A DNA stretch of 64,000 bases from Trinickia caryophylli. GTDB taxonomy: Bacteria > Pseudomonadota > Gammaproteobacteria > Burkholderiales > Burkholderiaceae. Both the position numbers and the translations under genes were made by a program. The notes under the pieces were generated by a model, which did no database searches, was not told the origin of the DNA, and saw nothing but the letters and a program-made list of their open reading frames with translations. Below are positions 1 through 64,000 of this stretch, one piece after another; within the stretch, counting starts at the first letter, position 1, and each line of letters opens with the position of its first letter. The stretch spans positions 62,001 through 126,000 of the forward strand of contig NZ_CP139971.1 of assembly GCF_034424545.1 (NCBI RefSeq), read 5' to 3'.

Positions 1-1732
1 GCGCGAGCACGCGCGCCTTGTTCAGTTCGAGCGGCACCGGCTCCTTGGTTTCCCAGATCGTGATGCCGGCGGCGTCGGCCGCCGCGGCGATGTCCGGATC
101 GGAGCGCAGCCGGAAATGGATGCAGTTGATGATATGCAGGCCGCCACGGATCGCTGTGATGATTGGCGCCTTCCAGTTCGGCGGGAGCTGCGCCGAATGC
201 AGTCCTTTGCCGATCAGCAGCACTTCCGGTTTGGCCTCGAGCGCCTGCTCGACGTTCGCGACTACCGGGATGTTGCCGCCGTAGCCGATCACCTCGCTCA
301 CGCGCTTGCCGGCCTGGGTGCTATCGATCACGGCAAGCGCGGATTCCGGCCGGTAGCGGAGGTAGGAGGCGGCTACCTTGCTGGTGAAGAGGCCGAAGCA
401 GCCCTCGGCGAAGACGACACATCGTTTGGCAAGTAGTTCGGCATGGGTAAGCGTCCGCATGGGAGTCTCCTGTTGTAAATCGACAGAGGCAGTTGAAACG
501 GGAGTGGTGACCAGTTCGTAGCGGGCGACGACCTCGCGGATCGACGCGAGTACCTCGCGCTCACTGGCGCCCTCGATCAGAAAGCGGCCGCCCTGCAGGT
601 GCGTGTAGCCGCCACCAGTGTCCGTCAGCAGGTCGCCTGGCGCCGGAATCAGTTCACGATAGAGGCCGGGGATGCGGCCGAGCAGCGAGCCTGCCGAGAC
701 GACTCGGCGCGGCAGCGGGGTCGGCCGCGGGATCGTCACCCAGCCGGCACTTCGCGGTGGGGATATCACCGGCAGCGCGACGGGCAGATCGAGCGCGGCG
801 TCTACCCACAGGCGGAACAGGTTGATGCCGAACGCGCGATGAACCGTATAGGGCACGTCGGCGCCGGGCACGCGGGCGCCGACTTCCAGGAAGATCAGCT
901 CGCCGTCGCGATTGAACAATTCGAGGTGAAACGCCGAGCCGCGCAACGCCAGCGCGCGCAGGCAGGCGAGCGCGAACGTGCGGCATGCGCGCGCTAGCGG
1001 CGTGTCGGTCTCGATCACCGAGCCGAGCGGCACGCCGGCCTCGAAGTTCAGGCACGACGAGATATAGCGGCTTACGCAGAGGAATAAGCAGTTGCCCGCC
1101 TGATCGAGCACGCCGTCCACGTGCAGAATCTCGCCGTCGATGTATTCCTCGATTTCGTACTGGCCCAGATCAAGCGCGACGAGCGCGGCGCGCAGCGCGT
1201 CGGCCGAGGCCACCTTCTGTACCCCTTTGCTCGATGCGCCGCGAATCGGCTTGACGATCAGCGGAAAGCCGAGTTCGCGCGCGCGCGTCTCGGTCTGCTC
1301 GCGCGTGGTGCAGGCGAACCAGCGCGGTACGCGCAGGTTCGCCGCCTGAAGGACACGCTTCATCTGTGTTTTGTCGCGGAACCGGTCGACCTCCGCACGG
1401 GTCTGGCCGGGGATGTCGAAGCGCTCTCGCATGGCCGCTGCCGGGTCGAGCAGGTACTCCGAGAACGCCAGCAGATGCGATACCGGCCCGTGTTCGACGA
1501 TGGCCCGCTTCACCTGCGCGGCGAGCGCCTCCGTATCGAGGAAATCGTCGACCCGATAAATGTGGCGCGGATCCTGTTCGAACGGCAGCCCGCGGCTGCC
1601 TTCCTCGTCGCAGAGGTAGCTCAGCACGTAGCGAGACGGAATGATTTCGTCGTATCGGCAGAGCTCATGATCCCACTGACGCCCGTTTCCATATTTCGGC
1701 CAGCGATTCATCACGAGGATGTGCGGTTTCAT
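1..1732 (-). CDS. ATP-grasp ligase fused in frame to a DUF1611 domain (3' end outside window)
   Basis: Reading from the ATG at 1732 there is no stop codon down to base 1, giving at least 577 residues. Residues 1-424 form an ATP-grasp enzyme: the central part has the lysine strand FPLIVKPIRGASSKG, then EEYIDGEILHVDGVL and a metal-site strand HLELFNRDGELIFLEVGAR. Such enzymes join a carboxylate to an amine through an acyl phosphate. After a short linker, residues 425 onward match the Rossmann-like N-terminal half of DUF1611 (VVFAEGCFG, AVIDSTQAGK, GGLHIINCIHF); its P-loop half must lie outside the window. The start follows GGGG by five bases and lies 10 bp after the dioxygenase stop, so the two are probably translated together. 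An internal ATG at 460 has its own Shine-Dalgarno. The substrate is unknown; a pathway ligase is inferred from context. Confidence 0.8.
   Translation of the reverse strand, partial: MKPHILVMNRWPKYGNGRQWDHELCRYDEIIPSRYVLSYLCDEEGSRGLPFEQDPRHIYRVDDFLDTEALAAQVKRAIVEHGPVSHLLAFSEYLLDPAAAMRERFDIPGQTRAEVDRFRDKTQMKRVLQAANLRVPRWFACTTREQTETRARELGFPLIVKPIRGASSKGVQKVASADALRAALVALDLGQYEIEEYIDGEILHVDGVLDQAGNCLFLCVSRYISSCLNFEAGVPLGSVIETDTPLARACRTFALACLRALALRGSAFHLELFNRDGELIFLEVGARVPGADVPYTVHRAFGINLFRLWVDAALDLPVALPVISPPRSAGWVTIPRPTPLPRRVVSAGSLLGRIPGLYRELIPAPGDLLTDTGGGYTHLQGGRFLIEGASEREVLASIREVVARYELVTTPVSTASVDLQQETPMRTLTHAELLAKRCVVFAEGCFGLFTSKVAASYLRYRPESALAVIDSTQAGKRVSEVIGYGGNIPVVANVEQALEAKPEVLLIGKGLHSAQLPPNWKAPIITAIRGGLHIINCIHFRLRSDPDIAAAADAAGITIWETKEPVPLELNKARVLA
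458..471 (-). promoter_or_regulatory. internal Shine-Dalgarno and in-frame ATG at the start of the DUF1611 domain
   Basis: On the minus strand AGGAG stands six bases before an ATG at 460 that begins MRTLTHAELL, exactly where the DUF1611 homology starts. It is in frame with the upstream ATP-grasp domain. Either a stand-alone DUF1611 protein is also made, or two genes were joined by loss of a stop codon. Confidence 0.55.
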
Positions 1733-1742
1733 GGTGACCCCG

Positions 1743-2648
1743 TTACTGATGGGTGGCGGGCTGGTGGGGCGGGGTGGAGTAGCCGCTCGACGTGGCGTGC
1801 AGCGGCTTGTCGAGCACGTGCTCGCCCTGCTGGAGCGCGTAGAGCGAGTTGAACGCCTTCTCCGTGATCGGCATCGGATAGGTGCCGGCCTCGCTTGTGA
1901 CGAAGCGGCGCTGCTGCCCGCGCAGCAGGTAGGTACCCGGCTCGTTGTGCGCGGCGTGCGGGCCATAGTAGATCGGTAGCGCGTCGGCGGCGCGGTAGGC
2001 CGGGATGAAGCAGCGACGGTAGCGGTCCGAATGGTTCGGATCGGAGCGGTGCAGCACGCGGCAGTGCAGGAATACGGCGCTGCCGGCACTGCCCGCCGCG
2101 GTCTTTTCCTCGCAGCCGGACGGCAATTTGTCGACACCGACCTTGCCGCGGAAAAAGCCGTTTTCAGAATGGTCGTAGATCTGCGCCTTGTGCGAACCCG
2201 CCAGCACCCGCAGGCAGCCGTTGGATTCGGATGCGTCGTCGAGGTAGATGAGGCAGGCCACGAGCTTCGAATTGGTGTGCGGGTAGTACGAGAAATCCTG
2301 ATGCCATTCCACCGGCGAGCCGACGCGCGGCCCTTTCATGTTGAGCTTGCTGTGGTGGAATACGATGTCCGGGCCGATCAGCGACTCGAGATGATCGAGC
2401 AAGCGAGTGTTTTCCTGCACGGCGCGAAACGCCGCGTGGCGCTTCGACGGTTGCCATATGCGCCGGATCACGGTGGGATCGCTCGGCTCGAGTTCCGCGA
2501 CCTCGCGCAAGTCGGGGGCCGACGCGATAATTTCGTCTATGGCCGCGTGCATGGACGCGACCGCTTCGGTGTCGAGCATGTTCGGAACGACGAGAAATCC
2601 GTCTGCTTCGAACTGAGCGACCTGGGCGGGAGACAGGGGAAAAGACAT
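1743..2648 (-). CDS. phytanoyl-CoA dioxygenase (PhyH) family oxygenase
   Basis: The 301-residue protein has the Fe(II)/2-oxoglutarate double-stranded beta-helix signature of PhyH enzymes: the H-x-D metal pair in VEWHQDFSYYP (H116, D118), and the distal block LHRSDPNHSDRYRR, which supplies the third histidine (about H200) and the 2-oxoglutarate-binding arginine. Family members hydroxylate or desaturate unactivated carbons, often on small-molecule or carrier-bound substrates in biosynthetic pathways. The ATG at 2648 gives a start with normal family length. It lies 10 bp upstream of the ATP-grasp gene and about 215 bp downstream of the LuxR gene, so it probably belongs to the same transcript. 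The substrate cannot be read from sequence. Confidence 0.88.
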   Translation of the reverse strand: MSFPLSPAQVAQFEADGFLVVPNMLDTEAVASMHAAIDEIIASAPDLREVAELEPSDPTVIRRIWQPSKRHAAFRAVQENTRLLDHLESLIGPDIVFHHSKLNMKGPRVGSPVEWHQDFSYYPHTNSKLVACLIYLDDASESNGCLRVLAGSHKAQIYDHSENGFFRGKVGVDKLPSGCEEKTAAGSAGSAVFLHCRVLHRSDPNHSDRYRRCFIPAYRAADALPIYYGPHAAHNEPGTYLLRGQQRRFVTSEAGTYPMPITEKAFNSLYALQQGEHVLDKPLHATSSGYSTPPHQPATHQ

Positions 2649-2863
2649 GGCATTCTCGCAAAGTGGTTGAACACGGCGTGGCCGGCTCGTGTGATCCGGT
2701 GCTCCATGGGAAACCATCGTATCGGCCGCTATAGCGGGCGCCCAGATAGACGAAGGTATGGCATGACGCGTCATAGCCGGAGCTATCATCTGCTCGTCCG
2801 GTCGGGCACTGCCCATGCCGCGGGCGCGCAAGGCAGGTACTACGTTTTTGCGGCGCAGCGAGA

Positions 2864-3268
2864 CTAATTCTCTTCGTGCAAGGCCAGCCAGGGCTCCGCA
2901 TCGCTCGCGCTGTTGATGAGCCGCATGCCTCGCACCGCAGCCTTGGTTCGATTGGTTACGCCAAGCTTCTTGAACAGGATGCCGATATGCATCTTGACCG
3001 TGACGATCTCGATGCCGAGCAGATCGGCAATCGCCTTGTTCTGATAACCGCGGATGATGCAGACCAGAATCTGCTGCTGTCGGGATGACAGCTTGGGGGT
3101 GCCGTAGCACAGGTCCACCGTCGCGCCCTGTCGATGCTCGCCGCGCTGGCTCGGGGCCGGCCCGAACCCGTTGATCTCTGCCAGCGGCGGCGAGCGCCGC
3201 GATCGGGAAGTGTCGTCTTCCTGCTCGACATTTCCGCGTTTTATTTCGAATTCGAATCGCTTTTCCAC
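2864..3268 (-). CDS. short LuxR-type (GerE) DNA-binding regulator
   Basis: The product is about 134 residues. Its last 65 residues are a GerE/LuxR helix-turn-helix (LSSRQQQILVCIIRGYQNKA, then IADLLGIEIVTVKMHIGILF). The first 65 residues are polar and too short for an autoinducer or receiver domain, so no known signal-input domain is visible. I chose GTG 3268 because GGAG lies six bases before it; a TTG at 3289 is possible. The gene sits between the EPSPS-like and dioxygenase genes and is likely the cluster-specific activator. Its HTH has the FixJ/NarL look typical of response regulators that have lost the receiver. Confidence 0.8.
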   Translation of the reverse strand: MEKRFEFEIKRGNVEQEDDTSRSRRSPPLAEINGFGPAPSQRGEHRQGATVDLCYGTPKLSSRQQQILVCIIRGYQNKAIADLLGIEIVTVKMHIGILFKKLGVTNRTKAAVRGMRLINSASDAEPWLALHEEN

Positions 3269-3333
3269 TGCTCTCTCCAAGCGGATCAAACGGAAACACG
3301 CCCAGCGGCGGAGCGACTATATGGGTGCCCGAT

Positions 3334-4680
3334 TTATTCGTCAGCGGCTTCGACGACGTAACGTGCCGATGCCGTGCTTTGAACGCCAAGCGCTTCGAAC
3401 TGATCGAGAAAATCGGGAAACGAGCACGACACGTCGCTGTATCCGTCAAGATTGCAAGCCTTGTCGAAACGCAAAGCTGCCACGAACAGCGACATGAAGT
3501 TGCGATGGTCGCCCTGGCTGCTCAACGACACGCCGCCGGCATAGCGCGGCCTGCCGCGCGTCACGAAGCCGTCGACGTGGCCGTCCCGGTGGTACAGGAT
3601 CTCGATGTCCGCCCCAAGCTTCAGCACTTCGGCCACCATCGACTCGATTCGCGACGACTTGTGAAAGCGCGTGACCGCTCCGCCGCGCACCGTGAATTTT
3701 CCCTCCACGAACAGACTGAGCGCGACCAGCGTCGGAATGATGTTCGGACCGTGGCTGACGTCGAATTCGAAATGCCCCCTCAGGTTGACCGCGCTACTGT
3801 CGACATGCAGCACGCGGCCGGCTTCGTAGCGCATCTTGGCGCCGAGCGCCTCGACGATCTCGACGAACAACTGCTCGCCCTGGAGCGTGACCTTGTCGAT
3901 GCCGCTAATCCGGTAATTGCCCGGGAACAGCACGCAGGCCATTAACAGATACGACAGCGACGTAAAGTCGGCGTTGATCGCGGTTTCGAATGGCTGGTAG
4001 GTGCCAGGATGCGCGCGATACGCGGAATAGTCGTCGCTGGCCTCCACGCTGAGTCCGGCGGTGCGCAGTATGTCCAGCGTTTGCGCGATGTACGAATTCG
4101 ACAGTACCGGCGAAGTCATTTCTATATCAACGCTGCGCTCGCCGAGCGGCGCCGCCATCAGGATCGCGGTGACGAACTGAGAGCTGATGTCACCGGCCAA
4201 CTGACAATGCGTGCCCTTGAGTGCCTTGCCCCAGTTGATCACGGGCGCTTTGTCCTCGTCGCCGAGAAACGTGAAGCTGGCGCCGAGTGAATGCAGCGCG
4301 TCGAACAGCGGTTTCATCACGCGGCGGCGCAGCGTGGCATCGCCGGTCAGAATGGTAGGGAAACCGCGCACGCAGTTCAGCGCCATCATGGTGCGGAACA
4401 CCAGGCCGGAGCCCTTGGCGTCGATCACGTGGATGTCCGTGCTGAAACCGCCTCCCGCACCGGTGATCACCAGCGAATCGTCGGTCTCCTTGATAATCGC
4501 GCCGAGCTTGCGGCACGCGATTTTCATGGTCTCCGTTTCGAGGCAGCGAAGATCGTTATGGATGGTCGACGTACCCGCCGCCAGCGTGGCGGCCAGAATC
4601 GCTCGTTGTGTTTCCGGCTTCGAGGCGGGGGCGCGCATATCCCGCCCCAGCTGTTTGATCGGTTCGACGCGCAGATACAT
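3334..4680 (-). CDS. EPSP-synthase-fold (AroA-like) protein with altered active site
   Basis: The 448-residue protein follows the EPSP synthase fold from end to end: SKPETQRAILAATLAAG near residue 20, a TGDATLRRR strand, SSQF at 166-169, and GDHRNFMSLFVAAL near 391. Canonical enzymes transfer enolpyruvate from PEP to shikimate 3-phosphate. By eye against E. coli AroA, K22, R27, the SSQ triplet, S197/Y200 and R386 are kept, but S23 becomes Pro, catalytic D313 becomes Asn (HGPN), E341 becomes Ser (HKSSR) and K411 becomes Cys (SCSFPD). It is therefore unlikely to be the housekeeping enzyme and probably handles another substrate or reaction in this cluster. Start ATG 4680 has GGGAG five bases upstream; ATG 4692 lacks a ribosome site. 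Confidence 0.82.
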   Translation of the reverse strand: MYLRVEPIKQLGRDMRAPASKPETQRAILAATLAAGTSTIHNDLRCLETETMKIACRKLGAIIKETDDSLVITGAGGGFSTDIHVIDAKGSGLVFRTMMALNCVRGFPTILTGDATLRRRVMKPLFDALHSLGASFTFLGDEDKAPVINWGKALKGTHCQLAGDISSQFVTAILMAAPLGERSVDIEMTSPVLSNSYIAQTLDILRTAGLSVEASDDYSAYRAHPGTYQPFETAINADFTSLSYLLMACVLFPGNYRISGIDKVTLQGEQLFVEIVEALGAKMRYEAGRVLHVDSSAVNLRGHFEFDVSHGPNIIPTLVALSLFVEGKFTVRGGAVTRFHKSSRIESMVAEVLKLGADIEILYHRDGHVDGFVTRGRPRYAGGVSLSSQGDHRNFMSLFVAALRFDKACNLDGYSDVSCSFPDFLDQFEALGVQSTASARYVVEAADE

Positions 4681-4760
4681 ATCCTCTCCCATCTGATTAA
4701 AAACAGGAAATGCCGGAATGGCGAATCCATTCCGGACGCCAGCTCAGGCTGCGGACCGGC

Positions 4761-5513
4761 TTACGCCGCTGTCTTCTCCGCTGCCTTCAGCACTGTGTCT
4801 TCGTAAATTTCGCGGAAGAACATCGAGAGGATTTCCTGTACGTCGTCGATGTATTTGAATACCGCCTGGTAGTCGTCCTCGCTGAGGATGAGCTGGTTCA
4901 GAATCTTCCACATTTCCATCGAGTGATCGTCGCGGGTATCGACCACCAGATGCGCCTCCTGCCCTTTGATTAGATCGTGGCCGAGGGTCGACTTCAGATT
5001 CTTGACGATGTCCGGCTGTAGCTTGGCCTGCGTGTACTCGACCAGGTAATTCGACACCACCGGTGCCATCGGGTGCTCGTGCTCGAGTGTGTAATAGAAA
5101 TAACCTTCGAACAGCTTGGTCGAGAGGTACGGCTCGGTGTTCAGGATCTCCTCCATCGAGACACCGGCAGCCTGACAGTCATGAATGTAAAGCTTGTCGT
5201 GCAGCATCTCGTCGGCCTGATAATGCGCATATTCCTGTGCCGCGGCCGGCGAAATCTGGGCAATCTTATAGATCGCCTTCGATTGGCTCACTCGAGAAAG
5301 GCGAATCCGCCACACGTGCTCGATCAGCGTGCGCCGATAGTAATCCATGTTGATGGTTTTGTCCTTCATATGGGATGCGTATGGCACCGACTGGCGCCAG
5401 ACTTCCATCTTCTTGTCGAGATAGCGGTCGATTTTCAATTTTCGCTCCAATCCCTCCGTGTCGGACAAAAACGGGGACGGATGGCGAATGCCGGTGTGTC
5501 GTACACGATTCAT
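4761..5513 (-). CDS. haem-oxygenase-like diiron oxidase/oxygenase (HDO, TENA/PqqC fold)
   Basis: The 250-residue all-helical protein has carboxylate and histidine residues spaced as in haem-oxygenase-like diiron proteins: E94 and H97 with D101, E102 and H105 (EYAHYQADEMLHD), E144-H147 (LEHEH), and E186/H188 with D195 and H197 (GQEAHLVVDTRDDH). This superfamily includes N-oxygenases and C-C-cleaving enzymes of natural-product pathways such as UndA, SznF and BesC. Start ATG 5513 is preceded by GGAGG at five bases. It is the first gene of the minus-strand cluster and lies 80 bp before the AroA-like gene. The reaction is not predictable, but the family often oxidises amino-acid-derived substrates with O2. 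Confidence 0.78.
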   Translation of the reverse strand: MNRVRHTGIRHPSPFLSDTEGLERKLKIDRYLDKKMEVWRQSVPYASHMKDKTINMDYYRRTLIEHVWRIRLSRVSQSKAIYKIAQISPAAAQEYAHYQADEMLHDKLYIHDCQAAGVSMEEILNTEPYLSTKLFEGYFYYTLEHEHPMAPVVSNYLVEYTQAKLQPDIVKNLKSTLGHDLIKGQEAHLVVDTRDDHSMEMWKILNQLILSEDDYQAVFKYIDDVQEILSMFFREIYEDTVLKAAEKTAA

Positions 5514-5745
5514 GGATACCTCCAAGGGAGCAATCGAAGAAGAAAAAGCCGACGACATGGACCGCCGGTGCGCGAGGGCACGGGCTGTTACAACATCAAC
5601 GATACAGACTACTCATCATGAAAATCTGCTCTTTAGACGCAAAAAACAAGATGACGGTGGAATCTTTATAATTCATGGGATTGTAAGGCTGTTGCAATGT
5701 CGGTTTAATTATTGAAAAAACCAATCGCAATTGCGTTTTTGATTA
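5514..5745. promoter_or_regulatory. AT-rich upstream region of the metabolite cluster
   Basis: Between the diiron gene (minus) and the transposase remnant (plus) the base composition falls sharply compared with the flanks. It holds a perfect palindrome CGCAATTGCG at 5726-5735 flanked by A- and T-runs, and a TATAAA on the minus strand near 5670. The cluster promoter probably lies here. I could not define a convincing -35/-10 pair. Confidence 0.4.
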
Positions 5746-6186
5746 TTGATGTCGCCTGTCAATTATCTTAACTTCTTAATGGGTATGGTATGCGATTTAT
5801 GGGATCTAAAAAGATATCCAAAGGTATGTACCCGGCTTTTCGAAAGTATTGTCATGCGCGTTGCGCAATACTCGGATGAAATCGAAATGCGCATCGGGCG
5901 GCCGGCGCCGCTGGGCTGCGCGCCGGCGGTGGAAGCGACGGGCAGGCGTTTTTCGCTGGAGACGATTTCGGCGGTCAGTGCTCGGGACGAGTTTCGCTTC
6001 ATGGTGCATGAGGGAGCCTTTACCGCTTTGGTCTTGCGGGAGTTTCTCGCTCGCCTGATGCTCGGCACACGCGAGCGGGTATTCCTCGTAGTGGACAGCG
6101 GTCCGATTCATAACGCCATGCTGGTCCAACATTTCATGCGGGCGCAGAAAGGGCGACCGAAGCTGTTCCAGCTTCCGTCTTACTGA
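5746..6186 (+). pseudogene. IS630-family transposase remnant
   Basis: The frame from about 5890 onward matches the middle of IS630 (DDE) transposases: VEATGRRFSLETISAVSARD, FRFMVHEG, then the catalytic-aspartate strand VFLVVDSGPIH and LFQLPSY. It stops exactly where the family continues with SPELNPDE, so the last catalytic glutamate is missing. The first 45 or so residues are AT-rich and do not look like transposase. No full terminal repeats are visible. It is a dead insertion-sequence fragment at the border of the metabolite cluster. Confidence 0.75.
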
Positions 6187-6276
6187 GTCATAAACGAGGA
6201 GTTTGATCTGCGCGCCTGCCCAGCCGTGGCACGCGGATTGCGGACCGGCAGGGGTTCATCGCAATGAGGTGCCTCC

Positions 6277-9162
6277 ATGCAAACCGAAACGCGCTCCGTC
6301 GTACGCGAGCCAAGCGTCGGCCGCTGGGCTACCGCCATCGTGCTGCTCTTGCTGGGTATCCCGATGGCGGTGGGTGGCGTGCAACTGCTCATGCTGGGCG
6401 GCAGCGGCTATTACCTGATCGCCGGGGCTGTACTGATCGTCATCGCGCTGCTGCTCGCGGCGCGGTGCGCAGTGGCTGCCGCATGGCTTTACGCCGCCTT
6501 CCTGTTCGGCTCGACCGTCTGGGCAGTTGCCGAGGTTGGATTCGATTGGTGGCCGCTCGTGCCCCGGCTTTGGATCTGGTGGCTGCTCGGCTTGTGGATG
6601 CTCGCGCCCTGGAGCGGCACGAGGCCCGCACGCTACCGTGCACGCCTGCTGCGCCCCGATGCGCCGGCCGCCGAGCCGCCCGTCGCTGCTGGTCCCATTA
6701 CCGAGGATGCCGGCTTGCGGCGCAGGCGCCGGGCCGCGTGCGCGGGGCTCGGCATCGCGGTCGCATTGACAGCGGTTGCCGGCATCGCCTCGCTTGTCGT
6801 CGATCGGCACGATCTGAACGGCACGCTCGCACTTGATCGCAACGTGCCGCAGCCGCCTCCGATCCCCGCTGTGGCTCCGGGCGACTGGCCGAGCTATGGG
6901 CGCACGCAGCTTGGCGACCGCTATTCGCCGCTCACCCAGATCACGCCGGCCAACGCCGGGCAGTTGAAGCAAGCCTGGGTATTGCATACCGGCGACCAGC
7001 GCGGGCCGGGAGACCCCATCGAGACGACAGACGAGAACACGCCGCTCAAGGTCGGCAACACGCTTTTCATCTGCACGCCGCACAGCAAGGTGCTGGCAGT
7101 GGACGCCACAACAGGCGAGGTGCGTTGGCGCTTCGATCCTCAGATTCAGAGCCCGGTGGGCTTCGGTCATTTCGAGCATATGACCTGCCGCGGCGTTTCT
7201 TACTATGACGAAGCGGCTTACTCCGACGCGGGGGCAGCCGCTGGTGCGGCAACGCCGGAAAGCCCGGCCTCTTCGGCCGAAGGCGGATCCGCCTCCGCTT
7301 CGACACAGGCGGCCGAAAGCGCTTCGAGCTCCGTCGCCGCATCGGCGGCAGGCCGCTCATCGGCATCGGGCGCCGTCTCGGGGCCCGCGCCCCAGGGCGC
7401 CTCGCCCGCGATGGCCGGCAACGCTTCAGGGGCGGCCGCCGCGGTCGCGACCGGCGCCATAGGCGCGACCCAGGGCGCTTCGGCAACCGCCGCATCGGCG
7501 ACCGTAGCTGCTTCGGCCAGCCCGGCATCGAGCGCGGCGGCGTCGACGGCGTCGGGCACCGCGGAAGCTTCCGGCGCGGTGCCGGCCGCGGCGGGCGGAT
7601 CGGGCGAATCGGGCGGATCGGCCGGCGCCACGCGCGCGCCGGCGCAAGCCGCGCAGGCGGCCTGCCCGCGGCGGATCTTCCTGCCCACGGCCGACGCCCG
7701 CCTGATCGCGCTCGATGCCGACACCGGCAAGGTTTGCGACGGCTTCGGCACGCATGGTGTCGTCGACCTGCGTGCGAACATCGGGCCCTTCACGGCAGGC
7801 GGCTACTACTCGACTTCGCCGCCGATGGTAACGCGCAACCTGGTCGTCATCGGCGGGCATGTGACCGACAACGAATCGACGAACGAGCCGAGCGGGGTCA
7901 TGCGCGCGTACGACGTGCATGACGGGCACCTCGTCTGGAACTGGGACGCGGGCCGCCCCGACGATACGGCGCCGATCGCGGCCGACAAGTTTTATACGCG
8001 CAATTCGCCGAACATGTGGACGGTGGCGAGCGTGGACGAGCGGCTCGGCTTGATTTATCTGCCGATGGGCAACCAGACGCCGGACCAGTGGGGCGGCAAC
8101 CGCACGCCGCAAGCGGAGCGCTTCGGAGCCGGCGTAGTGGCGCTCGATCTCGCCACCGGGCGCGTGAAGTGGTCCTATCAATTCACGCATCACGATCTGT
8201 GGGACATGGACGTCGGCGGTCAGCCCACGTTGATGGACCTGCAGACCGCGAGCGGCGTGAAGCCCGCGCTGCTGGCCTCGACGAAACAGGGCAGTATTTA
8301 TGTGCTCGACCGTCGGACGGGGGCGCCGCTCATGCCCATCACCGAGACGCCCGTGCCGCAGGGGGCGGGAAAAGGGGATCGCACGTCGCCCACGCAGCCG
8401 GTTTCCGCGCTCAACTTCAACCCGCCGCGTGTGCATGAAAGCGACATGTGGGGCGCGACGCCGTACGACCAGCTCTGGTGCCGGCTGGAATTCCGTTCGC
8501 TGCGCTACGACGGCGCATTCACGCCGCCCTCGGAAAAAGGCACGCTCGTCTTCCCGGGCAATTTCGGCGCCTTCGACTGGGGCGGCATCTCGGTCGATCC
8601 GGTGCGGCAGATCCTGTTCGCGAATCCCAATTACATGGCCTTCATTTCCCGGCTGATTCCGCGCGACAAGGTACCGGCGGTCGGTCACGAACACGGCAGC
8701 GAGACGAGCGGAATCAAGCAGGCGAAGGGGGCGCCCTACGGAATCGAGCTCAATCCGTTCCTTTCGCCGCTCGGCGTGCCTTGCCAGGCACCGCCTTGGG
8801 GCTATGTCGCGGGCGTCGATCTGACGAGCGGCAAGATCGTCTGGAAGCACAGGAACGGCACGATCCGCGATAGCGCGCCCCTTCCCATCCCGTTCAAGCT
8901 CGGTGTGCCGAGCCTCGGTGGGACGATCGCGACAGCGGGCGGCGTGGGGTTCCTGTCCGGCACGCTCGACTACTATCTGCGCGCCTACGATCTCTCGACG
9001 GGCAAGCAGCTTTGGCAGGCGCGCCTGCCGGCAGGCGGGCAGGCCACCCCGATGACGTACGCGGATGCCAGCGGCAAGCAGTACGTGCTCGTGGCCGCGG
9101 GCGGCCACGGCTCGCTCGGCACGCGCACGGGGGACGCGGTCGTCGCCTATACGCTGCCCTGA
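6277..9162 (+). CDS. gcd: membrane-bound PQQ-dependent glucose (or quinate-type) dehydrogenase with long Ala/Ser insertion
   Basis: This 961-residue quinoprotein oxidises aldoses at the outer face of the inner membrane and passes electrons to ubiquinone. Residues 17-113 form about five membrane helices. The beta-propeller starts near residue 200 (DWPSYGRTQLGDRYSPLTQI) and carries family strands such as HMTCRGVSYY, MWTVASVDERLGLIYLPMGN and QFTHHDLWDMDVGGQP. E. coli Gcd has 796 residues; the excess is a low-complexity Ala/Ser/Gly/Pro segment at about 312-462 (7210-7663), placed between HMTCRGVSYY and CPRRIFLPTADARL, where Gcd has a short loop. The reading frame is intact on both sides. It may act on glucose for gluconate production and mineral-phosphate release; quinate or shikimate use cannot be excluded. 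No PQQ biosynthesis genes are in the window. Confidence 0.9.
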   Translation: MQTETRSVVREPSVGRWATAIVLLLLGIPMAVGGVQLLMLGGSGYYLIAGAVLIVIALLLAARCAVAAAWLYAAFLFGSTVWAVAEVGFDWWPLVPRLWIWWLLGLWMLAPWSGTRPARYRARLLRPDAPAAEPPVAAGPITEDAGLRRRRRAACAGLGIAVALTAVAGIASLVVDRHDLNGTLALDRNVPQPPPIPAVAPGDWPSYGRTQLGDRYSPLTQITPANAGQLKQAWVLHTGDQRGPGDPIETTDENTPLKVGNTLFICTPHSKVLAVDATTGEVRWRFDPQIQSPVGFGHFEHMTCRGVSYYDEAAYSDAGAAAGAATPESPASSAEGGSASASTQAAESASSSVAASAAGRSSASGAVSGPAPQGASPAMAGNASGAAAAVATGAIGATQGASATAASATVAASASPASSAAASTASGTAEASGAVPAAAGGSGESGGSAGATRAPAQAAQAACPRRIFLPTADARLIALDADTGKVCDGFGTHGVVDLRANIGPFTAGGYYSTSPPMVTRNLVVIGGHVTDNESTNEPSGVMRAYDVHDGHLVWNWDAGRPDDTAPIAADKFYTRNSPNMWTVASVDERLGLIYLPMGNQTPDQWGGNRTPQAERFGAGVVALDLATGRVKWSYQFTHHDLWDMDVGGQPTLMDLQTASGVKPALLASTKQGSIYVLDRRTGAPLMPITETPVPQGAGKGDRTSPTQPVSALNFNPPRVHESDMWGATPYDQLWCRLEFRSLRYDGAFTPPSEKGTLVFPGNFGAFDWGGISVDPVRQILFANPNYMAFISRLIPRDKVPAVGHEHGSETSGIKQAKGAPYGIELNPFLSPLGVPCQAPPWGYVAGVDLTSGKIVWKHRNGTIRDSAPLPIPFKLGVPSLGGTIATAGGVGFLSGTLDYYLRAYDLSTGKQLWQARLPAGGQATPMTYADASGKQYVLVAAGGHGSLGTRTGDAVVAYTLP

Positions 9163-9563
9163 GCGCAGGCGGCCTCGCGCGCGCATTGCACAGCCCATGC
9201 GTGCGGGGCCGCTCGCATACGGGCGGGGCGATAGCGGGTGGGGACATGCCGGGCGGCCCCCGCGTACGATGCACGGCGAACCCGCGAGCAGGCGGATGGT
9301 TCGGTCGATGCCCGCCGCACGCCGCTTCTCCGAAGAATTGGGCAAGAACCCGAGAGAATCGGGCATGCGCGATTGCCGTCTATCCCGCACACTTCCGGGA
9401 TCGCCGCGGCCGCCTGCGGGGCGTCGCGCCTTGCGGCGCTGCCGGCGAATAAAGCAAGAACGCCCTACACCGCGCTTCCCCGCCAATCGAACCGTGCTTC
9501 ACTGAAGTCCGGACGGACGCCGACGCGGGCGAACGATCACGCAAATCCTTTTCGGAGCTGCCG
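9163..9563. other. intergenic stretch without recognised gene
   Basis: About 400 bases between the PQQ dehydrogenase and the iron-sulfur subunit gene. I see no supported gene and no clear terminator. The promoter of the iorAB-like pair presumably lies in its right part. Confidence 0.5.
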
Positions 9564-10025
9564 ATGTCCACGTCTTTCGTTTTGAACGGCAAACCCACTA
9601 CACTCGATGCCGATCCCAACATGCCGTTGCTGTGGGCCATCCGCGAAGTCGCGGGCCTGCATGGAACGAAGTTCGGTTGCGGGATGGCGCAATGCGGCGC
9701 TTGCACCGTGCATCTCGACGGCGAGGCGACACGCTCGTGCGTGCTGCCGCTCGCATCCGTCGCCGGCCGCCACGTGACGACGATCGAAGGCTTGCAGACG
9801 AAGCCAGCCAAGGCGGTGCAGGCTGCCTGGGTGAAATTGCAGGTGCCGCAATGCGGCTACTGCCAATCCGGCCAGATCATGTCGGCCACGGCGCTGCTCT
9901 CGCGCAATCCGGCGCCGAGCGACGCCGACATCGACACCGCGATGAGCGGCAACATCTGCCGCTGTGCGACCTACACGCGCATTCGCGCCGCCATCCATGA
10001 CGCAGCCGATTCGATGAAGGGATAA
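9564..10025 (+). CDS. iorA: isoquinoline 1-oxidoreductase-like [2Fe-2S] subunit
   Basis: The 153-residue protein is the small subunit of a xanthine-oxidase-family molybdenum hydroxylase. It carries both [2Fe-2S] clusters: plant-type ferredoxin cysteines in [15 protein letters not shown] and a later C in SCVLP, and the helical-bundle cysteines in [10 protein letters not shown] and [13 protein letters not shown]. It passes electrons from the molybdenum subunit to an acceptor. The next gene begins four bases after its stop, so the two are co-translated. Exact substrates of these two-subunit enzymes vary (isoquinoline, aldehydes, nicotinate). Confidence 0.92.
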
Positions 10026-10028
10026 GCC

Positions 10029-12230
10029 ATGACGACGACGGATACCGATATCGCCGAGTTGCCGTTGCCGGCCCGCCGCCGGTTTCTGAAAGGCGTGGGC
10101 GGCGCGGGCCTGCTCGCGCTCACCATCGGCTTCGAATGGAGCGCCGTGCCGCGCGCCGCCGAGGCCGCAACCGCACCCGGGACGACCTTTGCGCCGAACG
10201 CATTTCTGCGTGTGAGCCCCGACAACCGCGTCACCGTGATCGCCAAGCACGTGGAGATGGGGCAGGGTGCTTACACGGGCATTGCGACGATCGTTGCCGA
10301 GGAACTCGACGCCGACTGGTCGCAGGTCAGCGTGGAGAGCGCACCGGCCGACGCGAGCCGCTACGCGAACCTGGCGTTCGGCAAGATTCAGGGCACGGGC
10401 GGCAGCTCGGCCATGGCGAACTCGTGGATGCAACTGCGCGAGGCCGGCGCCAAGGCGCGTGCCATGCTCGTCACCGCGGCCGCCCAGCAGTGGAAGGTGC
10501 CGGAATCGTCGCTCACGGTCGAGCGCGGCGTGGTCACGCACAAGGCCAGCGGGCGCCATGCGACGTTCGGGGCGCTCGCGCCGGCAGCCGCGAAACTGCC
10601 GGTTCCTCAGACGGCGAAGCTGAAAGATCCGGCCGACTTCACGCTGATCGGCAAGCAGATTCCACGGGTCGACGCGACGCCGAAAACGAACGGCACGGCA
10701 CAGTTCACGCTCGACGTTGCATTGCCGGGCATGCTCGTGGCGCTGATGCAGCGGCCCCCGCTTTTCGGCGCGACGGTGAAGTCGTTCGACGCATCGGCTG
10801 CGAAGGCGGTGCCGGGCGTCGTCGACGTGGTGCAGGTGCCGCGTGGCGTGGCCGTCGTCGCCAAGAGCTTCTGGGCCGCGAAACAGGGCCGCGATGCGCT
10901 GAAAGTCGAATGGGACGACACGCAGGCCGAAAAGCGCAGTTCGTCGGCCATCATGGGCGAGTATAGAAAACTTGCGGAAACGGCGGGCAAGCCTGCCCGC
11001 GTGGAAGGCGATGCCTCGAAGGCGATCGGCGCCGCCGCCCGCAAAATTTCGGCGTCCTACGAATTTCCGTATCTGGCGCATGCGCCGATGGAGCCGCTCG
11101 ATGCGGTCGTCAAGCTGACGGCCGACCGCTGCGAAATCTGGGCCGGCGACCAGTTTCAAACCATCGACCAGGGCAACGCCGCACGGGTTGCCGGGCTCGC
11201 CCCGGACAAGGTCGCGATCCACACGCTCTACGCCGGCGGCAGTTTTGGGCGGCGCGCCAATGCGGAATCCGACTACATCGTCGAAGCGGTGTCGATCGCC
11301 AAGGCGATGGGGGCGAACGGTACGCCGATCAAACTGCAATGGACACGCGAAGACGACATCCACGGCGGGCGCTACCGTCCGATGTATTTTCACAAGCTCG
11401 AGGCGGGTTTGAGTGCGGATGGGCAATTGACGGGTTGGCGCCATCGCATCGTCGGCCAGTCGATCGTCGCCGGCACGCCGTTTCAGGCGATGGTGAAAGA
11501 CGGCATCGACGCGACCTCGGTGGAGGGCGCGGCCAACATCGGGTACGCGATTCCGAACATCTCGGTCGAACTGACGACGACGCAAAGCCCCGTGCCCGTG
11601 CTGTGGTGGCGCGTGGTAGGCAGCTCGCACACGGCTTATGCCGTCGAGGCATTCATCGACGAAGCCGCGCATGCGGCGGGGAAAGACCCGTACACGTTCA
11701 GGCGCGAGCTGCTTGCGCACGAGCCGCGCATGCGGGCCGTGCTCGATATGGCGGCCGAGAAGGCCGGCTGGAGCGATAAGCCGTTGCCGCGGGGCAAGGG
11801 GCGCGGCATTGCCGTGGCCGAGGCGTTCAAGAGCTATGTCGCGCAGGTGGCCGAAGTGACGGTGGACAAGGAAGGCAAGGTCAAGGTCGACCGTGTCGTC
11901 TGTGCTGTCGATTGCGGAACGGCGATCAACCCGGACGTCATCGCGGCGCAGATGGAAGGCGGCATCGGCTTCGGCCTCGGCGCCGTGCTCTACAGTGCGA
12001 TCACGCTCAAGGACGGCCGTGTGGAGCAGAACAACTTCGACGGTTACCAGGTGCTGCGCATGGACGCGATGCCGAAGGTCGAGGTGCATATCGTGCAGTC
12101 GGGCCTCCCCCCGACCGGCGTGGGCGAGCCCGGTGTGGCGCCGATTGGCCCCGCCGTTGCCAATGCCGTGTTCGCGGCCACGGGCAAGCGCAACTACGTG
12201 CTGCCGATGCAGCGCACGAGCGAGGCCTGA
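10029..12230 (+). CDS. iorB: isoquinoline 1-oxidoreductase-like molybdopterin subunit, Tat-exported
   Basis: The 733-residue large subunit begins with a twin-arginine leader ([14 protein letters not shown]), so the folded enzyme is exported to the periplasm. Molybdenum-domain motifs include [56 protein letters not shown] and the C-terminal [17 protein letters not shown] with the catalytic glutamate. It is a member of the aldehyde oxidase/xanthine dehydrogenase group lacking a FAD subunit, so electrons probably go to a cytochrome or quinone. It forms a two-gene operon with the iron-sulfur subunit and is followed by a two-component system on the same strand. Confidence 0.92.
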
Positions 12231-12325
12231 GGCTGCGCGGCGCGGCCGCCGGTGGACCGTCGATGCAATGCCGGTGCTGTTCGGCATAGAATCGTGGCGG
12301 ATTCAACGGCGGTCGCGAGCGTGCC

Positions 12326-13003
12326 ATGCGGATACTGGTCATTGAGGACGAGCCGAAAACGGGCGCGTACCTGAAAAAAGGCTTCCAGGAGTCGGGCCTC
12401 TCGGTCGACGTCGCGAACGACGGCGCCGCGGGGCTCGCGCTTGCGAAGGAAGAGGACTACGACGTCATCGTTCTCGACGTGATGCTGCCGACGATGGACG
12501 GTTGGTCGGTGCTGAAGGCGCTGCGTGCATTCCGCATCACGCCCGTGCTCTTTCTGACGGCGCGCGACGATATCGCCGATCGTGTGCGCGGCCTCGAACT
12601 GGGCGCGGACGATTACCTCGTCAAACCGTTTGCCTTCGTCGAGCTGCTCGCGCGCGTGCGCACGCTGGCGCGGCGCGGCCCCCCACGCGAGAGCGAAGTG
12701 CTGAGCGTGGCCGACCTCGAGATCGACGTCAACCGGCGGCGCGTGCGGCGAGGCTCGGCGCGTATCGATCTGACGCCGCGCGAGTTCGCACTGCTGCAAC
12801 TGCTCATGCGCCACCAGGGCGAGGTACTGAGCCGCACGCAAATCGCTTCCTATGTCTGGGACATGAACTTCGACAGCGATACGAACGTCGTCGAAGTGGC
12901 CATCCGCCGCCTGCGGCTCAAGATCGACGAGGACTTCCCCGTCAAGCTGATCCAAACGGTCCGGGGTGTCGGCTACGTCATCGAAGCGAAAGAGACGCCC
13001 TGA
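12326..13003 (+). CDS. OmpR-family response regulator (heavy-metal type)
   Basis: The 225-residue regulator has a receiver domain (acidic pocket EDE at the start, phospho-acceptor in [13 protein letters not shown] near residue 51, lysine in YLVKPFAF) and a winged-helix output domain ([20 protein letters not shown]). It resembles CusR/IrlR regulators controlling metal or drug efflux. Its stop overlaps the kinase start (TGATG), showing translational coupling. It lies about 95 bp after the iorB-like gene; whether it controls that operon is open. Confidence 0.92.
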
Positions 13004-14445
13004 TGGCGAGCCGCTCGCTGAGCGCCCGGCTCGCCCTTGCCTTCGCCGGGATCACGTTGGCGGTCTTCGCGATCGTCGGTGGCGTGCTCTATTACGCGCT
13101 CGATCGCCAGGTCAAGGCACAGGACGATCTCGACATCGTGCTGATCGCGCGGCATCTGCGGCGCCTCGCCCAGGAGCTCGATACGCAGGCCGATCTGCGT
13201 GTGCATGCGGACCGGCTCACGAGCCAGGTGCTCGGCAATCCGGCCATGTCGCTCGAGATCGTCGACGCGGGCGGCAACGTCCTCGTCGAGCACAACCGCG
13301 GCGCGGCTTCGGAGCCGGCGGTGCCGGGCAGCATGACCGGCATGCCGGTGCCTGCCTCGGCACGTATCACGGAACAATCGATCGTCGAGTGGCGCGCGCC
13401 GCGCGGGGCACCCGTACGCGGGCTTGCTTCGGCGATGCAACTGCGCGACGGCACGACGGTGACCGCTGTCGTGGCGCGCGACATGAGCGACCGCTGGCGC
13501 CTGCTCGATCGCTACCGGGAGCGCCTTTACGCGGTCGGGCTCACGGGCGCGCTGCTGGCGCTCGCATTGGGCTGGGCGCTCGCGCGCGAAGCGCTGCGTC
13601 CCTTGCGCGAAATGGCCGCAAGCGCGGCCGGCATCACGGTGGAGCGCCTCGATGCGCGTATCGAAGCCGACGAGCTGCCGTCGGAGCTGGCGGCATTGCG
13701 CGATTCGCTCAACGCCATGCTCGCGCGTCTGCAACGCGGCTTCGATCGTCTCTCCCAGTACACCGCCGATCTCGCGCACGACATGCGTACGCCGCTCGGC
13801 AATCTGCGCGGCTCGACCGAGGTCGCGCTCGCCCGGCCCCGATCCGTGGACGAATATCAGACAGTGCTCGCATCGAACCTCGAAGAGTGCGAGCGGATAT
13901 CGCGCATGATCGAAAGCGTGCTTTTTCTGGCGCGCGCAGAGCATCCTCAGTTCGTCACGCGCATGCGGGAGATCGACGCGTTCGCGGAACTCACGCACGT
14001 GGCGCAGTATTTCGAGGGCATTGCCGACGAGGCCGGCGTGAGCCTGCGCGTTGCGGGCGGCGGCACGCTGCGTGCGGATGTCGACCTTCTGCGCCGCGCG
14101 CTCGGCAACCTCGTCTCGAACGCGATCCGCTACACACCGCGCGGCAAGCAGATCGTGCTCGAGGCGCGGACGCAGCCCGACGCGGTGCGCATTGCCGTTA
14201 TCAATGCGGGCCCGCCGATTGCGCCGGCGTTGCTCGAACGCATTTTCGATCGCTTCTATCGCGCCGACCCGGCGCGCCAGAGCGATCCGTCGTTCTCTGG
14301 ATCGACGGGCCTGGGTCTTGCCATCGTCCGCACGATCATGGGGTTGCACGGGGGTACCGTGCATGCCGAAAGCGATCGCGGCCATACGCGCTTCGTTCTT
14401 ACTTTTCCGGCGCATGTGGCGTCGATACATGAGGTACAGGCGTAA
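13003..14445 (+). CDS. heavy-metal-type sensor histidine kinase
   Basis: The 480-residue kinase has an N-terminal membrane helix (residues 9-32), a periplasmic region of roughly 140 residues, a second helix near 175-195, a HAMP linker, the H-box LAHDMRTPLGNLRG with the phospho-accepting histidine, and a HATPase domain with N, G1 and G2 boxes (LGNLVSNAIRYTPRG, STGLGLAIVRTIM). It is the cognate partner of the upstream regulator, with which it overlaps by one base. The architecture follows the IrlS/CusS group. Confidence 0.92.
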   Translation: MASRSLSARLALAFAGITLAVFAIVGGVLYYALDRQVKAQDDLDIVLIARHLRRLAQELDTQADLRVHADRLTSQVLGNPAMSLEIVDAGGNVLVEHNRGAASEPAVPGSMTGMPVPASARITEQSIVEWRAPRGAPVRGLASAMQLRDGTTVTAVVARDMSDRWRLLDRYRERLYAVGLTGALLALALGWALAREALRPLREMAASAAGITVERLDARIEADELPSELAALRDSLNAMLARLQRGFDRLSQYTADLAHDMRTPLGNLRGSTEVALARPRSVDEYQTVLASNLEECERISRMIESVLFLARAEHPQFVTRMREIDAFAELTHVAQYFEGIADEAGVSLRVAGGGTLRADVDLLRRALGNLVSNAIRYTPRGKQIVLEARTQPDAVRIAVINAGPPIAPALLERIFDRFYRADPARQSDPSFSGSTGLGLAIVRTIMGLHGGTVHAESDRGHTRFVLTFPAHVASIHEVQA

Positions 14446-14584
14446 CGCCGGCTGCCGTCGCGGTCTTCTCGCGGAGCAAGGCTCTCCGGCGCAGATGGGC
14501 GGCTTGGCCGCGCAGTTGCACATTTATACGGTCTACGCGAGAGCGCGCAAATGTTGGGGGGCGATTTCGTCAGGACTCCGTGAC

Positions 14585-14824
14585 TCATGGGATGGTTGCA
14601 CGGTTTGCGCTTTCGGTTGATGGACGCCTCCCTACCGGCGCTGCTCCGATGCGATTGCCGTAACGCGAGGCGGCAATCTTGAGCGCCGAGATGCGACGCG
14701 GCGAGAATTCGCTGTTCGAAAACGCAACCCTGACCTGCGCCATGCAGTGCGCCTGCTCGTCAGTCCAGCACATATGTCGCTTCTTGGCCATACGGTAGCT
14801 GACAACTTGGTTCACCGCGGATTC
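14585..14824 (-). pseudogene. C-terminal remnant of an ISKra4-like transposase
   Basis: The minus-strand frame reads ESAVNQVVSYRMAKKRHMCW and then TDEQAHCMAQVRVAFSNSEF, which resembles the last part of ISKra4-type transposases (a lysine-rich strand, a W-hydrophobic-GAH block, then QVR). A stop codon lies just upstream of the fragment and no other transposase part is visible, so it is a truncated remnant. The match is from memory of the family and needs a search. Confidence 0.45.
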
Positions 14825-14929
14825 GGCGTCTCAGACGACCAACAGAAAAATGAGAGTGGCCCGGCGGATGACCGCGCGACACGTAGTTCGACGCATGGGG
14901 AATGGCGTCTTCTTTCAAGGCTGATTCTC

Positions 14930-15250
14930 TCAGCCTGAGTGAGATTCCATTCCTGCTGTAGGCCAGCAGTGGATGAAAGGTCCCGATGTCCGTAGTCGGA
15001 ATGTCTCGGGAGATATAGCCGTCGTAAGCCACAATGTCGAGGTGAGTACCGGTTGCTTTCACATGGTCGAGTACATCCTCGAGAAGCGGGCCCCGAAATT
15101 TCGCGATTGGTGTCCAAGGCGTCGACGTAACTATCTCGTGCTGAACGACGACGGCTCCGAGGTGTATCCGATCGACGTGCTGCTCGGTTCGCAGATAGAA
15201 TGGGACCCGCATCGCTCGGTCGGCGATTTCGCATCGACCGTGATTCTCAA
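14930..15250 (-). pseudogene. degraded molybdopterin-binding oxidoreductase-like gene
   Basis: Within a minus-strand frame the stretch QHEIVTSTPWTPIAKFRGPL, LEDVLDHVKATGTHLDIVAY and DGYISRDIPTTDIGTFHPLL resembles small exported proteins with a truncated sulfite-oxidase-type molybdopterin domain. The normal continuation (KGPLFVIYPYD and the SRSVWQL end) and the signal peptide are absent or out of frame, and no start with a ribosome site is seen. It sits beside the transposase remnant, which suggests decay after an insertion or recombination event. Confidence 0.5.
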
Positions 15251-15389
15251 GCGGCGCTGGCAGCGAAACGGATTCGCAGACGCAGGAGACCGGCATCCCT
15301 GCGCATTCGATATCGCCTCGCAGTTGTGAGCGGCTCGCAGGCGGTGTCAGGTATATTCACCGGGTTCTTATCCTCACGGTATCCATTCA

Positions 15390-16259
15390 ATGGAATCAAG
15401 ACGCAAGACAGTGTGCGTCGTCGCGCCTGCGGGTGTGCCCGATCCGCAAGCCGTCGAGGCCGGCATCGCGCTCGTCGAAAGCTGGGGCTTCAGCGTCGCG
15501 ACGGGCGCGCATATCGGCAGCCGGTACCGCTATTTCGCCGGTACCGCCGAGGAGCGCGTGAACGATCTGCGGCGCGCCCTGATGGATCCGTCGATCGACA
15601 TCGTCTGGCTCGCGCGGGGGGGATTCGGTTGCGCGCATCTGCTCGAGCACCTACCCGACGAGATCGCGGCGCCGAAGACGATCATCGGTTTCTCCGACGC
15701 GACCTCGCTGTTCTGCGCCCTCGCAGACCGACCCGGCGTGCGCTTGTTGCATGGTCCGACATTCCACAGCCTGGCGACCAAGGTCGACGATGTGACGCGT
15801 GCCGACATGCGTACGGTCCTGACCGGCGGCGAACGCGCCGCGCTGAACCTGCGGCATTTGTCCGGAGCCCCTGGTGCGGTGCGGGGACGGCTGCGCGGAG
15901 GCAACGTGACGGTGCTCGCGAGCGTCGCGGGTACGCGCTGGTCGCTTTGCTCACGCGACGCGATCGTACTGCTGGAGGACGTGACGGAGTTCGGCTACCG
16001 GCTCGACCGCAGCCTGACGCAGCTGCGTCTGAGCGGTGCGTTCGACGGAGCCCGCGCGTTCGTGCTCGGGCAATTCACGCGCTGCCCGATCCCGGATGGC
16101 GCAGATTTCACGCTCGAGCAGATGCTTGTCGATGTGCTGGGCGGCTTCGGTCTGCCGATCTACTCGGGTCTGCCGATCGGACATGAACACCGCAACATCA
16201 CCTGGCAATACGGTAGCCACGCTGCTATCGAGAACGGCGCGATTCGGTTCGCCGAGTAG
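15390..16259 (+). CDS. ldcA: LD-carboxypeptidase (peptidase family S66)
   Basis: The 289-residue protein fits family S66, which removes the terminal D-alanine from muropeptide tetrapeptides in cell-wall recycling. The nucleophile serine lies in IIGFSDATSLF (S102), the glutamate in LLEDVTEFGYRLDRSL and the histidine in LPIGHEHRNITWQYG, the expected Ser-Glu-His set. There is no signal peptide, as for cytoplasmic LdcA. It stands alone, downstream of the scar region and convergent with the efflux operon. Confidence 0.9.
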   Translation: MESRRKTVCVVAPAGVPDPQAVEAGIALVESWGFSVATGAHIGSRYRYFAGTAEERVNDLRRALMDPSIDIVWLARGGFGCAHLLEHLPDEIAAPKTIIGFSDATSLFCALADRPGVRLLHGPTFHSLATKVDDVTRADMRTVLTGGERAALNLRHLSGAPGAVRGRLRGGNVTVLASVAGTRWSLCSRDAIVLLEDVTEFGYRLDRSLTQLRLSGAFDGARAFVLGQFTRCPIPDGADFTLEQMLVDVLGGFGLPIYSGLPIGHEHRNITWQYGSHAAIENGAIRFAE

Positions 16260-16458
16260 CGTCGAGTCTGGAGGGACAGGAACGCGTATTCAAAACCGGC
16301 GGTTGTTGAGATTCGCAGATTCCGCTAGCCATGGCGTCCCGCGAAGTAATGTTGGGACGTCGGTCCCGGCGTTGCGGGGCCGATGAGCCTACCCCAGCCG
16401 AAACTGGTGCCGCAACCGGGAAGCAAGCGGCCCCTTTGTGAGCCACCCCAACGCTTGC

Positions 16459-17898
16459 TCACTCTCGTCTACGCCAGCCGCCCCCGAGCGCGGCGATCAA
16501 TCGCACTGTCGCATCGACGCGGCGCGCCGCGATGTCGTCCTGCGTGCGTTCGTTGGCGAGCGCGATCGTTTGTGCCGTGACGACGTCGAGGTAGCTGACC
16601 GCGCCTGCCTGATATCGGTTCGTCGTCAGCGAGAGCGACAGTTGCGCGGCCGATGTCGCGCGCCCCTGCGTCGCGGCTTCGCCCGCAAGCGTGTGCAGCG
16701 ACGACAAATCGTCCTCCACCTGCTGAAAAGCAAGCAGCACGGTTTGCCGATAGTCGGCGACGGTCGCGTCGTAATCGGCCCGCGCCGTTTGTTCCAGCGC
16801 ATGCCGTCGCCCGCCGTCGAAGAGCGTGGCCCCGAGTTGCGCACCCAGCGACCAGAAGAGGCTCGGCGCCGTGAGCCACGGCGCAAAGAACGTGCTTTCG
16901 AGGCCGGCGTCCGCCGTGAGTTGCAGATTCGGGTACCAGGCAGCGCGCGCGGAGCCGATGCGCGCATTCGCCGCCGCCACGCGGCGCTCGGCAGCCGCAA
17001 TGTCGGGACGGCGCTCGAGTAGTTGCGAGGGCACACCGGCTGGCACGTCCGGCACCGTGACGGGCGACGTATCGGGCGACAGCGCAAACGAAGAAGCCGG
17101 CACGCCCACAAGGGTAGCGATTGCATGGAGGAGCCGGGCGCGGCGCTCGTCGAGATCCGTGTCCTGCGTGCGCGTGCTGTCGAGCTGAGTGCGGGCCTGG
17201 GCGACGGCCGATTCGTCGATGGCGCCGTCGTGCCATTGCTGCTCGACGATCCGCAGTGCCGCGCCATAGGCCGTGACAGTCCGGTCGAGCAGGGCCTTTT
17301 GGACGTCGAGCGCGCGCAGATCGAAATAGTCGAGCGCGAGCTCGCTCGTCATCGCGAGCCGTACCGATTCGAGGTCTGCACGGCTCGCCTGCGCATTGGC
17401 CGCTGCGCCGGTGACCTCGTCCTTCACGCGGCCGAAGAGATCGGGCTCCCAACTCGCCACGATGCCCGCGCCGTAATCCGGTACGGTGCGTCCCGCGAGC
17501 GAATGGCCCAGCACGTTTTGCGAAAGACGCGTGCGCGATGCGTCGACATCGGCGCCGATGGTCGGGAGGTACCCCGCGCGCTGATAATCGAGCGCGGCGC
17601 GTGCGGCCTGCAACTGCGCCACGGCTTCTTGCACGGGTTCGTTCGATACGTCGATGCGTGCCTCGAGACGGTCGAGCGTGTCGTCGTGAAAAAGCATCCA
17701 CCAGGGGCCGCGCGCTATATGGTCGGCAGGTGCGGCTTGCGTCCAGTTGCCCGTCGCGTTGGCCGGCGCGCCCGCATAGCGGGGTGGAACGTCGACGGTC
17801 GGCCGGACGTAAGGCGGCAGGGTCGAGCAGGCCGTACAGAGCGCGGTTGCACATGCGATCAGCGAACGGTGGGCGAAGCGTTTGGCGAGTGCGTTCAT
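16459..17898 (-). CDS. RND efflux outer-membrane lipoprotein (NodT/OprM family)
   Basis: The 479-residue outer-membrane channel has a lipoprotein signal with the lipobox ending CTAC-STLPPY, then two repeated OEP domains (helical hairpins such as EAVAQLQAARAALDYQRAGY). Start ATG 17898 is chosen because it places the signal peptide at the N-terminus; an upstream in-frame start would bury it. It is the last gene of the tripartite efflux operon, 22 bp after the adaptor gene. It forms the exit duct for the pump. Confidence 0.92.
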   Translation of the reverse strand: MNALAKRFAHRSLIACATALCTACSTLPPYVRPTVDVPPRYAGAPANATGNWTQAAPADHIARGPWWMLFHDDTLDRLEARIDVSNEPVQEAVAQLQAARAALDYQRAGYLPTIGADVDASRTRLSQNVLGHSLAGRTVPDYGAGIVASWEPDLFGRVKDEVTGAAANAQASRADLESVRLAMTSELALDYFDLRALDVQKALLDRTVTAYGAALRIVEQQWHDGAIDESAVAQARTQLDSTRTQDTDLDERRARLLHAIATLVGVPASSFALSPDTSPVTVPDVPAGVPSQLLERRPDIAAAERRVAAANARIGSARAAWYPNLQLTADAGLESTFFAPWLTAPSLFWSLGAQLGATLFDGGRRHALEQTARADYDATVADYRQTVLLAFQQVEDDLSSLHTLAGEAATQGRATSAAQLSLSLTTNRYQAGAVSYLDVVTAQTIALANERTQDDIAARRVDATVRLIAALGGGWRRRE

Positions 17899-17920
17899 AG
17901 TCGGGCTCCGGCGAGCGTCA

Positions 17921-19117
17921 TCAGCTCGCATGGGCGGCAGCGACGATGCGCACGGGTTCGCCGTCCGTCGTCGCGTCGCCGGGGTTGTCGATCACGCGAT
18001 CGGTTGCGGCCAGACCCGAGGCGATCGCGACGCGCGTGCCGGAATCGCGCCCCAGCACGACCGTTTTCAGGTGCGCCTTGCCGTCGCTGCCTGCGACGGC
18101 CACCTGTACGCCGCCCGGCCGAAAGAGCAGCGCGCTCGCCGGCAACTCGAGCGCCGGTGGCAGGCCCGCAAGCGCGAGATGCACCTGCACGTAGGCGCCG
18201 GAAAGCAGCGTTGCCGACTGATTGTCGACGTCGATTTCGGCGCGCAGCGTACGCGTGGCGGGGTCGATCGCATCGGCGGTGCGCGCGAGCCGCGCCGCGA
18301 AGTGCCGGCCCGGATACTGGTCGGTCGTCAGATAGACCGAGGCCCCGGGCTTGACCGCAGCGGCATCGTACTGAGGGACGTTGACGAAAACACGCAGGAC
18401 GGTCGTATCCGAGACACGGAACAGCTCGCCGGAAGTCGCGGCGAGGCCCGGCGAGCCGCCAGCCGTGACGAGCGCGCCGACGTCGACGTCGCGCGCGGTG
18501 ACCACGCCGTCGAACGGTGCGGTGACTTTCTCGTATGAAACAAGCTCGGTCAGACGCGCGACATTGGCCCGGGCGGACGCGAGCAGCGCGGCCTTGGCCC
18601 GCATGTCGCTCGTCTTCAGGTCGGCATCCTGCTGCGAGACCGACTGCGTCTCGAGCATCTGCTGCCACCGCGCGGCCGTGCTGCGCGCAAACGCGTAATT
18701 GGCCTCGGCGAGCGCCTCGTCAGCTTGGGCCTGGCGCAGTTGCGCATCGAGTTCCGGCGTTTCGATGACGGCGAGCGTTTCACCCGCGTGAACGTTCGTG
18801 CCGATGTCGGTGTACCAGTGCCGCACGTAGCCGCTGGTGCGTGCGTAGATCGAGGCATCGGCAAACGGCATGGCCGTGCCGGGAAGCAGCAGCTCGCCCG
18901 TCGTGCTGGCGGGTTTCGGCTCCACGATCGAAACCGTGGTGACTCGCTCTCGAGCGGTTTGCTGCCGGAGTGCCGAACGGGCCTGGAGCCGAGGGGCGAT
19001 GCCGAGCGCGAGCGCGGCCGCTGCCGCGACGCCGAGCGTGGCCGCGAGCTTCCAATGACGCTTGCCGCGTGTGGCCGGTGCACGCGCGGGGAGGGAGGGT
19101 TTCGATGACGTGTTCAT
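17921..19117 (-). CDS. RND efflux periplasmic adaptor (HlyD/AcrA family)
   Basis: The 398-residue membrane-fusion protein has one N-terminal membrane helix (residues about 22-43), a split lipoyl domain (GYVRHWYTDIGTNVHAGETL near the start and PFDGVVTARDVDVGALV later), an alpha-hairpin rich in Ala/Gln between them, and a beta-barrel. It bridges the inner-membrane pump and the outer-membrane channel. It lies between the pump and channel genes in one operon. The 84-base gap to the pump gene holds a 9-bp tandem repeat. Confidence 0.93.
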   Translation of the reverse strand: MNTSSKPSLPARAPATRGKRHWKLAATLGVAAAAALALGIAPRLQARSALRQQTARERVTTVSIVEPKPASTTGELLLPGTAMPFADASIYARTSGYVRHWYTDIGTNVHAGETLAVIETPELDAQLRQAQADEALAEANYAFARSTAARWQQMLETQSVSQQDADLKTSDMRAKAALLASARANVARLTELVSYEKVTAPFDGVVTARDVDVGALVTAGGSPGLAATSGELFRVSDTTVLRVFVNVPQYDAAAVKPGASVYLTTDQYPGRHFAARLARTADAIDPATRTLRAEIDVDNQSATLLSGAYVQVHLALAGLPPALELPASALLFRPGGVQVAVAGSDGKAHLKTVVLGRDSGTRVAIASGLAATDRVIDNPGDATTDGEPVRIVAAAHAS

Positions 19118-19150
19118 GATGGCAAAGGGCGAAGGCGAAGTGGTCTGAAC

Positions 19151-19186
19151 GGTCGAAGAGGTCGAAGCGGTCGAAGCAGTCGAAGT
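19151..19186. repeat. 9-bp tandem repeat (GGTCGAAGN), four units
   Basis: Four adjacent 9-base units, ggtcgaaga, ggtcgaagc, ggtcgaagc and agtcgaagt, fill part of the 84-base gap between the pump stop and the adaptor start. A degenerate fifth copy precedes them. Copy number may vary by slippage, altering the spacing between two operon genes. Confidence 0.8.
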
Positions 19187-19201
19187 CGTGGACGGGACGA
19201 T

Positions 19202-22200
19202 TCAGTGCGTATCGGCGGGTGCCGGCAGGCATGCCGGCTGGGGCGGCCGGCGGCGCGCGAGCCACGCGTGCGCGATGCCGAACACGACCGGCACGAAGAG
19301 CAGCGTCGCACTCGTGCCGAACAGCAGCCCGCCGATCACGGCGCGGCCGAGCGGCGCGTTTTGTTCGCCGCCATCGCCGAGACCGAGGGCCATCGGCAGC
19401 ATGCCGATCAGCATCGCGAGCGCGGTCATGACGACGGGCCGGAAGCGGCTCACACCGGCTTCGAGCGCCGCATCGAACGGTGCGTGGCCGGCGCCGAGCA
19501 ACTCGCGCGCGCGGTTGACGACGAGAATGCTGTTCGCCGTGGCGATGCCGATGCAAAGAATGGCGCCTGTGAGCGCGGGAACGCTCAGCGTCGTGTGCGT
19601 CGCGAACAGCATCCACGCGATGCCGGCCAACGATGCCGTGAGCCCGCTCACGATGACGAGCGGATCGATCCACGATTGAAAATTGACGACCATCAGCAGA
19701 TAGACGAGCGTCACGGCGAATGCGAGGCCGGCGCCGAGCCCGACGAAGGCGTCGCGCATCGATTGCACCTGGCCGCGCACGACGATCGACGAGCCAGCCG
19801 GCAGTTGCGCGCGCGCCTCGTCGACGATGCGTGCGACGTCCGACGCCACGGAGCCGAGGTCGCGCCCCTGCGTCGACGCGAAGATGTCGAGCACGGGCTG
19901 CACGTTGTAATGCGAAACGACCGCTTGCTGCACCGTGCGGGAAACCGTGCCGAGCGTGCCGAGCTGGCTTTGCGGATTCGACGCGGCCGGCGTGGTGGAA
20001 AGCGGAATGTTGGCGAGCGTATCGAGCGAATGAATCTCGTATTGCGGCACCTCCGTCAGCACCGGATAGCTGACGCCGTTATGCGGATCGAGCCAGAAGT
20101 TGGGGCTCGTCTGCGAGCTTCCCGACAACGCGATGAGCAGGTTTTGTGCGACGTCGCGCTGGGTCAGGCCGGCTTCGATCGCTTTCGTGCGGTCGACGTC
20201 GACATCGAGCGTCGGCGCGTCGCCGGGCTGCTGGATATGGGCATCGACGAGCCCCGGCACCTGCCGCAGCCGCGACAGCAGGTGGTCTGCCACGACGCGA
20301 TTCTGCGCGAGCCGGTTGCCGACGATCTGCACGTCGATAGGCGCCGGCAGCCCGAAGTTGAGAATCTGACTGACGATATCGGCCGGCAGGAAAGAGAACG
20401 TCACCCCGGGAAATGAGGCATTGAGCACCGTGCGCAGGCGTGTGACGTAGCCGGAAGTCGGGTGATGGCCGGGCTTCAGCGTAACGAGAATATCGGCATC
20501 TTCGGGGCCGACGGGATTCGAGGAATCGTAGGTCAGGTTGATGCCGCTCACGGGTACGCCGATGTTGTCGAGCACGGCGCCTTGCTCGGCTGCCGGGATG
20601 ACCGTGCGGATCTTCTGTTCGACCTCGTCGGCGAGACGGGCTGTCTGCTCGATGCGTGTGCCCGTTGGCGCGCGCATGTGCAGGCGAATCTCGCCGGCAT
20701 CGATCGACGGGAAGAAGTCGCGGCCCAGCAACGGTATGAGCGCAAGCGATGCCGCGCACAGCAGCAAAAAGAGCGGTGCGAACCGGCGGCGGCCTGCGAT
20801 CGCGCGTTCGAGCGTATGACGATAGGTGTCGCGGATCGCATCGAAGCGCGCTTCGAAACGTTTTTGAAAGCGCGTGGCGCCGGCGGCCAGGCCACGCTGC
20901 GGCGCGCTGCGCGTTCGCAGCAGATACACGGCCAGGGTCGGGATCAGCGTGCGCGAAAGGAAGTACGAGGCGCACATCGCGAAGACGACGGCTTCGGCGA
21001 GCGGCACGAACAGGTAGCGCGCCACGCCCGAGAGCAGGAACATCGGCACGAACACGATGCAGATCGACATCGTCGAAACGAACGTCGGCGCCGCAATTTC
21101 GCCCGAGCCGTAAAGGATGGCCTGCTCGAGGGGCTCGCCGTTTTCGATATGGTGCGTGATGTTCTCGATGGCCACCGTCGCATCGTCGACGAGCACGCCC
21201 ACCGCGAGCGCGAGGCCGCCGAGCGTCATGACGTTGATGGTCTGGCCCAGCAGGGCGAGGCCGATCAGCGAGGCGAGCACGGCGAGCGGAATCGATACGG
21301 CCACGATCAGCGTCGCGCGCCAGCTGCCGAGAAAGAGCAGAATCATCGCGGCGGTGAGGCAGGCCGCGATCACCGCCTCGCGAACTACGCCGCTGATCGC
21401 CGATTTCACGAAAGCCGATTGGTCGGCGAGCGGCGTGATCCGCAGTGCTTTCGGCAGCCCCGCCGCAATCTTGGGCAGCATCGTCTTGACCTGATCGACG
21501 ATCGCGAGCGTCGATGCGCTACCCGTCTTTTCGATCTGAAGCAGCGCCGCGCGCTTGCCGTTCGCGCGGACGATATTGGTCTGCGGCGCGTAGCCGTCGA
21601 TCACGTGCGCGACGTCGCGCAGATAAACGACGCCACCTTTCACTGTCTTGATCGGCAGATCGTTCAGCGCGGCAACGGTGGCAGTGCTGCCGTTCATCTC
21701 GACGTTGTACTCGCGTGCACCGATCTTGGCGGTGCCGCCCGGCAGGATCAGATTCTGCGCGTTCACGGCGTTGACGACGTCGACGGGCGCGAGGCCTTTC
21801 GCTTGCAGTGCGCGCGGGTCGATCTGCACGACGATCTGGCGCACCTTGCCGCCGAACGGCAGCGGTACCGCCGCGCCTTGCACCGTGGCCAATTGCGTAC
21901 GGATGAAGCTGTTGCCCAGATCGTAGAGCGTCTGCTCGGGCAGCGATGCGCTGCCGAGACCCAATTGCAGCACCGGAACGGTCGACGCGTTATAGACGAC
22001 GATGTTCGGCGGCAGCGTGCCCGGCGGGAGAATGCGCAGTATCGACGATGCGTTCGCGGCGGCCTCCGCCACGGCGCGGTTGATGTCCGCACCCGGATGA
22101 AAGAAGACCTTGATGACCGATACGCCGTTCAGCGATTGCGATTCGATGTGCTCGATATCGTCGACGTCCGTCGTGAGCGCGCGTTCGTAGTTCGACGTGA

Positions 22201-22387
22201 TCCGCTGCGCCATGTCTTCGGCCGAAAATCCGTTGTACGACCAGACGATGCTGACCACCGGTATGTCGATGTTCGGAAAGATATCGGTGGGCATGCGCAT
22301 GACGGCGAGCGGCCCGAGAATGAAAAGCAGCACGGCGAGCACGATGAAGGTATACGGCCGGCGCAGCGCGAGTCTGACGATCCACAT
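19202..22387 (-). CDS. RND multidrug efflux inner-membrane pump (AcrB/MdtBC-like)
   Basis: The 1061-residue protein is a full RND transporter: first membrane helix at residues 10-30, a duplicated twelve-helix layout with two large periplasmic loops, and the proton-relay aspartates in GVLVDDATVAIENITHHIEN on helix 4. It expels hydrophobic or amphiphilic compounds using proton motive force. It is the first gene of the minus-strand operon pump-adaptor-channel. The divergent DUF4148 gene starts 327 bases upstream. No dedicated TetR or LysR regulator is adjacent. Confidence 0.93.
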   Translation of the reverse strand: MWIVRLALRRPYTFIVLAVLLFILGPLAVMRMPTDIFPNIDIPVVSIVWSYNGFSAEDMAQRITSNYERALTTDVDDIEHIESQSLNGVSVIKVFFHPGADINRAVAEAAANASSILRILPPGTLPPNIVVYNASTVPVLQLGLGSASLPEQTLYDLGNSFIRTQLATVQGAAVPLPFGGKVRQIVVQIDPRALQAKGLAPVDVVNAVNAQNLILPGGTAKIGAREYNVEMNGSTATVAALNDLPIKTVKGGVVYLRDVAHVIDGYAPQTNIVRANGKRAALLQIEKTGSASTLAIVDQVKTMLPKIAAGLPKALRITPLADQSAFVKSAISGVVREAVIAACLTAAMILLFLGSWRATLIVAVSIPLAVLASLIGLALLGQTINVMTLGGLALAVGVLVDDATVAIENITHHIENGEPLEQAILYGSGEIAAPTFVSTMSICIVFVPMFLLSGVARYLFVPLAEAVVFAMCASYFLSRTLIPTLAVYLLRTRSAPQRGLAAGATRFQKRFEARFDAIRDTYRHTLERAIAGRRRFAPLFLLLCAASLALIPLLGRDFFPSIDAGEIRLHMRAPTGTRIEQTARLADEVEQKIRTVIPAAEQGAVLDNIGVPVSGINLTYDSSNPVGPEDADILVTLKPGHHPTSGYVTRLRTVLNASFPGVTFSFLPADIVSQILNFGLPAPIDVQIVGNRLAQNRVVADHLLSRLRQVPGLVDAHIQQPGDAPTLDVDVDRTKAIEAGLTQRDVAQNLLIALSGSSQTSPNFWLDPHNGVSYPVLTEVPQYEIHSLDTLANIPLSTTPAASNPQSQLGTLGTVSRTVQQAVVSHYNVQPVLDIFASTQGRDLGSVASDVARIVDEARAQLPAGSSIVVRGQVQSMRDAFVGLGAGLAFAVTLVYLLMVVNFQSWIDPLVIVSGLTASLAGIAWMLFATHTTLSVPALTGAILCIGIATANSILVVNRARELLGAGHAPFDAALEAGVSRFRPVVMTALAMLIGMLPMALGLGDGGEQNAPLGRAVIGGLLFGTSATLLFVPVVFGIAHAWLARRRPPQPACLPAPADTH

Positions 22388-22714
22388 GGTGTTTTTCCTG
22401 ACTATGGCCTTCGCGGGCGGATGCCCTGGCGCAGGACGGGGCTGATGTGGCGATGATTGTGGAAGCGCGGGGCTGACCGATGGCTGTCCGATTCATTACA
22501 ACGCTGTTATCTGCCGGAGTCAGCCGGAAAAGGCTCCATCGGGCGGAGTCGAGCGGAACGCGAAGGCGGCGATCGCATTCGGGCGCAGATGACGAGGTTG
22601 TAATTTTCCGGTCAGCGTCGGGTCAGCGATGGCAATCCACAATGCATTCACGCTTCACGGATCGAAGCGCGTATCGACGAGCCTCGCTCGTCCAACTTCG
22701 CAAAGGACACCATC
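22388..22714. other. divergent intergenic region
   Basis: About 327 bases between the RND pump (minus) and the DUF4148 gene (plus). It must hold both promoters, but I see no strong -35/-10 pair or long palindrome. AAAGGA at 22702-22707 is the ribosome site of the DUF4148 gene. Confidence 0.5.
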
Positions 22715-23035
22715 ATGAAAGCCATCGTCAAAGCCAGCCTGTTCGCCACGCTTCTCGCCGCGCCGCTCTTCGCGTTTGCGCAGAATACGGATGGGGGATT
22801 GACACGGGCGCAAGTGCGCGCCGATCTGGTGCGGGTGGAAAGCGCCGGTTATCGCCCGATCGCGAGCGATGCGTCGTATCCCGCCGACATCGAATCCGCC
22901 GAGGCCAAGGTCGCGGCCGCGAACGGTACGCTTGCCACCGCGTCGGTCGGCGGCTCGGACGAAAACGGCGGGGCGCAGGCCGGCCATGCCGCACAGCCCG
23001 TGGCGCGGTTGCGCTCGCTCTACGCCGGCCATTGA
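22715..23035 (+). CDS. DUF4148 small exported protein
   Basis: The 106-residue protein has a clear signal peptide (residues 1-22, ending AFAQ) and the DUF4148 signature GLTRAQVRADLVRVESAGYR followed by YPADIESAEAKVAA. The family is small, periplasmic, abundant in Burkholderiaceae and of unknown function. A second member with the same order of motifs is encoded at 43333-43680. AAAGGA lies upstream of the ATG at normal spacing. Confidence 0.88.
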   Translation: MKAIVKASLFATLLAAPLFAFAQNTDGGLTRAQVRADLVRVESAGYRPIASDASYPADIESAEAKVAAANGTLATASVGGSDENGGAQAGHAAQPVARLRSLYAGH

Positions 23036-23108
23036 GCGTGGGTCGTGCACGCCTGCGTGCGAGCGGCCCGCGCGTCGGGAGGGCGGACCGCTCGCGGTGC
23101 TCGACGAT

Positions 23109-24356
23109 TCAGAGATCGAAGCCGAGTTGCGATTCTCCGAGCGGCGTGAGGTCGTGCGCGGTGGCTCTGCCTTCGAAGTCGACTTCGAAATCGTCCGCGG
23201 GGAAATCGGGCGGACTGCGGCCATCGACGAAGCTCGCCCATTGCCGCTTCAAATACGCCTCGTTTTTAGCGCACCAGGGCGCCGAGGCGATATACATGAC
23301 GTTGCTGTAGCCGTTGCCGCGATGCTCGTCCTCGACGGCATGGATCACGTCGCTATGCCAGAAGACGGTGTCTCCGGGCTGCATCGGCGGAATCGACGAG
23401 AGCGCCTCGAAGAGCGGAGCGTGCCATTCGGGCTTGATCGACAGGGCGCGGCCCGGCATGGCGCCGCAGAGGTCGTCGTCGGCCACGTCGTCCTGAATGG
23501 CGCGCAGAAGAATGTAGACCATCGCATTGGCGATCGGCACGAGCTGCAGCGTGCCGCAGCCGGGGCCTTGCGGCGTGAGCGCGGTCCATCCTTGAAACGT
23601 GCGGAACATCGAGCAGACGGCCGGTGACGGAATCTCGCGCACGTCGGTGCGATAAGCGGCATCGAATGCGTCGTAGCGCTGCCACGTGCCATCGAAGACG
23701 TGCCGGTAGACCCGGCGGAAATCCCGGTCGATCCAGCGCTCGACGGAGCCGCCGTCGCAATGCGCGGAGAGCCCCAACGATTGCGATTCGGGCGGCCGGC
23801 GGCGAATCCGGTCGGCGTAGGCGGGCACCCGTTCGGGATCGAAGTGCACGCGCCCCTCGCTGGCGTGGCGCCAGAGTTTGTTGAGGAAGACGCGCGCGGC
23901 CGTCAGCGATGCCGATTGCCGTGCCTGCACTTGGGGCTTTGACCAATAGATGCCGTAGATTTGCGGCTTGCTCGAGGCGAGCTGCCCGAAGTACTTGTCC
24001 TCCGCGCGATTTTGCAGCCGCTCGTCCAGGCGGTTGCGGGCCACGTACTCTGCGATTTCACGGTCCCAGCGCTCGGCGAGCGACGGCTCGAAGACGTTGC
24101 GGATCACACACGCGCCGCGGCGTTTGATCAGATCGATCGTCTGCGCGCCTACGCGGCCGTGCTCGATATCGGCGAATGCAAGCTCCGGAATGACGCTCTG
24201 CCCACGCGCGCGCAGTTGCGAGAGCCGGCTCGCCTCTTCCTGAAATGCCGCCTCCACTTGTGCGAAGACCTCTCTGTAATGAGGCAGTGCTTCGCGGATT
24301 TCCCGCTTGGCCCGACGGATGGCGGAAGGCAAATCGTCGATGGCGAGTGCGGTCAT
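23109..24356 (-). CDS. DUF1479 (YbiU-like) putative Fe/2-oxoglutarate oxygenase
   Basis: The 415-residue protein matches DUF1479 along its length ([58 protein letters not shown]). The H-x-D pair in AHCDGG and the distal histidine in DVIHAVED suggest a mononuclear iron site of the cupin/2-oxoglutarate type. Its substrate is unknown. Start ATG 24356 follows GGAGA by six bases; a TTG four codons upstream is less likely. The AraC gene is divergent 106 bp away and probably regulates it. Confidence 0.87.
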
Positions 24357-24462
24357 GATCGTCTCCAATTGGTTGCCGAGCGGTCTCGGAGTGACGAGCA
24401 GAATAGGGTGTGCCGCAGCCGGCCAGTGATACTATCCGGTCGATTATTCCGTGTATCCAGCC

Positions 24463-25434
24463 ATGAAGCCTGCCTACGAACATGTCGAATTCGGCGAGCG
24501 CTGCTCGGTGCGCATTTACCATCGCCGGCTGCCACGGATTCCGTTCGAATGGCACCACCATCCGGAGTACGAGCTCACGCTGACGATGAACAGCCGCGGC
24601 AAGCGCTATATCGGCGATTCTGTCGAATCCTACGGCGGCGACGATCTCGTGCTCGTGCCGCCTGATCTGCCGCATACCTGGGCGTCCAACCGTTCGATCG
24701 AGGCGGGGGCGCCGCAGGTGGCAATCGTCGTCTGGTTCGATGGCGAGTGGGCACGCCGGCTTGGCGATTGTTGCCCCGAATACGGCGCGCTCCACCGGTT
24801 GCTGCGTCGCTCCGCTTGCGGGCTCGCATTCGATGCGCAGGCGGGTGCCGCAATGCGCATGCGTCTGGACGAGTTGCTGTCGAACGAGCCACGGCGGCGC
24901 CTTGCGGCCGTGCTCGACACGCTTTGTCTGCTCGCCGATGCCGCAGCCGTGCCACTGGCCTCGCCGAGTGCATTCGGTGGCCAGTCGGGCCGCCCGTCGG
25001 GGCACGAGCCGGAACGGATCGACCGCGTGCTTGCGACGATCGAGGCGCGCTTTGCGGAGCCGTTGTCGCTTTCCTTGCTGAGCGGGGTCGCCAATCTGTC
25101 GGAGCGCTCGCTCACGCGGTACTTCGCGCGGCATATCGGTGAAAGCGTGGGGCGCTACATCGCTCGCGTGCGGATCGGGCACGCCTGCCGCCTGCTGATC
25201 GACACGGCGCTGCCGGTGTCGATGATTGCCGTGCGCTCAGGCTTTGCAAACGCGGCGAACTTCAATCGGCAGTTCAAGACGATGAAGCAGATGACGCCCG
25301 CCGAATACCGGCGGGCGTTTGCGGCGGGAGGGCCGCGCGAGGGCGAACGTCGCGCGTCGCCGTTGAGCGAGCGCCCGCCGTCGCTCGAGCGCAAGCCCGC
25401 GCCGCGCCGCATGCGTCCCGCTGCACGCGGCTGA
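24463..25434 (+). CDS. AraC-family regulator with cupin sensor domain
   Basis: The 323-residue protein has an N-terminal cupin-like fold (FEWHHHPEYELTLTMNSRGK, LVPPDLPHTWASN) and a C-terminal pair of helix-turn-helix motifs (LSLLSGVANLSERSLTRYFA and AVRSGFANAANFNRQFKTMK, then TPAEYRRAF). It is divergent from the DUF1479 oxygenase gene and likely controls it in response to a small molecule. GTG 24451 is an alternative start. Confidence 0.88.
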   Translation: MKPAYEHVEFGERCSVRIYHRRLPRIPFEWHHHPEYELTLTMNSRGKRYIGDSVESYGGDDLVLVPPDLPHTWASNRSIEAGAPQVAIVVWFDGEWARRLGDCCPEYGALHRLLRRSACGLAFDAQAGAAMRMRLDELLSNEPRRRLAAVLDTLCLLADAAAVPLASPSAFGGQSGRPSGHEPERIDRVLATIEARFAEPLSLSLLSGVANLSERSLTRYFARHIGESVGRYIARVRIGHACRLLIDTALPVSMIAVRSGFANAANFNRQFKTMKQMTPAEYRRAFAAGGPREGERRASPLSERPPSLERKPAPRRMRPAARG

Positions 25435-25530
25435 CCGAGGCTGGCCGAGGCTGACCGGGCGATCGAGACGGAAGCGATCGAGACCACGTGCCCGGCGTAT
25501 CCGCGCCCGTCGGCCTGCCCGGCCGGATGG

Positions 25531-26271
25531 TCAGGCGAAGCCGCCGTTGGCGCGCAGAACCTGCCCGTTGACCCATGCGCCGTCCTTGCCCGCAAGGAAC
25601 GAGACCACGCCCGAGATATCCTCCGGCTCGCCGATGCGCTCGAGCGGGGCCTGGCTTGCGATCTGTGCGATCAGCGCCTCGCTTTTGCCGCGCAGAAAAA
25701 GTTCGGTTGCGACGGGGCCCGGGGCCACGGCGTTCACGGTGATGTTGCGGCCACGCAATTCGTTTGCGAATACGCGCACGAGCCCCTCCACGCCGGCCTT
25801 TGCCGCGATGTAGGCGCCGTATCCCGGCGCGCTCTTGGCGATGATGCTGGTCGAAAGCGCGATGAAGCGGCCGCCTTCGCCGAGGTACTCGGCCGCTTCC
25901 TTGATCATGAGGAACGTGCCTCGAAGGTTCACGGCGATAATGCGGTCGAAGTCCGCGGCCGCCAGTTGAGCCAGCGGCGAAAGCGGCATGATCCCGGCGC
26001 TGTTGACCACGACGTCGACGTGCCCGAACGCGTCGCGGGCACTCGCGTAGAGGGCGGCAACATCGCCCTCGTTGGCGACATCGCCGGCAACGGCCAGTGC
26101 CTTGCCGCCGGCCTCTGTGATCGCGGCGACGGTGTCCCGCGCTTTGTCGGCATTGCCGGCGTAGTTGACGACGATCGAAAAACCATCGGCGGCGAGGCGC
26201 TGCGCAACGGCACGGCCAATACCGCCCGAGGCACCGGTGACGATAGCGGTCTTAGATGTGGCGACGTTCAT
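25531..26271 (-). CDS. short-chain dehydrogenase/reductase (classical SDR, FabG-like)
   Basis: The 246-residue enzyme has the classical SDR set: TGASGGIG cofactor loop at residues 12-19, NSAG strand, catalytic serine in ALSTS, and the Y-x-x-x-K pair in YGAYIAAK. The basic residues after the second strand point to NADPH. It reduces a keto group or oxidises an alcohol on an unknown substrate. The LysR gene starts 138 bp away on the opposite strand and probably controls it. Confidence 0.9.
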   Translation of the reverse strand: MNVATSKTAIVTGASGGIGRAVAQRLAADGFSIVVNYAGNADKARDTVAAITEAGGKALAVAGDVANEGDVAALYASARDAFGHVDVVVNSAGIMPLSPLAQLAAADFDRIIAVNLRGTFLMIKEAAEYLGEGGRFIALSTSIIAKSAPGYGAYIAAKAGVEGLVRVFANELRGRNITVNAVAPGPVATELFLRGKSEALIAQIASQAPLERIGEPEDISGVVSFLAGKDGAWVNGQVLRANGGFA

Positions 26272-26342
26272 GACGGGCTCCTTGTGTGAATGAGTCGAGG
26301 AATGCGGCTATCTGTTTGTTGGAACGTATTGTCGGCATTTAT

Positions 26343-26353
26343 ATGCATTGCAT
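26343..26353. promoter_or_regulatory. candidate LysR operator palindrome
   Basis: ATGCA-T-TGCAT is a perfect inverted repeat in the 138-base divergent gap between the SDR gene and the LysR gene, inside an AT-rich patch. LysR regulators usually bind interrupted dyads in such gaps; the assignment to this regulator is inferred. Confidence 0.5.
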
Positions 26354-26409
26354 AAATGGTGCAAAATTGCGTTGTCAATTCAAATGAACTCAATAATCGG
26401 TCATCGCTC

Positions 26410-27339
26410 ATGGATCGCCTGGACGCCCTTCGCTTGTTCACCCGCATCGTGGAGACGGGAAGTTTCAGCCGCTCCGCGGACATGCTCGACATTCCGCGCG
26501 CGAGCGCGACCTACGCGATCAAGGAACTCGAAAGCCGGCTCGGCGCGCGGCTGCTCGAGCGGACGACGCGTCAGGTGCGCCCGACGCTCGACGGCCAGGC
26601 GTTTTACGAGCGCTGCGTGCACGTGTTGAGCGAACTCGACGACGCGGAAGCGTCGCTGCGGCACGTCGCGTCGAACCCGCGTGGCGTTTTGCGCGTCGAC
26701 ATGCATGGCGCGCATGCGGTCCACATCGTCTTGCCGCGCATCGATGAATTCCACCGCCGCTATCCGAATATCGAACTCGTCGTCAGCAGCGGCGATCGGC
26801 TCGTCGATCTGGTTCGCGAAGGCGTCGATTGCGTGATTCGCGGCGGCAATCCGCGCGATTCGTCGCTCGTTGCAAAGCCGTTGGCACGCATGCCGCAGGT
26901 GATCTGCGCGAGTCCTGCGTACGTGGCCGAGTTCGGCATGCCGAAGCACCCCGACGAACTGGCCGCGCATCGGGCCGTCAGGTTTTTCTCGAGCAGCGGC
27001 ACCGGCGAATATCCCTTTCAGGTGATCGTCGATGGCGCGGTGCGCGACTATGACGTGGCCGGCTGGATATCGGTCAGCGATGCCGAGAACTACGTGGTCT
27101 CGGCGCTGCGCGGTTGCGGGTTGATCCAGTTGCCGCGCTTTCACGTGGAGCAGGCGCTGCGCGACGGACAGCTCGTGGAAGTGCTTGGCGAATGGAAGAT
27201 ACCGACGCTGCCGTTGACGGCGCTCTACCCCTATCGCCGGCAGTTGTCGCCGCGCGTGCGCGTGTTCGTCGATTGGGTCAGTGGACTCTACGAGGAACGG
27301 TTCGGTGCGCCGGGTGGTGACAGGCAGGGGCACGACTGA
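26410..27339 (+). CDS. LysR-family transcriptional regulator
   Basis: The 309-residue protein has the winged HTH (LDALRLFTRIVETGSFSRSA, then ARLLERTTRQVRPTLDG) and a periplasmic-binding-like effector domain. It belongs to the CrgA/DsdC-like group common in Burkholderia. Start ATG 26410 gives the normal MDRLDALRLF beginning. It is divergent from the SDR at 25531 and convergent with a second SDR at 27383, so it may govern one or both. Confidence 0.9.
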   Translation: MDRLDALRLFTRIVETGSFSRSADMLDIPRASATYAIKELESRLGARLLERTTRQVRPTLDGQAFYERCVHVLSELDDAEASLRHVASNPRGVLRVDMHGAHAVHIVLPRIDEFHRRYPNIELVVSSGDRLVDLVREGVDCVIRGGNPRDSSLVAKPLARMPQVICASPAYVAEFGMPKHPDELAAHRAVRFFSSSGTGEYPFQVIVDGAVRDYDVAGWISVSDAENYVVSALRGCGLIQLPRFHVEQALRDGQLVEVLGEWKIPTLPLTALYPYRRQLSPRVRVFVDWVSGLYEERFGAPGGDRQGHD

Positions 27340-27382
27340 GCGGATGACGTTTCTCATGCGTTGCGCCCCGGCCGTGCCGCCG

Positions 27383-28282
27383 TTACTTTTCGACGTGCGG
27401 CTTCAGCAGGTCGGACAGCCCGACCCGGTGCAGCATCTCCGCGCGGAGCCGGTCGAGCACCGCGAAACCCACGCTGGCGCCGTCTTCGGTCGGGTCGATG
27501 TGCACGCGAAACGGGCGCTTGCCGAAAGGCGCATCGATCACCTGCGCGACCGCTTCGGCCACGAGGCCCGCGTCGGCATCGGCCGGGACGATCGCGGCGA
27601 ACGCCTCCTGCACCTCTTTGCCGAAGCCGGCGTAGGGTCCGGCCTCGTACTCGGCCACGCATGCCTCGTCGGCCGGTACGCCCGCATGGGCGAAGTGATT
27701 CGTGCCGCTCGTGAATGCGCCCGGCACGATGATCGAGGTCTCGATGCCCCAGCGCGACAATTCGCGCGCATAGAGCACGGCGATCGCGTCCATGGCGGCT
27801 TTCGCACCGAAATACGGCGCCAGGTAAGGCGGCGTACCACCGGCCGCGCTGCTGCTCGACACCCACACCACGAGCCCCTGCCGGCGCCGGCGCAGATGGG
27901 GCAGCACGGCCCGGTTCACGCGCTGCGTGCTGAGCACGTTGACGTCGTACAGTTGCGCGTATTGCTCGGGCGTAAATGCTTCGGCCGGCCCGAATACCAT
28001 ATGTCCCGCGTTGTGGATCAGCACGTCGATGCGGTCGGTCTCGGCGATGACGCTTGCCACGGCCGCATCGACAGACGCCTGCGACTGGACGTCGAGTTCC
28101 ACCGTGCGCAAGTCCGCGCCTTCGCGCTTCGAAAACGAGGCCATTTGCTCGGCCACGCTCGCATTGCGTCCGGCGATGTCGCGCATCGACGCATAGACGG
28201 TGTGCCCCGCGAGGGCGAGCCGTTGCGCGGTAAGACGGCCAAATCCGCTCGAAGCGCCGGTAATGAGAATGACTTGTTTCAT
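27383..28282 (-). CDS. SDR-family oxidoreductase
   Basis: The 299-residue protein has TGASSGFG near residue 8, HNAG, serine run VSSSS and Y-F-G-A-K as the catalytic Y-x-x-x-K. The longer C-terminus and the AGHTVYASMRD segment resemble SDR enzymes often annotated as 17-beta-hydroxysteroid or retinol type. ATG 28282 begins MKQVILITGASS, so the cofactor loop is in its normal place. It follows the nickel permease gene on the same strand after 86 bases. The substrate is unknown. Confidence 0.88.
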   Translation of the reverse strand: MKQVILITGASSGFGRLTAQRLALAGHTVYASMRDIAGRNASVAEQMASFSKREGADLRTVELDVQSQASVDAAVASVIAETDRIDVLIHNAGHMVFGPAEAFTPEQYAQLYDVNVLSTQRVNRAVLPHLRRRRQGLVVWVSSSSAAGGTPPYLAPYFGAKAAMDAIAVLYARELSRWGIETSIIVPGAFTSGTNHFAHAGVPADEACVAEYEAGPYAGFGKEVQEAFAAIVPADADAGLVAEAVAQVIDAPFGKRPFRVHIDPTEDGASVGFAVLDRLRAEMLHRVGLSDLLKPHVEK

Positions 28283-28368
28283 GATGGACTCTCTTTCGAT
28301 CGTTGAAGGGAGGCCGGCAGGCAACGCCGGCCGAGGGTCGATGCCCGGATCGCGCCGCCTTCGGGGGG

Positions 28369-29526
28369 CTATCCGTTGTTGCGATCAGAAATCGTGCGAA
28401 CCACTGCCGGTATGGCGCTGTGCCGGCTGGTCGCCCATCGCCGTTCGATACGGCCGAACTTCCAGACCGCAACCGATAGGGCCCAAGTCGCGACGAACAG
28501 CGCGACGATGGCAAAGCCGAGACTGTTCAGGTCGATGGACGATGCCCACACGGCGAGCGCACCGTGCACGATCGAGGCGTTGCCGAGCAGGCCCACGATT
28601 TCTACGGTGCCGATGACGAGCGCGACGGCTACGGAAAGGCCGGTAACGACCAGGTTGTAATAGACCTTCCGAACGGGCTTCAGCAACGCCCAGCCGTAAG
28701 CGAAGTTCATGAACGAGCCGTCGATCGTGTCGAAGAGCAGCATGCCGGCGGCGAACAGCACGGGCAGGCAGAGCGTGGCGTACCAGGGCAGCCCGGCGGC
28801 CGCGCCCGAGCCGCTCAAGACGAGCAGGGCGATTTCGGTGGCCGTATCGAAGCCGAGCCCGAACAGCAGCCCGACGAAGTACATCTGGCCCGGCTTGCGC
28901 ACGAGCCGCATGAACGGGCCGAGCAGGCGGCTGACGAGGCCGCGCCGATGCAGCCCGTGCTCGAGCGAGGCTTCGTCGAAGTACCCGGTCTTCATCGTCC
29001 GGAAGATCTTCCAGATGTCGAAGAGGGCGACGACGTTCATGGCGGCGATCAGGTAGAGAAAACCGCCGGAGATCGCGGCGCCCAGCATGCCCGCAACCGT
29101 ATGGAAGGCGGAGCCGGGCGTGGCCACGTGCGCCGACAGCGTGTGCGCGCCGAGCGCGATCAGCAGCGTCAGTCCGAACACGATGCTCGCATGGCCGAAC
29201 GAGAACCAGAAGCCCACCGACAGCGAGCGTCGGCCTTCGCCCACGAGCTTTCGCGTCGTGTTGTCGATGGCGGCTATGTGGTCGGCATCGAAAGCGTGTC
29301 GCACGCCGAGCATGTAGGCGCTCAGGCCGGTGCCGACGCCGAAGACCTTCGAGCCGATGCTCGCATGCAGCGGAACGACGAGCACGATCAGCGTGGCCCA
29401 CCCGACGAGGTGCAAGAGCGCGATGAAAGCCGTCATCGCGACGACCGGCACGTGGGCGCGCGCCAGATGCATGTGCGTGGTTCCGCGCATCGTCGCTGGC
29501 AGCGCCTTACTTGGACGTGGATGCAT
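28369..29526 (-). CDS. nickel/cobalt permease (NiCoT, HoxN/NixA family)
   Basis: The 385-residue inner-membrane protein has about eight hydrophobic helices and the family signature RHAFDADHIAAIDNTTRK in the second helix, with FWFSFGHASIVF and LLFGLGFDTATEIALL further on. These histidines and aspartates select Ni2+ or Co2+. No hydrogenase or urease gene is in the window to use the metal. It lies between the DUF4331 gene and an SDR gene on the same strand. Confidence 0.93.
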   Translation of the reverse strand: MHPRPSKALPATMRGTTHMHLARAHVPVVAMTAFIALLHLVGWATLIVLVVPLHASIGSKVFGVGTGLSAYMLGVRHAFDADHIAAIDNTTRKLVGEGRRSLSVGFWFSFGHASIVFGLTLLIALGAHTLSAHVATPGSAFHTVAGMLGAAISGGFLYLIAAMNVVALFDIWKIFRTMKTGYFDEASLEHGLHRRGLVSRLLGPFMRLVRKPGQMYFVGLLFGLGFDTATEIALLVLSGSGAAAGLPWYATLCLPVLFAAGMLLFDTIDGSFMNFAYGWALLKPVRKVYYNLVVTGLSVAVALVIGTVEIVGLLGNASIVHGALAVWASSIDLNSLGFAIVALFVATWALSVAVWKFGRIERRWATSRHSAIPAVVRTISDRNNG

Positions 29527-29622
29527 GGCAGCCTCTGCGAATACGGTTGAATGGCGGCGAGGACGCCAGGCCCGGCAGACCTTGGACGTGACGCCTGCCG
29601 GGCCGGCGAATGCCGGCGCGCG

Positions 29623-30654
29623 TCAGGCTTTGGGCACGTAGGGGAAGACATCCGACGGCCCCGAGGTGACCGATTCCTTGCCGATCCCCAGACTGATCGG
29701 CGTATTGGCCGCGATCGTGAACATGACGTCGGGCGCATTGTCGGTGAGCGACCGTCCGTTCCACTCGGCCATGCCGAACACCGCGGGCGTGCCGACCTTG
29801 TAGGGCAGGATGTTCGGAAGGAAGCGGCGGGCAACGGCCAGCGCATAGCCCTGCGGGTCGGCGGTCGTGCCGTTGGCTTCGACGGCGCCGGCGATCGATT
29901 TGATGATCGTCGCGCCGTAGACGGCGAAATCGTCGGCGGGATGCCCGGCGTTCAGGCGGTCGCCCAGGTCTTCGTTGTACTGCGTGAAGAGCGGATGAAT
30001 CATCGGCAGGCCGACGCGATTGATCGAACGCCAGCCGCCAGCATCGGTTGCCAGTGTCGCCACGGCCCACACGCCGATTTCGCGGTTCTCGCCTGCGTGC
30101 ACCAGCAACTCGGCATCGGTCACTTCGAGCACGATCGAATAAACCGTATGGCCGGCAAACAGATTGCGCGCCTGGTCCGGTGTCCAATCTCCGAGATCGA
30201 GCGGCGTGCCGTCCTGGAATGCATGACCGACGGCATGCAGAACGTCGGGCTCGATCCAGAACGGATCGCCGGCCTTGCCGGCCCAGACGCGGATACCCGA
30301 GGGCGCACTCGCCGTTTCGTCGGTGCGGCCTTCGGCCACGACCGTCCCCTGCGCGTGCGGGTTCGTGGCATCGGCACCGGCAATCCGGCGCAGCACGAAG
30401 CGTTGGCGCCCCTCGGCGTCGCGCTCGTCGAACACGATGCGATAGGTCAGTTCTTCCACGGCATCGCGATCGAGGTCGATCTTGAATTCGTAGAAACCTT
30501 CGGGGTGATAGCCCGGTGTCGGCACATCGCCGGCAATCGAATGGCAGACGTTGATGACGAACACCGTGCCCGTCTGGCCGCGGAAGCAGTAAAGATCGGT
30601 GATGTCGAGGCGTACATCCTGACGGGCGAGCGGGGAGTCGAGGTGGTGGGACAT
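29623..30654 (-). CDS. DUF4331 protein
   Basis: The 343-residue protein matches DUF4331: MSHHLDSPLARQDVRLDITD at the start, then DLYCFRGQ, FDERDAEG, NRVGLPMIHPLF near 200-225, and NDN-like segments. The function of the family is not established. It has no signal peptide here. It lies 96 bp upstream of the nickel permease gene on the same strand, which may link the two. AAGGA precedes the ATG. Confidence 0.87.
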   Translation of the reverse strand: MSHHLDSPLARQDVRLDITDLYCFRGQTGTVFVINVCHSIAGDVPTPGYHPEGFYEFKIDLDRDAVEELTYRIVFDERDAEGRQRFVLRRIAGADATNPHAQGTVVAEGRTDETASAPSGIRVWAGKAGDPFWIEPDVLHAVGHAFQDGTPLDLGDWTPDQARNLFAGHTVYSIVLEVTDAELLVHAGENREIGVWAVATLATDAGGWRSINRVGLPMIHPLFTQYNEDLGDRLNAGHPADDFAVYGATIIKSIAGAVEANGTTADPQGYALAVARRFLPNILPYKVGTPAVFGMAEWNGRSLTDNAPDVMFTIAANTPISLGIGKESVTSGPSDVFPYVPKA

Positions 30655-30859
30655 GAATCGATCCTTTCCGAAGTATCGTTACGGGTGGTGTTGCCGGCGC
30701 GCCAGCCACGCGCGTTTAGCGTCGAGTGGATTGTGGAGCGGCGGGTGCGCGGAGGTTGTCCGGAACGGATCGGGATTGCCGATTTGCACTGCGCCGTAGG
30801 GATCGGCTCGGCACACTCGGCGCGGCGGCTCGGATGCCGCCGGGTAGGGGGTGTTTTGC

Positions 30860-32155
30860 TCAGCGGCCGGCCGGCACGTTGCCGGGGCGCGGCACGCGAA
30901 CGGAAACGATCGTCAGGACGGTGATCGCGCCGGAGACGAAGATGTACCAGGCGGCGGCGACATGCGTGCCGGTCCACAGATCGAGCGATGCAACGACGAG
31001 CGGGGCGGTGCCACCGAAAAGCGCCACGCTGACCGCATACGCGAGCGACATCGCGACCGCACGACCGCGTACCGGAAACATTTCGAGGATCGCGACGATG
31101 CTCGGGCCGCCGCCAAGCGCCGACAGGCCCGCGAAAAGAGCGACGACGACAAGCAGCGTCGTCGCATCGGGGCGGACCTGCGCGAAATGAAACGCGGGCA
31201 GGACGACGGCCATCGTCAGCAGGCGGGAGAGCACGATGGTGCGCAGGGGCCCGAACCGATCGCCGAGCCGGCCGCCCGCGAGGGACAGCACGAACGTGAC
31301 GGCGCCCACGGCCGCGGTCGTCATGAACGCGGCATAGGCGGAGGGACGGGCGCTGCCGATCCCGAACGTCGTCGTATAGGTGGCGACATAGGTCGGTACC
31401 GTCCCGCCGAAGATGAGCACGATCGCGATCAGCCATTGCCGCCGATGCCGTGTGACCATCGTGGCGAGCGGCAGCCGGCCCCGCGGTTCGTGCCAATTTT
31501 CATCGATGTGGCGGCGCAGATAGATCTGCACCGGTATCAGCGCGCTCGCGAGTGCGAACGGAACTCGCCAGCCCCACTGCGCCATTTGCGCGGACGTCAA
31601 GAGACCGTGCAATGCGATGCCGCACGCGCCGGCCATCATGAGCGCCAGGCCCTGGCCGGCCATGAGCCAGCCGGCGTAGGTGTTTTTGCGTGCGGAGGAG
31701 CAATGCTCGATCAGCAAGGCGCTGGACGAACCCATTTCCCCGCCAATCGCGATGCCCTGCAAAATGCGGCATGCGAGTACGGCAATCGGAGCGCAGATGC
31801 CGAGCGTCGCATAACCGGGTATTGCGGCAAGGCCGAGCGTGCCGGCCGTGACCAACGCGGAAGTCAGCAGGAGCGCCGGCTTTCGGCCGCGTGTGTCCGC
31901 ATAGGTGCCGATGAGGAATGCGCCGATGGGCCGCGAAAGAAATCCGGCAGCAAACGCCCCGAGCGAAAGCAGACTTGCATACGCGTGCGTGGCCTGCGGA
32001 AGAAATGCGGCGGTAATGAACGCCGAGAACGTGGCGTAGGAGAAGTAGTCGAGGAACTCGAGCGCGTTGGCGAGCACGATCGTCGCGAGCGTGCGCGGGG
32101 GAAAGCGGAGCGCGGCCGCTTCGCCGGGCCCGCTTGTGTCATGAACGATACGCAT
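30860..32155 (-). CDS. MFS transporter (metabolite:H+ symporter type)
   Basis: The 431-residue protein has twelve predicted membrane helices and the MFS loop motif GTYADTRGRKPAL between helices 2 and 3, with ILQGIAIGGEMGSSSALLIE typical of the metabolite:H+ symporter (ProP/KgtP-like) subgroup. It would import a small organic acid or osmolyte with protons. It starts 74 bp after the PAS kinase stop on the same strand, so the kinase may be co-transcribed with it. Confidence 0.9.
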   Translation of the reverse strand: MRIVHDTSGPGEAAALRFPPRTLATIVLANALEFLDYFSYATFSAFITAAFLPQATHAYASLLSLGAFAAGFLSRPIGAFLIGTYADTRGRKPALLLTSALVTAGTLGLAAIPGYATLGICAPIAVLACRILQGIAIGGEMGSSSALLIEHCSSARKNTYAGWLMAGQGLALMMAGACGIALHGLLTSAQMAQWGWRVPFALASALIPVQIYLRRHIDENWHEPRGRLPLATMVTRHRRQWLIAIVLIFGGTVPTYVATYTTTFGIGSARPSAYAAFMTTAAVGAVTFVLSLAGGRLGDRFGPLRTIVLSRLLTMAVVLPAFHFAQVRPDATTLLVVVALFAGLSALGGGPSIVAILEMFPVRGRAVAMSLAYAVSVALFGGTAPLVVASLDLWTGTHVAAAWYIFVSGAITVLTIVSVRVPRPGNVPAGR

Positions 32156-32229
32156 GGCGTGAAACTCACGATGCTACAGGGGGCTGATGCGCGCGCGATA
32201 GCCGAGCCTGTTTGCGGTGGACGTGAACA

Positions 32230-33561
32230 TCAAGAGGGCGAGCGCTCGCCGCCCGCCTCGCAAACCGGATACTGCGTGGCGTGCGAGAACGATTGCGCGC
32301 AGCGCGGCAGCGTGAAGCAAAAACGGGTGCCTTCGTCGCCGGTCGACCCGATCCAGATTCTGCCGCCGTGCGCCTCGACGATCGACTTCGAAATCGGCAA
32401 CCCCATACCCATGCCATCGCTCTTCGTACTCGAAAACGGCTGGAAAATGGCGTCCGCCTGCTCGGGCCGGATTCCGCATCCGGTGTCGAGCACTTCGAAA
32501 CGCGTGTGCGCACCGCCGTCGCTCACCACGCGCACGCGCAACAGCGGCTGCCGCCCTTCGCCACGAGCCGCCTCGATCGCGTGAATGCCGTTGATGAGCA
32601 GATTCGTCAGCACTTGCTGAAGCTGAATACGATCGGCGTACGCCTTGATGCCGGGCTCGATGTCCGCCGCGAGCGGTATCGCCCTCGCGTTGGCCTCCGA
32701 GGCGATCAGATGCATCGCCGAATCGACGATATCGGTGCAGTCGAGTTCGACCGCCTCCACGGGGGCGCTGACGAGAAAGCTGCGCAACCGCCGGCAGATC
32801 GCGGCCATATCGTCGGTCCAGCGCGAGGCGTAGCGGAAAGCGACGAGCGCCTCGCCGATCTCGGGCTGCGGCCGGTCGAGCCAGCGGACCGCGGCATCGA
32901 GTGCCGTGCGGATCGCGCCGAGTGGCTGGCCGATCTCGTGCGTGATCGATGCAACGAGCTGCCCGACCATCGACACGCGCGCGGTGCGGGCCATTTCCGC
33001 TTGGAGCACCTGCAGTCGTTCGCTGTTGCGCTTGTGCTCGGTGACGTCGAATGCGTAGAAATGCAGCCGCCGATACCGGGCGGTTTCCTCGGGCAGCGAG
33101 CACCGCCAGACGATCGGCACTTTTCTGCCGTCCAGCGTCGAGAGCGTGCGTTCCCCCTCGCACAACGGGCGGCCCTCGAATATCGCACGCAGTACCTGTG
33201 CGTTGCTGATCCGGTTGGCGGGCAGCAGATCGCGGGCCCAGGCGAAGAAGACGTCCTTGGAGGGGGCGCCGAAGAGCGCCAGCGTGGCATCGTTGGCGTC
33301 GACGAAAGCGTGCAGGGCGCGAAGCTCCTCGATGACGCCGGGATGCGCGTCGAGATACGCATCGAGATCGTCCACGCCGCTTTGCCGCAGCGCGTCCATC
33401 CGCTGCTTGATGTGCGACCAATCCTCGATGAGGATCGGAATCGGTGCGAAGCGGAACGATTCGTCGACGAAAGCCTGCTCGCCAGACGCAATGTCGCGGC
33501 TTTTGCCCATATCGGTCTTCGTCTTCGACGCGACTGGCGCCGCTGCTCGAGGGTCATTCAT
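32230..33561 (-). CDS. PAS-domain soluble histidine kinase (FixL-like)
   Basis: The 443-residue kinase has no membrane helices. Residues about 60-190 form a PAS-like sensor region (FVDANDATLALFGAPSKDVF, PAC-like HFYAFDVTEHKRNSERL). The H-box is SITHEIGQPLGAIRTALDAA and the HATPase has NLLINGIHAIEAA, DTGCGI and GMGMGLPISKSIVEAHGG. No haem-binding histidine could be identified with confidence. Its kinase core closely parallels that of the kinase at 36438 (both have THE/AHE-x-x-QPL and RWL-DRPQP or RWL-HRPQP), so they may share response regulators. Confidence 0.9.
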   Translation of the reverse strand: MNDPRAAAPVASKTKTDMGKSRDIASGEQAFVDESFRFAPIPILIEDWSHIKQRMDALRQSGVDDLDAYLDAHPGVIEELRALHAFVDANDATLALFGAPSKDVFFAWARDLLPANRISNAQVLRAIFEGRPLCEGERTLSTLDGRKVPIVWRCSLPEETARYRRLHFYAFDVTEHKRNSERLQVLQAEMARTARVSMVGQLVASITHEIGQPLGAIRTALDAAVRWLDRPQPEIGEALVAFRYASRWTDDMAAICRRLRSFLVSAPVEAVELDCTDIVDSAMHLIASEANARAIPLAADIEPGIKAYADRIQLQQVLTNLLINGIHAIEAARGEGRQPLLRVRVVSDGGAHTRFEVLDTGCGIRPEQADAIFQPFSSTKSDGMGMGLPISKSIVEAHGGRIWIGSTGDEGTRFCFTLPRCAQSFSHATQYPVCEAGGERSPS

Positions 33562-33914
33562 GCTGAAGGCGCCGTTGGGGAACGTCCTGGCGACGAACCC
33601 CCACCTCGGCGATGGGACGTCGCTACGAAAAATTTGCCGCGATTATACAAAATCAAAATGGGGAACGGATGCGAAATCGGCGCAATGCACGGCACGCGGG
33701 AGAGAAAATGGGCAAGCGGTGCCTGCGCGGGAGGAGGCAGACGCAGGCATTGGGATGGGCGATTCGGGCAATGGCGCCGACGCATATGGCAGGCATAGCG
33801 CAGGTATAGGGGAGCCGCGAATCCGCAATTTCTGTTTTGAGCGATTCGGTGGCGCAATGCGGTGGCGCAATTCGGCGGCGGCACGACAGCCGCCGCGTGC
33901 CGCAACGCGATCTC
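33562..33914. promoter_or_regulatory. intergenic region with candidate kinase promoter
   Basis: These 353 bases lie upstream of the PAS kinase and downstream of Dps, both on the minus strand. A perfect TATAAT on the minus strand (33642-33647) lies about 80 bases before the kinase start in an AT-rich patch, but no good -35 hexamer is at 17 bases. No gene is seen. Confidence 0.4.
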
Positions 33915-34421
33915 TTATCGGCAGGCTTCGGCGAGAAACCACGCGCGCCGCTGAGCTTCGTCGATCCAGTTTTCGAGCAGGCTGGCCGTGGCCACGTCGT
34001 TGTGCTTCTCGCAGATCGCATGCGCCGAGAGCATGAGATCGGCTAGCAGCAGGTTGTCGTTGCGCAGATCGCCGAGCATCTGCGCCGGTGCGAGCCCGAC
34101 CGCGTCGTTATCGGCCAGCCGCTGGTGGCGGGCGATATCGCCGATCGAGCGCAGCGTCGTGCCGCCGATCTTGCGCACGCGTTCGGCGACGTCGTCGGTG
34201 ATGGCGAAAAGCTGCTCGCCTTGCTCGTCGAGCATCAAATGGTAGTCGCGGAAATGCGAACCCCACATGTGCCAATGAAAATTCTTCGTTTTCAGGTAAA
34301 GCGCGAATACGTCCGCCAGCAGCGGATTGAGCTGGGCCGAGATTTCGCTGATCGCTTCCTGGTCGAACCCGAGGGCGGGGCGGCCGGAGACCGCATTGGC
34401 GGTGGAGTGTCCGAGTGACAT
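33915..34421 (-). CDS. dps: Dps-family DNA-protecting ferritin
   Basis: The 168-residue protein has the Dps ferroxidase residues at the dimer interface: histidines and aspartate in TKNFHWHMWGSHFRDYHLML, and DEQGEQLFAITDDVAERVRK. Dps dodecamers store iron and shield DNA under starvation or oxidative stress. ATG 34421 gives the normal length; an upstream in-frame extension is not supported. It is divergent from the chloroperoxidase-like hydrolase gene. Confidence 0.93.
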   Translation of the reverse strand: MSLGHSTANAVSGRPALGFDQEAISEISAQLNPLLADVFALYLKTKNFHWHMWGSHFRDYHLMLDEQGEQLFAITDDVAERVRKIGGTTLRSIGDIARHQRLADNDAVGLAPAQMLGDLRNDNLLLADLMLSAHAICEKHNDVATASLLENWIDEAQRRAWFLAEACR

Positions 34422-34795
34422 CGCAATGCTCCTTGCAAACGACGATGAATGGGGGCGCGGGCTCGATCTTGAGCGCGGCCCGGCTCGCCTGCCTTCGGGA
34501 TCGAGCGCCTGTTTGCGGATTCGCACGACGGCCGCCGGGAGGCCGGGCGTGCGTCGAGCCTCGCAGCCGCGCCGTGCGGATACGAAAACGCTGGTCGCTA
34601 TCGAAAAGAGCGGCGGCCGGACCCATTCGATACTGGCTCGGCGCGCGATCGGGCCACACAATCGGGCCGCTCGCACGAGCGGTGCGGATCGCACGAATTG
34701 CCGCCGCCGCTGGCGTGCGCATTCCCAACGGAATGGCTGCGACGGCGCATGCCGTTTGCGGCGGCCAAATCCACCTTCACGAAGGAGCATGAGCG
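34422..34795. other. divergent intergenic region
   Basis: 374 bases between dps (minus) and the hydrolase (plus). It must carry both promoters, but I see no confident -10/-35 pair and no gene. GGAG eight bases before 34796 is the hydrolase ribosome site. Confidence 0.45.
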
Positions 34796-35617
34796 ATGGC
34801 GAAGTTCACATTGAAAGACGGTACCGAACTCTTCTACAAGGATTGGGGTAGCGGTCAGCCCGTCGTGTTTTCGCATGGGTGGCCCTTGAACGCCGACGCG
34901 TGGGATGCCCAAATGATGTACCTTGCGGAGCTCGGCTACCGCGTGATCGCTCACGATCGGCGTGGGCACGGCCGCTCGAGCCAGCCCTGGGGTGGCAACG
35001 ACATGAACCGGTATGCCGACGATCTGGCCGAGCTGATCGAGTTTCTCGATCTGAAGGATGCGGTGCTCGTGGGCCATTCGACGGGCGGCGGCGAGGTGGC
35101 GCGCTATATCGGCCGGCACGGTACGCAGCGCGTGTGCAAGGCTGTACTGATTGCAGCCGTTCCGCCGCTGATGCTGAAAACGGCTGCGAATCCCGGCGGT
35201 CTTCCGCTTGCCGTCTTCGACGACATCCGCAAGGGCGTCATCGAGAACCGCTCGCAGTACTTCAACGATCTGGCCACGCCTTTTTACGGCTTCAATCGCG
35301 AGGGCGCAAAGGTGTCCGAAGGCACGGTCGACGCGTTCTGGTATGCCGGCATGCAATGCTCGATCAAAAGCGCCTATGACTGTATCAAGGCGTTCTCGGA
35401 GACGGATTTCACCGAGGATCTGAAGAAAATGACGGTCCCGACGCTGGTGTTGCAAGGCGATGCCGACCAGATCGTTCCGATCGACGATTCCGGCCGCCTG
35501 ACCGTCGAAATCGTTCCGCAGGGCACGCTGAAGGTGTATCCGGGCGCGCCGCACGGCATGTGTACGACGCACGCGGATCAGGTCAACGCGGATCTGGCGG
35601 CATTCATTCGGAAGTGA
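34796..35617 (+). CDS. alpha/beta hydrolase, non-haem chloroperoxidase type
   Basis: The 273-residue enzyme matches cofactor-free haloperoxidases/esterases: oxyanion [13 protein letters not shown], nucleophile in [15 protein letters not shown], aspartate in [12 protein letters not shown] and histidine in [11 protein letters not shown], a complete Ser-Asp-His triad. It hydrolyses esters and can form peracids from carboxylic acids and peroxide. There is no signal peptide. It neighbours dps and regulators, which suggests a stress or stationary-phase role. Confidence 0.9.
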
Positions 35618-35839
35618 CCGCAGGCAGCGCGACACCGCCGCTCGGGTGTCGCGCCGGGCACGGCGGTACTTCGGTTCGCGAAGTGCCGCCATCCGCTCCT
35701 GAGCGCAGAACGTCCGTTCGGCGCGGCGTGTACCGTCCCAGCCGGCCTGCCGGGATCGGTTCTTTCAAACGGCTCGACGATCGCGCCGGCGATGGCCGTT
35801 GTTCGGGGCGCTTCCTCCAAGCCCGTTCGCCCGCACGCG

Positions 35840-35857
35840 GCGACTATACCTACATAT
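35840..35857 (+). promoter_or_regulatory. shared 18-bp motif, copy 1
   Basis: GCGACTATACCTACATAT occurs here, about 95 bases upstream of the stand-alone receiver gene, and identically at 38742-38759 upstream of the AraC gene. Both copies are in the same orientation relative to the downstream gene. A binding site for one of the local regulators is likely. The rest of the 334-base gap 35618-35951 shows no gene. Confidence 0.6.
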
Positions 35858-35951
35858 GATTTTCCCGGCAGCGTCTTTTCATTAAGATGCCTTCGTCGGG
35901 GGCTGGCCGCATGACGGCCGCTGTCATCGTAATTCAGGTCGAGGACCCGGT

Positions 35952-36338
35952 TTGTGTAAGAATCCAATCGTTTCGATCATCGACGATGACGAATCCGTCC
36001 GCCTTGCCACATCGAGCCTGCTGCGCTCGCTCGGGTGGGCGGTTCGGCTCTACGGGTCGGCCGAGCAGTTTCTCGAGTCCGACGGCATTGGCGATGTCAC
36101 CTGCATCATCTCGGATGTCCAGATGCCCGGCATTTCCGGGCTCGAGATGTATCGGCGTCTCGTCGGGCGCGGGCTCGCGCCCCCCGTCATGTTCATCTCC
36201 GCGTACGCTTCCGATGCGGTTCGCCGTCAGGCGCTCGACCTCGGCGCGATGTGCGTGCTGAGCAAGCCCGTCGATGCGACCGAGATGTCGCGGCGGCTCG
36301 ATACGTTGAAGGACGGCCGTGCCGGTGCCGCGTCCTGA
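35952..36338 (+). CDS. stand-alone receiver (single-domain response regulator)
   Basis: The 128-residue protein is a receiver domain only: DDDESVR acidic pocket, phospho-acceptor in IISDVQMPGISG, threonine/serine position FISAYAS and lysine in LSKPVDATE. There is no output domain. It starts at TTG 35952 after GAGGA; no ATG is available. It lies 100 bp upstream of the membrane PAS kinase on the same strand, so it may be part of a phosphorelay or a phosphate sink with that kinase and the FixJ-type regulator. Confidence 0.85.
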   Translation: MCKNPIVSIIDDDESVRLATSSLLRSLGWAVRLYGSAEQFLESDGIGDVTCIISDVQMPGISGLEMYRRLVGRGLAPPVMFISAYASDAVRRQALDLGAMCVLSKPVDATEMSRRLDTLKDGRAGAAS

Positions 36339-36437
36339 GCGTTGCCGCGAGCTGACGCGCCAAGGCCTGCGCAGGCGGGCCGTCGAACGCGCGCGCCGCC
36401 ATCTTCATTTCGTGCGGGCGCACGCCGCCATATCGCG

Positions 36438-37973
36438 ATGATACCGAGCCCTGGAATCGTCACGCCATGGCGTGACAACGCACACGTGTTGTACCTCCTT
36501 GCGGCCGCCATTGGCGTCCTCGTATTTGCCATCGACGCTTTCACACCGCTCGACATCGCCGTCGCCGTGCTCTACGTGGCCGTCGTGCTGCTCGTGGCGT
36601 CAGCCGGTTCGCGTCCCGCCACCGCGGGGGCAGCCTGCGTCTGCGTGGCGCTCACGCTGCTCGCGTTTGCCCTGTCCCATGACGTGGGAGCGGGCTATCA
36701 GGGCGGCGCCGCCGCGCGCTGCGCCGTGAGCCTGCTGGCTATCGCCACGACCGCGATGCTCTCGCTGCGCAACCTCGCCAGCACGGCGATTCTGCGCGAA
36801 CGCCTGCAACTGCTCGATCTGACTCACGATGCGATCGTCGTCCACGATATGAACGATCGCATCACGTTCTGGAACCAGGGCGCGGAGGAACTGTACGGGT
36901 GGAGCGCGAAGCAAGCCATCGGGCAGTCGATTCACGAGTTGACGCAAACGAACGCGAGCATGTCGCTCGACGATATCCGCCGCGAAGTGCTGCGCGTGGG
37001 GCAATGGCAGGGCGAACTCCAACGTGTGCGCAAGGACGGCCAGACGGTCATGATCTCGAGCCGCTGGGCGCTGTGGCGAGATCGCGGCGGGCGGCCGCTC
37101 GCCGTTCTCGCGACGAACAACGACATTACCGACCGCAAACACATGGAAGCCGAGCTGCGGCGCTCGACGGCCGAACTTGCCCACGCTACGCGCGTGACGA
37201 TGCTGGGGGAGATGGCGGCCTCGATCGCGCATGAGGTTACCCAGCCGCTTGCGGCGCTCGTCACGGCCGGCGACGCCGCGTTGCGTTGGCTTCACCGGCC
37301 TCAGCCCGATCTGAGCGAGGTCGAGATGTCGATTCAGCAGATGATTCGCGACGCGCAACGCGCGGCCGAAGTGATCCGGCGTATCCGCAAGCTGGCCTGC
37401 AAGCGCGCCCAGGAGGAGGCGGTGCTCGACCTGAATGTGATTGTGAGAGAATCGCTCGAACTGCTGCGCGGCGAGCTGGACAGCCAGCGGATCGAGGTCA
37501 GGGCGGAGTACGCCGAGCCCGCGCCGCTGGTGCGCGGCGATCGGGTCCAGTTGCAGCAGGTCATCATCAATCTCTTGCTGAACGGCATCCAGGCGATGAC
37601 CGACGTCACCGACGTCACCGACGTCACCGACGTCACCGACGTCACCGACGTCACCGACGTAACCGACGTCACCGACGTAACCGACGTCACCGACCGGCCC
37701 CGATGCCTGCGCATTCGTACGCAGGCGACGCGCGGCCGGCAGGCGCAGGTCGCCGTCGAAGACACCGGAATCGGCGTGAGCGCCGAGCATTCGAGCCGGC
37801 TGTTCAACGCCTTTTTCACGACGAAAAAGGACGGCATGGGAATGGGGCTGTCGATCTGCAGATCCATCGTGGAAGCGCACGGCGGCCGCATCTGGGCCGA
37901 ATCGCAGGAGCACTGCGGCACGATCATGCAATTCGTATTACCGCTGAATGAGGAAACGTGTGATGAGCACTGA
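36438..37973 (+). CDS. membrane PAS histidine kinase with TDV tandem repeat
   Basis: The 511-residue kinase has an N-terminal membrane region of about four hydrophobic segments (residues 15-110), a PAS domain (residues about 125-245: LTHDAIVVHDMNDRITFWN, then NDITDRKHMEAELR), the H-box SIAHEVTQPLAALVTAGDAA, and a HATPase domain. Directly after the N-box (NLLLNGIQAM) ten copies of Thr-Asp-Val interrupt the ATPase at residues 388-417, before the strand CLRIRTQ and the G1 box DTGIGVS; G2 is GMGMGLSICRSIVEAHGG. Start ATG 36438 is chosen because longer starts add an arginine-rich tail with no domain. It overlaps the FixJ-type gene and forms a two-component pair with it. Confidence 0.9.
   Translation: MIPSPGIVTPWRDNAHVLYLLAAAIGVLVFAIDAFTPLDIAVAVLYVAVVLLVASAGSRPATAGAACVCVALTLLAFALSHDVGAGYQGGAAARCAVSLLAIATTAMLSLRNLASTAILRERLQLLDLTHDAIVVHDMNDRITFWNQGAEELYGWSAKQAIGQSIHELTQTNASMSLDDIRREVLRVGQWQGELQRVRKDGQTVMISSRWALWRDRGGRPLAVLATNNDITDRKHMEAELRRSTAELAHATRVTMLGEMAASIAHEVTQPLAALVTAGDAALRWLHRPQPDLSEVEMSIQQMIRDAQRAAEVIRRIRKLACKRAQEEAVLDLNVIVRESLELLRGELDSQRIEVRAEYAEPAPLVRGDRVQLQQVIINLLLNGIQAMTDVTDVTDVTDVTDVTDVTDVTDVTDVTDVTDRPRCLRIRTQATRGRQAQVAVEDTGIGVSAEHSSRLFNAFFTTKKDGMGMGLSICRSIVEAHGGRIWAESQEHCGTIMQFVLPLNEETCDEH
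37599..37694 (+). repeat. 9-bp in-frame tandem repeat (ACCGACGTC) x10 inside the kinase
   Basis: Ten full 9-base units (37599-37688) plus a six-base partial unit encode (Thr-Asp-Val)10-Thr-Asp. Only two units differ, with GTA for GTC. Near-identical units imply recent slippage expansion. Because the unit length is three codons, copy changes keep the frame. Confidence 0.95.
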
Positions 37974-38643
37974 TGCGGAAGATGCCGCGAGCCAGCCGAT
38001 CGTCTATGTCGTCGACGACGACGATTCGATGCGCAGCGCAGTCGGCATGCTGCTCCGTTCGGTCGGCTTGCGCGTGGAGCCGTTTGCCTCGGCGCAGGAT
38101 TTCCTGGCGTTCGAAAAGCCCGACGTGCCGAGCTGCCTCATCCTCGACGTTCGTCTCAAAGGCCAAAGCGGCCTTGCCGTCCAAGAGCAGATCGCAGCAG
38201 CGGGCGAACTGCGGATTCCGATCATCTTCATGACGGCGCATGGCGACATCGCGATGTCGGTTCGAGCGATGAAGGCGGGGGCGACCGACTTTCTGGCGAA
38301 GCCGTTTCGGGATCAGGACATGCTGGATGCCGTGGAAAACGCGCTCGCAAAGGACCAGGAGCGGCGCAGCGCTCATCGCTCGATGGCCGAGCTGCGCCGG
38401 CGCTACGAATCCCTGACGTCGCGCGAGCGCGAAGTCATGGCGTTCGTGGCGAGCGGCCTGATGAACAAGCAAATCGCGGCCGAGATGAATCTAAGCGAGA
38501 TTACCGTCAAGATTCACCGCGGCCAGGCCATGAAAAAGATGGAATCGCGTTCACTGGCCGATTTCGTTCTGAAAGCCGAAGCGCTTGGCGTAAAGGCGCC
38601 GCTGGATACCGCCTCCGCTTCCATACGCCTTCAGCGCAACTGA
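37963..38643 (+). CDS. FixJ/NarL-type response regulator
   Basis: The 226-residue regulator has a receiver (VVDDDDSMRSAV, phospho-acceptor in LILDVRLKGQSG, FMTAHGDI, FLAKPFRDQDM) and a LuxR-type HTH (SLTSREREVMAFVASGLMNK, QIAAEMNLSEITVKIHRGQA). It is close in layout to FixJ and TodT. Start ATG 37963 overlaps the kinase end by 11 bases and has AGGAAA upstream; ATG 37948 is possible. It is the likely DNA-binding partner of the PAS kinases here and a candidate to bind the shared 18-bp motif. Confidence 0.92.
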   Translation: MSTDAEDAASQPIVYVVDDDDSMRSAVGMLLRSVGLRVEPFASAQDFLAFEKPDVPSCLILDVRLKGQSGLAVQEQIAAAGELRIPIIFMTAHGDIAMSVRAMKAGATDFLAKPFRDQDMLDAVENALAKDQERRSAHRSMAELRRRYESLTSREREVMAFVASGLMNKQIAAEMNLSEITVKIHRGQAMKKMESRSLADFVLKAEALGVKAPLDTASASIRLQRN

Positions 38644-38741
38644 CGTCCTTCGCTTTTTTCCCCTTCGCTTTGCCTGCCGTTCAGCGCGCCCGCGCAGGGC
38701 GCGTGCCGTATCCACGGCGCTCGCTTCCCACACTGTGCGCC

Positions 38742-38759
38742 GCGACTATACCTACATAT
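38742..38759 (+). promoter_or_regulatory. shared 18-bp motif, copy 2
   Basis: This is identical to the copy at 35840-35857. Here it runs into ATAGG, so that CCTACATATAGG forms an imperfect dyad. A further palindrome CTACGTAG lies about 35 bases downstream. The AraC gene starts about 135 bases after the motif. Confidence 0.6.
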
Positions 38760-38893
38760 AGGTGGACCTAACCAATAGGCGGCGCGAGCAACCCTACGTA
38801 GACTGGTCGTGCCTTGGCCGTTCAATTAACGTTGAGTCATTGCGGTAACCGTCATCGGACAGCCGCCATGCCATCGTATCGGACGGACAAATC

Positions 38894-39853
38894 ATGATCA
38901 GTACAGTCGTTCCTCTTCTCGACCCCGCGGCCGACGTCGCGGCGCCTCGGCGGGTTTCCGTCATCGATGCGGAAGAGCAGTGGCGCTGTCCGGCCCCGCA
39001 TCGGTCGTCACGCGAGTCCCGCTTCGGCGGCGTGACGGTGTCGCGCTGGACGCTTCACGATATGGGCCCGCTCGAAGTCTCGCATCCCGGCAATGCGTCG
39101 GACCATTGCATCGCATTGAACCTCAAATGCGCCTCGCTGACGTTCAGCCATGCCGGCCGCCGGATCGTGGAAGGACGCGTGCTTGCGGGCGTCGTGCAGG
39201 TCACGGCGCCGGGCATGCCCGTCACGGCCGTTTTCGAATCGGCAGTCGATGCGATGCACCTCTTCGTTTCGCAGGACGTACTCGGCGAGTGCTATGAAGA
39301 CGTCTTTCATCGCCCGCATGCCGGCGACATCGTGCTTGGCAATCCGAATCTGATCCGCGACCCGGCTTTGGAACGGCTTGGGCAGGCGCTGGCTGTTTCG
39401 CAAACGAGCGATGCGGCGCTCGGCAAGGTCTTCACCGAAAGCGTCAGCCTTGCCATCGTCTCACGGCTTGTCGGCCGTCATTTCACCGAGCAGGCGGCCG
39501 ACACGCGCGAGCCCGCAGCTTTGCCGCCGTGGCGCATGAAACGCGTGATCGAGTATATCGACGCGCATCTGTCCGAGAGCATCGGCCTGGCGGATATCGC
39601 GCGAAGCGCAGGGCTCACGCGCATGCATTTCGCGGCGCAGTTTCGCCGCGCAACGGGCGTGCGACCGCACGAATATCTGCTGCGGCGGCGCATCGAGCAT
39701 GCGCAGCATCTGCTGCGGACATCGAAGCAAAGCGTCATCGATGTCGCGCTGAGTTCCGGCTTTCGCTCGCAGGCCCACTTCACGACGGTGTTCAAGCGCT
39801 TCGTCGGGCAGACGCCGTTTTGCTGGCGCTCGAGCGTCAACGAAGCCCGCTGA
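38894..39853 (+). CDS. AraC-family transcriptional regulator
   Basis: The 319-residue protein has an N-terminal ligand or dimerisation domain without a recognised motif and a C-terminal AraC domain with two HTH units (IGLADIARSAGLTRMHFAAQ and VIDVALSSGFRSQAHFTTVF, ending VGQTPFCWR). It follows the FixJ-type gene by 250 bases that contain the shared motif, so it is probably a downstream member of that regulatory cascade. DUF3331 lies directly after it. Confidence 0.9.
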   Translation: MISTVVPLLDPAADVAAPRRVSVIDAEEQWRCPAPHRSSRESRFGGVTVSRWTLHDMGPLEVSHPGNASDHCIALNLKCASLTFSHAGRRIVEGRVLAGVVQVTAPGMPVTAVFESAVDAMHLFVSQDVLGECYEDVFHRPHAGDIVLGNPNLIRDPALERLGQALAVSQTSDAALGKVFTESVSLAIVSRLVGRHFTEQAADTREPAALPPWRMKRVIEYIDAHLSESIGLADIARSAGLTRMHFAAQFRRATGVRPHEYLLRRRIEHAQHLLRTSKQSVIDVALSSGFRSQAHFTTVFKRFVGQTPFCWRSSVNEAR

Positions 39854-39922
39854 GCCGTGCATGCGCGTTCGGGCGCATTCGCCAAACCGATGTTCAAGAC
39901 ACATTTTTCCGGGAGTCGCATC

Positions 39923-40300
39923 ATGCTGGCCAATGTAAAGACCGTCGATCCATGGATGCAAACCATCGGGCTCTTGTCGGGTGCCGTGAACGCCTGGCGC
40001 AACGAGGCGGTTTTCGACCGCGCAGTGCCCGTTGCGAAAGCACCTGCGCGTGTCGCGGTCAAAGTGATCGATCGCCCCACACCCACCACTGCAACGATCG
40101 AATGGCGCGAATCCACACGCTGCAGTTACGGCGACCAGCTATGGCGCGCGGCGCGCGCACGCGTGGCCGGCGTCTGCGCGATGAGCGGGAAGGCAATAGC
40201 GCGTGGAGATTCGGTCTACAGGCCCTCCAACCGCCCGTTGCCGCGTAATGCCGAGGCGATGATTCTCGCGTCGGTGCTCGAGGCGGCTGCGCCGCTTTGA
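39923..40300 (+). CDS. DUF3331 protein
   Basis: The 125-residue protein matches DUF3331, a family seen mainly in Burkholderiaceae: W-R-E-S-x-x-C-x-Y-G-D-Q-L-W, VCAMSGKAIARGDSVYRP and a final NAEAMILASVL. The cysteine pair could bind metal. Its function is unknown. Start ATG 39923 follows GGGAG by seven bases. A strong terminator-like hairpin lies about 65 bp downstream. Confidence 0.85.
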   Translation: MLANVKTVDPWMQTIGLLSGAVNAWRNEAVFDRAVPVAKAPARVAVKVIDRPTPTTATIEWRESTRCSYGDQLWRAARARVAGVCAMSGKAIARGDSVYRPSNRPLPRNAEAMILASVLEAAAPL

Positions 40301-40363
40301 TCTCGCGCCGCGGCGCGCGCGGGAATTCGCAAGCGCCGCGTGAGCCGTCGGCAAGAACCGACG

Positions 40364-40392
40364 CGAGCGCCCCCGGAGGGCGCTCGTTCTCA
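40364..40392 (+). terminator. terminator-like hairpin after DUF3331
   Basis: CGAGCGCCC (40364-40372), loop CCGGA, GGGCGCTCG (40378-40386) form a perfect 9-bp stem followed by TTCTCATT. The T-run is weak, so termination may need Rho. Confidence 0.55.
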
Positions 40393-40559
40393 TTCGAACG
40401 GTACGTCGTACTTGAAGGAAGCAGCGCGGGAGATAGCGCGGGAGACGGGATAGGCAAGCGCATGCATGCGCTTGCATTCGCATTTGCGCACGCGTGCGAC
40501 AGCTGGCGATCGGCGTGCAAGTATCGCCTGGGGCCGCCGTTTCATGGCCCGGGGGGGCT

Positions 40560-40916
40560 TCACGTCCAATACTTGGAGTCGGTGATCGTGTGCTCGTAGC
40601 CGCGCGCGAGCCGGTGTTTCCTGGCGGACGCGGCCGGTAACGCGTCGAGCACGGCTTGCGCCTGATCGCGAACGTGCGCAGCCGTATGGCGCCGGTCTCG
40701 GCTCGACGAAGCGGGCTGGGCGGTAGCCTCGCGGATGGCCGTTGCGTCACCGGCGTCGGTGGCGAGGCGTTCCAGCGGCAGTTGCATGTCGTCGCCGACG
40801 GCGAGCAGCGCCTGTTGCAGCCCTGGCGTTTGCCATGCGTAGGTTGCGGCCCAGGCGATGCAGCCGATGGCGAGCATGCGGCGGACTCTAAGCTTGGAAG
40901 GGGCGGTGCGGACCAT
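40560..40916 (-). CDS. hypothetical protein with N-terminal membrane helix
   Basis: The 118-residue protein is not recognised. Residues 13-31 (MLAIGCIAWAATYAWQ region) are hydrophobic and could be a signal anchor; the rest is polar and Ala/Arg-rich. Start ATG 40916 has GGAG at good spacing. It ends close to a region convergent with the DUF3331 terminator and starts 21 bp before the stop of the LysR gene on the same strand, so it may be co-transcribed with it. Confidence 0.55.
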   Translation of the reverse strand: MVRTAPSKLRVRRMLAIGCIAWAATYAWQTPGLQQALLAVGDDMQLPLERLATDAGDATAIREATAQPASSSRDRRHTAAHVRDQAQAVLDALPAASARKHRLARGYEHTITDSKYWT

Positions 40917-40936
40917 GATGAGCACTCCGGCTGCGA

Positions 40937-41887
40937 TCAGCGTTGCGCGAGCAGGCAGGCGACGGCCGGCTCGGCAGCCTGCTCGGGGCGCGGCTGCAGC
41001 GCCGCGCCGAAATGCGATGCGAGAAAATCCACGAACGTCTTGATCTTGGCATCGACGTAAAGACGCGAGGCATAGACTGCGAAAACACGGGTGCTTTGAA
41101 GGCGATGTTCGGCAAAGAGACGAACGAGCAGCCCCGTGCGCAGGTCTTCGTTCACGCAGTGAAGCGGCAGTGCGGCTACTCCGGCGCCGGCGAGCGCCGC
41201 GAAGCGCGTGGCTTCCACGTCGTTGATGACGAACGGCCCGTTGGCTTCGCGCATGGCCGGCTTCACGATGCTGAGTTCGCCCCGGTGCTCGATGGACGAG
41301 GAATGCATCGCTATCGGCGCGAGTGCGTGCGCGTCCAGCTCGCCGAGCGAATCGATCCGATGTTCCGCGAGATAGGCGGGCGCTGCAACGAGGACGCGCT
41401 CCATCTGGCCGACCATTCGGCTCACGTTGCCGGAATCGGGCAGCGAGGGCGCCGAAAGAATCGACACGTCGACGCCGTCCTCGATCAGGTGCGCCGGGCC
41501 GGGCAGGAACTTCACATGGACCTTGACGTGAGGATAGTGCCGCCGATATTCGACGATCGAGCGCGTGAGCTGTTCGCGTCCGAGATCGGGCGAGCAGTGC
41601 ACGCGCAACGTGCCCTGTGCGCGCTTGCCCGCGCCGCCCGCTTCAGCTTCGGCGTCGTCGAGTTCGGCGAGAATCTGTTTGCACTTCGTGTAATAGCGCT
41701 GACCGGGCTCGGTCAGCGAAAGCCGGCGCGTCGTGCGCTGCAAAAGCCTGGTGCGCAGATGGTTCTCGAGCAGCGAAACGGCGCGCGAGATGCTGGCTTT
41801 GCTGCATTCCATGTGCTCCGCGACGGCACTGAAGCTGCCGGCTTCCACGACGCGGGAGAAGATTCGCATGCTCAAGAGCGTGTCCAT
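40937..41887 (-). CDS. LysR-family transcriptional regulator
   Basis: The 316-residue protein has the HTH LLSMRIFSRVVEAGSFSAVA and the wing TRLLQRTTRRLSLTEPGQRY, followed by an effector domain of the CrgA-like group. No divergent gene is directly adjacent; the 254-base upstream gap leads to another LysR gene on the same strand. A short hypothetical gene follows it. Its target is unknown. Confidence 0.9.
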   Translation of the reverse strand: MDTLLSMRIFSRVVEAGSFSAVAEHMECSKASISRAVSLLENHLRTRLLQRTTRRLSLTEPGQRYYTKCKQILAELDDAEAEAGGAGKRAQGTLRVHCSPDLGREQLTRSIVEYRRHYPHVKVHVKFLPGPAHLIEDGVDVSILSAPSLPDSGNVSRMVGQMERVLVAAPAYLAEHRIDSLGELDAHALAPIAMHSSSIEHRGELSIVKPAMREANGPFVINDVEATRFAALAGAGVAALPLHCVNEDLRTGLLVRLFAEHRLQSTRVFAVYASRLYVDAKIKTFVDFLASHFGAALQPRPEQAAEPAVACLLAQR

Positions 41888-42141
41888 GAATACCTCGTCG
41901 TTTCCATGACGGCGAGCCGCATTCCGGCGGCCTCGCGCGGGCCGGAGCGACTCTTGTTCGGAATGGGAAAAACTGCTTTGCCGATGGATGAAAAGATAAA
42001 TGGAGTGCGCCGAATTAACTATCCCTACATTCGGATGAACGACTACCCGATAGGGTCGCTCGCCTCATCCTCGCGTATAGTTGCGCCGCGCGAGCGGGGG
42101 CCGGCGGCGGCTTCGGCGTTGCGCCGCTTACGGTTTTCGCG

Positions 42142-43041
42142 TTACCGCCAGCCTTGCTGAGCGGCCGTCGACGCGATGACGAGATCGAAAAGCGCCTGGC
42201 TGCTAGGCGAGAGCGATCGGCCCTTGGTCCAGACCATATGCAGCGGCCGCTCGATCCGCAAATCCTCGACCTCGATGATCGTCAATTCGCCGCGTCGCAG
42301 TTCTTCCTTGATGCTCAGCGTCGAAATATAGGCGAGCGCGTGCTGGGCGAGCAGCATTCGTTTGATCGCCTCCGTGTCGCTCACCGACATCAGCGGCTCG
42401 ATATCGAGGCCCGCGCGGCGATAGACGTCTTCGAGCGTGGCACGCGTGCCGGAGCCCGGCTCGCGCATGATCACGGCCTTGTCGACGAGTTCGCGCGCGC
42501 GCAGCGTCGAGCCGGCGCGGGGATGCCCGGCTGCCGCCACCACGGCGATTTCGTCCGATCCGATACGTCGCGCGTGCAGGATCGTATCGTCGAACGGCCC
42601 TTCGATGAAGCCGATCGTGAACGTCAAATCGCGCAACCCGGCTTCTACGCGTTCGGTATTGGTGACGGTGAGATCGATGGCGACACGGGGATGGCAGGCG
42701 TTGAAGCGTGCGATCGCGTCCGGCACGAAATAGACGCCCAGCGTACCGCTCGCGCCGATCTTCATATGGCCCGAGCCGAGCCCTGCCAGTTCCTCGATTT
42801 CCTTTTCCGCGGCGTCGGCCAGCGTGAAGATCCGGGCGGCGTATTCGTAGAGCAGCTTGCCGCCCTCCGTCAGCGACACGCCGCGCGGCAGGCGATCGAA
42901 AAGAATCATGCCGAGGCGGTCCTCCAACTCGCGGATCTCGCGCGTGACGGCGGGCTGGCTGACGTGCAGCCGCTCGGCGCCGGCACTGATGCTGCCTGCA
43001 CGGGCAACCTCGTAAAAGGCGAAGAGGTGAGTGAAGTTCAT
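42142..43041 (-). CDS. LysR-family regulator (CysB/CbbR-like)
   Basis: The 299-residue protein starts MNFTHLFAFYEVARAGSISA and has the HTH continuation GAERLHVSQPAVTREIRELE. The effector domain (MKIGASGTLGVYFVPDAIAR) resembles CbbR/CysL-type regulators. ATG 43041 places the HTH at the normal distance from the N-terminus; longer starts are not supported. No obvious target gene is adjacent, apart from the DUF4148 gene upstream on the same strand. Confidence 0.9.
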   Translation of the reverse strand: MNFTHLFAFYEVARAGSISAGAERLHVSQPAVTREIRELEDRLGMILFDRLPRGVSLTEGGKLLYEYAARIFTLADAAEKEIEELAGLGSGHMKIGASGTLGVYFVPDAIARFNACHPRVAIDLTVTNTERVEAGLRDLTFTIGFIEGPFDDTILHARRIGSDEIAVVAAAGHPRAGSTLRARELVDKAVIMREPGSGTRATLEDVYRRAGLDIEPLMSVSDTEAIKRMLLAQHALAYISTLSIKEELRRGELTIIEVEDLRIERPLHMVWTKGRSLSPSSQALFDLVIASTAAQQGWR

Positions 43042-43332
43042 GAAGGCAAGGCAAAGAGGAACGGATAGCGCACGGGCGGGATTGCCGACGCCGTGATTAT
43101 GCGGCAGGGGATGCATCGTATGCAGCGACGGGGGGGGAAGGATGGGGGGAGACTGCGTATGTCGCGCGGGTCAGCGTGATCCGTTCATATAAGGAACGTG
43201 CGGGGTTGGGCCCTGCGGTAGCGACTCGTCAATGCACGGTCAATGCACGGTCTGCACGGTGAAGCGAGTGCCCGGCCCAGCCGAGCCGGCAGGTGTGCCG
43301 GTTCGGCTGGACGATGCGGGCGCCATGCGCGA

Positions 43333-43680
43333 TCAGCTGCCGAAGTAGACGTCGCAGAAGCTCACGGGCCCGACGCAGGCCGACGGTGCGCGCGTAGCGG
43401 TGTGAACGTGCATGCCGCTTCCCGAGGCCCCGTTCGCCGGTGAGCCGCCGACATCGCTCGTGACCGGGTGCTGCTCTGCCGCGACTTTTGCCTCGGCGGC
43501 CTGGATATCGTCGGGGTAGTGCGGATCGCTGCCGATTGCCGGGTTGTAGCCGGCTTGCTCGATGCGGACCAGATCGGCGCGCACTTCGGCGCGCGTTACG
43601 GGTGCGTTGCTTTGGGCGAACGTAAGGACGGGGCTGGCGAGGGTACCGATAGCGATGGCGAGGCAGGCAAGCGTTTTCAT
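43333..43680 (-). CDS. DUF4148 small exported protein (second copy)
   Basis: The 115-residue protein has a signal peptide (residues 1-22, ending LTFAQ) and DUF4148 motifs VTRAEVRADLVRIEQAGYNP and YPDDIQAAEAKVAA. It parallels the product of 22715-23035 in length and motif order. It ends in a cysteine-containing tail (ACVGPVSFCDVYF) absent from the first copy, which could form a disulfide. Function unknown. Confidence 0.88.
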   Translation of the reverse strand: MKTLACLAIAIGTLASPVLTFAQSNAPVTRAEVRADLVRIEQAGYNPAIGSDPHYPDDIQAAEAKVAAEQHPVTSDVGGSPANGASGSGMHVHTATRAPSACVGPVSFCDVYFGS

Positions 43681-44217
43681 GGTGAAGCTCCTTGAACAGG
43701 TTGAACGCGAACGTCATGTCGCGGTTGATAAAACTGCATAGTGCTGCCGAGACAAAGGCCTGACAGACGGCCCATGAACTCATGGCGCGCGTTTGATGGC
43801 GATCTCACTTCTGTTAACCACCGGGCCCCGGGATCTATTCCATCGGAGCACTCCGAAGCGTTCACGCCACCCGATCGTATCGATGTCGCTTTTGGCGTCC
43901 ATCGATCGCGAGTCGATGAGACAAGGTTAGTGAAAGAGCGGGCTCGCGAAAAATGCAACGTTGAGATGCGAGCCATGTCGCGCGGTTATATCTCCCGCAT
44001 CCATCCGTGCGTTGCATTCGCGCGAGGCGCGAATGCTTCGATCGTTCGATTAGAAAAGCGTCTCGCGGTTTACGAACGAAGCCGGTTATTGCAACCGGCA
44101 CGATTGCTCCGCCTCCCATACGCGCAGGGAGGGGCGGCGGGACGGCGTTTCGGTTCGGCACGCGGCTGGTTGCCGCCGTCATGAAGGTCCACTCGAACAA
44201 CTTGAAAGGAACCCGGA
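43681..44217. other. 537-base intergenic region with hairpin
   Basis: This region lies between the second DUF4148 gene (minus) and the esterase (plus) and is less GC-rich than its flanks. I see no supported gene. It contains the 23-base hairpin listed separately and must hold two divergent promoters. Confidence 0.5.
44014..44036. repeat. perfect 10-bp hairpin
   Basis: GCATTCGCGC and GCGCGAATGC flank a three-base loop GAG, about 180 bases before the esterase start. No T-run follows, so an operator or RNA structure is more likely than a terminator. Confidence 0.6.
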
Positions 44218-45273
44218 ATGCACAGCAAATTCACGATCAAGGCCGCGTCTTTGGCGGTCGCCGCAGTCGCCGCGATCGGTATCGCGCAATCGTCCATGGC
44301 GGCCGCGCCCGCGAATCCTGCAACAGACCCCCACATCGACCCGCAGGTCCGATCGTTTCTCGAGAAGATCGACAAGGACAGCAGCCCGTTCTGGACGTTG
44401 CCGCAGCCGAAGCCGCAGGAGATCCTGACGAACCTGCAGAATCAAACCCCGGTCGATATGTCGGGCGTGACGACGACCGAGCGCACGATCACGGAGGACG
44501 GCCGCACGGTGAAGCTCTACATCATGAAGCCGGAGCACACGGAAGGGACGCCGGGCGTGCTGCTCTTCCTTCACGGCGGCGTGTGGATCGTCGGCAATTT
44601 CGCCAATCACCAGCGGCTGCTGCGCGACCTCGTGGTGGAATCCGGACAGGTGGGCGTGTTCGTGGAGTACACGCCGTTACCGCAGGCGAAGTTTCCGACT
44701 CAGATGGAAGAGTCGTATGCCGCGCTGAAGTGGGCAGCGGCCCATGCCTCCGAATTCGGCGCCGACGGCACGCGCATCGCGGTCGCGGGCAACTCGGTTG
44801 GCGGCAATATGGCAGCGGCGCTCACGCTGATGGATAAGGACCGCAACGGGCCGAAGATCAGTTTCCAGGCGCTGTTGATTCCGGCAACCGATGCGAGCGT
44901 GGATACCCCTTCGTATCACGCCTACGGGACCGGGCGCTTCCTTGCTCGCGCATTCATGAAGTACGGCTGGGATCTGTACGCGCCGGACGCGAACACACGC
45001 AATAATCCCTATGTATCGCCTTTGCGCGCGAGCGCCAGGGAGCTCGAGGGCCTGCCGCCGGCACTCGTGGTCACGGCGGAAAACGATCCGCTGCGCGACG
45101 AAGGCGAAGCTTATGCCCGCAAGCTGAAGGAGTCGGGCGTGAGCGTGGCGGCGGTGCGCTACAACGGCACGATCCACGATTTCGTACTGCTCAATGCGTT
45201 GCGCAACGTACCTTCGACCGAGGCTGCTTTGCAACAGATCAGCACGGCCATCCGCGAGCATATCGGCAAATAG
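44218..45273 (+). CDS. secreted alpha/beta hydrolase (acetyl esterase/lipase, HSL-like)
   Basis: The 351-residue enzyme has a signal peptide (about 1-28, ending SMAAA), the hormone-sensitive-lipase oxyanion box LLFLHGGVW, the nucleophile motif GNSVGGNMAAAL (the usual GDSAGG varies here), aspartate in VTAENDPLRDEG and histidine in IHDFVLL. It would cleave short-chain esters in the periplasm. A bidirectional terminator follows its stop. It stands alone between regulators and the sulfite/cbb3 operon. Confidence 0.9.
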   Translation: MHSKFTIKAASLAVAAVAAIGIAQSSMAAAPANPATDPHIDPQVRSFLEKIDKDSSPFWTLPQPKPQEILTNLQNQTPVDMSGVTTTERTITEDGRTVKLYIMKPEHTEGTPGVLLFLHGGVWIVGNFANHQRLLRDLVVESGQVGVFVEYTPLPQAKFPTQMEESYAALKWAAAHASEFGADGTRIAVAGNSVGGNMAAALTLMDKDRNGPKISFQALLIPATDASVDTPSYHAYGTGRFLARAFMKYGWDLYAPDANTRNNPYVSPLRASARELEGLPPALVVTAENDPLRDEGEAYARKLKESGVSVAAVRYNGTIHDFVLLNALRNVPSTEAALQQISTAIREHIGK

Positions 45274-45316
45274 GCTCGGATCTGCCCCGAATCGTCGAGG
45301 GGCAAGACGCCAAAAA

Positions 45317-45346
45317 CGAAAAAGCCCCGTGAGGGGCTTTTTCTTT
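45317..45346. terminator. bidirectional intrinsic terminator
   Basis: AAAAAGCCCC, loop GTGA, GGGGCTTTTT form a stem with an A-run on one side and a T-run on the other, between the convergent esterase and sulfite-cytochrome genes. It can stop transcripts from both directions. Confidence 0.9.
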
Positions 45347-45377
45347 CCAACGCCAACGGTCGGGCTCGATAGGCGGC

Positions 45378-45812
45378 TCAGCTCGCCTGGTTGTCGACCC
45401 CCGAGGGGCCGGCCGCCGGCTTGCGGCCGTCGATGGTGTTCAGATAATGCGCGAGCCCATCGATCTGGTCGGGCGTGATCGGCGCACCGAAGGCGCTGCG
45501 CATTTTCATGATCTCGGTTTTCCATTCGCTGACGGTGAGCGGCGGCTGACGCAGCACCATGCCAGTCGAATGACACATGACGCAGTTCGCATTGGCGATC
45601 TCGACGCCGGGCCCTGGTGGGAAGGTCGATTCGCCGGGCGGCAACGTGACGTTCAGAACCGCCAGGTGCACGGGCGGCGCGATGGCCTCCTGCCGGGCGG
45701 CTTGGGCGGCAATCGATTCGGGCAGGTAACGTTGCCCGACGACGCCGGCGATGGCGCCGATGACGATCGGCGCGCCCAGCATGAGCGCCATGCGCTTCAG
45801 TTTCGCGTTCAT
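45378..45812 (-). CDS. c-type cytochrome subunit of sulfite dehydrogenase (SorB-like)
   Basis: The 144-residue cytochrome has an N-terminal signal or anchor (residues 8-28) and one haem site CVMCHSTGM; LTVSEWKTEIMKMRSAFGAP is typical of SorB-like proteins paired with molybdenum sulfite dehydrogenases. It receives electrons from the adjacent molybdenum subunit, 13 bases upstream in the operon. It is the last gene of the operon and is closed by the bidirectional terminator. The likely acceptor is the cbb3-like oxidase encoded upstream. Confidence 0.85.
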   Translation of the reverse strand: MNAKLKRMALMLGAPIVIGAIAGVVGQRYLPESIAAQAARQEAIAPPVHLAVLNVTLPPGESTFPPGPGVEIANANCVMCHSTGMVLRQPPLTVSEWKTEIMKMRSAFGAPITPDQIDGLAHYLNTIDGRKPAAGPSGVDNQAS

Positions 45813-45825
45813 TGGTTTCTCCCTG

Positions 45826-47070
45826 TCAGGCCACGTCGACCTGAATCGACTCGATGACGTTGCGCATGAAGCCGGCGCCGTTCCAGTTCGGTGTGGGCGG
45901 CTGCGCCTGGCCGGTGGAATCGATCGCCCGGACCATCAGCGTCTGCTGGCCACGCTGGGGGAAGCTGACACTCGTTTGCCACTGCCGAAAGCTGTATTTT
46001 CCGTAGTCGTGTCCGAGCGACGTATCGGCCCATGTCCGGCCGCCGTCGACCGACAACTGCACACGCGCGAGCGCGTTGATGCCGCCGAACGCAATCCCGC
46101 GTACGACCGCCGGCTGACCGCTACCGATCTTGTCGCCGGTGCGCAGGTTCGTAAAGAACGAGCGGGGCAGCATGCGGTTGATCGGGATCTGCGGTACGTC
46201 CGTCTCACCGGGGTGGATATTGGCGAAGTGATTGTCTGGCACCTTATAAGCCTTGGCCGTCCAGAAATTATCGTCAGGACGGTCGAGCACTTCGATATCG
46301 GTCAGCATCTTGACCCAATACGTGGCGTACCAGCCGGGCACGATGAGCCGCAGCGGGTACCCGTTCAAAAGCGGCAGCGGCTCGCCGTTCATCGCATACG
46401 CCAGCATCACTTCGCCATCGCGCGCATGATCGACGGCAAGCGACTTCAGGAACTTCGGCGTTTGCGGAATCACACCCGAGTCCAGCCCGTCGAAGCGCAC
46501 CGCAACGGCGTTGCCGCGCACGCCGGCGTGGTCCAGCACGTCTTTGAGACGAACGCCCATCCACAGCGCATTGCCCATCGCGCCATTCGCCCACTGGCCG
46601 CCCGGCACGCGCGGATTGAAGAAGCCGCGCGAGTTGCCGGAACATTGATTGACCGCGGCAATCTCATAGCGCGGGAATTTGCGCATCAGATCGTCGAGCG
46701 TGAGGCTCAGCGTTCGCTTGACATGACCGCGAACGGCGAGCCTATACGTGGCGGGGTCGATCGACGTCGGGATGTTGGGAAGGTGCCAGCGCACGTAGAA
46801 GCGATCGTTCGGCGTGAAGACGCCGCGGTCGAAGACCTCGAAGGGCGTTTCCAGCAGCGGCGCACGCGTGCGCTGCAGAATCATCCCGGACTTTTGCGGC
46901 AGATCCGACGTGATCGGGCGGCGGCCGTTTTCGAACGGCAGATCGACGAATTCGCTTTGCGCGGCGCGTGCGAGCAACGGCGCGGCGAACGCGGCCGCGC
47001 CGAGCGCGCCCAGGCTGCCCAATAGCCTGCGCCGATGGCGCGAAACGGGATCGAAGTCGTGTTCGCTCAT
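45826..47070 (-). CDS. molybdenum sulfite dehydrogenase catalytic subunit (SorA/sulfite oxidase family)
   Basis: The 414-residue enzyme has a twin-arginine leader (RHRRRLLGSLGALGAA), the sulfite-oxidase fold with the molybdenum-binding cysteine in AAVNQCSGNSRGFF, and the C-terminal dimerisation domain (LARVQLSVDGGRTWADT). It oxidises sulfite to sulfate in the periplasm. Its ATG overlaps the stop of the P-type ATPase gene (ATGA), so the two are translationally coupled. The downstream cytochrome is its electron acceptor. The exact group (SorA versus SoxC-like) is not certain. Confidence 0.88.
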   Translation of the reverse strand: MSEHDFDPVSRHRRRLLGSLGALGAAAFAAPLLARAAQSEFVDLPFENGRRPITSDLPQKSGMILQRTRAPLLETPFEVFDRGVFTPNDRFYVRWHLPNIPTSIDPATYRLAVRGHVKRTLSLTLDDLMRKFPRYEIAAVNQCSGNSRGFFNPRVPGGQWANGAMGNALWMGVRLKDVLDHAGVRGNAVAVRFDGLDSGVIPQTPKFLKSLAVDHARDGEVMLAYAMNGEPLPLLNGYPLRLIVPGWYATYWVKMLTDIEVLDRPDDNFWTAKAYKVPDNHFANIHPGETDVPQIPINRMLPRSFFTNLRTGDKIGSGQPAVVRGIAFGGINALARVQLSVDGGRTWADTSLGHDYGKYSFRQWQTSVSFPQRGQQTLMVRAIDSTGQAQPPTPNWNGAGFMRNVIESIQVDVA

Positions 47071-49349
47071 GAAATCCTCCTGGTCGGTTCGATTGCGATG
47101 GACAAGGCTTGTGGGTAAGGCGGTGAGCCGCGCGACGAGGCGTGGCGTTGCGAAGGCGTGCGGGCGCGGCCTGCCAGACGCGCCGCATTGAACGTGACCG
47201 ATAGCGAGCTCGCGACCATCAATGCGGCGGCCGTGGCGGGCGACACGAAGCCGGCCACGGCCAGCGGGATCGCCAGCGCGTTGTAGACGGCTGCGGCGGC
47301 GAGGTTCTGATGCATGACTCGTGCGGTGCGGCGTGCGAGAAAGAGCGCCTCCTCGAGCTTCTCCACGCCGGCATCGACGAGCACGATCGAGGCGGCAGCC
47401 ATCGAGGCCGGCGACGCGCTGCCCACGGCGATGCCAACATCGGCGGCAGCGAGCGCTGGCGCGTCGTTCAAACCATCGCCGACGAAGGCGACCTTGCCGT
47501 TGCCGGCGCGCTGTGCGGCTACGATCCGCGCGGCCTTTTGCTCGGGCGTGTGCGCGGCGAAGATTGCGATATCGCCGATGCCCACGGCCTCGGCAATGGC
47601 GCGGGCGACCTGTTCGCGGTCGCCGGTGAGCATCGCGATCGTGGCGCATTGCGCGCGCAGCGCCGCAAGTGCGCGCCGCGCGCCCTCGCGTGGACGGTCG
47701 GCGAAGCCGAGCATGCCGCGCCATCGACCGTCGCGCGCGACGTGGACGGCCGTGGTCGAGTCGTCCACGTCGGGCACGGCCACGCCGCTGTTGCGCAAAA
47801 AACGGGCGGTGCCGGCGAGAATGCATTGACCAGCGGCGCCGTGCCACTCGACGCCGGCACCCGGCACGGCACGCGAGCTGCCCGCCGGGGCATCCACCGC
47901 TGCGGCGAGCCTCGTTGGCGGGACGAGCGCGCGGATGGCCGCGGCGATCGGGTGTTCGCTGCCGCGCTCGGCGAGCGCCGCCTCTTCTACGAGATCGCTG
48001 TCGCGCACGCCCGCGGCTGGCGATAGGCGAACGAGGTGGGGCTTGCCTTCGGTCAAGGTCCCGGTCTTGTCGAGAAAGAATATCGACAGACGACCCGCTT
48101 TTTCGATCGCCTCGACGTCGCGAAAGAGGATGCCTGCCCGGGCGGCCCGGCCCACGCCGGCGCCGAGCGCGAGCGGTACGGCCATTCCGAGCGCGCAAGG
48201 GCAGGTGATGACCAGCACCGCGACGGCGCGTTCGAGCGCGTCGGGCCCACTCATGCCCGACAACGCGCCGACGCAGAAGACGAGCAGCGCGATGAGCGCA
48301 ATGCCGGGCACGAGGCGGCGCGTAAAGCGCTCGGCGATGGCTTGCGAAGCGGTCTTTCGAGCGAGCATGGTGCGTACGCTGCGCGCGATTGCATCGACGC
48401 GCCGTTCTCCCCATTCGTGGTTCACGCGCACGAGTAATTCGCCCTCCGCGTTGAGCGTGCCCGCTTCGACGAAAGAGCCGGGGCCTACGCTGTCGAATTC
48501 GCTTTCGCCTGTGAGGAGAGACCGGTCGAGCGACGATCGGCCTTCGGTCACGATGCCGTCGAGCGGGAGACGCTCGCCCGGCAGTACGCGGATGATGCTG
48601 CCGCGGCTCACGCGCTTGGCGAGCATGACCGCTTGCGAGCCGTCCGTTCCGAGTACGCGGGCCGTCTGCGCCGGCAGCTCGAGCAGCGTCCGCACGGCAT
48701 CGGCGGTGCCGCTGCGCACCCGCGTTTCGAGCCACCGGCCGGCGAGCAGGAACGTGACGATCATGGCGGCGGAATCGAAATAGACGGTCGATTCGCCGCG
48801 CGCGAGCTGCACGATCGACAACAGACACGAGGCGCTCGCACCCATCGCGACAAGGCAGTCCATGCCCGGCACGCGAGCGCGCAGCGTGCGCCACGCGGCA
48901 CGAAAAAATGGCTGTGCGCAATAGGCGACCACGGGAAGCGTGGCCACGCCGGCCAGCACGGCGAGCCAGTAACGGACGGGCCCTGGCACCGTGGCGGTCG
49001 AGGTGAAATAGAGCGTGGTTTGCGCCGTCATCACCCACATCGAACAGAACGCGGCCACCGCGAGTCGGATGGCCAGATCCTGGAGCAGCGCGGCGGTATG
49101 CGCGCGACGCTCAGGCGCGTCGGACTCTGGCTCGCACACGTAGCCAAGCTTGGCTGCGGCTTCGAGCAGGCGTTCGAGCGACGTTCGGCGCGGGTCCCAC
49201 TCGAGCGTTGCGGATTCCGACGCAAAGCTCACGCGGGCATCGATGGTGCCGGGCTGCCGCTGCAATACGCGCTCAAGCGCATTGGCGCAGCTCGTGCACC
49301 ACATGCCGCGCACATCGAGCGTTGCGCTGTCGGGCGAAGCGGGTGTCAT
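47067..49349 (-). CDS. ccoI: copper-transporting P1B-type ATPase (CcoI/FixI type)
   Basis: The 760-residue ATPase has an N-terminal metal-binding domain with GMWCTSCANAL, eight membrane helices, the TGES actuator loop (LLTGESEFDS), the ion-channel CPC in TCPCALGMAVP, the phosphorylation site DKTGTLTEG and a hinge GDGLNDAPAL. The MWCTSCA metal site is typical of CcoI/FixI pumps, which supply copper for cbb3 oxidase assembly. It lies between the oxidase subunits and the sulfite enzyme. Start ATG 49349 is preferred over longer Arg-rich starts. Confidence 0.92.
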   Translation of the reverse strand: MTPASPDSATLDVRGMWCTSCANALERVLQRQPGTIDARVSFASESATLEWDPRRTSLERLLEAAAKLGYVCEPESDAPERRAHTAALLQDLAIRLAVAAFCSMWVMTAQTTLYFTSTATVPGPVRYWLAVLAGVATLPVVAYCAQPFFRAAWRTLRARVPGMDCLVAMGASASCLLSIVQLARGESTVYFDSAAMIVTFLLAGRWLETRVRSGTADAVRTLLELPAQTARVLGTDGSQAVMLAKRVSRGSIIRVLPGERLPLDGIVTEGRSSLDRSLLTGESEFDSVGPGSFVEAGTLNAEGELLVRVNHEWGERRVDAIARSVRTMLARKTASQAIAERFTRRLVPGIALIALLVFCVGALSGMSGPDALERAVAVLVITCPCALGMAVPLALGAGVGRAARAGILFRDVEAIEKAGRLSIFFLDKTGTLTEGKPHLVRLSPAAGVRDSDLVEEAALAERGSEHPIAAAIRALVPPTRLAAAVDAPAGSSRAVPGAGVEWHGAAGQCILAGTARFLRNSGVAVPDVDDSTTAVHVARDGRWRGMLGFADRPREGARRALAALRAQCATIAMLTGDREQVARAIAEAVGIGDIAIFAAHTPEQKAARIVAAQRAGNGKVAFVGDGLNDAPALAAADVGIAVGSASPASMAAASIVLVDAGVEKLEEALFLARRTARVMHQNLAAAAVYNALAIPLAVAGFVSPATAAALMVASSLSVTFNAARLAGRARTPSQRHASSRGSPPYPQALSIAIEPTRRIS

Positions 49350-49362
49350 GCGCGGGCTTTCC

Positions 49363-49956
49363 TCACGGATGCTTGAGTTCGTCTTCGCCTGCCCATGGCG
49401 TCGTGCGATTGCCGATCGTCGCGCGTTCCGCCTTGACGAGATCCGCCGCGAGCGCGGGTGATTTATTGCCGAAGCTCGATCGGACGTGTGAGGCGACGGC
49501 GGCGATCTGCGCATCGTCGAGCGTGGTGCCGAACGCCGGCATCGTTCCGTTGAAAGTGGCGCCGGCCACGGTGATCTTGCCCGTCACGCCGAGCAGCAGA
49601 ATGCGCGCGACGATCTTGGGATCGCCGTTGACCCACTCGGAGCCCGCAAGCGGCGGGAACACGCCGGGCAGGCCCGCACCGCTCGCCTGATGGCACGAGG
49701 CGCAGCGGCTCGCAAAGATCTGGGCGCCGTCGGGCGCGGCTACGGTCGCAGCCGAAGGGCTCGCGTTGGCCGCGGCGGCCGCGGGTTGCTCGCCAGGTCC
49801 GAGCGCCGGATTCAACAGAAAGTAGCTCACGCCCCAGACCAGCAGCCCGGCGGCCACGAGCCCCAGCAGCCACGGTACGGGATTGGCGCGCTCGAAGGGC
49901 TCCGCATGCTCGCGGGCCCGCACGGCGTTGACTTCGGCTTTGTCGTGTTTGCTCAT
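49363..49956 (-). CDS. membrane-anchored mono-haem cytochrome c (CcoP-like)
   Basis: The 197-residue protein has a membrane helix at about 28-47 and one haem site CASCHQASGAG; the methionine ligand is probably in NGTMPAFGT. Canonical CcoP carries two haems; only one is present here. It sits directly after the CcoO-like gene (4-base overlap), so it likely replaces CcoP as the electron-input subunit. The N-terminal charged segment before the helix resembles CcoP. Confidence 0.83.
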   Translation of the reverse strand: MSKHDKAEVNAVRAREHAEPFERANPVPWLLGLVAAGLLVWGVSYFLLNPALGPGEQPAAAAANASPSAATVAAPDGAQIFASRCASCHQASGAGLPGVFPPLAGSEWVNGDPKIVARILLLGVTGKITVAGATFNGTMPAFGTTLDDAQIAAVASHVRSSFGNKSPALAADLVKAERATIGNRTTPWAGEDELKHP

Positions 49957-50552
49957 TTCATTGCTCCCGACGAATCGGCAGGGGCCGGATAAGTGTGGTT
50001 AAGGGCGCTCAGGTATGTGACGAGGTCCAGCGCGTCCTGCGATGCGACCACCTGCTTGCCGTTGGCCGGGGCATAGCTCGGCGGCAGCTGAACGACGGTG
50101 TCGCCGGGACGTGCGCGGTCGATCACTTCGAAGAGGAACGGATACGCCGGCATCACGCTTGACGGCGAGACCGCGCGCGGCTGGTAAAGATGCGCGAGCT
50201 GCCACGCGGCGCTTGGCTGGCGTGCGCCGATGTTGAACAGGTCGGGGCCCGTGCGCGCCACGCCGAGCAGATGCGGATAGTCGTACGCGTAGTCGGCCGG
50301 CACCGATGGGCGCCCCCATCCGCGCAGTGCGTCGGGGCCGAGCGAGGCGGCGCGCGGCTGCTGCGAGTGGCAATAGACGCAGCCCATGTTCACGTAGGTG
50401 GCGCGCCCGCGCAATTGCGCGACCGTGTAAGGCTTGAGTGCCTCCGGAGGCGCCTCGTCGCGCAGTTGCCGGTACGGAAGCGCCACCAGCACGAGCGTTG
50501 CCATTGCGAGCATGATCAACGAGCCGACCGCGATCGTCAGAATGCGGTTCAT
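49953..50552 (-). CDS. ccoO: cbb3-type oxidase mono-haem subunit II (CcoO)
   Basis: The 199-residue protein has an N-terminal membrane helix (residues 5-27) and one haem site GCVYCHSQQPR with the CcoO-typical continuation DYPHLLGVARTGPDLFNIG. It passes electrons to CcoN. ATG 50552 starts two bases before the end of the CcoN frame's last codon region, so the genes are coupled. The length is normal for CcoO. Confidence 0.9.
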   Translation of the reverse strand: MNRILTIAVGSLIMLAMATLVLVALPYRQLRDEAPPEALKPYTVAQLRGRATYVNMGCVYCHSQQPRAASLGPDALRGWGRPSVPADYAYDYPHLLGVARTGPDLFNIGARQPSAAWQLAHLYQPRAVSPSSVMPAYPFLFEVIDRARPGDTVVQLPPSYAPANGKQVVASQDALDLVTYLSALNHTYPAPADSSGAMK

Positions 50553-50553
50553 G

Positions 50554-52242
50554 TCAGGCTCCCATGGAGAGTGCATTGCTCGGTAGCGAGGAGCCCGAGC
50601 GCGTCGTTTGCCGGCCGAACACCATGGCGAAGAAGTGATAGGCGAAGACGAAATGGCCGCCCGTCATCAGTGCGCCGCCGAGCGTGCGCGCCTGCAGATA
50701 TGGCGTGAGTACGCGGACCGAATCCATGAAGGGACGGGCCGGATCGAGCAGCGCGATACCCTGCAGGATGCCGCCGATCGTCAGCGACACGAAGTAGATG
50801 GCGAAGCCGGTCGCGGCGAGCCAGAAATGCAGGCGGATAAGCGCGGGGTACGGCCACTCTCGATCGAGTACGCGCGGCATCGCGAAGTAGATCGAGCCGA
50901 ACATGATCATCGAGAAAAAGCCATAGAGGCCCAGATGCGCGTGTGCGACCTTGTACTGCGTGAAATGGACGAGGCGGTTGAAGAAGGGCAGTGCCTCGAG
51001 CGAGCCCTGCAGCGAGACGAGCGTGTAGAGCACGGCGCCCAGCACGACGAAACGCAGCGTAGGGGAATGCTTCAACGCCGCGAAGTGCCCGACGACGGTC
51101 ATGTGGTGGTTCACGCCGACGGCCAGCACCGGCACGATCATCATCACGCTTTGCACGACCGAGACGCTTTGCAGCCATTGCGGCACGGGCCCGCCGAGCA
51201 GGTGATGAATGCCGGCTTGGCTGTAGAACATGGCGAGGGCCCAGAAGCCGACGAGCGAGAGGTGATACGAATAGATCGGGCGCCCGAGCACCTTGGCAAT
51301 GAAGTAGTAGGCGGCGGCGAGCCCGATCGGCGTGAGCCAGAGGCCGAGTACGTTGTGCGCGAACCACCAGTTGACGATGGCCTGCTCGACGCCGAAATGC
51401 ACGTAGGGCACTTTGGCGACGATATAGAGGATCGGAAACCAGAGCAGCGCGGCGGCGAGGTACCAGACGGAAACATACAGATGGTGGGTCGTGCGCCGCG
51501 CGATCGTCATGAGGAGCGGCACGGCCGTGAAGGCACCGCCCGCCGCGAGGAAGATACCGATCTGCCAGGGAATTTCGAGCCATTGCAGGCCGTCGGTCCA
51601 GCCCGAGAGAATGGCGGCGATGCCGGCAGCCACGCCTGCGTTCCAGAGCCACGCGCCGATTACGGCATAGCGCTGGCCGGCGAGCGGCGCTTTGAGCAGC
51701 CGCGGCAGCATCCACAGCGCGATGCCAATGCCCGCCATCGAGGCCCATCCATAGATGACCATGTTCAGATGAGCGGTACGCACGCGGCCGAACGTGAGCC
51801 ACGCCGACTGCGTGAGAAAGTCGGGCGACGTCAGCTTCTGCGAGGCGACGAGACCGGCGATGGAGCCCAATATCAGCCACACCACCGATGAGCTGAGAAA
51901 CGCGAAGGCCGGGCCGCGGCTCGACTCGTCCTGCTGGGCACGCGCAGCCAGTTCGGTAGCCAGCACCTTCGACGCTCCGCCGTCATCCGCGACCGAGTAC
52001 GCTTGCTCACGAGCATCGGCGCCTCGGCTCGCGGAATCGACCGAATGTTGAAGCGCGGCGCGATGCGAACGAGGAAGCGAGGGATCGTCGGTTTGGCCAA
52101 GTTCGCCTTCGGCAAAGATCACTTCGGCCGCATCGGGTCCTGCGCGCATCAGGCCGTTCATCTGCGCCCAAAGGAACATGAACAATCCGAGTACCGAGAT
52201 CAGGAACGACAATGCGAGCAGCGTGCCTATCGTGAAGTTCAT
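50554..52242 (-). CDS. ccoN: cbb3-like oxidase subunit I with CcoS-like N-terminal head
   Basis: The 562-residue protein from about residue 107 is a haem-copper oxidase subunit I of the cbb3 type: haem and CuB histidines in RTAHLNMVIYGW, WWFAHNVLGLWLTPIGLAAA, VNHHMTVVGHFAAL and YKVAHAHLGLYGF are all present, as is a tyrosine for the cross-link. It reduces O2 to water with high affinity. The first 55 residues (LGLFMFLWAQMNG, then a short acidic run) resemble the separate assembly factor CcoS/FixS, which is not otherwise encoded here. A polar linker of about 50 residues joins the two. It is the first gene of the operon. Confidence 0.87.
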   Translation of the reverse strand: MNFTIGTLLALSFLISVLGLFMFLWAQMNGLMRAGPDAAEVIFAEGELGQTDDPSLPRSHRAALQHSVDSASRGADAREQAYSVADDGGASKVLATELAARAQQDESSRGPAFAFLSSSVVWLILGSIAGLVASQKLTSPDFLTQSAWLTFGRVRTAHLNMVIYGWASMAGIGIALWMLPRLLKAPLAGQRYAVIGAWLWNAGVAAGIAAILSGWTDGLQWLEIPWQIGIFLAAGGAFTAVPLLMTIARRTTHHLYVSVWYLAAALLWFPILYIVAKVPYVHFGVEQAIVNWWFAHNVLGLWLTPIGLAAAYYFIAKVLGRPIYSYHLSLVGFWALAMFYSQAGIHHLLGGPVPQWLQSVSVVQSVMMIVPVLAVGVNHHMTVVGHFAALKHSPTLRFVVLGAVLYTLVSLQGSLEALPFFNRLVHFTQYKVAHAHLGLYGFFSMIMFGSIYFAMPRVLDREWPYPALIRLHFWLAATGFAIYFVSLTIGGILQGIALLDPARPFMDSVRVLTPYLQARTLGGALMTGGHFVFAYHFFAMVFGRQTTRSGSSLPSNALSMGA

Positions 52243-52654
52243 TTCGACAAAAACTCCGCATGAGAAAAGGTGCCCGGCGCGAGCGCGCAAAAGGTCGCAT
52301 CGTGCGTGGAAAAACGCGCGATGACGGATGCGCTCGATGAGCGGGTGCTGCTACCGTGGAGGAGGCTGGGTTTCAGCGAAGGGCAGCGAAGGGCAGTATA
52401 GGTATCGCGATTCGGTTTGTAATATTCAAATTCATCATCGCAGGCATACCTTTGCGATATACCTCAAGCGCGGTGCGGCTTTGCCGGGTATTTCGAGCGG
52501 CGCGAAATTGCCTGTCGTGCAAAAGCCGGCTATGCCGTGCTTTCTGAAAATCCGCGCCGATACATTCGTGATGCGCATTGCATTCGATGCCGCGCGAAGG
52601 CATGGAGTGGCGCCGCGTGCGCGGAAGCAGGACGTTATCGCGACCGGCAGTCCG
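52243..52654. promoter_or_regulatory. upstream region of the cbb3/sulfite operon
   Basis: These 412 bases hold no supported gene. A minus-strand TTACAA-16-TATACT (TATACT at 52395-52400) is a weak promoter candidate about 150 bases before ccoN. No clear FNR/ANR box is seen. A ten-base direct repeat CAGCGAAGGG x2 lies at 52374-52394. Confidence 0.35.
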
Positions 52655-53500
52655 TCATCGGCCTTGCCGGTGCTTTTCCGCGACGATCGTGGCAATGGCC
52701 TCGCTGTCGGCGGGCGACGCGGGTGCGAATACGATGAGCGTCAGGCCTTTCGCGGCATCGACGGAGAATGCCGAATATTCGAGCGTGACGAGCCCTGCGC
52801 GCGGGTGACGCAAGCGCTTGGTGCCGAAGCCGAAGCTGCCGACTTCATTGTCGGCCCACAGACGCCGGAAGTCCTCGCTCGTCGCCTGCAGTTCGGCCGC
52901 CAGTGCCGCAGCGTCGCCCGAGCCGCCTGCCCGCGCAACGTCGATGCGAAACACGGCAACGGCGGTACGCGCATTTTCCTCCCAATCGGGCAGGGCCGCG
53001 CGCACCTCGGCGCTGAGGAACAAGCGCCGCAGCACGTTGCGCTCGTTCGGCGGGAATTGGGCGTAATCGCTCAGCACGGCCGCCGCCGCGGCGTTCCAGG
53101 CCACGACATCCCAGGTCGCCGTTTTGACGATCGCGGGGCTTGCGGGCATGCCGTCGAGCACGCGCTGCAATGCGGGCGTAACCGGTGGCGGCGCGGTGCG
53201 GTGAACAGGGGGCGGCCGTTGCTGACCGAGCAGGAACAGCATCTCGCGGCCCGTTGCGTCGAGCTCGAGCGCGCGGGCAAGACGCTCCAATACCTCAGCG
53301 GAAGGGGGGCCGCCGCGGCCCTGTTCCAACCAGGTGTACCAGGCCACGCTGACATTCGCGCGTGCCGCGACCTCCTCACGCCTGAGGCCGGGCGTGCGGC
53401 GCCGGCCCTGGGTGTCGGGGCCGGGGTGCAGACGGGCACGGCGCTCGCGCAGGAAACTGCCGAGCGTGATGACCGGTTCGGGAAGCGTGGTCACTGCCAT
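52655..53500 (-). CDS. XRE-family regulator with MmyB-like domain
   Basis: The 281-residue protein has an HTH_3/XRE domain (LGSFLRERRARLHP, TPGLRREEVAARANVSVAWY, LEQGRGGPPSAEVLERLARA) and a C-terminal MmyB-like region (PAIVKTATWDVVAWNAAAAA, RHPRAGLVTLEYSAFSV) resembling a PAS-fold ligand pocket, as in other MmyB-like proteins, which often bind fatty acids. It is upstream of the oxidase operon region and could control it, but no site is proved. Confidence 0.88.
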   Translation of the reverse strand: MAVTTLPEPVITLGSFLRERRARLHPGPDTQGRRRTPGLRREEVAARANVSVAWYTWLEQGRGGPPSAEVLERLARALELDATGREMLFLLGQQRPPPVHRTAPPPVTPALQRVLDGMPASPAIVKTATWDVVAWNAAAAAVLSDYAQFPPNERNVLRRLFLSAEVRAALPDWEENARTAVAVFRIDVARAGGSGDAAALAAELQATSEDFRRLWADNEVGSFGFGTKRLRHPRAGLVTLEYSAFSVDAAKGLTLIVFAPASPADSEAIATIVAEKHRQGR

Positions 53501-53602
53501 CAGATATGCCTTGTCGATTGCGCGCGTGCGCTGCCGCTACTTTAGCGCGACGACGTAATACGCGTGCGGGGGCCAATGCGCCGTATTGACGGTCGAAAGT
53601 CG

Positions 53603-54238
53603 TCATGTCGCCGGTGCGTCGCTCCTATCGCTTGCCATGGCGAGGGCCAGCGCGTGATCGCGCACATCGGCGGGCCACGCCTGAACGAGCGCGTGCAACC
53701 GCGCCGCGTCATTGGCGAACAGCGCTCGCACCGCCTCCTCGAAGCCGGGCAGATCGCCCGCCATCGCCGACATGAAATGGTAGGCGCGCTCTTGTGACCG
53801 GCGTTGCCTGTCTTTGTCCGCATACGTACGCCGCGCTTCGTCCACGAGCTTGCGAAGGGCGACCGACGCGCCGCCGGGCTGGCTCGCGAGCCACTCCCAA
53901 TGCCGCGGCAGCAGCGTGACCTCGCGCGCCACGACGCCGAGCTTCGGCCGGCCGCGGCCGCGTGGCTCGCCGGCCGCAGGAGGCGACGAGTCACGCGCGG
54001 CCGCCGTTTCGAGCGGTGGCTCCTCGCCTGCGGCGAAACGGGCGGCGACTTCCTCGTCGGTGCCGCGCGTGTCGATATCGAGGGGCCGGCCGGTTTCGTC
54101 GTCGAATACCCAGAGCGGGCTCGCCGCATCTTGCTTCGCGGCGTGCTTGATCGCGAGTGCGACCGCTTGCAGCGAACCCGACGCAATACGCCGGTGCCCG
54201 GCGAATGCCGTGAACGAGTGAAGGAGCATGTCTGCCAC
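53603..54238 (-). CDS. DUF2239 protein
   Basis: The 211-residue protein matches DUF2239: FTAFAGHRRIASGSLQAVAL, WVFDDETGRPLDIDTRGTDE, GRPKLGVVAREVTLLPRHWE and the helical end. The RGRGRPKLGVV segment resembles a minor-groove DNA-binding or nuclear-type basic patch. Function unknown. It shares a symmetrical divergent promoter with the FtsH-like gene. Confidence 0.85.
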   Translation of the reverse strand: MADMLLHSFTAFAGHRRIASGSLQAVALAIKHAAKQDAASPLWVFDDETGRPLDIDTRGTDEEVAARFAAGEEPPLETAAARDSSPPAAGEPRGRGRPKLGVVAREVTLLPRHWEWLASQPGGASVALRKLVDEARRTYADKDRQRRSQERAYHFMSAMAGDLPGFEEAVRALFANDAARLHALVQAWPADVRDHALALAMASDRSDAPAT

Positions 54239-54268
54239 CGTATGGTCTCGGAAGAGGATGAGGTTGTG

Positions 54269-54314
54269 TTTATACCCGGATGAAAATTGACTGTCAATAA
54301 CGCCCGGGTAAAAT
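54269..54314. promoter_or_regulatory. overlapping divergent sigma-70 promoters in a nested palindrome
   Basis: On the minus strand TTGACA, 17-base spacer, TATAAA is close to consensus and points to the DUF2239 gene. On the plus strand TTGACT, 16-base spacer, TAAAAT points to the FtsH-like gene. The two -35 boxes overlap in the palindrome TTGACTGTCAA (54287-54297), which lies centred inside TACCCGG (54273-54279) and CCGGGTA (54304-54310). A repressor or activator binding these repeats could control both genes. Confidence 0.85.
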
Positions 54315-54698
54315 TATCGACCCGATCGTACGGGCGTTCGAGGTGGCTGCCGAGCGCGTGCGCCAAGCTGACGATGTATCAATGCGATGGGCGCGCCGCC
54401 GGATTCGTGCGATGAAAGTCAATCCGACGTGCGACGACGACCTGTTCGCGCCGCGAAAAATCGAATGGATGGATTGACGGGAAAATCCACACCAATCCGG
54501 CGTTTGGCATTGCGTTGAACCAAGGCATAATTGCAGTGGTAAAGCGCGTATAAAGAGGGTCGAACGCGCCATTCCCCACCTGAAGCGCCACCGACAGGCG
54601 CGCCCGCGCGCCGAATCGATAGAAGCGTCTTTATTTTCTTCCGACAATAGGCGCATTGCGCCTTTTAATTCGGCCCTGTTTTGAGAATCGATTGACTG
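54315..54698. other. long leader upstream of the FtsH-like gene
   Basis: About 380 bases separate the symmetrical promoter from the FtsH-like start. No gene is seen. A second plus-strand promoter candidate, TTGGCA-16-CATAAT (54504-54531), could give a shorter leader. Confidence 0.4.
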
Positions 54699-56600
54699 AT
54701 GAAACCGGCAACGAATTCGCCATGGCCACGCATTGGCCGATATCTGGTTCTTGGCATGATCGCGACGGCTGTGGCGGCTGCCGCCGTGTTCGTGCACTGG
54801 CGCCATGAGAGCCATCCTCAGGTGACGGGCGTGGCGAGCCAGATGCGAGGCGACGCGTCGGCCTGGACGCGTCAGGAGAAAGACGCCGCGCAGATGCTGC
54901 GCGACATTCGCGAGCGCCGTGTGGCCGCCGTCGGTTTGAGCAAGAGCGCGATCCTCGTGTCGACGACATCTGGCGAAAGGTATTTCGTCACCGACCATAA
55001 CGCGGCGCTTTCGAACGTATTGCTGCAGGACGAATTGAAAGCGGGCGGCGATCCGGCGTATCAACTGGTCTGGCTGCCCGATGCCGACGTGCGAACAGGC
55101 TCGGCCCGCTGGAGCGACGTATTCGACAAGACGCGCGATGCGCTCAGCCTGCTGTTGCCGGTGCTGCTGATGGGCGGGCTGCTCTGGTTCATGCGCCGCG
55201 AAATGCGCGGCGGCGCGAGCCTGCTCGAGAAGTCGCCGACATTGCGCTTTGTGGACGTGATCGGCGCGGGCGAGGCGAAGGCGGCGCTCGCGGACGTGCA
55301 GTCCTATCTGACGAATCCTTCGCAGTTCACGTCGATGGGCGTGCGCGCGCCGTGCGGCGTCCTGATGACGGGCGGGCCGGGGGTCGGCAAGACGCGCCTT
55401 GCGCAGGCGCTGGCCGGCGAATGCGGCGCGAATTTCATTTCGATCACCGGTAGCTACTTCAGCGCGAAGTACTACGGTGTCGGCATCCAGAAGGTCAGGC
55501 ATTTGTTCGAACTCGCGCGCCGTCATGCGCCCACGGTCATCTTCATCGACGAGGCGGACGGTCTCGGCAAGCGTACCGATACGGGCGGGGGCCCCGTGGA
55601 AGCGGAGAGCAACCGCATCATCAATCAGCTGTTGGCGGAAATGGACGGATTCGAGTCGAACGAGGGCGTCATTATCGTCGCGGCCACGAACCACCCCGAC
55701 AATCTCGACGAGGCGATGCGTCGCCCCGGCCGGTTCGACCGAACCGTGCAGGTGCGCCTGCCCGACCTCGACGATCGCGCGCGGATTCTGCGTTTCTATG
55801 CAGCCAAGCTCACGGCGAAAGCCGACGATATCGACTTCGACCAGCTCGCGCGGCTGACGACGGGACTCTCGCCCGCGTCGTTGTCGATGATCGTCAACCA
55901 GGCGGGGCTCGTCGCGCGCAAGGCGGGCGAGAACACCGTCGCGTCGGCGCACTTCCTTGAAGCGATCAAGATCGCCCGTATCGGCGACGTGAGCGGCGCC
56001 GAGCGGGCATTGTCGGACGAGGAGCGCAATCGCATCGCGGTGCACGAGGCGGGGCACGGGCTCGTGGCGGCGCTGCTCGGCACCGGGGTGCTGGAAGAAG
56101 TCACGATTTTGCCGCGCGGCGGCGCGCTGGGTGTCGCGCTCGTTACGAAGATGCAGGACAAGCACCTCTATCGCGAGACCGAGATGCGTAACGAGGTGCA
56201 AGTGCTGCTCGGCGGGCGCAACGCCGAACTGCTCGTGTTTTCCGAGGCATCGAGCGGTGCCGCGCAGGATCTGCAGGAAGCCTCGCGGATCAGTCTGGAC
56301 ATGGTGTCGAAGTACGGCTTCAACGAGGACGGCAATCTGTTCAGTCTGGCCGCCTTGCCGCAGCAGGTGGCCGGCCTTCAGCTGAAAAACGCGATCGAAC
56401 ACGCGAACGTGCTGCTCAAGGACCTCAACGACGCATGCTACGCCTTGCTGCACAGCTACGAGCCCGTGCTGCGCGCGATCGCCGACCAATTGCTCGAGTC
56501 GGAAACCGTGCCGGGCGAAACGGTCTACCGTCTCGTTCGCGAACACGAGGCGGCGACGAACGCCGGCCTGCATCTCGCGCAGGAAGCGGCCGCCGCCTGA
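54699..56600 (+). CDS. FtsH-like membrane AAA+ zinc protease (divergent paralogue)
   Basis: The 633-residue protein has FtsH layout: membrane helices at about 15-33 and 148-164 around a small periplasmic domain, Walker A GGPGVGKT (225-232), pore segment KYYGVG (257-262, normally F-V-G), Walker B IFIDEAD (281-287), arginine finger RRPGRFDR and zinc-binding HEAGH (449-453) with a third ligand aspartate at 524. The E. coli enzyme has GPPGTGKT and FVGVG. It degrades membrane or regulatory proteins. It is clearly diverged and unlikely to be the essential FtsH, which is normally elsewhere (ftsH-rlmE). It is convergent with the chaperone gene. Confidence 0.9.
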
Positions 56601-56612
56601 GCGGCCGCCTCG

Positions 56613-57017
56613 CTAGACGGAAACCGTCTCGTGCAGTGCGATCAGAAGGGCGAAGAACGCGTCCAGCGCCTCGTATAGCTTTTGCGGGGAACGCGCGCAT
56701 TCGCCTTCGAGCAGCAATTTGATTTCATAGACGTCGTTTCGTTTGCCGAACACGGCCTGCCCCGTGACGCAGCCCGGCATGGGATCTTGCAAGCGCGCGA
56801 GAATGGCCGCCGCGTGCCGCTCGATATCGGGAGCGCGGAGCCATCCGATCTGGCTCCATGCCCAGAGCCGATCGTTGTCGTGCGAGAGCAGGATCGTACC
56901 GGCATCGCCCAGTTCGAGGGCGATCGTGCTGTGCTGGTCGAAATCGCCGAGGCGGTCGTCGGGCGCGCCCGCTTCGATCAGGGCGGCACGCAGTGTGTCG
57001 TGCAGCGTCGTGTACAT
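56613..57017 (-). CDS. type III secretion chaperone (InvB/SpaK-like)
   Basis: The 134-residue acidic protein resembles class IB type III chaperones: MYTTLHDTLRAALIEAGAPD, GTILLSHDNDRLWAWSQIGW and a C-terminal helix with DAFFALLIALHE. Such dimers keep effectors secretion-competent. ATG 57017 with AGGAAA upstream gives the usual length; a GTG at 57092 overlaps the effector stop. It directly follows the effector gene, the typical order for a chaperone-effector pair. No type III apparatus gene is in the window. Confidence 0.7.
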   Translation of the reverse strand: MYTTLHDTLRAALIEAGAPDDRLGDFDQHSTIALELGDAGTILLSHDNDRLWAWSQIGWLRAPDIERHAAAILARLQDPMPGCVTGQAVFGKRNDVYEIKLLLEGECARSPQKLYEALDAFFALLIALHETVSV

Positions 57018-57088
57018 CTCGGGTTTTCCTTTGAGGGCGGCGGAGCGAGCGAAGACGGTTGACCGTTCGTGATCGAGCCGTCCGCACG

Positions 57089-58309
57089 TCACTTGGTAAA
57101 TTGCTTCTTTACTGCGGCCAGAATCGGCTCGTTGCTTTGCAGCGACTGCTTCACGTTGGCACCCAATGCGCGGGCCGCTCCCACAGCCTTGATCTCATTG
57201 CCGAGCGCGACATGCGCCGTGCTGGACGAGGTCAGTCGGGCTTCTTTCCTGGTCCGCCTGGCCATGCGGGCCGCCTCTTTTTGCTGGTCGCCGACGGCGG
57301 TCTGAAACGCCTGGCTGACGACGGGCGTTGGCGCAAAGACGTGACGTTTGCTCATGGCTAGCTTTTTCTTTGCCGCTTCCGTCTTGAAGTCCTCCCACTG
57401 TTTATCGAGGTCGGGGTTCCGCTCGAACGACTCCAGATGTTTGTCCTTTTGTTCGGCGAGCGCTCGAGCGGCATCGAGCGAGAACGAAGCGTAGACGTTG
57501 CGCGAAGTCTCCCGCTGGCTGAAGCGGCTGTCCTCGCTCATGATCGCGGGCCCCTCGGCCCACGCGTCCAGAACGACCCGCCCGCCGTCCGGCAGCTTGT
57601 TCTCGGCCCACGCATGGTCCACGCCCGCACCGCTCACGAACTGCAAGGTCTCGCCTTCGCCGAGCTTTCGGGCGTGCGAAACGGTAGCCACGTTTGCATG
57701 CTCGCCGCAGTTGCCGGCCTTCATTTTTATCGCCAGTGCGCCCGCGGCCGCGAGGTCGCCTCTGTACGACTTGGCTTTCATGCGGCCGAACCTCGTCCGC
57801 CAGAACGGTTCTTGTGTTTTGGCGAGGTCGGTCGCCACATTGCCCCGCCCATGAGACAACAGCGCCCGGGTCTTGGTGACCGTGTCATTTGCTTTGCGCA
57901 GACTCGGGAGCTCAGGCCCATCGATGGTTCGATGCAGCGTGGAGCGTGCGGTCAGATAAGCCGCCAGCCCGATGTCTTTCGTGCCGATGCCGCGCTGGGA
58001 GGCGGAGGCCGCATGCATGCTCCGCAGTTCCTTGTCGCGGGACTGCCTGCGCATGTCGAAGATGCGGCCGGCGTCGGCGTCTCGCAGTCTGACGAACGTG
58101 TTGCGGACGGATCGCAGGCCGCCGGCAAGCGAGCGGCCTCCGGGCGCGGCGCAGCCGCCCCGCACCTCGCCGCTGCGCTGTATGCCGTGTGCCGGTACCT
58201 GCGGCCGTTGCAGCGAGGTCGTGCGTGCGGGGGCGCCGGCCGGTTGCGATGCATGCTCGCGCACGGGCGCGGGAGAAGGGGCGTGTCGAAAAAGCGGGAT
58301 CGTGGGCAT
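57089..58309 (-). CDS. putative type III effector with Cys-His-Asp catalytic triad
   Basis: The 406-residue protein has a Pro/Ala/Ser-rich N-terminus (residues 1-45) suitable as a secretion signal and a central domain with KAGNCGEHANVATV (C201), GAGVDHAWAENK (H232) and RVVLDAWAEG (D248), matching the triad spacing of transglutaminase/papain-like effectors such as the HopX/XopE/RipE group. The C-terminal 130 residues are Lys-rich and helical. With an InvB-like chaperone downstream, host-directed proteolysis, deamidation or cross-linking is inferred. Family identity is from motif memory only. Confidence 0.65.
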   Translation of the reverse strand: MPTIPLFRHAPSPAPVREHASQPAGAPARTTSLQRPQVPAHGIQRSGEVRGGCAAPGGRSLAGGLRSVRNTFVRLRDADAGRIFDMRRQSRDKELRSMHAASASQRGIGTKDIGLAAYLTARSTLHRTIDGPELPSLRKANDTVTKTRALLSHGRGNVATDLAKTQEPFWRTRFGRMKAKSYRGDLAAAGALAIKMKAGNCGEHANVATVSHARKLGEGETLQFVSGAGVDHAWAENKLPDGGRVVLDAWAEGPAIMSEDSRFSQRETSRNVYASFSLDAARALAEQKDKHLESFERNPDLDKQWEDFKTEAAKKKLAMSKRHVFAPTPVVSQAFQTAVGDQQKEAARMARRTRKEARLTSSSTAHVALGNEIKAVGAARALGANVKQSLQSNEPILAAVKKQFTK

Positions 58310-58578
58310 AGCGTCATACCGGGGAGAGAAATTCGGTCATTGCACCGTTGCAGGGATCGGGCTTGCGGCCTGGCGGCCGGAAATCGCTCCCCTCGGTGCA
58401 GACTAGAAAATCGTCCCGCCTTCGGCTTTCGAAAAGGGCGCGGCGCTTTCGAGAACGCCTATGTGCGCGCGCGCGGCGTGCTGGCCGAACGCCGCGGCCG
58501 GACGTATCATCACTGACCGTGGGCGTTGCTGGCAGTGATTCCGCGCAGTTTTCATGGGCACCAACAAGGAGATGGCCG

Positions 58579-60696
58579 ATGAGACGTGTGACGATTGCAA
58601 CCGGGGGTTCAGCGCTCGTGGCGGGCGCGGCAATGGCAGCGGCGATGCTGTCTTTCCAGGCACATGCCGACGACGGCGACGACATCGCCTTCGCAACCGA
58701 CAGTCCGCCGCCTTTCGTCGTCGCGGGCAGTTTGCGTATCACGTCATATGACGGCACTGCCGACGATCTGCTGACGGCGGGCCTTGGAAAAACAGGGCTT
58801 GCCGGTGCCGCGCCGGCTGTCGCCGACCCGGCGAATCCCACCGCTGCCGAGCTGAGGCGGCTCGCGGTCTGGTCGAACTACCGGGCACTCGTCGATATGA
58901 CCGCGAACGGCGGCTATGGCCGGTACTGGGGCCCCAATGTCGACCTCGACGGCAACGACACGCTCGGCGAAGGAAAGATCGCCGGAACCGAGTACCTCGC
59001 TTATGCCGACGACGGCAGCGGCCGGCGCAACGTAACGTTGCTCGTTCAGGTGCCGGCGCGCTTCGATCCGGCGAATCCCTGCATCGTCACGGCCACGTCC
59101 TCGGGTTCGCGCGGCGTCTACGGTGCGATCTCGGCTGCGGGCGAGTGGGGGCTCAAGCGCGGGTGCGCCGTTGCCTATACGGATAAAGGATCGGGTAACG
59201 GCGCGCACGAACTGATGACGAATCGCGTCACATTGATCGACGGCCGCGTGGCCGATGCCGCCGCCGCTGGAAAAGACAGTCTGTTCACAGCCAATATATC
59301 CGCGCGTGCGCGTGACGCGTTCGATCGCGCATACCCGAACCGCTATGCTTTCAAGCACGCGCATTCGCAGCAAAACCCCGAAGCGCAATGGGGAAAGGAT
59401 ACGCTGCGCGCGATCCAATTCGCCTATTGGGTTTTGAATCGCCAGTTTCCGCCGGCCGCGGTCTCTGCGCGCGAACGCGTGCGCTATCGGCCCGGCAGCA
59501 TCACGACGATTGCGGCGTCGGTGAGCAATGGCGGCGGGGCCTCGCTTGCCGCCGCCGAAGAGGACCGGCGCGGCTGGATCACGGGCGTCGTCGTGGGCGA
59601 GCCGCAGGTCAGCGTGCGGATGCCGCGTCGCGCTGAGATCGTCGAGGGCGGCGAGCGTATCGCGGCGGCGGGCAAGCCGCTTGCCGACTACATGACGCTG
59701 GCCAATCTGCTTGCGCCGTGCGCGGCGCTTGCGCCCGATGCGGCCGGCGCGCCGTATCTGACGGCATTGCCGGTCGCCACCACGACGGCGATCCGGCAAG
59801 CGCGCTGCACTTCGTTGGCCGCGGCGGGCTTGATCGATGGAGGCGATACGCCGGCGCAGGCGGCCGATGCGCTTGCGCGTTTGCATCAGGCCGGCTACGA
59901 GTCGGACTCGGACGTCCTGCACGCTCCGATGTGGGATTCGCAGGCGGTGCCCGCCGTCGCCGTCACTTACGCGAACGCCTATACCCGTTCGAGCGTGCTG
60001 GCCAATCTATGCGGCTTCAGCTTCGGGACAACCGACGCGAGCGGCGCAGCCGGCGTTGCGCCGCTCGTCTCGCCGATGCCGACGGTGTTCGGTGTCGGCA
60101 ACGGCGTGCCTCCGACCAACGGCATCAACCTCGTCTATAACCTCACACCTCCCGGCGGCGCGGATCATCGGCTGGCCACCGCCGATGCGAGCTTCACGGG
60201 GGCGGCATGTCTGCGTGCACTTTGGACGAGGGGCGACGCACGCATGCATGCGAGTGTCGACGCCATCCGAGTCGATGGCGATCTGCATCGCAAGCCCACC
60301 ATCATCGTTCAGGGCCGCAGTGACGCGCTCATACCGGTCAACCATGCCTCGCGCGCTTATCTGGCTGCCAACAGCGTGCATGAGGGGCGGCGCAGCGCTT
60401 TGTCCTATTACGAAGTCCTCAACGGCCAGCATTTCGATGCGTTTCTGGGGGTGCCCGGCTTCGATACGCGTTTCGTGCCCGTTCATTACTACTACACGCA
60501 GGCACTCAACCTCATGTGGCGGCACCTGAAAAACGGTGTGGCGCTGCCGCCTTCGCAGGTCGTTCGCACGGTGCCGCGCGGCGGTACGCCGGGAGCCGCC
60601 CCCGCGCTCGCGGCCGCAAACCTTCCCGACATCGTGATGAATCCGGGCAGCAATGCGATCGACGTCAACCGCGGCACCGTGCGGGTACCACGCTAG
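58579..60696 (+). CDS. D-(-)-3-hydroxybutyrate oligomer hydrolase
   Basis: The 705-residue enzyme has a signal peptide (about 1-30, ending QAHAD) and long matches to PHB oligomer hydrolases: YLAYADDGSGRRNVTLLVQV, the catalytic serine in SSGSRGVYG, YTDKGSGNGAHELMTN and NGQHFDAFLG near the C-terminus with the histidine. It cleaves soluble 3-hydroxybutyrate oligomers to monomer. AAGGAG seven bases before ATG 58579 supports this start over an upstream in-frame one. The stop falls in a CTAG that is also the stop of the opposite gene. Confidence 0.92.
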   Translation: MRRVTIATGGSALVAGAAMAAAMLSFQAHADDGDDIAFATDSPPPFVVAGSLRITSYDGTADDLLTAGLGKTGLAGAAPAVADPANPTAAELRRLAVWSNYRALVDMTANGGYGRYWGPNVDLDGNDTLGEGKIAGTEYLAYADDGSGRRNVTLLVQVPARFDPANPCIVTATSSGSRGVYGAISAAGEWGLKRGCAVAYTDKGSGNGAHELMTNRVTLIDGRVADAAAAGKDSLFTANISARARDAFDRAYPNRYAFKHAHSQQNPEAQWGKDTLRAIQFAYWVLNRQFPPAAVSARERVRYRPGSITTIAASVSNGGGASLAAAEEDRRGWITGVVVGEPQVSVRMPRRAEIVEGGERIAAAGKPLADYMTLANLLAPCAALAPDAAGAPYLTALPVATTTAIRQARCTSLAAAGLIDGGDTPAQAADALARLHQAGYESDSDVLHAPMWDSQAVPAVAVTYANAYTRSSVLANLCGFSFGTTDASGAAGVAPLVSPMPTVFGVGNGVPPTNGINLVYNLTPPGGADHRLATADASFTGAACLRALWTRGDARMHASVDAIRVDGDLHRKPTIIVQGRSDALIPVNHASRAYLAANSVHEGRRSALSYYEVLNGQHFDAFLGVPGFDTRFVPVHYYYTQALNLMWRHLKNGVALPPSQVVRTVPRGGTPGAAPALAAANLPDIVMNPGSNAIDVNRGTVRVPR

Positions 60697-63674
60697 CGCG
60701 CTTGTGCTGGCCCGGCCGGTGCGTGCGCTTCGGCCATGGATGCCGGTGCGCCGGCGGCGGCCGGCTCGGGGCCGACGGTCTGCATCAGGTGCGCGGCGAG
60801 CAACCGCGCCCGGTCACGTTCGTCCGGCGTCATTGCCTCACGTACCCGGGCTTCGACGCCGCGCACGGCTTCGGCGTAACGCCTCAACGCCGCGCGGGCG
60901 GCGAACCCGGCTCCCGCGCGCTGCAACCATGCAGCCCCGAGCGCTTTGTCGCGCGCGATACCGTCGCCCGTCAGATAGCGCACACCGGTCTCGTATTGCT
61001 CGACCGGATCGCCCGACAAGGCGCCGTTCAGGCTGAGGAACGCTTTCCATGAAGCGGAAGCATCGGTGCGCCCGCTTGGCGTCGACGGTTCGCGCTCCTC
61101 GCCCGTCACGAGCCAATGAGCCTTGCGCGGCGAGAATGCGTCCGCGCCATCTTCGTGCCGTGTGCGCAGAGCAAGGACGATTTGCGCCGCGTCGGAGCCG
61201 AGCGCGGCGGCCTTGCGGTACCAATCGATTGCGCGTGCCTCGTCGGCCGCCACATCGTCGGCCGCCACATCGTCGGTGCCTTCATAGAGCGACGCGAGCG
61301 TGCGGGCAGCCTCGCCCGATCCCGCGGTGGCGGCCGCTTCCAGCCATTTCCGGCCGAGCGCCGCATCGCGTTCGACGCCGCGTCCGTTCAGATAGCAGAG
61401 CCCCATGAGCATCGAGGCCTGCGCGTTGCGCGCCGATGCGCGGCTCGCCCACGCGAACGCTTCCTGATCGTTGCGTGGCTCGCCGAGGCCGAGAAGAAGA
61501 TGCTGGGCCAGCGCGCTTTGCGCATCGGCGTTGCCTTGCGCGGCCGCGCGGCGCAGCCAGTAAAGCGCGGCATCGAAGTCCATCGCGATGCCGTCGCCCA
61601 TATCGTAGGATTTCGCCAGCATCGTCTCGAAAGCGGCGTCGCCCGTGCTGGCGATCCGCCATTGCCAGTACACGCGCTCGCGCGCATCCTCGCGCGGGCC
61701 AAGACCGATAGCGAGCTGCCGCATCGAGAGGGCATCGCCGGATGCGGCGGCGGCGCGGCAAGCGGGCAGTGCCTCTCCCGATGAGATCTGCGGCAGCGCG
61801 TCACTGACGTAGCCCAGACAGAGCAAACGCTGCGACAACGGATCGTTCGCCTCGATGCCCCGCCTGAACCATTGCGCCGCCGCGGCGGGATCGCGCGGCG
61901 CGGCGTTGCCGGACAGATGAAATTCGCCCATGACGGCATAGGCCATGCCGAACTTCCGCGCGAGTGCCTTGTCGAGCCATTGCCTCGCCGCCTTCTTGTC
62001 GGCCTCGGCCGGCTGGGACGCGAGCGATTCGGCGAGCAGCGTCTGTGCGTAGACATCGCCCGCTTGCGCGGCGAGCGTGAAATAACGATGAGCGAGCGCA
62101 ACGTCGCGCGGTCCGCCTTCGCCGCGCAGGTACATCCAGCCCGCTGCGCGCTGCGCGTCGACATTGCCCGCATCGGCCGCTTTGCGGTACCAGGCGAGCG
62201 CGCCGGGCAGATCGGCCGCCACGCCGTCCCCCTTGTAAAGCATGGCGGCCGTCATGACCGCCGAGGGGGCGTAGCCAGCCCGCGCGCCTGCTTGCGCGAG
62301 GCGATATGCCCGTGTCTTGTCCGGCGGCATGCCCAGGCCGCGATACGCAAGCGAGGCCAGGTTGTACGAGGCAATGCCGAAACCCTGATCGGCCGCGCGC
62401 TGATACCACTGCTGCGCCTGCCGGAAGTCGGGCTTGCCGCCTTCGCCCTGCTGCAGCATCGCGCCAAGGTCGTTTTGCGCCGCCGCGAGGCCCGCTTGTG
62501 CCGCGCCTTGCATCCAGCCGATCGCTGCCTCGAAATCGACGGGCCCCCCACGGCCGTAACGATATTCGGTTGCGAGTTCGAATTGGGCGATCACATCGTC
62601 GCTGAGCGCGGCCTTGCGATGCCATTGCCGGGCAACGGTGTCGTTGCGCGCGGTGCCGATACCGGCGGCGTACAGTTCGCCCACGCGGCGTTGAGCATAG
62701 ACCGAGCCGCGCCGCGCGGCGTACAACATGAGGTCGAAGCCTCGTTTGTCGTCTCGCGGCACGCCGGTGCCGCTCAAATAGAGGTCCGCCAGCGTCGCCT
62801 TCGCATCGAGCTGTCCGCGGCCCGCGGCTGCATCGATCCAGCCGGCGGCATTCTTCACGTCGCGCTCGATGCCGGTACCGCGCAGCAGCGAAAGGCCGAG
62901 GAGCCATTGCGCATCGGGGTCGTGCCGCGATGCGCCGAGCGCAAGCCAGCCGATGCTGCCGCGTATGTCCTGCGCGACGCCGGGGCGGCCCGCAAGCAGG
63001 ATGCGACCGGCGTTGGTGGCACCGCGAGCGTCCCCGTCGCTCGCCGCCTCGGCAAAGGCGGCATAGGCCGCGGCGAAATCGACCGGGCCGCCTTCGCCGT
63101 TGTAGTTCATCATGCCGAGCGCGTTGGCGGAGGCGCCGTCTGCGCGGGCCGCGGCGCGCGCGAACCAGCGGCGGGCGGCGTCGTAGTCCCGGGGAACGCG
63201 GTTACCGTCGTGATAGAGGGCACCGAGCAGGCGCTCGGCCACCGGCGATCCCTCCGCCGCGGCGTCTTCGATGATGCCGAGCCCCGTGTCGCTTGCGCGC
63301 CCCGCATAGCCGAACAGCAGCAATTGGCCATAGACGACGCGCGCGTCGAAATTGCCCGTGTCCGCTTCGGTGCGGCAGGCCGCGAGCGACTGCGCCGGCG
63401 TGGAAAACGGCGAGGCGGCGAAATGCCGGTTCGCCGTGAACTGCAATACGCACGGGGTCGTCGCGTCGCTGAACGGCGCGATGAAGGTTCGGCCTCGCTG
63501 CGGCTCGTGGGCGGCATCGCGAAGTGGCGCCGGCACGGCATCGGCGGCGCCGGGCGCCATGCCCGTTGCCGCCGCGAATGCCAGCGATGCCAGCAACGCG
63601 GTGCGCCGAAGGCCGAGGCGAAGCGGCAACGACCGGGGGGAACGTGCGGAGATCTGCGGGCGGGAAAGGGTCAC
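60693..63674 (-). CDS. large exported Sel1-like repeat protein
   Basis: The product is about 993 residues. An N-terminal hydrophobic segment (LALLASLAF region, residues 22-45) suggests export. From residue 150 it is made of more than 15 Sel1-like repeats (A-x-x-Y-L-x-G-x-G-V-x-x-D-x-x-x-A-x-x-W-x-x-x-A-A). Sel1 proteins scaffold complexes, often in signalling or export. The DVAAD segment is duplicated at 61243-61276 (15-bp unit). GTG 63674 overlaps the upstream stop (GTGA); GTG 63701 is an alternative start. Confidence 0.85.
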   Translation of the reverse strand: MTLSRPQISARSPRSLPLRLGLRRTALLASLAFAAATGMAPGAADAVPAPLRDAAHEPQRGRTFIAPFSDATTPCVLQFTANRHFAASPFSTPAQSLAACRTEADTGNFDARVVYGQLLLFGYAGRASDTGLGIIEDAAAEGSPVAERLLGALYHDGNRVPRDYDAARRWFARAAARADGASANALGMMNYNGEGGPVDFAAAYAAFAEAASDGDARGATNAGRILLAGRPGVAQDIRGSIGWLALGASRHDPDAQWLLGLSLLRGTGIERDVKNAAGWIDAAAGRGQLDAKATLADLYLSGTGVPRDDKRGFDLMLYAARRGSVYAQRRVGELYAAGIGTARNDTVARQWHRKAALSDDVIAQFELATEYRYGRGGPVDFEAAIGWMQGAAQAGLAAAQNDLGAMLQQGEGGKPDFRQAQQWYQRAADQGFGIASYNLASLAYRGLGMPPDKTRAYRLAQAGARAGYAPSAVMTAAMLYKGDGVAADLPGALAWYRKAADAGNVDAQRAAGWMYLRGEGGPRDVALAHRYFTLAAQAGDVYAQTLLAESLASQPAEADKKAARQWLDKALARKFGMAYAVMGEFHLSGNAAPRDPAAAAQWFRRGIEANDPLSQRLLCLGYVSDALPQISSGEALPACRAAAASGDALSMRQLAIGLGPREDARERVYWQWRIASTGDAAFETMLAKSYDMGDGIAMDFDAALYWLRRAAAQGNADAQSALAQHLLLGLGEPRNDQEAFAWASRASARNAQASMLMGLCYLNGRGVERDAALGRKWLEAAATAGSGEAARTLASLYEGTDDVAADDVAADEARAIDWYRKAAALGSDAAQIVLALRTRHEDGADAFSPRKAHWLVTGEEREPSTPSGRTDASASWKAFLSLNGALSGDPVEQYETGVRYLTGDGIARDKALGAAWLQRAGAGFAARAALRRYAEAVRGVEARVREAMTPDERDRARLLAAHLMQTVGPEPAAAGAPASMAEAHAPAGPAQAR

Positions 63675-64000
63675 ACGTCCCCCCGTTCCGCCATGTTCCA
63701 CTCGATCGTGCCGTAGGGCTGCAATTCGCTCAGGCGCTCGAGATAGGCGCGTGCGGCGCCGTCGTCATGATTCGTATAACGCTCGCGGGCCGCGGCGAGA
63801 AACCATGTCTCCGCCAGTGCGTTCTGGATCGCCACGGGGTCGGGCAGGCGTACGACGAGGGCATAAACGCCGGCAATGTCCATCCGACCCAGCATGTAGA
63901 GCAGCAGGGCGCGCCGGTAATGAGCGGCGCCATCAGCCGTTGCCCGCTGAATGTAGTCTTCGAAGTAGGCAAGCGTGGGTGCCGTGCCGCCGCTTTTCGC
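63671..64000 (-). CDS. C-terminal part of an unidentified TPR-like protein (start outside window)
   Basis: The frame is open from base 64000 to the stop at 63671, giving the last 109 residues. The helical, Ala-rich sequence (YFEDYIQRATADGAAHYRRA, LLLYMLGRMDIAG) resembles TPR-type repeats, but no family is certain. Its stop overlaps the GTG of the Sel1 gene, so the two are one operon. Confidence 0.7.
   Translation of the reverse strand, partial: AKSGGTAPTLAYFEDYIQRATADGAAHYRRALLLYMLGRMDIAGVYALVVRLPDPVAIQNALAETWFLAAARERYTNHDDGAARAYLERLSELQPYGTIEWNMAERGDV

What the first reader, a model, noticed from the sequence alone, without database searches (positions are those of the whole stretch)
1..5513. 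Candidate new biosynthetic cluster: ATP-grasp, DUF1611, PhyH, EPSPS-like and diiron oxygenase
Five enzymes with complementary chemistry and a cluster-type LuxR regulator lie in one minus-strand block. The EPSPS fold, a diiron HDO enzyme, a PhyH oxygenase and a carboxylate-amine ligase together suggest a small amino-acid- or shikimate-related metabolite. I do not know a described pathway with this exact set. The order is HDO, AroA-like, LuxR, PhyH, ATP-grasp-DUF1611.
Basis: partly seen in the sequence, partly recalled or inferred. Interest (0 to 1): 0.88.

Follow-up and report, generated by a model that had tools for sequence, protein, structure and literature searches.

The report
Unstudied peptide pathway with repurposed EPSPS
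A block of genes that recurs in distantly related bacteria probably makes a small modified peptide from a building block made by a repurposed copy of the glyphosate-target enzyme; its product is not known.

Summary
On one strand lie a diiron HDO, an EPSPS-like protein, a GerE-only regulator, a PhyH oxygenase and a fused ATP-grasp–DUF1611 protein. Left of the window follow a second ATP-grasp, a malic-enzyme-like, a lipocalin-like, an EamA and an enolase-superfamily protein.

The core set is conserved. Of 45 public loci with the EPSPS-like protein, 40 carry PhyH and 29 the HDO; all 29 also carry DUF1611 and the second ATP-grasp, 28 the first. They include Burkholderia, Achromobacter, Caballeronia, Shewanella, Pseudoalteromonas and Streptomyces.

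The EPSPS-like protein is not AroA. In all 120 listed relatives (of 208) Asp313 is Asn; in 119 Glu341 is Lys (one gapped). The host's own AroA lies elsewhere and keeps both. The HDO keeps all six iron ligands of MboA, the mangotoxin acetylenase.

Best reading: an unstudied family of ATP-grasp small-peptide clusters in which EPSPS-like plus PhyH make a precursor acid. The two parts co-vary as separate modules. Product and reaction order are inferred. The shikimate-metabolite idea is not supported directly.

The parts
4761..5513 (-). HDO: heme-oxygenase-like diiron oxidase of the MboA type, 250 aa
3334..4680 (-). EPSPS-like protein (neofunctionalised paralogue of AroA), 448 aa
2864..3289 (-). 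Regulator with a GerE/LuxR-type helix-turn-helix only, 141 aa (start codon unsure)
   Evidence: PF00196 1.4e-14; besides it only a sub-threshold Sigma70_r4_2 match on the same stretch
1743..2648 (-). PhyH: Fe(II)/2-oxoglutarate oxygenase, 301 aa
   Evidence: PF05721 6e-34; H116-x-D118, H195, H200, R211 conserved (97% or more) in 39 sequences
1..1732 (-). Fused ATP-grasp ligase (residues 1 to about 420) and DUF1611 (rest); 789 aa, the last 638 bases lie left of the window (whole gene C2:61363-63732)
   Evidence: PF13535 6.7e-09, PF17396 3.5e-19, PF07755 3e-59; PDB: L-amino acid ligase 3vot 6.4e-15 and DUF1611 2obn 7e-54; the two halves are separate genes in the Achromobacter, Streptomyces and Caballeronia clusters looked at

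Best explanation
The block is one member of an unstudied family of ATP-grasp small-peptide biosynthetic clusters. SHOWN by sequence: the core gene set is conserved across two phyla; EPSPS-like and PhyH co-vary as one module, and HDO, both ATP-grasps and DUF1611 as another; the EPSPS-like protein has lost the acid-base residues of EPSP synthase but keeps the residues recalled as PEP and phosphate contacts; the HDO keeps the diiron ligands of MboA. INFERRED: (1) the EPSPS-like enzyme joins a PEP-derived three-carbon acid to a small, probably phosphorylated, acceptor, or acts on such an adduct, and PhyH oxidises it, giving an unusual 2-oxo or 2-hydroxy acid; (2) a partner gene that differs between clusters finishes this acid: HisC-type transamination in Streptomyces and Caballeronia, a malic-enzyme-like oxidation or decarboxylation here; (3) the two L-amino-acid-ligase-like ATP-grasp enzymes couple it into a di- or tripeptide; (4) the HDO oxidises, probably desaturates, the peptide or its residue; (5) DUF1611 (DgcN relative) acylates or otherwise masks an acidic amino group; (6) in this genome EamA may export the product and the GerE protein may regulate the genes. 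The likely role is an antimetabolite, as for mangotoxin, but no activity was tested.
For: Co-occurrence, EPSPS-first: 45 of 55 fetched loci have a match of 200 bits or more; of these 45, PhyH in 40, HDO in 29, DUF1611 and ATP-grasp 2 in all 29, ATP-grasp 1 in 28. HDO-first: 35 HDO places in 30 of 398 family genomes; 13 of the 14 places at 52% identity or more have the EPSPS-like gene within about 9.5 kb, and the 14th runs off its contig inside PhyH. Distance correlation over 30 complete clusters: EPSPS-PhyH 0.88; among HDO, ATP-grasp 1, DUF1611 and ATP-grasp 2 0.84-0.91; between the two groups 0.53-0.70. Residues: D313N and S23P in 120 of 120 listed proteins (of 208 hits), E341K and K340H in 119 (one gapped), against retention in the host's own AroA. 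HDO ligands: 25 of 25 rows. Both ATP-grasp proteins match L-amino acid ligase 3vot. MboA acts on an ATP-grasp-made tripeptide (PMC13185094, parts 1 and 2 of 6 read, passages besides). Swapped downstream genes: HisC-type in 24 of 29 HDO loci, malic-like in 4, never both; sulfopyruvate-decarboxylase-like pair or acetolactate-synthase-like enzyme in clusters without the HDO.
Against: No product, substrate or expression evidence. The intermediate acid is deduced from the chemistry of swapped partner genes only. In the window-type cluster no aminotransferase was recognised, so how the acid enters a peptide is open. MboA needs the reductase MboB; none was recognised among the ten genes here, although Caballeronia-type clusters carry a small 2Fe-2S protein. 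EamA and the enolase-superfamily gene occur in only 2 of the 29 HDO loci, so export and that step are not part of the common core. EPSPS-like genes stand without PhyH in L026 (near NRPS genes) and L045, so PhyH is not obligatory. Cross-module correlations are also positive, as shared descent alone would give. E. coli residue numbers and roles are recalled; the Lys411 column depends on the alignment (two Streptomyces rows show Lys there, none). A divergent relative, L052, has Thr at 313.
Confidence: 0.62

Rival explanations
1. The EPSPS-like protein is a second EPSP synthase that raises shikimate flux or gives self-resistance to an EPSPS-directed product of the cluster.
For: Fold and PF00275 match are clear. 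In 6 of 11 genomes the cluster copy even clears NCBI's aroA cut-off.
Against: D313 and E341 are replaced in the listed subfamily, K411 too in that alignment. A higher-scoring AroA stands elsewhere in 11 of 11 genomes. It pairs with PhyH, which flux or resistance does not explain.
Confidence: 0.1
2. The pathway makes a phosphonate or sulfonate amino acid: partner genes (HisC-type transaminase, sulfopyruvate/phosphonopyruvate-decarboxylase-like subunits, SsuD-like monooxygenase, PhyH) resemble those that process phosphono- or sulfopyruvate.
For: Sulfopyruvate decarboxylase alpha and beta models are the best matches in L041 (4.9e-34, 1.7e-39), with phosphonopyruvate decarboxylase second and third; alkanesulfonate monooxygenase is the best match of the LLM protein of L014; PhyH has a weak match to methylphosphonate hydroxylase. 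The own genome has a PEP mutase over the cut-off, though 0.68 Mb away.
Against: No PEP mutase was found in the cluster. Over the cut-off it is present in only 6 of 20 carrier genomes; two more come near it (290.5 and 275.9 against 319.55 bits). Apart from HisC, these partner matches are below the curated cut-offs.
Confidence: 0.12
3. It is a mangotoxin-like acetylenic peptide cluster, and EPSPS-like and PhyH only make an accessory residue.
For: HDO relation to MboA including Tyr82 and Asp90 equivalents; two ATP-grasp ligases, as in mbo.
Against: No recognised MboB-like reductase or MboE-like arginine deiminase among the ten genes. EPSPS-like and PhyH recur without the HDO, so they have a use of their own.
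Confidence: 0.3
4. The genes are neighbours by chance or are conserved housekeeping genes.
For: None found beyond the presence of an AroA-type domain.
Against: EPSPS-like absent at E 1e-60 from 60 of 60 related genomes in the first look, 10 of the same genus, yet the core set is complete in distant groups; the block lies where synteny with congeners breaks.
Confidence: 0.02

Closest known systems
Mangotoxin cluster mboABCDEF (Pseudomonas; PMC13185094)
   Same: MboA-type HDO with all six metal ligands plus the Tyr82 and Asp90 equivalents; two ATP-grasp ligases; no NRPS domain recognised among the ten genes
   Different: EPSPS-like, PhyH, DUF1611, malic-like, EamA and enolase-superfamily genes; no recognised reductase MboB or deiminase MboE
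EPSP synthase AroA and UDP-GlcNAc enolpyruvyl transferase MurA
   Different: S23P, N94G, D313N, K340H, E341K fixed in the listed relatives, T97L in 119 of 120; separate from AroA on a quick tree
Dipeptide clusters with L-amino acid ligases (BL00235, BacD)
   Same: Both ATP-grasp proteins match the BL00235 structure 3vot
   Different: Low similarity; different precursor genes; HDO tailoring
DgcN (DUF1611 N-acetyltransferase; D-glutamate as substrate recalled)
   Same: Both DUF1611 Pfam domains present
   Different: 190.8 bits against an equivalog cut-off of 480; the enolase-superfamily gene matches talarate/galactarate dehydratase (184.9) far better than the partner racemase DgcA (40.5)
NikO/PolA, enolpyruvyl transferases of nikkomycin and polyoxin (recalled)
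   Same: EPSPS-family enzymes moved into natural-product pathways
   Different: Recalled to act on UMP in nucleoside pathways; no sequence comparison was made here

Membership tests
EPSP synthase (AroA, TIGR01356) | EPSP synthase fold over full length | tested here: met
EPSP synthase (AroA, TIGR01356) | Score over the curated equivalog cut-off | tested here: not met
   275.2 against 287.25 bits; but 6 of 11 cluster copies pass it
EPSP synthase (AroA, TIGR01356) | Catalytic residues D313, E341, K411 (roles recalled) | tested here: not met
   N, K and C in the window protein; the host's own AroA on C1 keeps all three
MboA-type HDO | Six diiron ligands, 3 His and 3 Glu/Asp | tested here: met
   All conserved in the printed alignment to MboA and in 25 of 25 rows
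MboA-type HDO | Dedicated flavin/2Fe-2S reductase MboB in the operon | tested here: not met
   No such domain in Pfam scans of the ten genes; the rest of the genome was not searched
MboA-type HDO | Makes an alkyne on a peptide | not testable with these tools
   Needs an enzyme assay
Mangotoxin cluster | Full gene set mboA-F including deiminase MboE | tested here: not met
   No deiminase or amidinotransferase domain among the ten genes
ATP-grasp L-amino acid ligase cluster | ATP-grasp proteins related to a known L-amino acid ligase | tested here: met
   3vot: 6.4e-15 and 1.9e-09
ATP-grasp L-amino acid ligase cluster | Ligates amino acids | not testable with these tools
   Substrates unknown
DgcN N-acetyltransferase | Equivalog score (cut-off 480) | tested here: not met
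   190.8 bits
PEP-mutase phosphonate cluster | PEP mutase gene in the cluster | tested here: not met
   Four matches in the own genome, the only one over the cut-off at C2:743438, none within the cluster
LuxR quorum-sensing regulator | Autoinducer-binding domain | tested here: not met
   Only GerE over its cut-off
Known MIBiG cluster | Same gene set as an entry | not tested
   MIBiG not on hand; ten literature searches only

The most novel reading that the evidence does not exclude
The EPSPS-like subfamily is a new PEP-using biosynthetic enzyme. Asp313 and Glu341 are lost in all listed relatives; the PDB holds the trapped tetrahedral adduct of EPSPS mutated at Asp313 (1q36, title). The enzyme may therefore stop at, or divert from, the addition step rather than release an enolpyruvyl ether, and hand the adduct to its PhyH partner. 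This precursor module would feed several different pathways: ATP-grasp peptides, and clusters of the sulfopyruvate-decarboxylase and acetolactate-synthase types; in one genome the EPSPS-like gene alone stands near an NRPS.
Probability: 0.3. Interest if true: 0.85.

Novelty: new variant of a known kind. Interest (0 to 1): 0.62.

Why it matters
A pathway family found in Pseudomonadota and Streptomyces is easily missed because its marker enzyme is named AroA in databases; in 6 of 11 genomes checked the copy even clears NCBI's aroA cut-off. If the enzyme uses PEP in a new way it would add a further natural job of the EPSPS/MurA fold (the nikkomycin-type transferases, recalled, are another) and a marker for finding unknown small peptides and antimetabolites. 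It also gives a second setting in which to test what MboA-type diiron enzymes can do.

Tried and rejected
Phosphonate pathway by PEP mutase: rejected as the general route, because the mutase is not found over the cut-off in 14 of 20 carrier genomes (the genomes of 20 of the 45 loci were searched). Shikimate flux or self-resistance: rejected as the main reading, because catalytic residues are lost and AroA stands elsewhere. Vfm signal of Dickeya: followed because a paper listing held DUF1611; term searches of PMC9306890 found no phosphoshikimate, aroA, oxygenase or ligase; dropped. Class-I aminoacyl-tRNA-synthetase-like peptide systems (PMC2922099, passages only): share oxygenase types, no EPSPS. 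Passages only were also seen of PMC12723261, PMC6695200 and PMC13108848; none names this gene set. Plasmid collection search with the EPSPS-like protein gave 67 records, all under 60% identity, about 30% at best in the rows listed.

Empty-site test: the left flank is syntenic in six congeners up to about C2:55760; in two of them (L136, L138) the next homology is C2:96.8-97.6 kb. Only about C2:44001-102000 of the own genome was compared, and an exact insertion site could not be read.

Controls that failed: two rows meant as Streptomyces and Caballeronia AroA were wrong-frame reads and the Pseudomonas row was unreliable; they were dropped. The valid controls are E. coli AroA and the host's own AroA. 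One search gives only the quick tree; the careful search did not finish and some long branches are unsafe. In one search MboA was not among the 50 listed rows, whose library ends in April 2026; this says nothing against kinship. Gene calls in high-GC loci were partly wrong; counts rest on stop-to-stop frames.

Literature: ten searches listed no paper recognised as describing this gene set. The library holds open-licence papers only. PMC13185094 reports at least 25 HDO plus ATP-grasp cluster types in a supplementary figure not seen here; this cluster may be among them.
Full report
WHAT IS THERE. The window is G000:C2:62001-126000 of a two-contig, 6.59 Mb genome. Its genus (g1, 11 genomes held) differs from the group g12 of G361, whose contig length equals that of a Burkholderia plantarii record; the species is not told. 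Reading the minus strand from right to left: HDO 4761-5513, EPSPS-like 3334-4680, GerE-only regulator 2864-3289, PhyH 1743-2648, and a 789-aa fused ATP-grasp–DUF1611 protein from 1732 to beyond the window edge (C2:61363). Outside the window follow ATP-grasp 2 (C2:60056-61366, overlapping the fused gene by four bases), a malic-enzyme-like protein (58813-59976), a lipocalin-like protein (58011-58529), an EamA transporter (57004-57930) and an enolase-superfamily protein (55863-56948). Beyond them lie genes that look like cobalamin synthesis by eye (no family search). To the right lies a DDE_3 transposase piece at 5743-6183. GC is 61% and 55% in the bins 2001-4000 and 4001-6000, against 62-70% in the other 2-kb bins.

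CONSERVATION. A scan of genome contigs with an alignment of the EPSPS-like family gave 55 loci. Ten of these are weak: seven archaeal, two fragments (L054, L055) and one divergent Streptomyces protein (L052). Of the 45 with 200 bits or more to the window protein, 40 have PhyH. Of the five without, L008 and L025 end at a contig edge on the side where PhyH is expected; L026, L044 and L045 show none in the DNA held. The HDO is found in 29 of 45; all 29 have DUF1611 and ATP-grasp 2, and 28 have ATP-grasp 1, the exception being L008 at its contig edge. None of the seven archaeal loci has any of them. The reverse test started from the HDO: 30 of 398 family genomes hold 35 places. Of 14 places at 52% identity or more, 13 have the EPSPS-like gene in reach and the 14th ends at a contig end. 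Of the 21 weaker places, seven were fetched and none has it. In a first look at 60 related genomes, ten of the same genus, none had the EPSPS-like protein at E 1e-60: the cluster is sporadic within the genus and family and shared between distant groups.

MODULES. Pairwise distances over 30 clusters that hold all six core proteins separate two groups: EPSPS-like with PhyH (Spearman 0.88), and HDO, ATP-grasp 1, DUF1611 and ATP-grasp 2 with each other (0.84-0.91); across groups 0.53-0.70. For none of the 15 pairs did any of 300 permutations reach the observed value. Shared descent contributes to all of these, so the contrast between groups is the informative part. The window's second module is closer to Streptomyces (HDO 65-69%, ATP-grasps about 50%, DUF1611 61-65%) than to Caballeronia (52-54%, 34-39%, 46-47%), while EPSPS-like is equally far from both, at 50-52%.

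SWAPPED PARTNERS. Of the 29 HDO loci, 24 have a HisC-type aminotransferase, four have the malic-enzyme-like protein instead, none has both, and one (L032) has neither over 90 bits; an SsuD-like flavin monooxygenase is found in 15; EamA and the enolase-superfamily protein in 2. B. paludis and B. stagnalis carry EPSPS-like and PhyH with a two-subunit decarboxylase nearest to sulfopyruvate decarboxylase, and share an aldehyde dehydrogenase and an MFS transporter (NCBIfam models run on the B. stagnalis proteins). Pseudomonas and Xenorhabdus (six loci) carry them with an acetolactate-synthase-like enzyme and an MFS transporter, most with an SDR. Nonomuraea L050 has them beside amino-acid-type ABC transporter genes; Actinacidiphila L026 has the EPSPS-like gene near NRPS genes without PhyH. 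On a quick tree the subfamily lies apart from canonical AroA (96%), the window type groups with the sulfopyruvate-decarboxylase type (100%), and the acetolactate-synthase type groups with the Caballeronia type (99%); the tool warns of long branches. Decarboxylases and transaminases at the same point of the pathway suggest that EPSPS-like plus PhyH make a 2-oxo or 2-hydroxy acid. This is inference.

THE EPSPS-LIKE PROTEIN IS NOT AROA. The search gave 208 proteins at E 1e-60 or better, of which the best 120, the window's own included, are listed. In 120 of these 120 Ser23 is Pro, Asn94 is Gly and Asp313 is Asn; in 119 Lys340 is His and Glu341 is Lys (one row is gapped). Lys411 is replaced in 119 and gapped in one, but this column is unsure: in the smaller alignment two Streptomyces rows show Lys there. 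Lys22 (119 of 120), Arg27, Arg124, Ser169, Ser170, Gln171, Ser197, Arg344 (119), His385 and Arg386 stay (E. coli numbers and roles recalled, E. coli AroA sequence). The host's own AroA at C1:3572970-3574229 (455.6 bits) keeps all of these; of the residues compared it differs from E. coli only at Asn336. Divergent L052 has Thr at 313 and Lys at 341. That is the root of the novel reading: an Asn at 313 throughout may mean that the reaction ends at or leaves from that adduct.

THE HDO. Its best solved relative by sequence is MboA (E 8e-16). In the printed alignment, with the chain offset worked out by hand, the MboA ligands Glu86, His89, Glu143, His172, Asp176 and His181 and the residues Tyr82 and Asp90 (named in PMC13185094) fall on E102, H105, E159, H188, D192, H197, Y98 and D106, all invariant in 25 aligned rows. 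MboA desaturates the C-terminal residue of a tripeptide made by two ATP-grasp ligases (PMC13185094, parts 1 and 2 of 6 read). The two ATP-grasp proteins here match the L-amino acid ligase 3vot. A peptide substrate for this HDO is therefore the most economical guess, but desaturation is not shown.

NOVELTY. Ten searches of an open-licence library listed no description that I recognised. PMC13185094 counts at least 25 kinds of HDO plus ATP-grasp clusters in a figure not seen here, so the cluster type may have been tabulated. I rate it a new variant of a known kind: ATP-grasp small-peptide clusters are known, the precursor module is not, as far as these searches reach.

LIMITS. No product, expression or activity data; MIBiG not on hand; residue roles partly recalled; tree quick only.

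Noticed in passing
L004:2377-8109 (own genome, about C2:422.4-428.1 kb): A second cluster with a 44% identical HDO, three ATP-grasp-type proteins (one below the Pfam cut-off) and a second HDO-family protein (PF14518 1.1e-32), with no EPSPS-like match in the 16 kb held. Six of the seven weaker HDO places fetched from family genomes (L106-L111) have an HDO with two recognised ATP-grasp genes.
   Followed up: partly
window 1-1732 and C2:61363-63732: ATP-grasp and DUF1611 are fused here and in B. plantarii (5 fused proteins among 12 hits); they are separate genes in the other relatives looked at.
   Followed up: yes
window 5743-6183: DDE_3 transposase piece directly right of the cluster.
   Followed up: no
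C2:55760 to about C2:96813 (window up to about 34813): Synteny with six congeners ends just left of the cluster; in two of them the next homology is 41 kb away in this genome, so the cluster lies in a variable block.
   Followed up: partly
L011, L012, L017, L019, L035, L049: Cluster copies of the EPSPS-like protein clear NCBI's aroA equivalog cut-off in 6 of 11 genomes searched, so database names are unsafe.
   Followed up: yes
L026:9539-11362: EPSPS-like gene near NRPS condensation and AMP-binding genes in Actinacidiphila acididurans, with no HDO or PhyH in the 21 kb held.
   Followed up: no
L052:9584-12701: Streptomyces abyssalis has two EPSPS-family genes in tandem, followed by asparagine-synthase-like and methyltransferase genes.
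   Followed up: no
G000:C2:2070780-2072003 (L141): A further, very divergent EPSP-synthase-family match in the own genome (46.7 bits to aroA).
   Followed up: no
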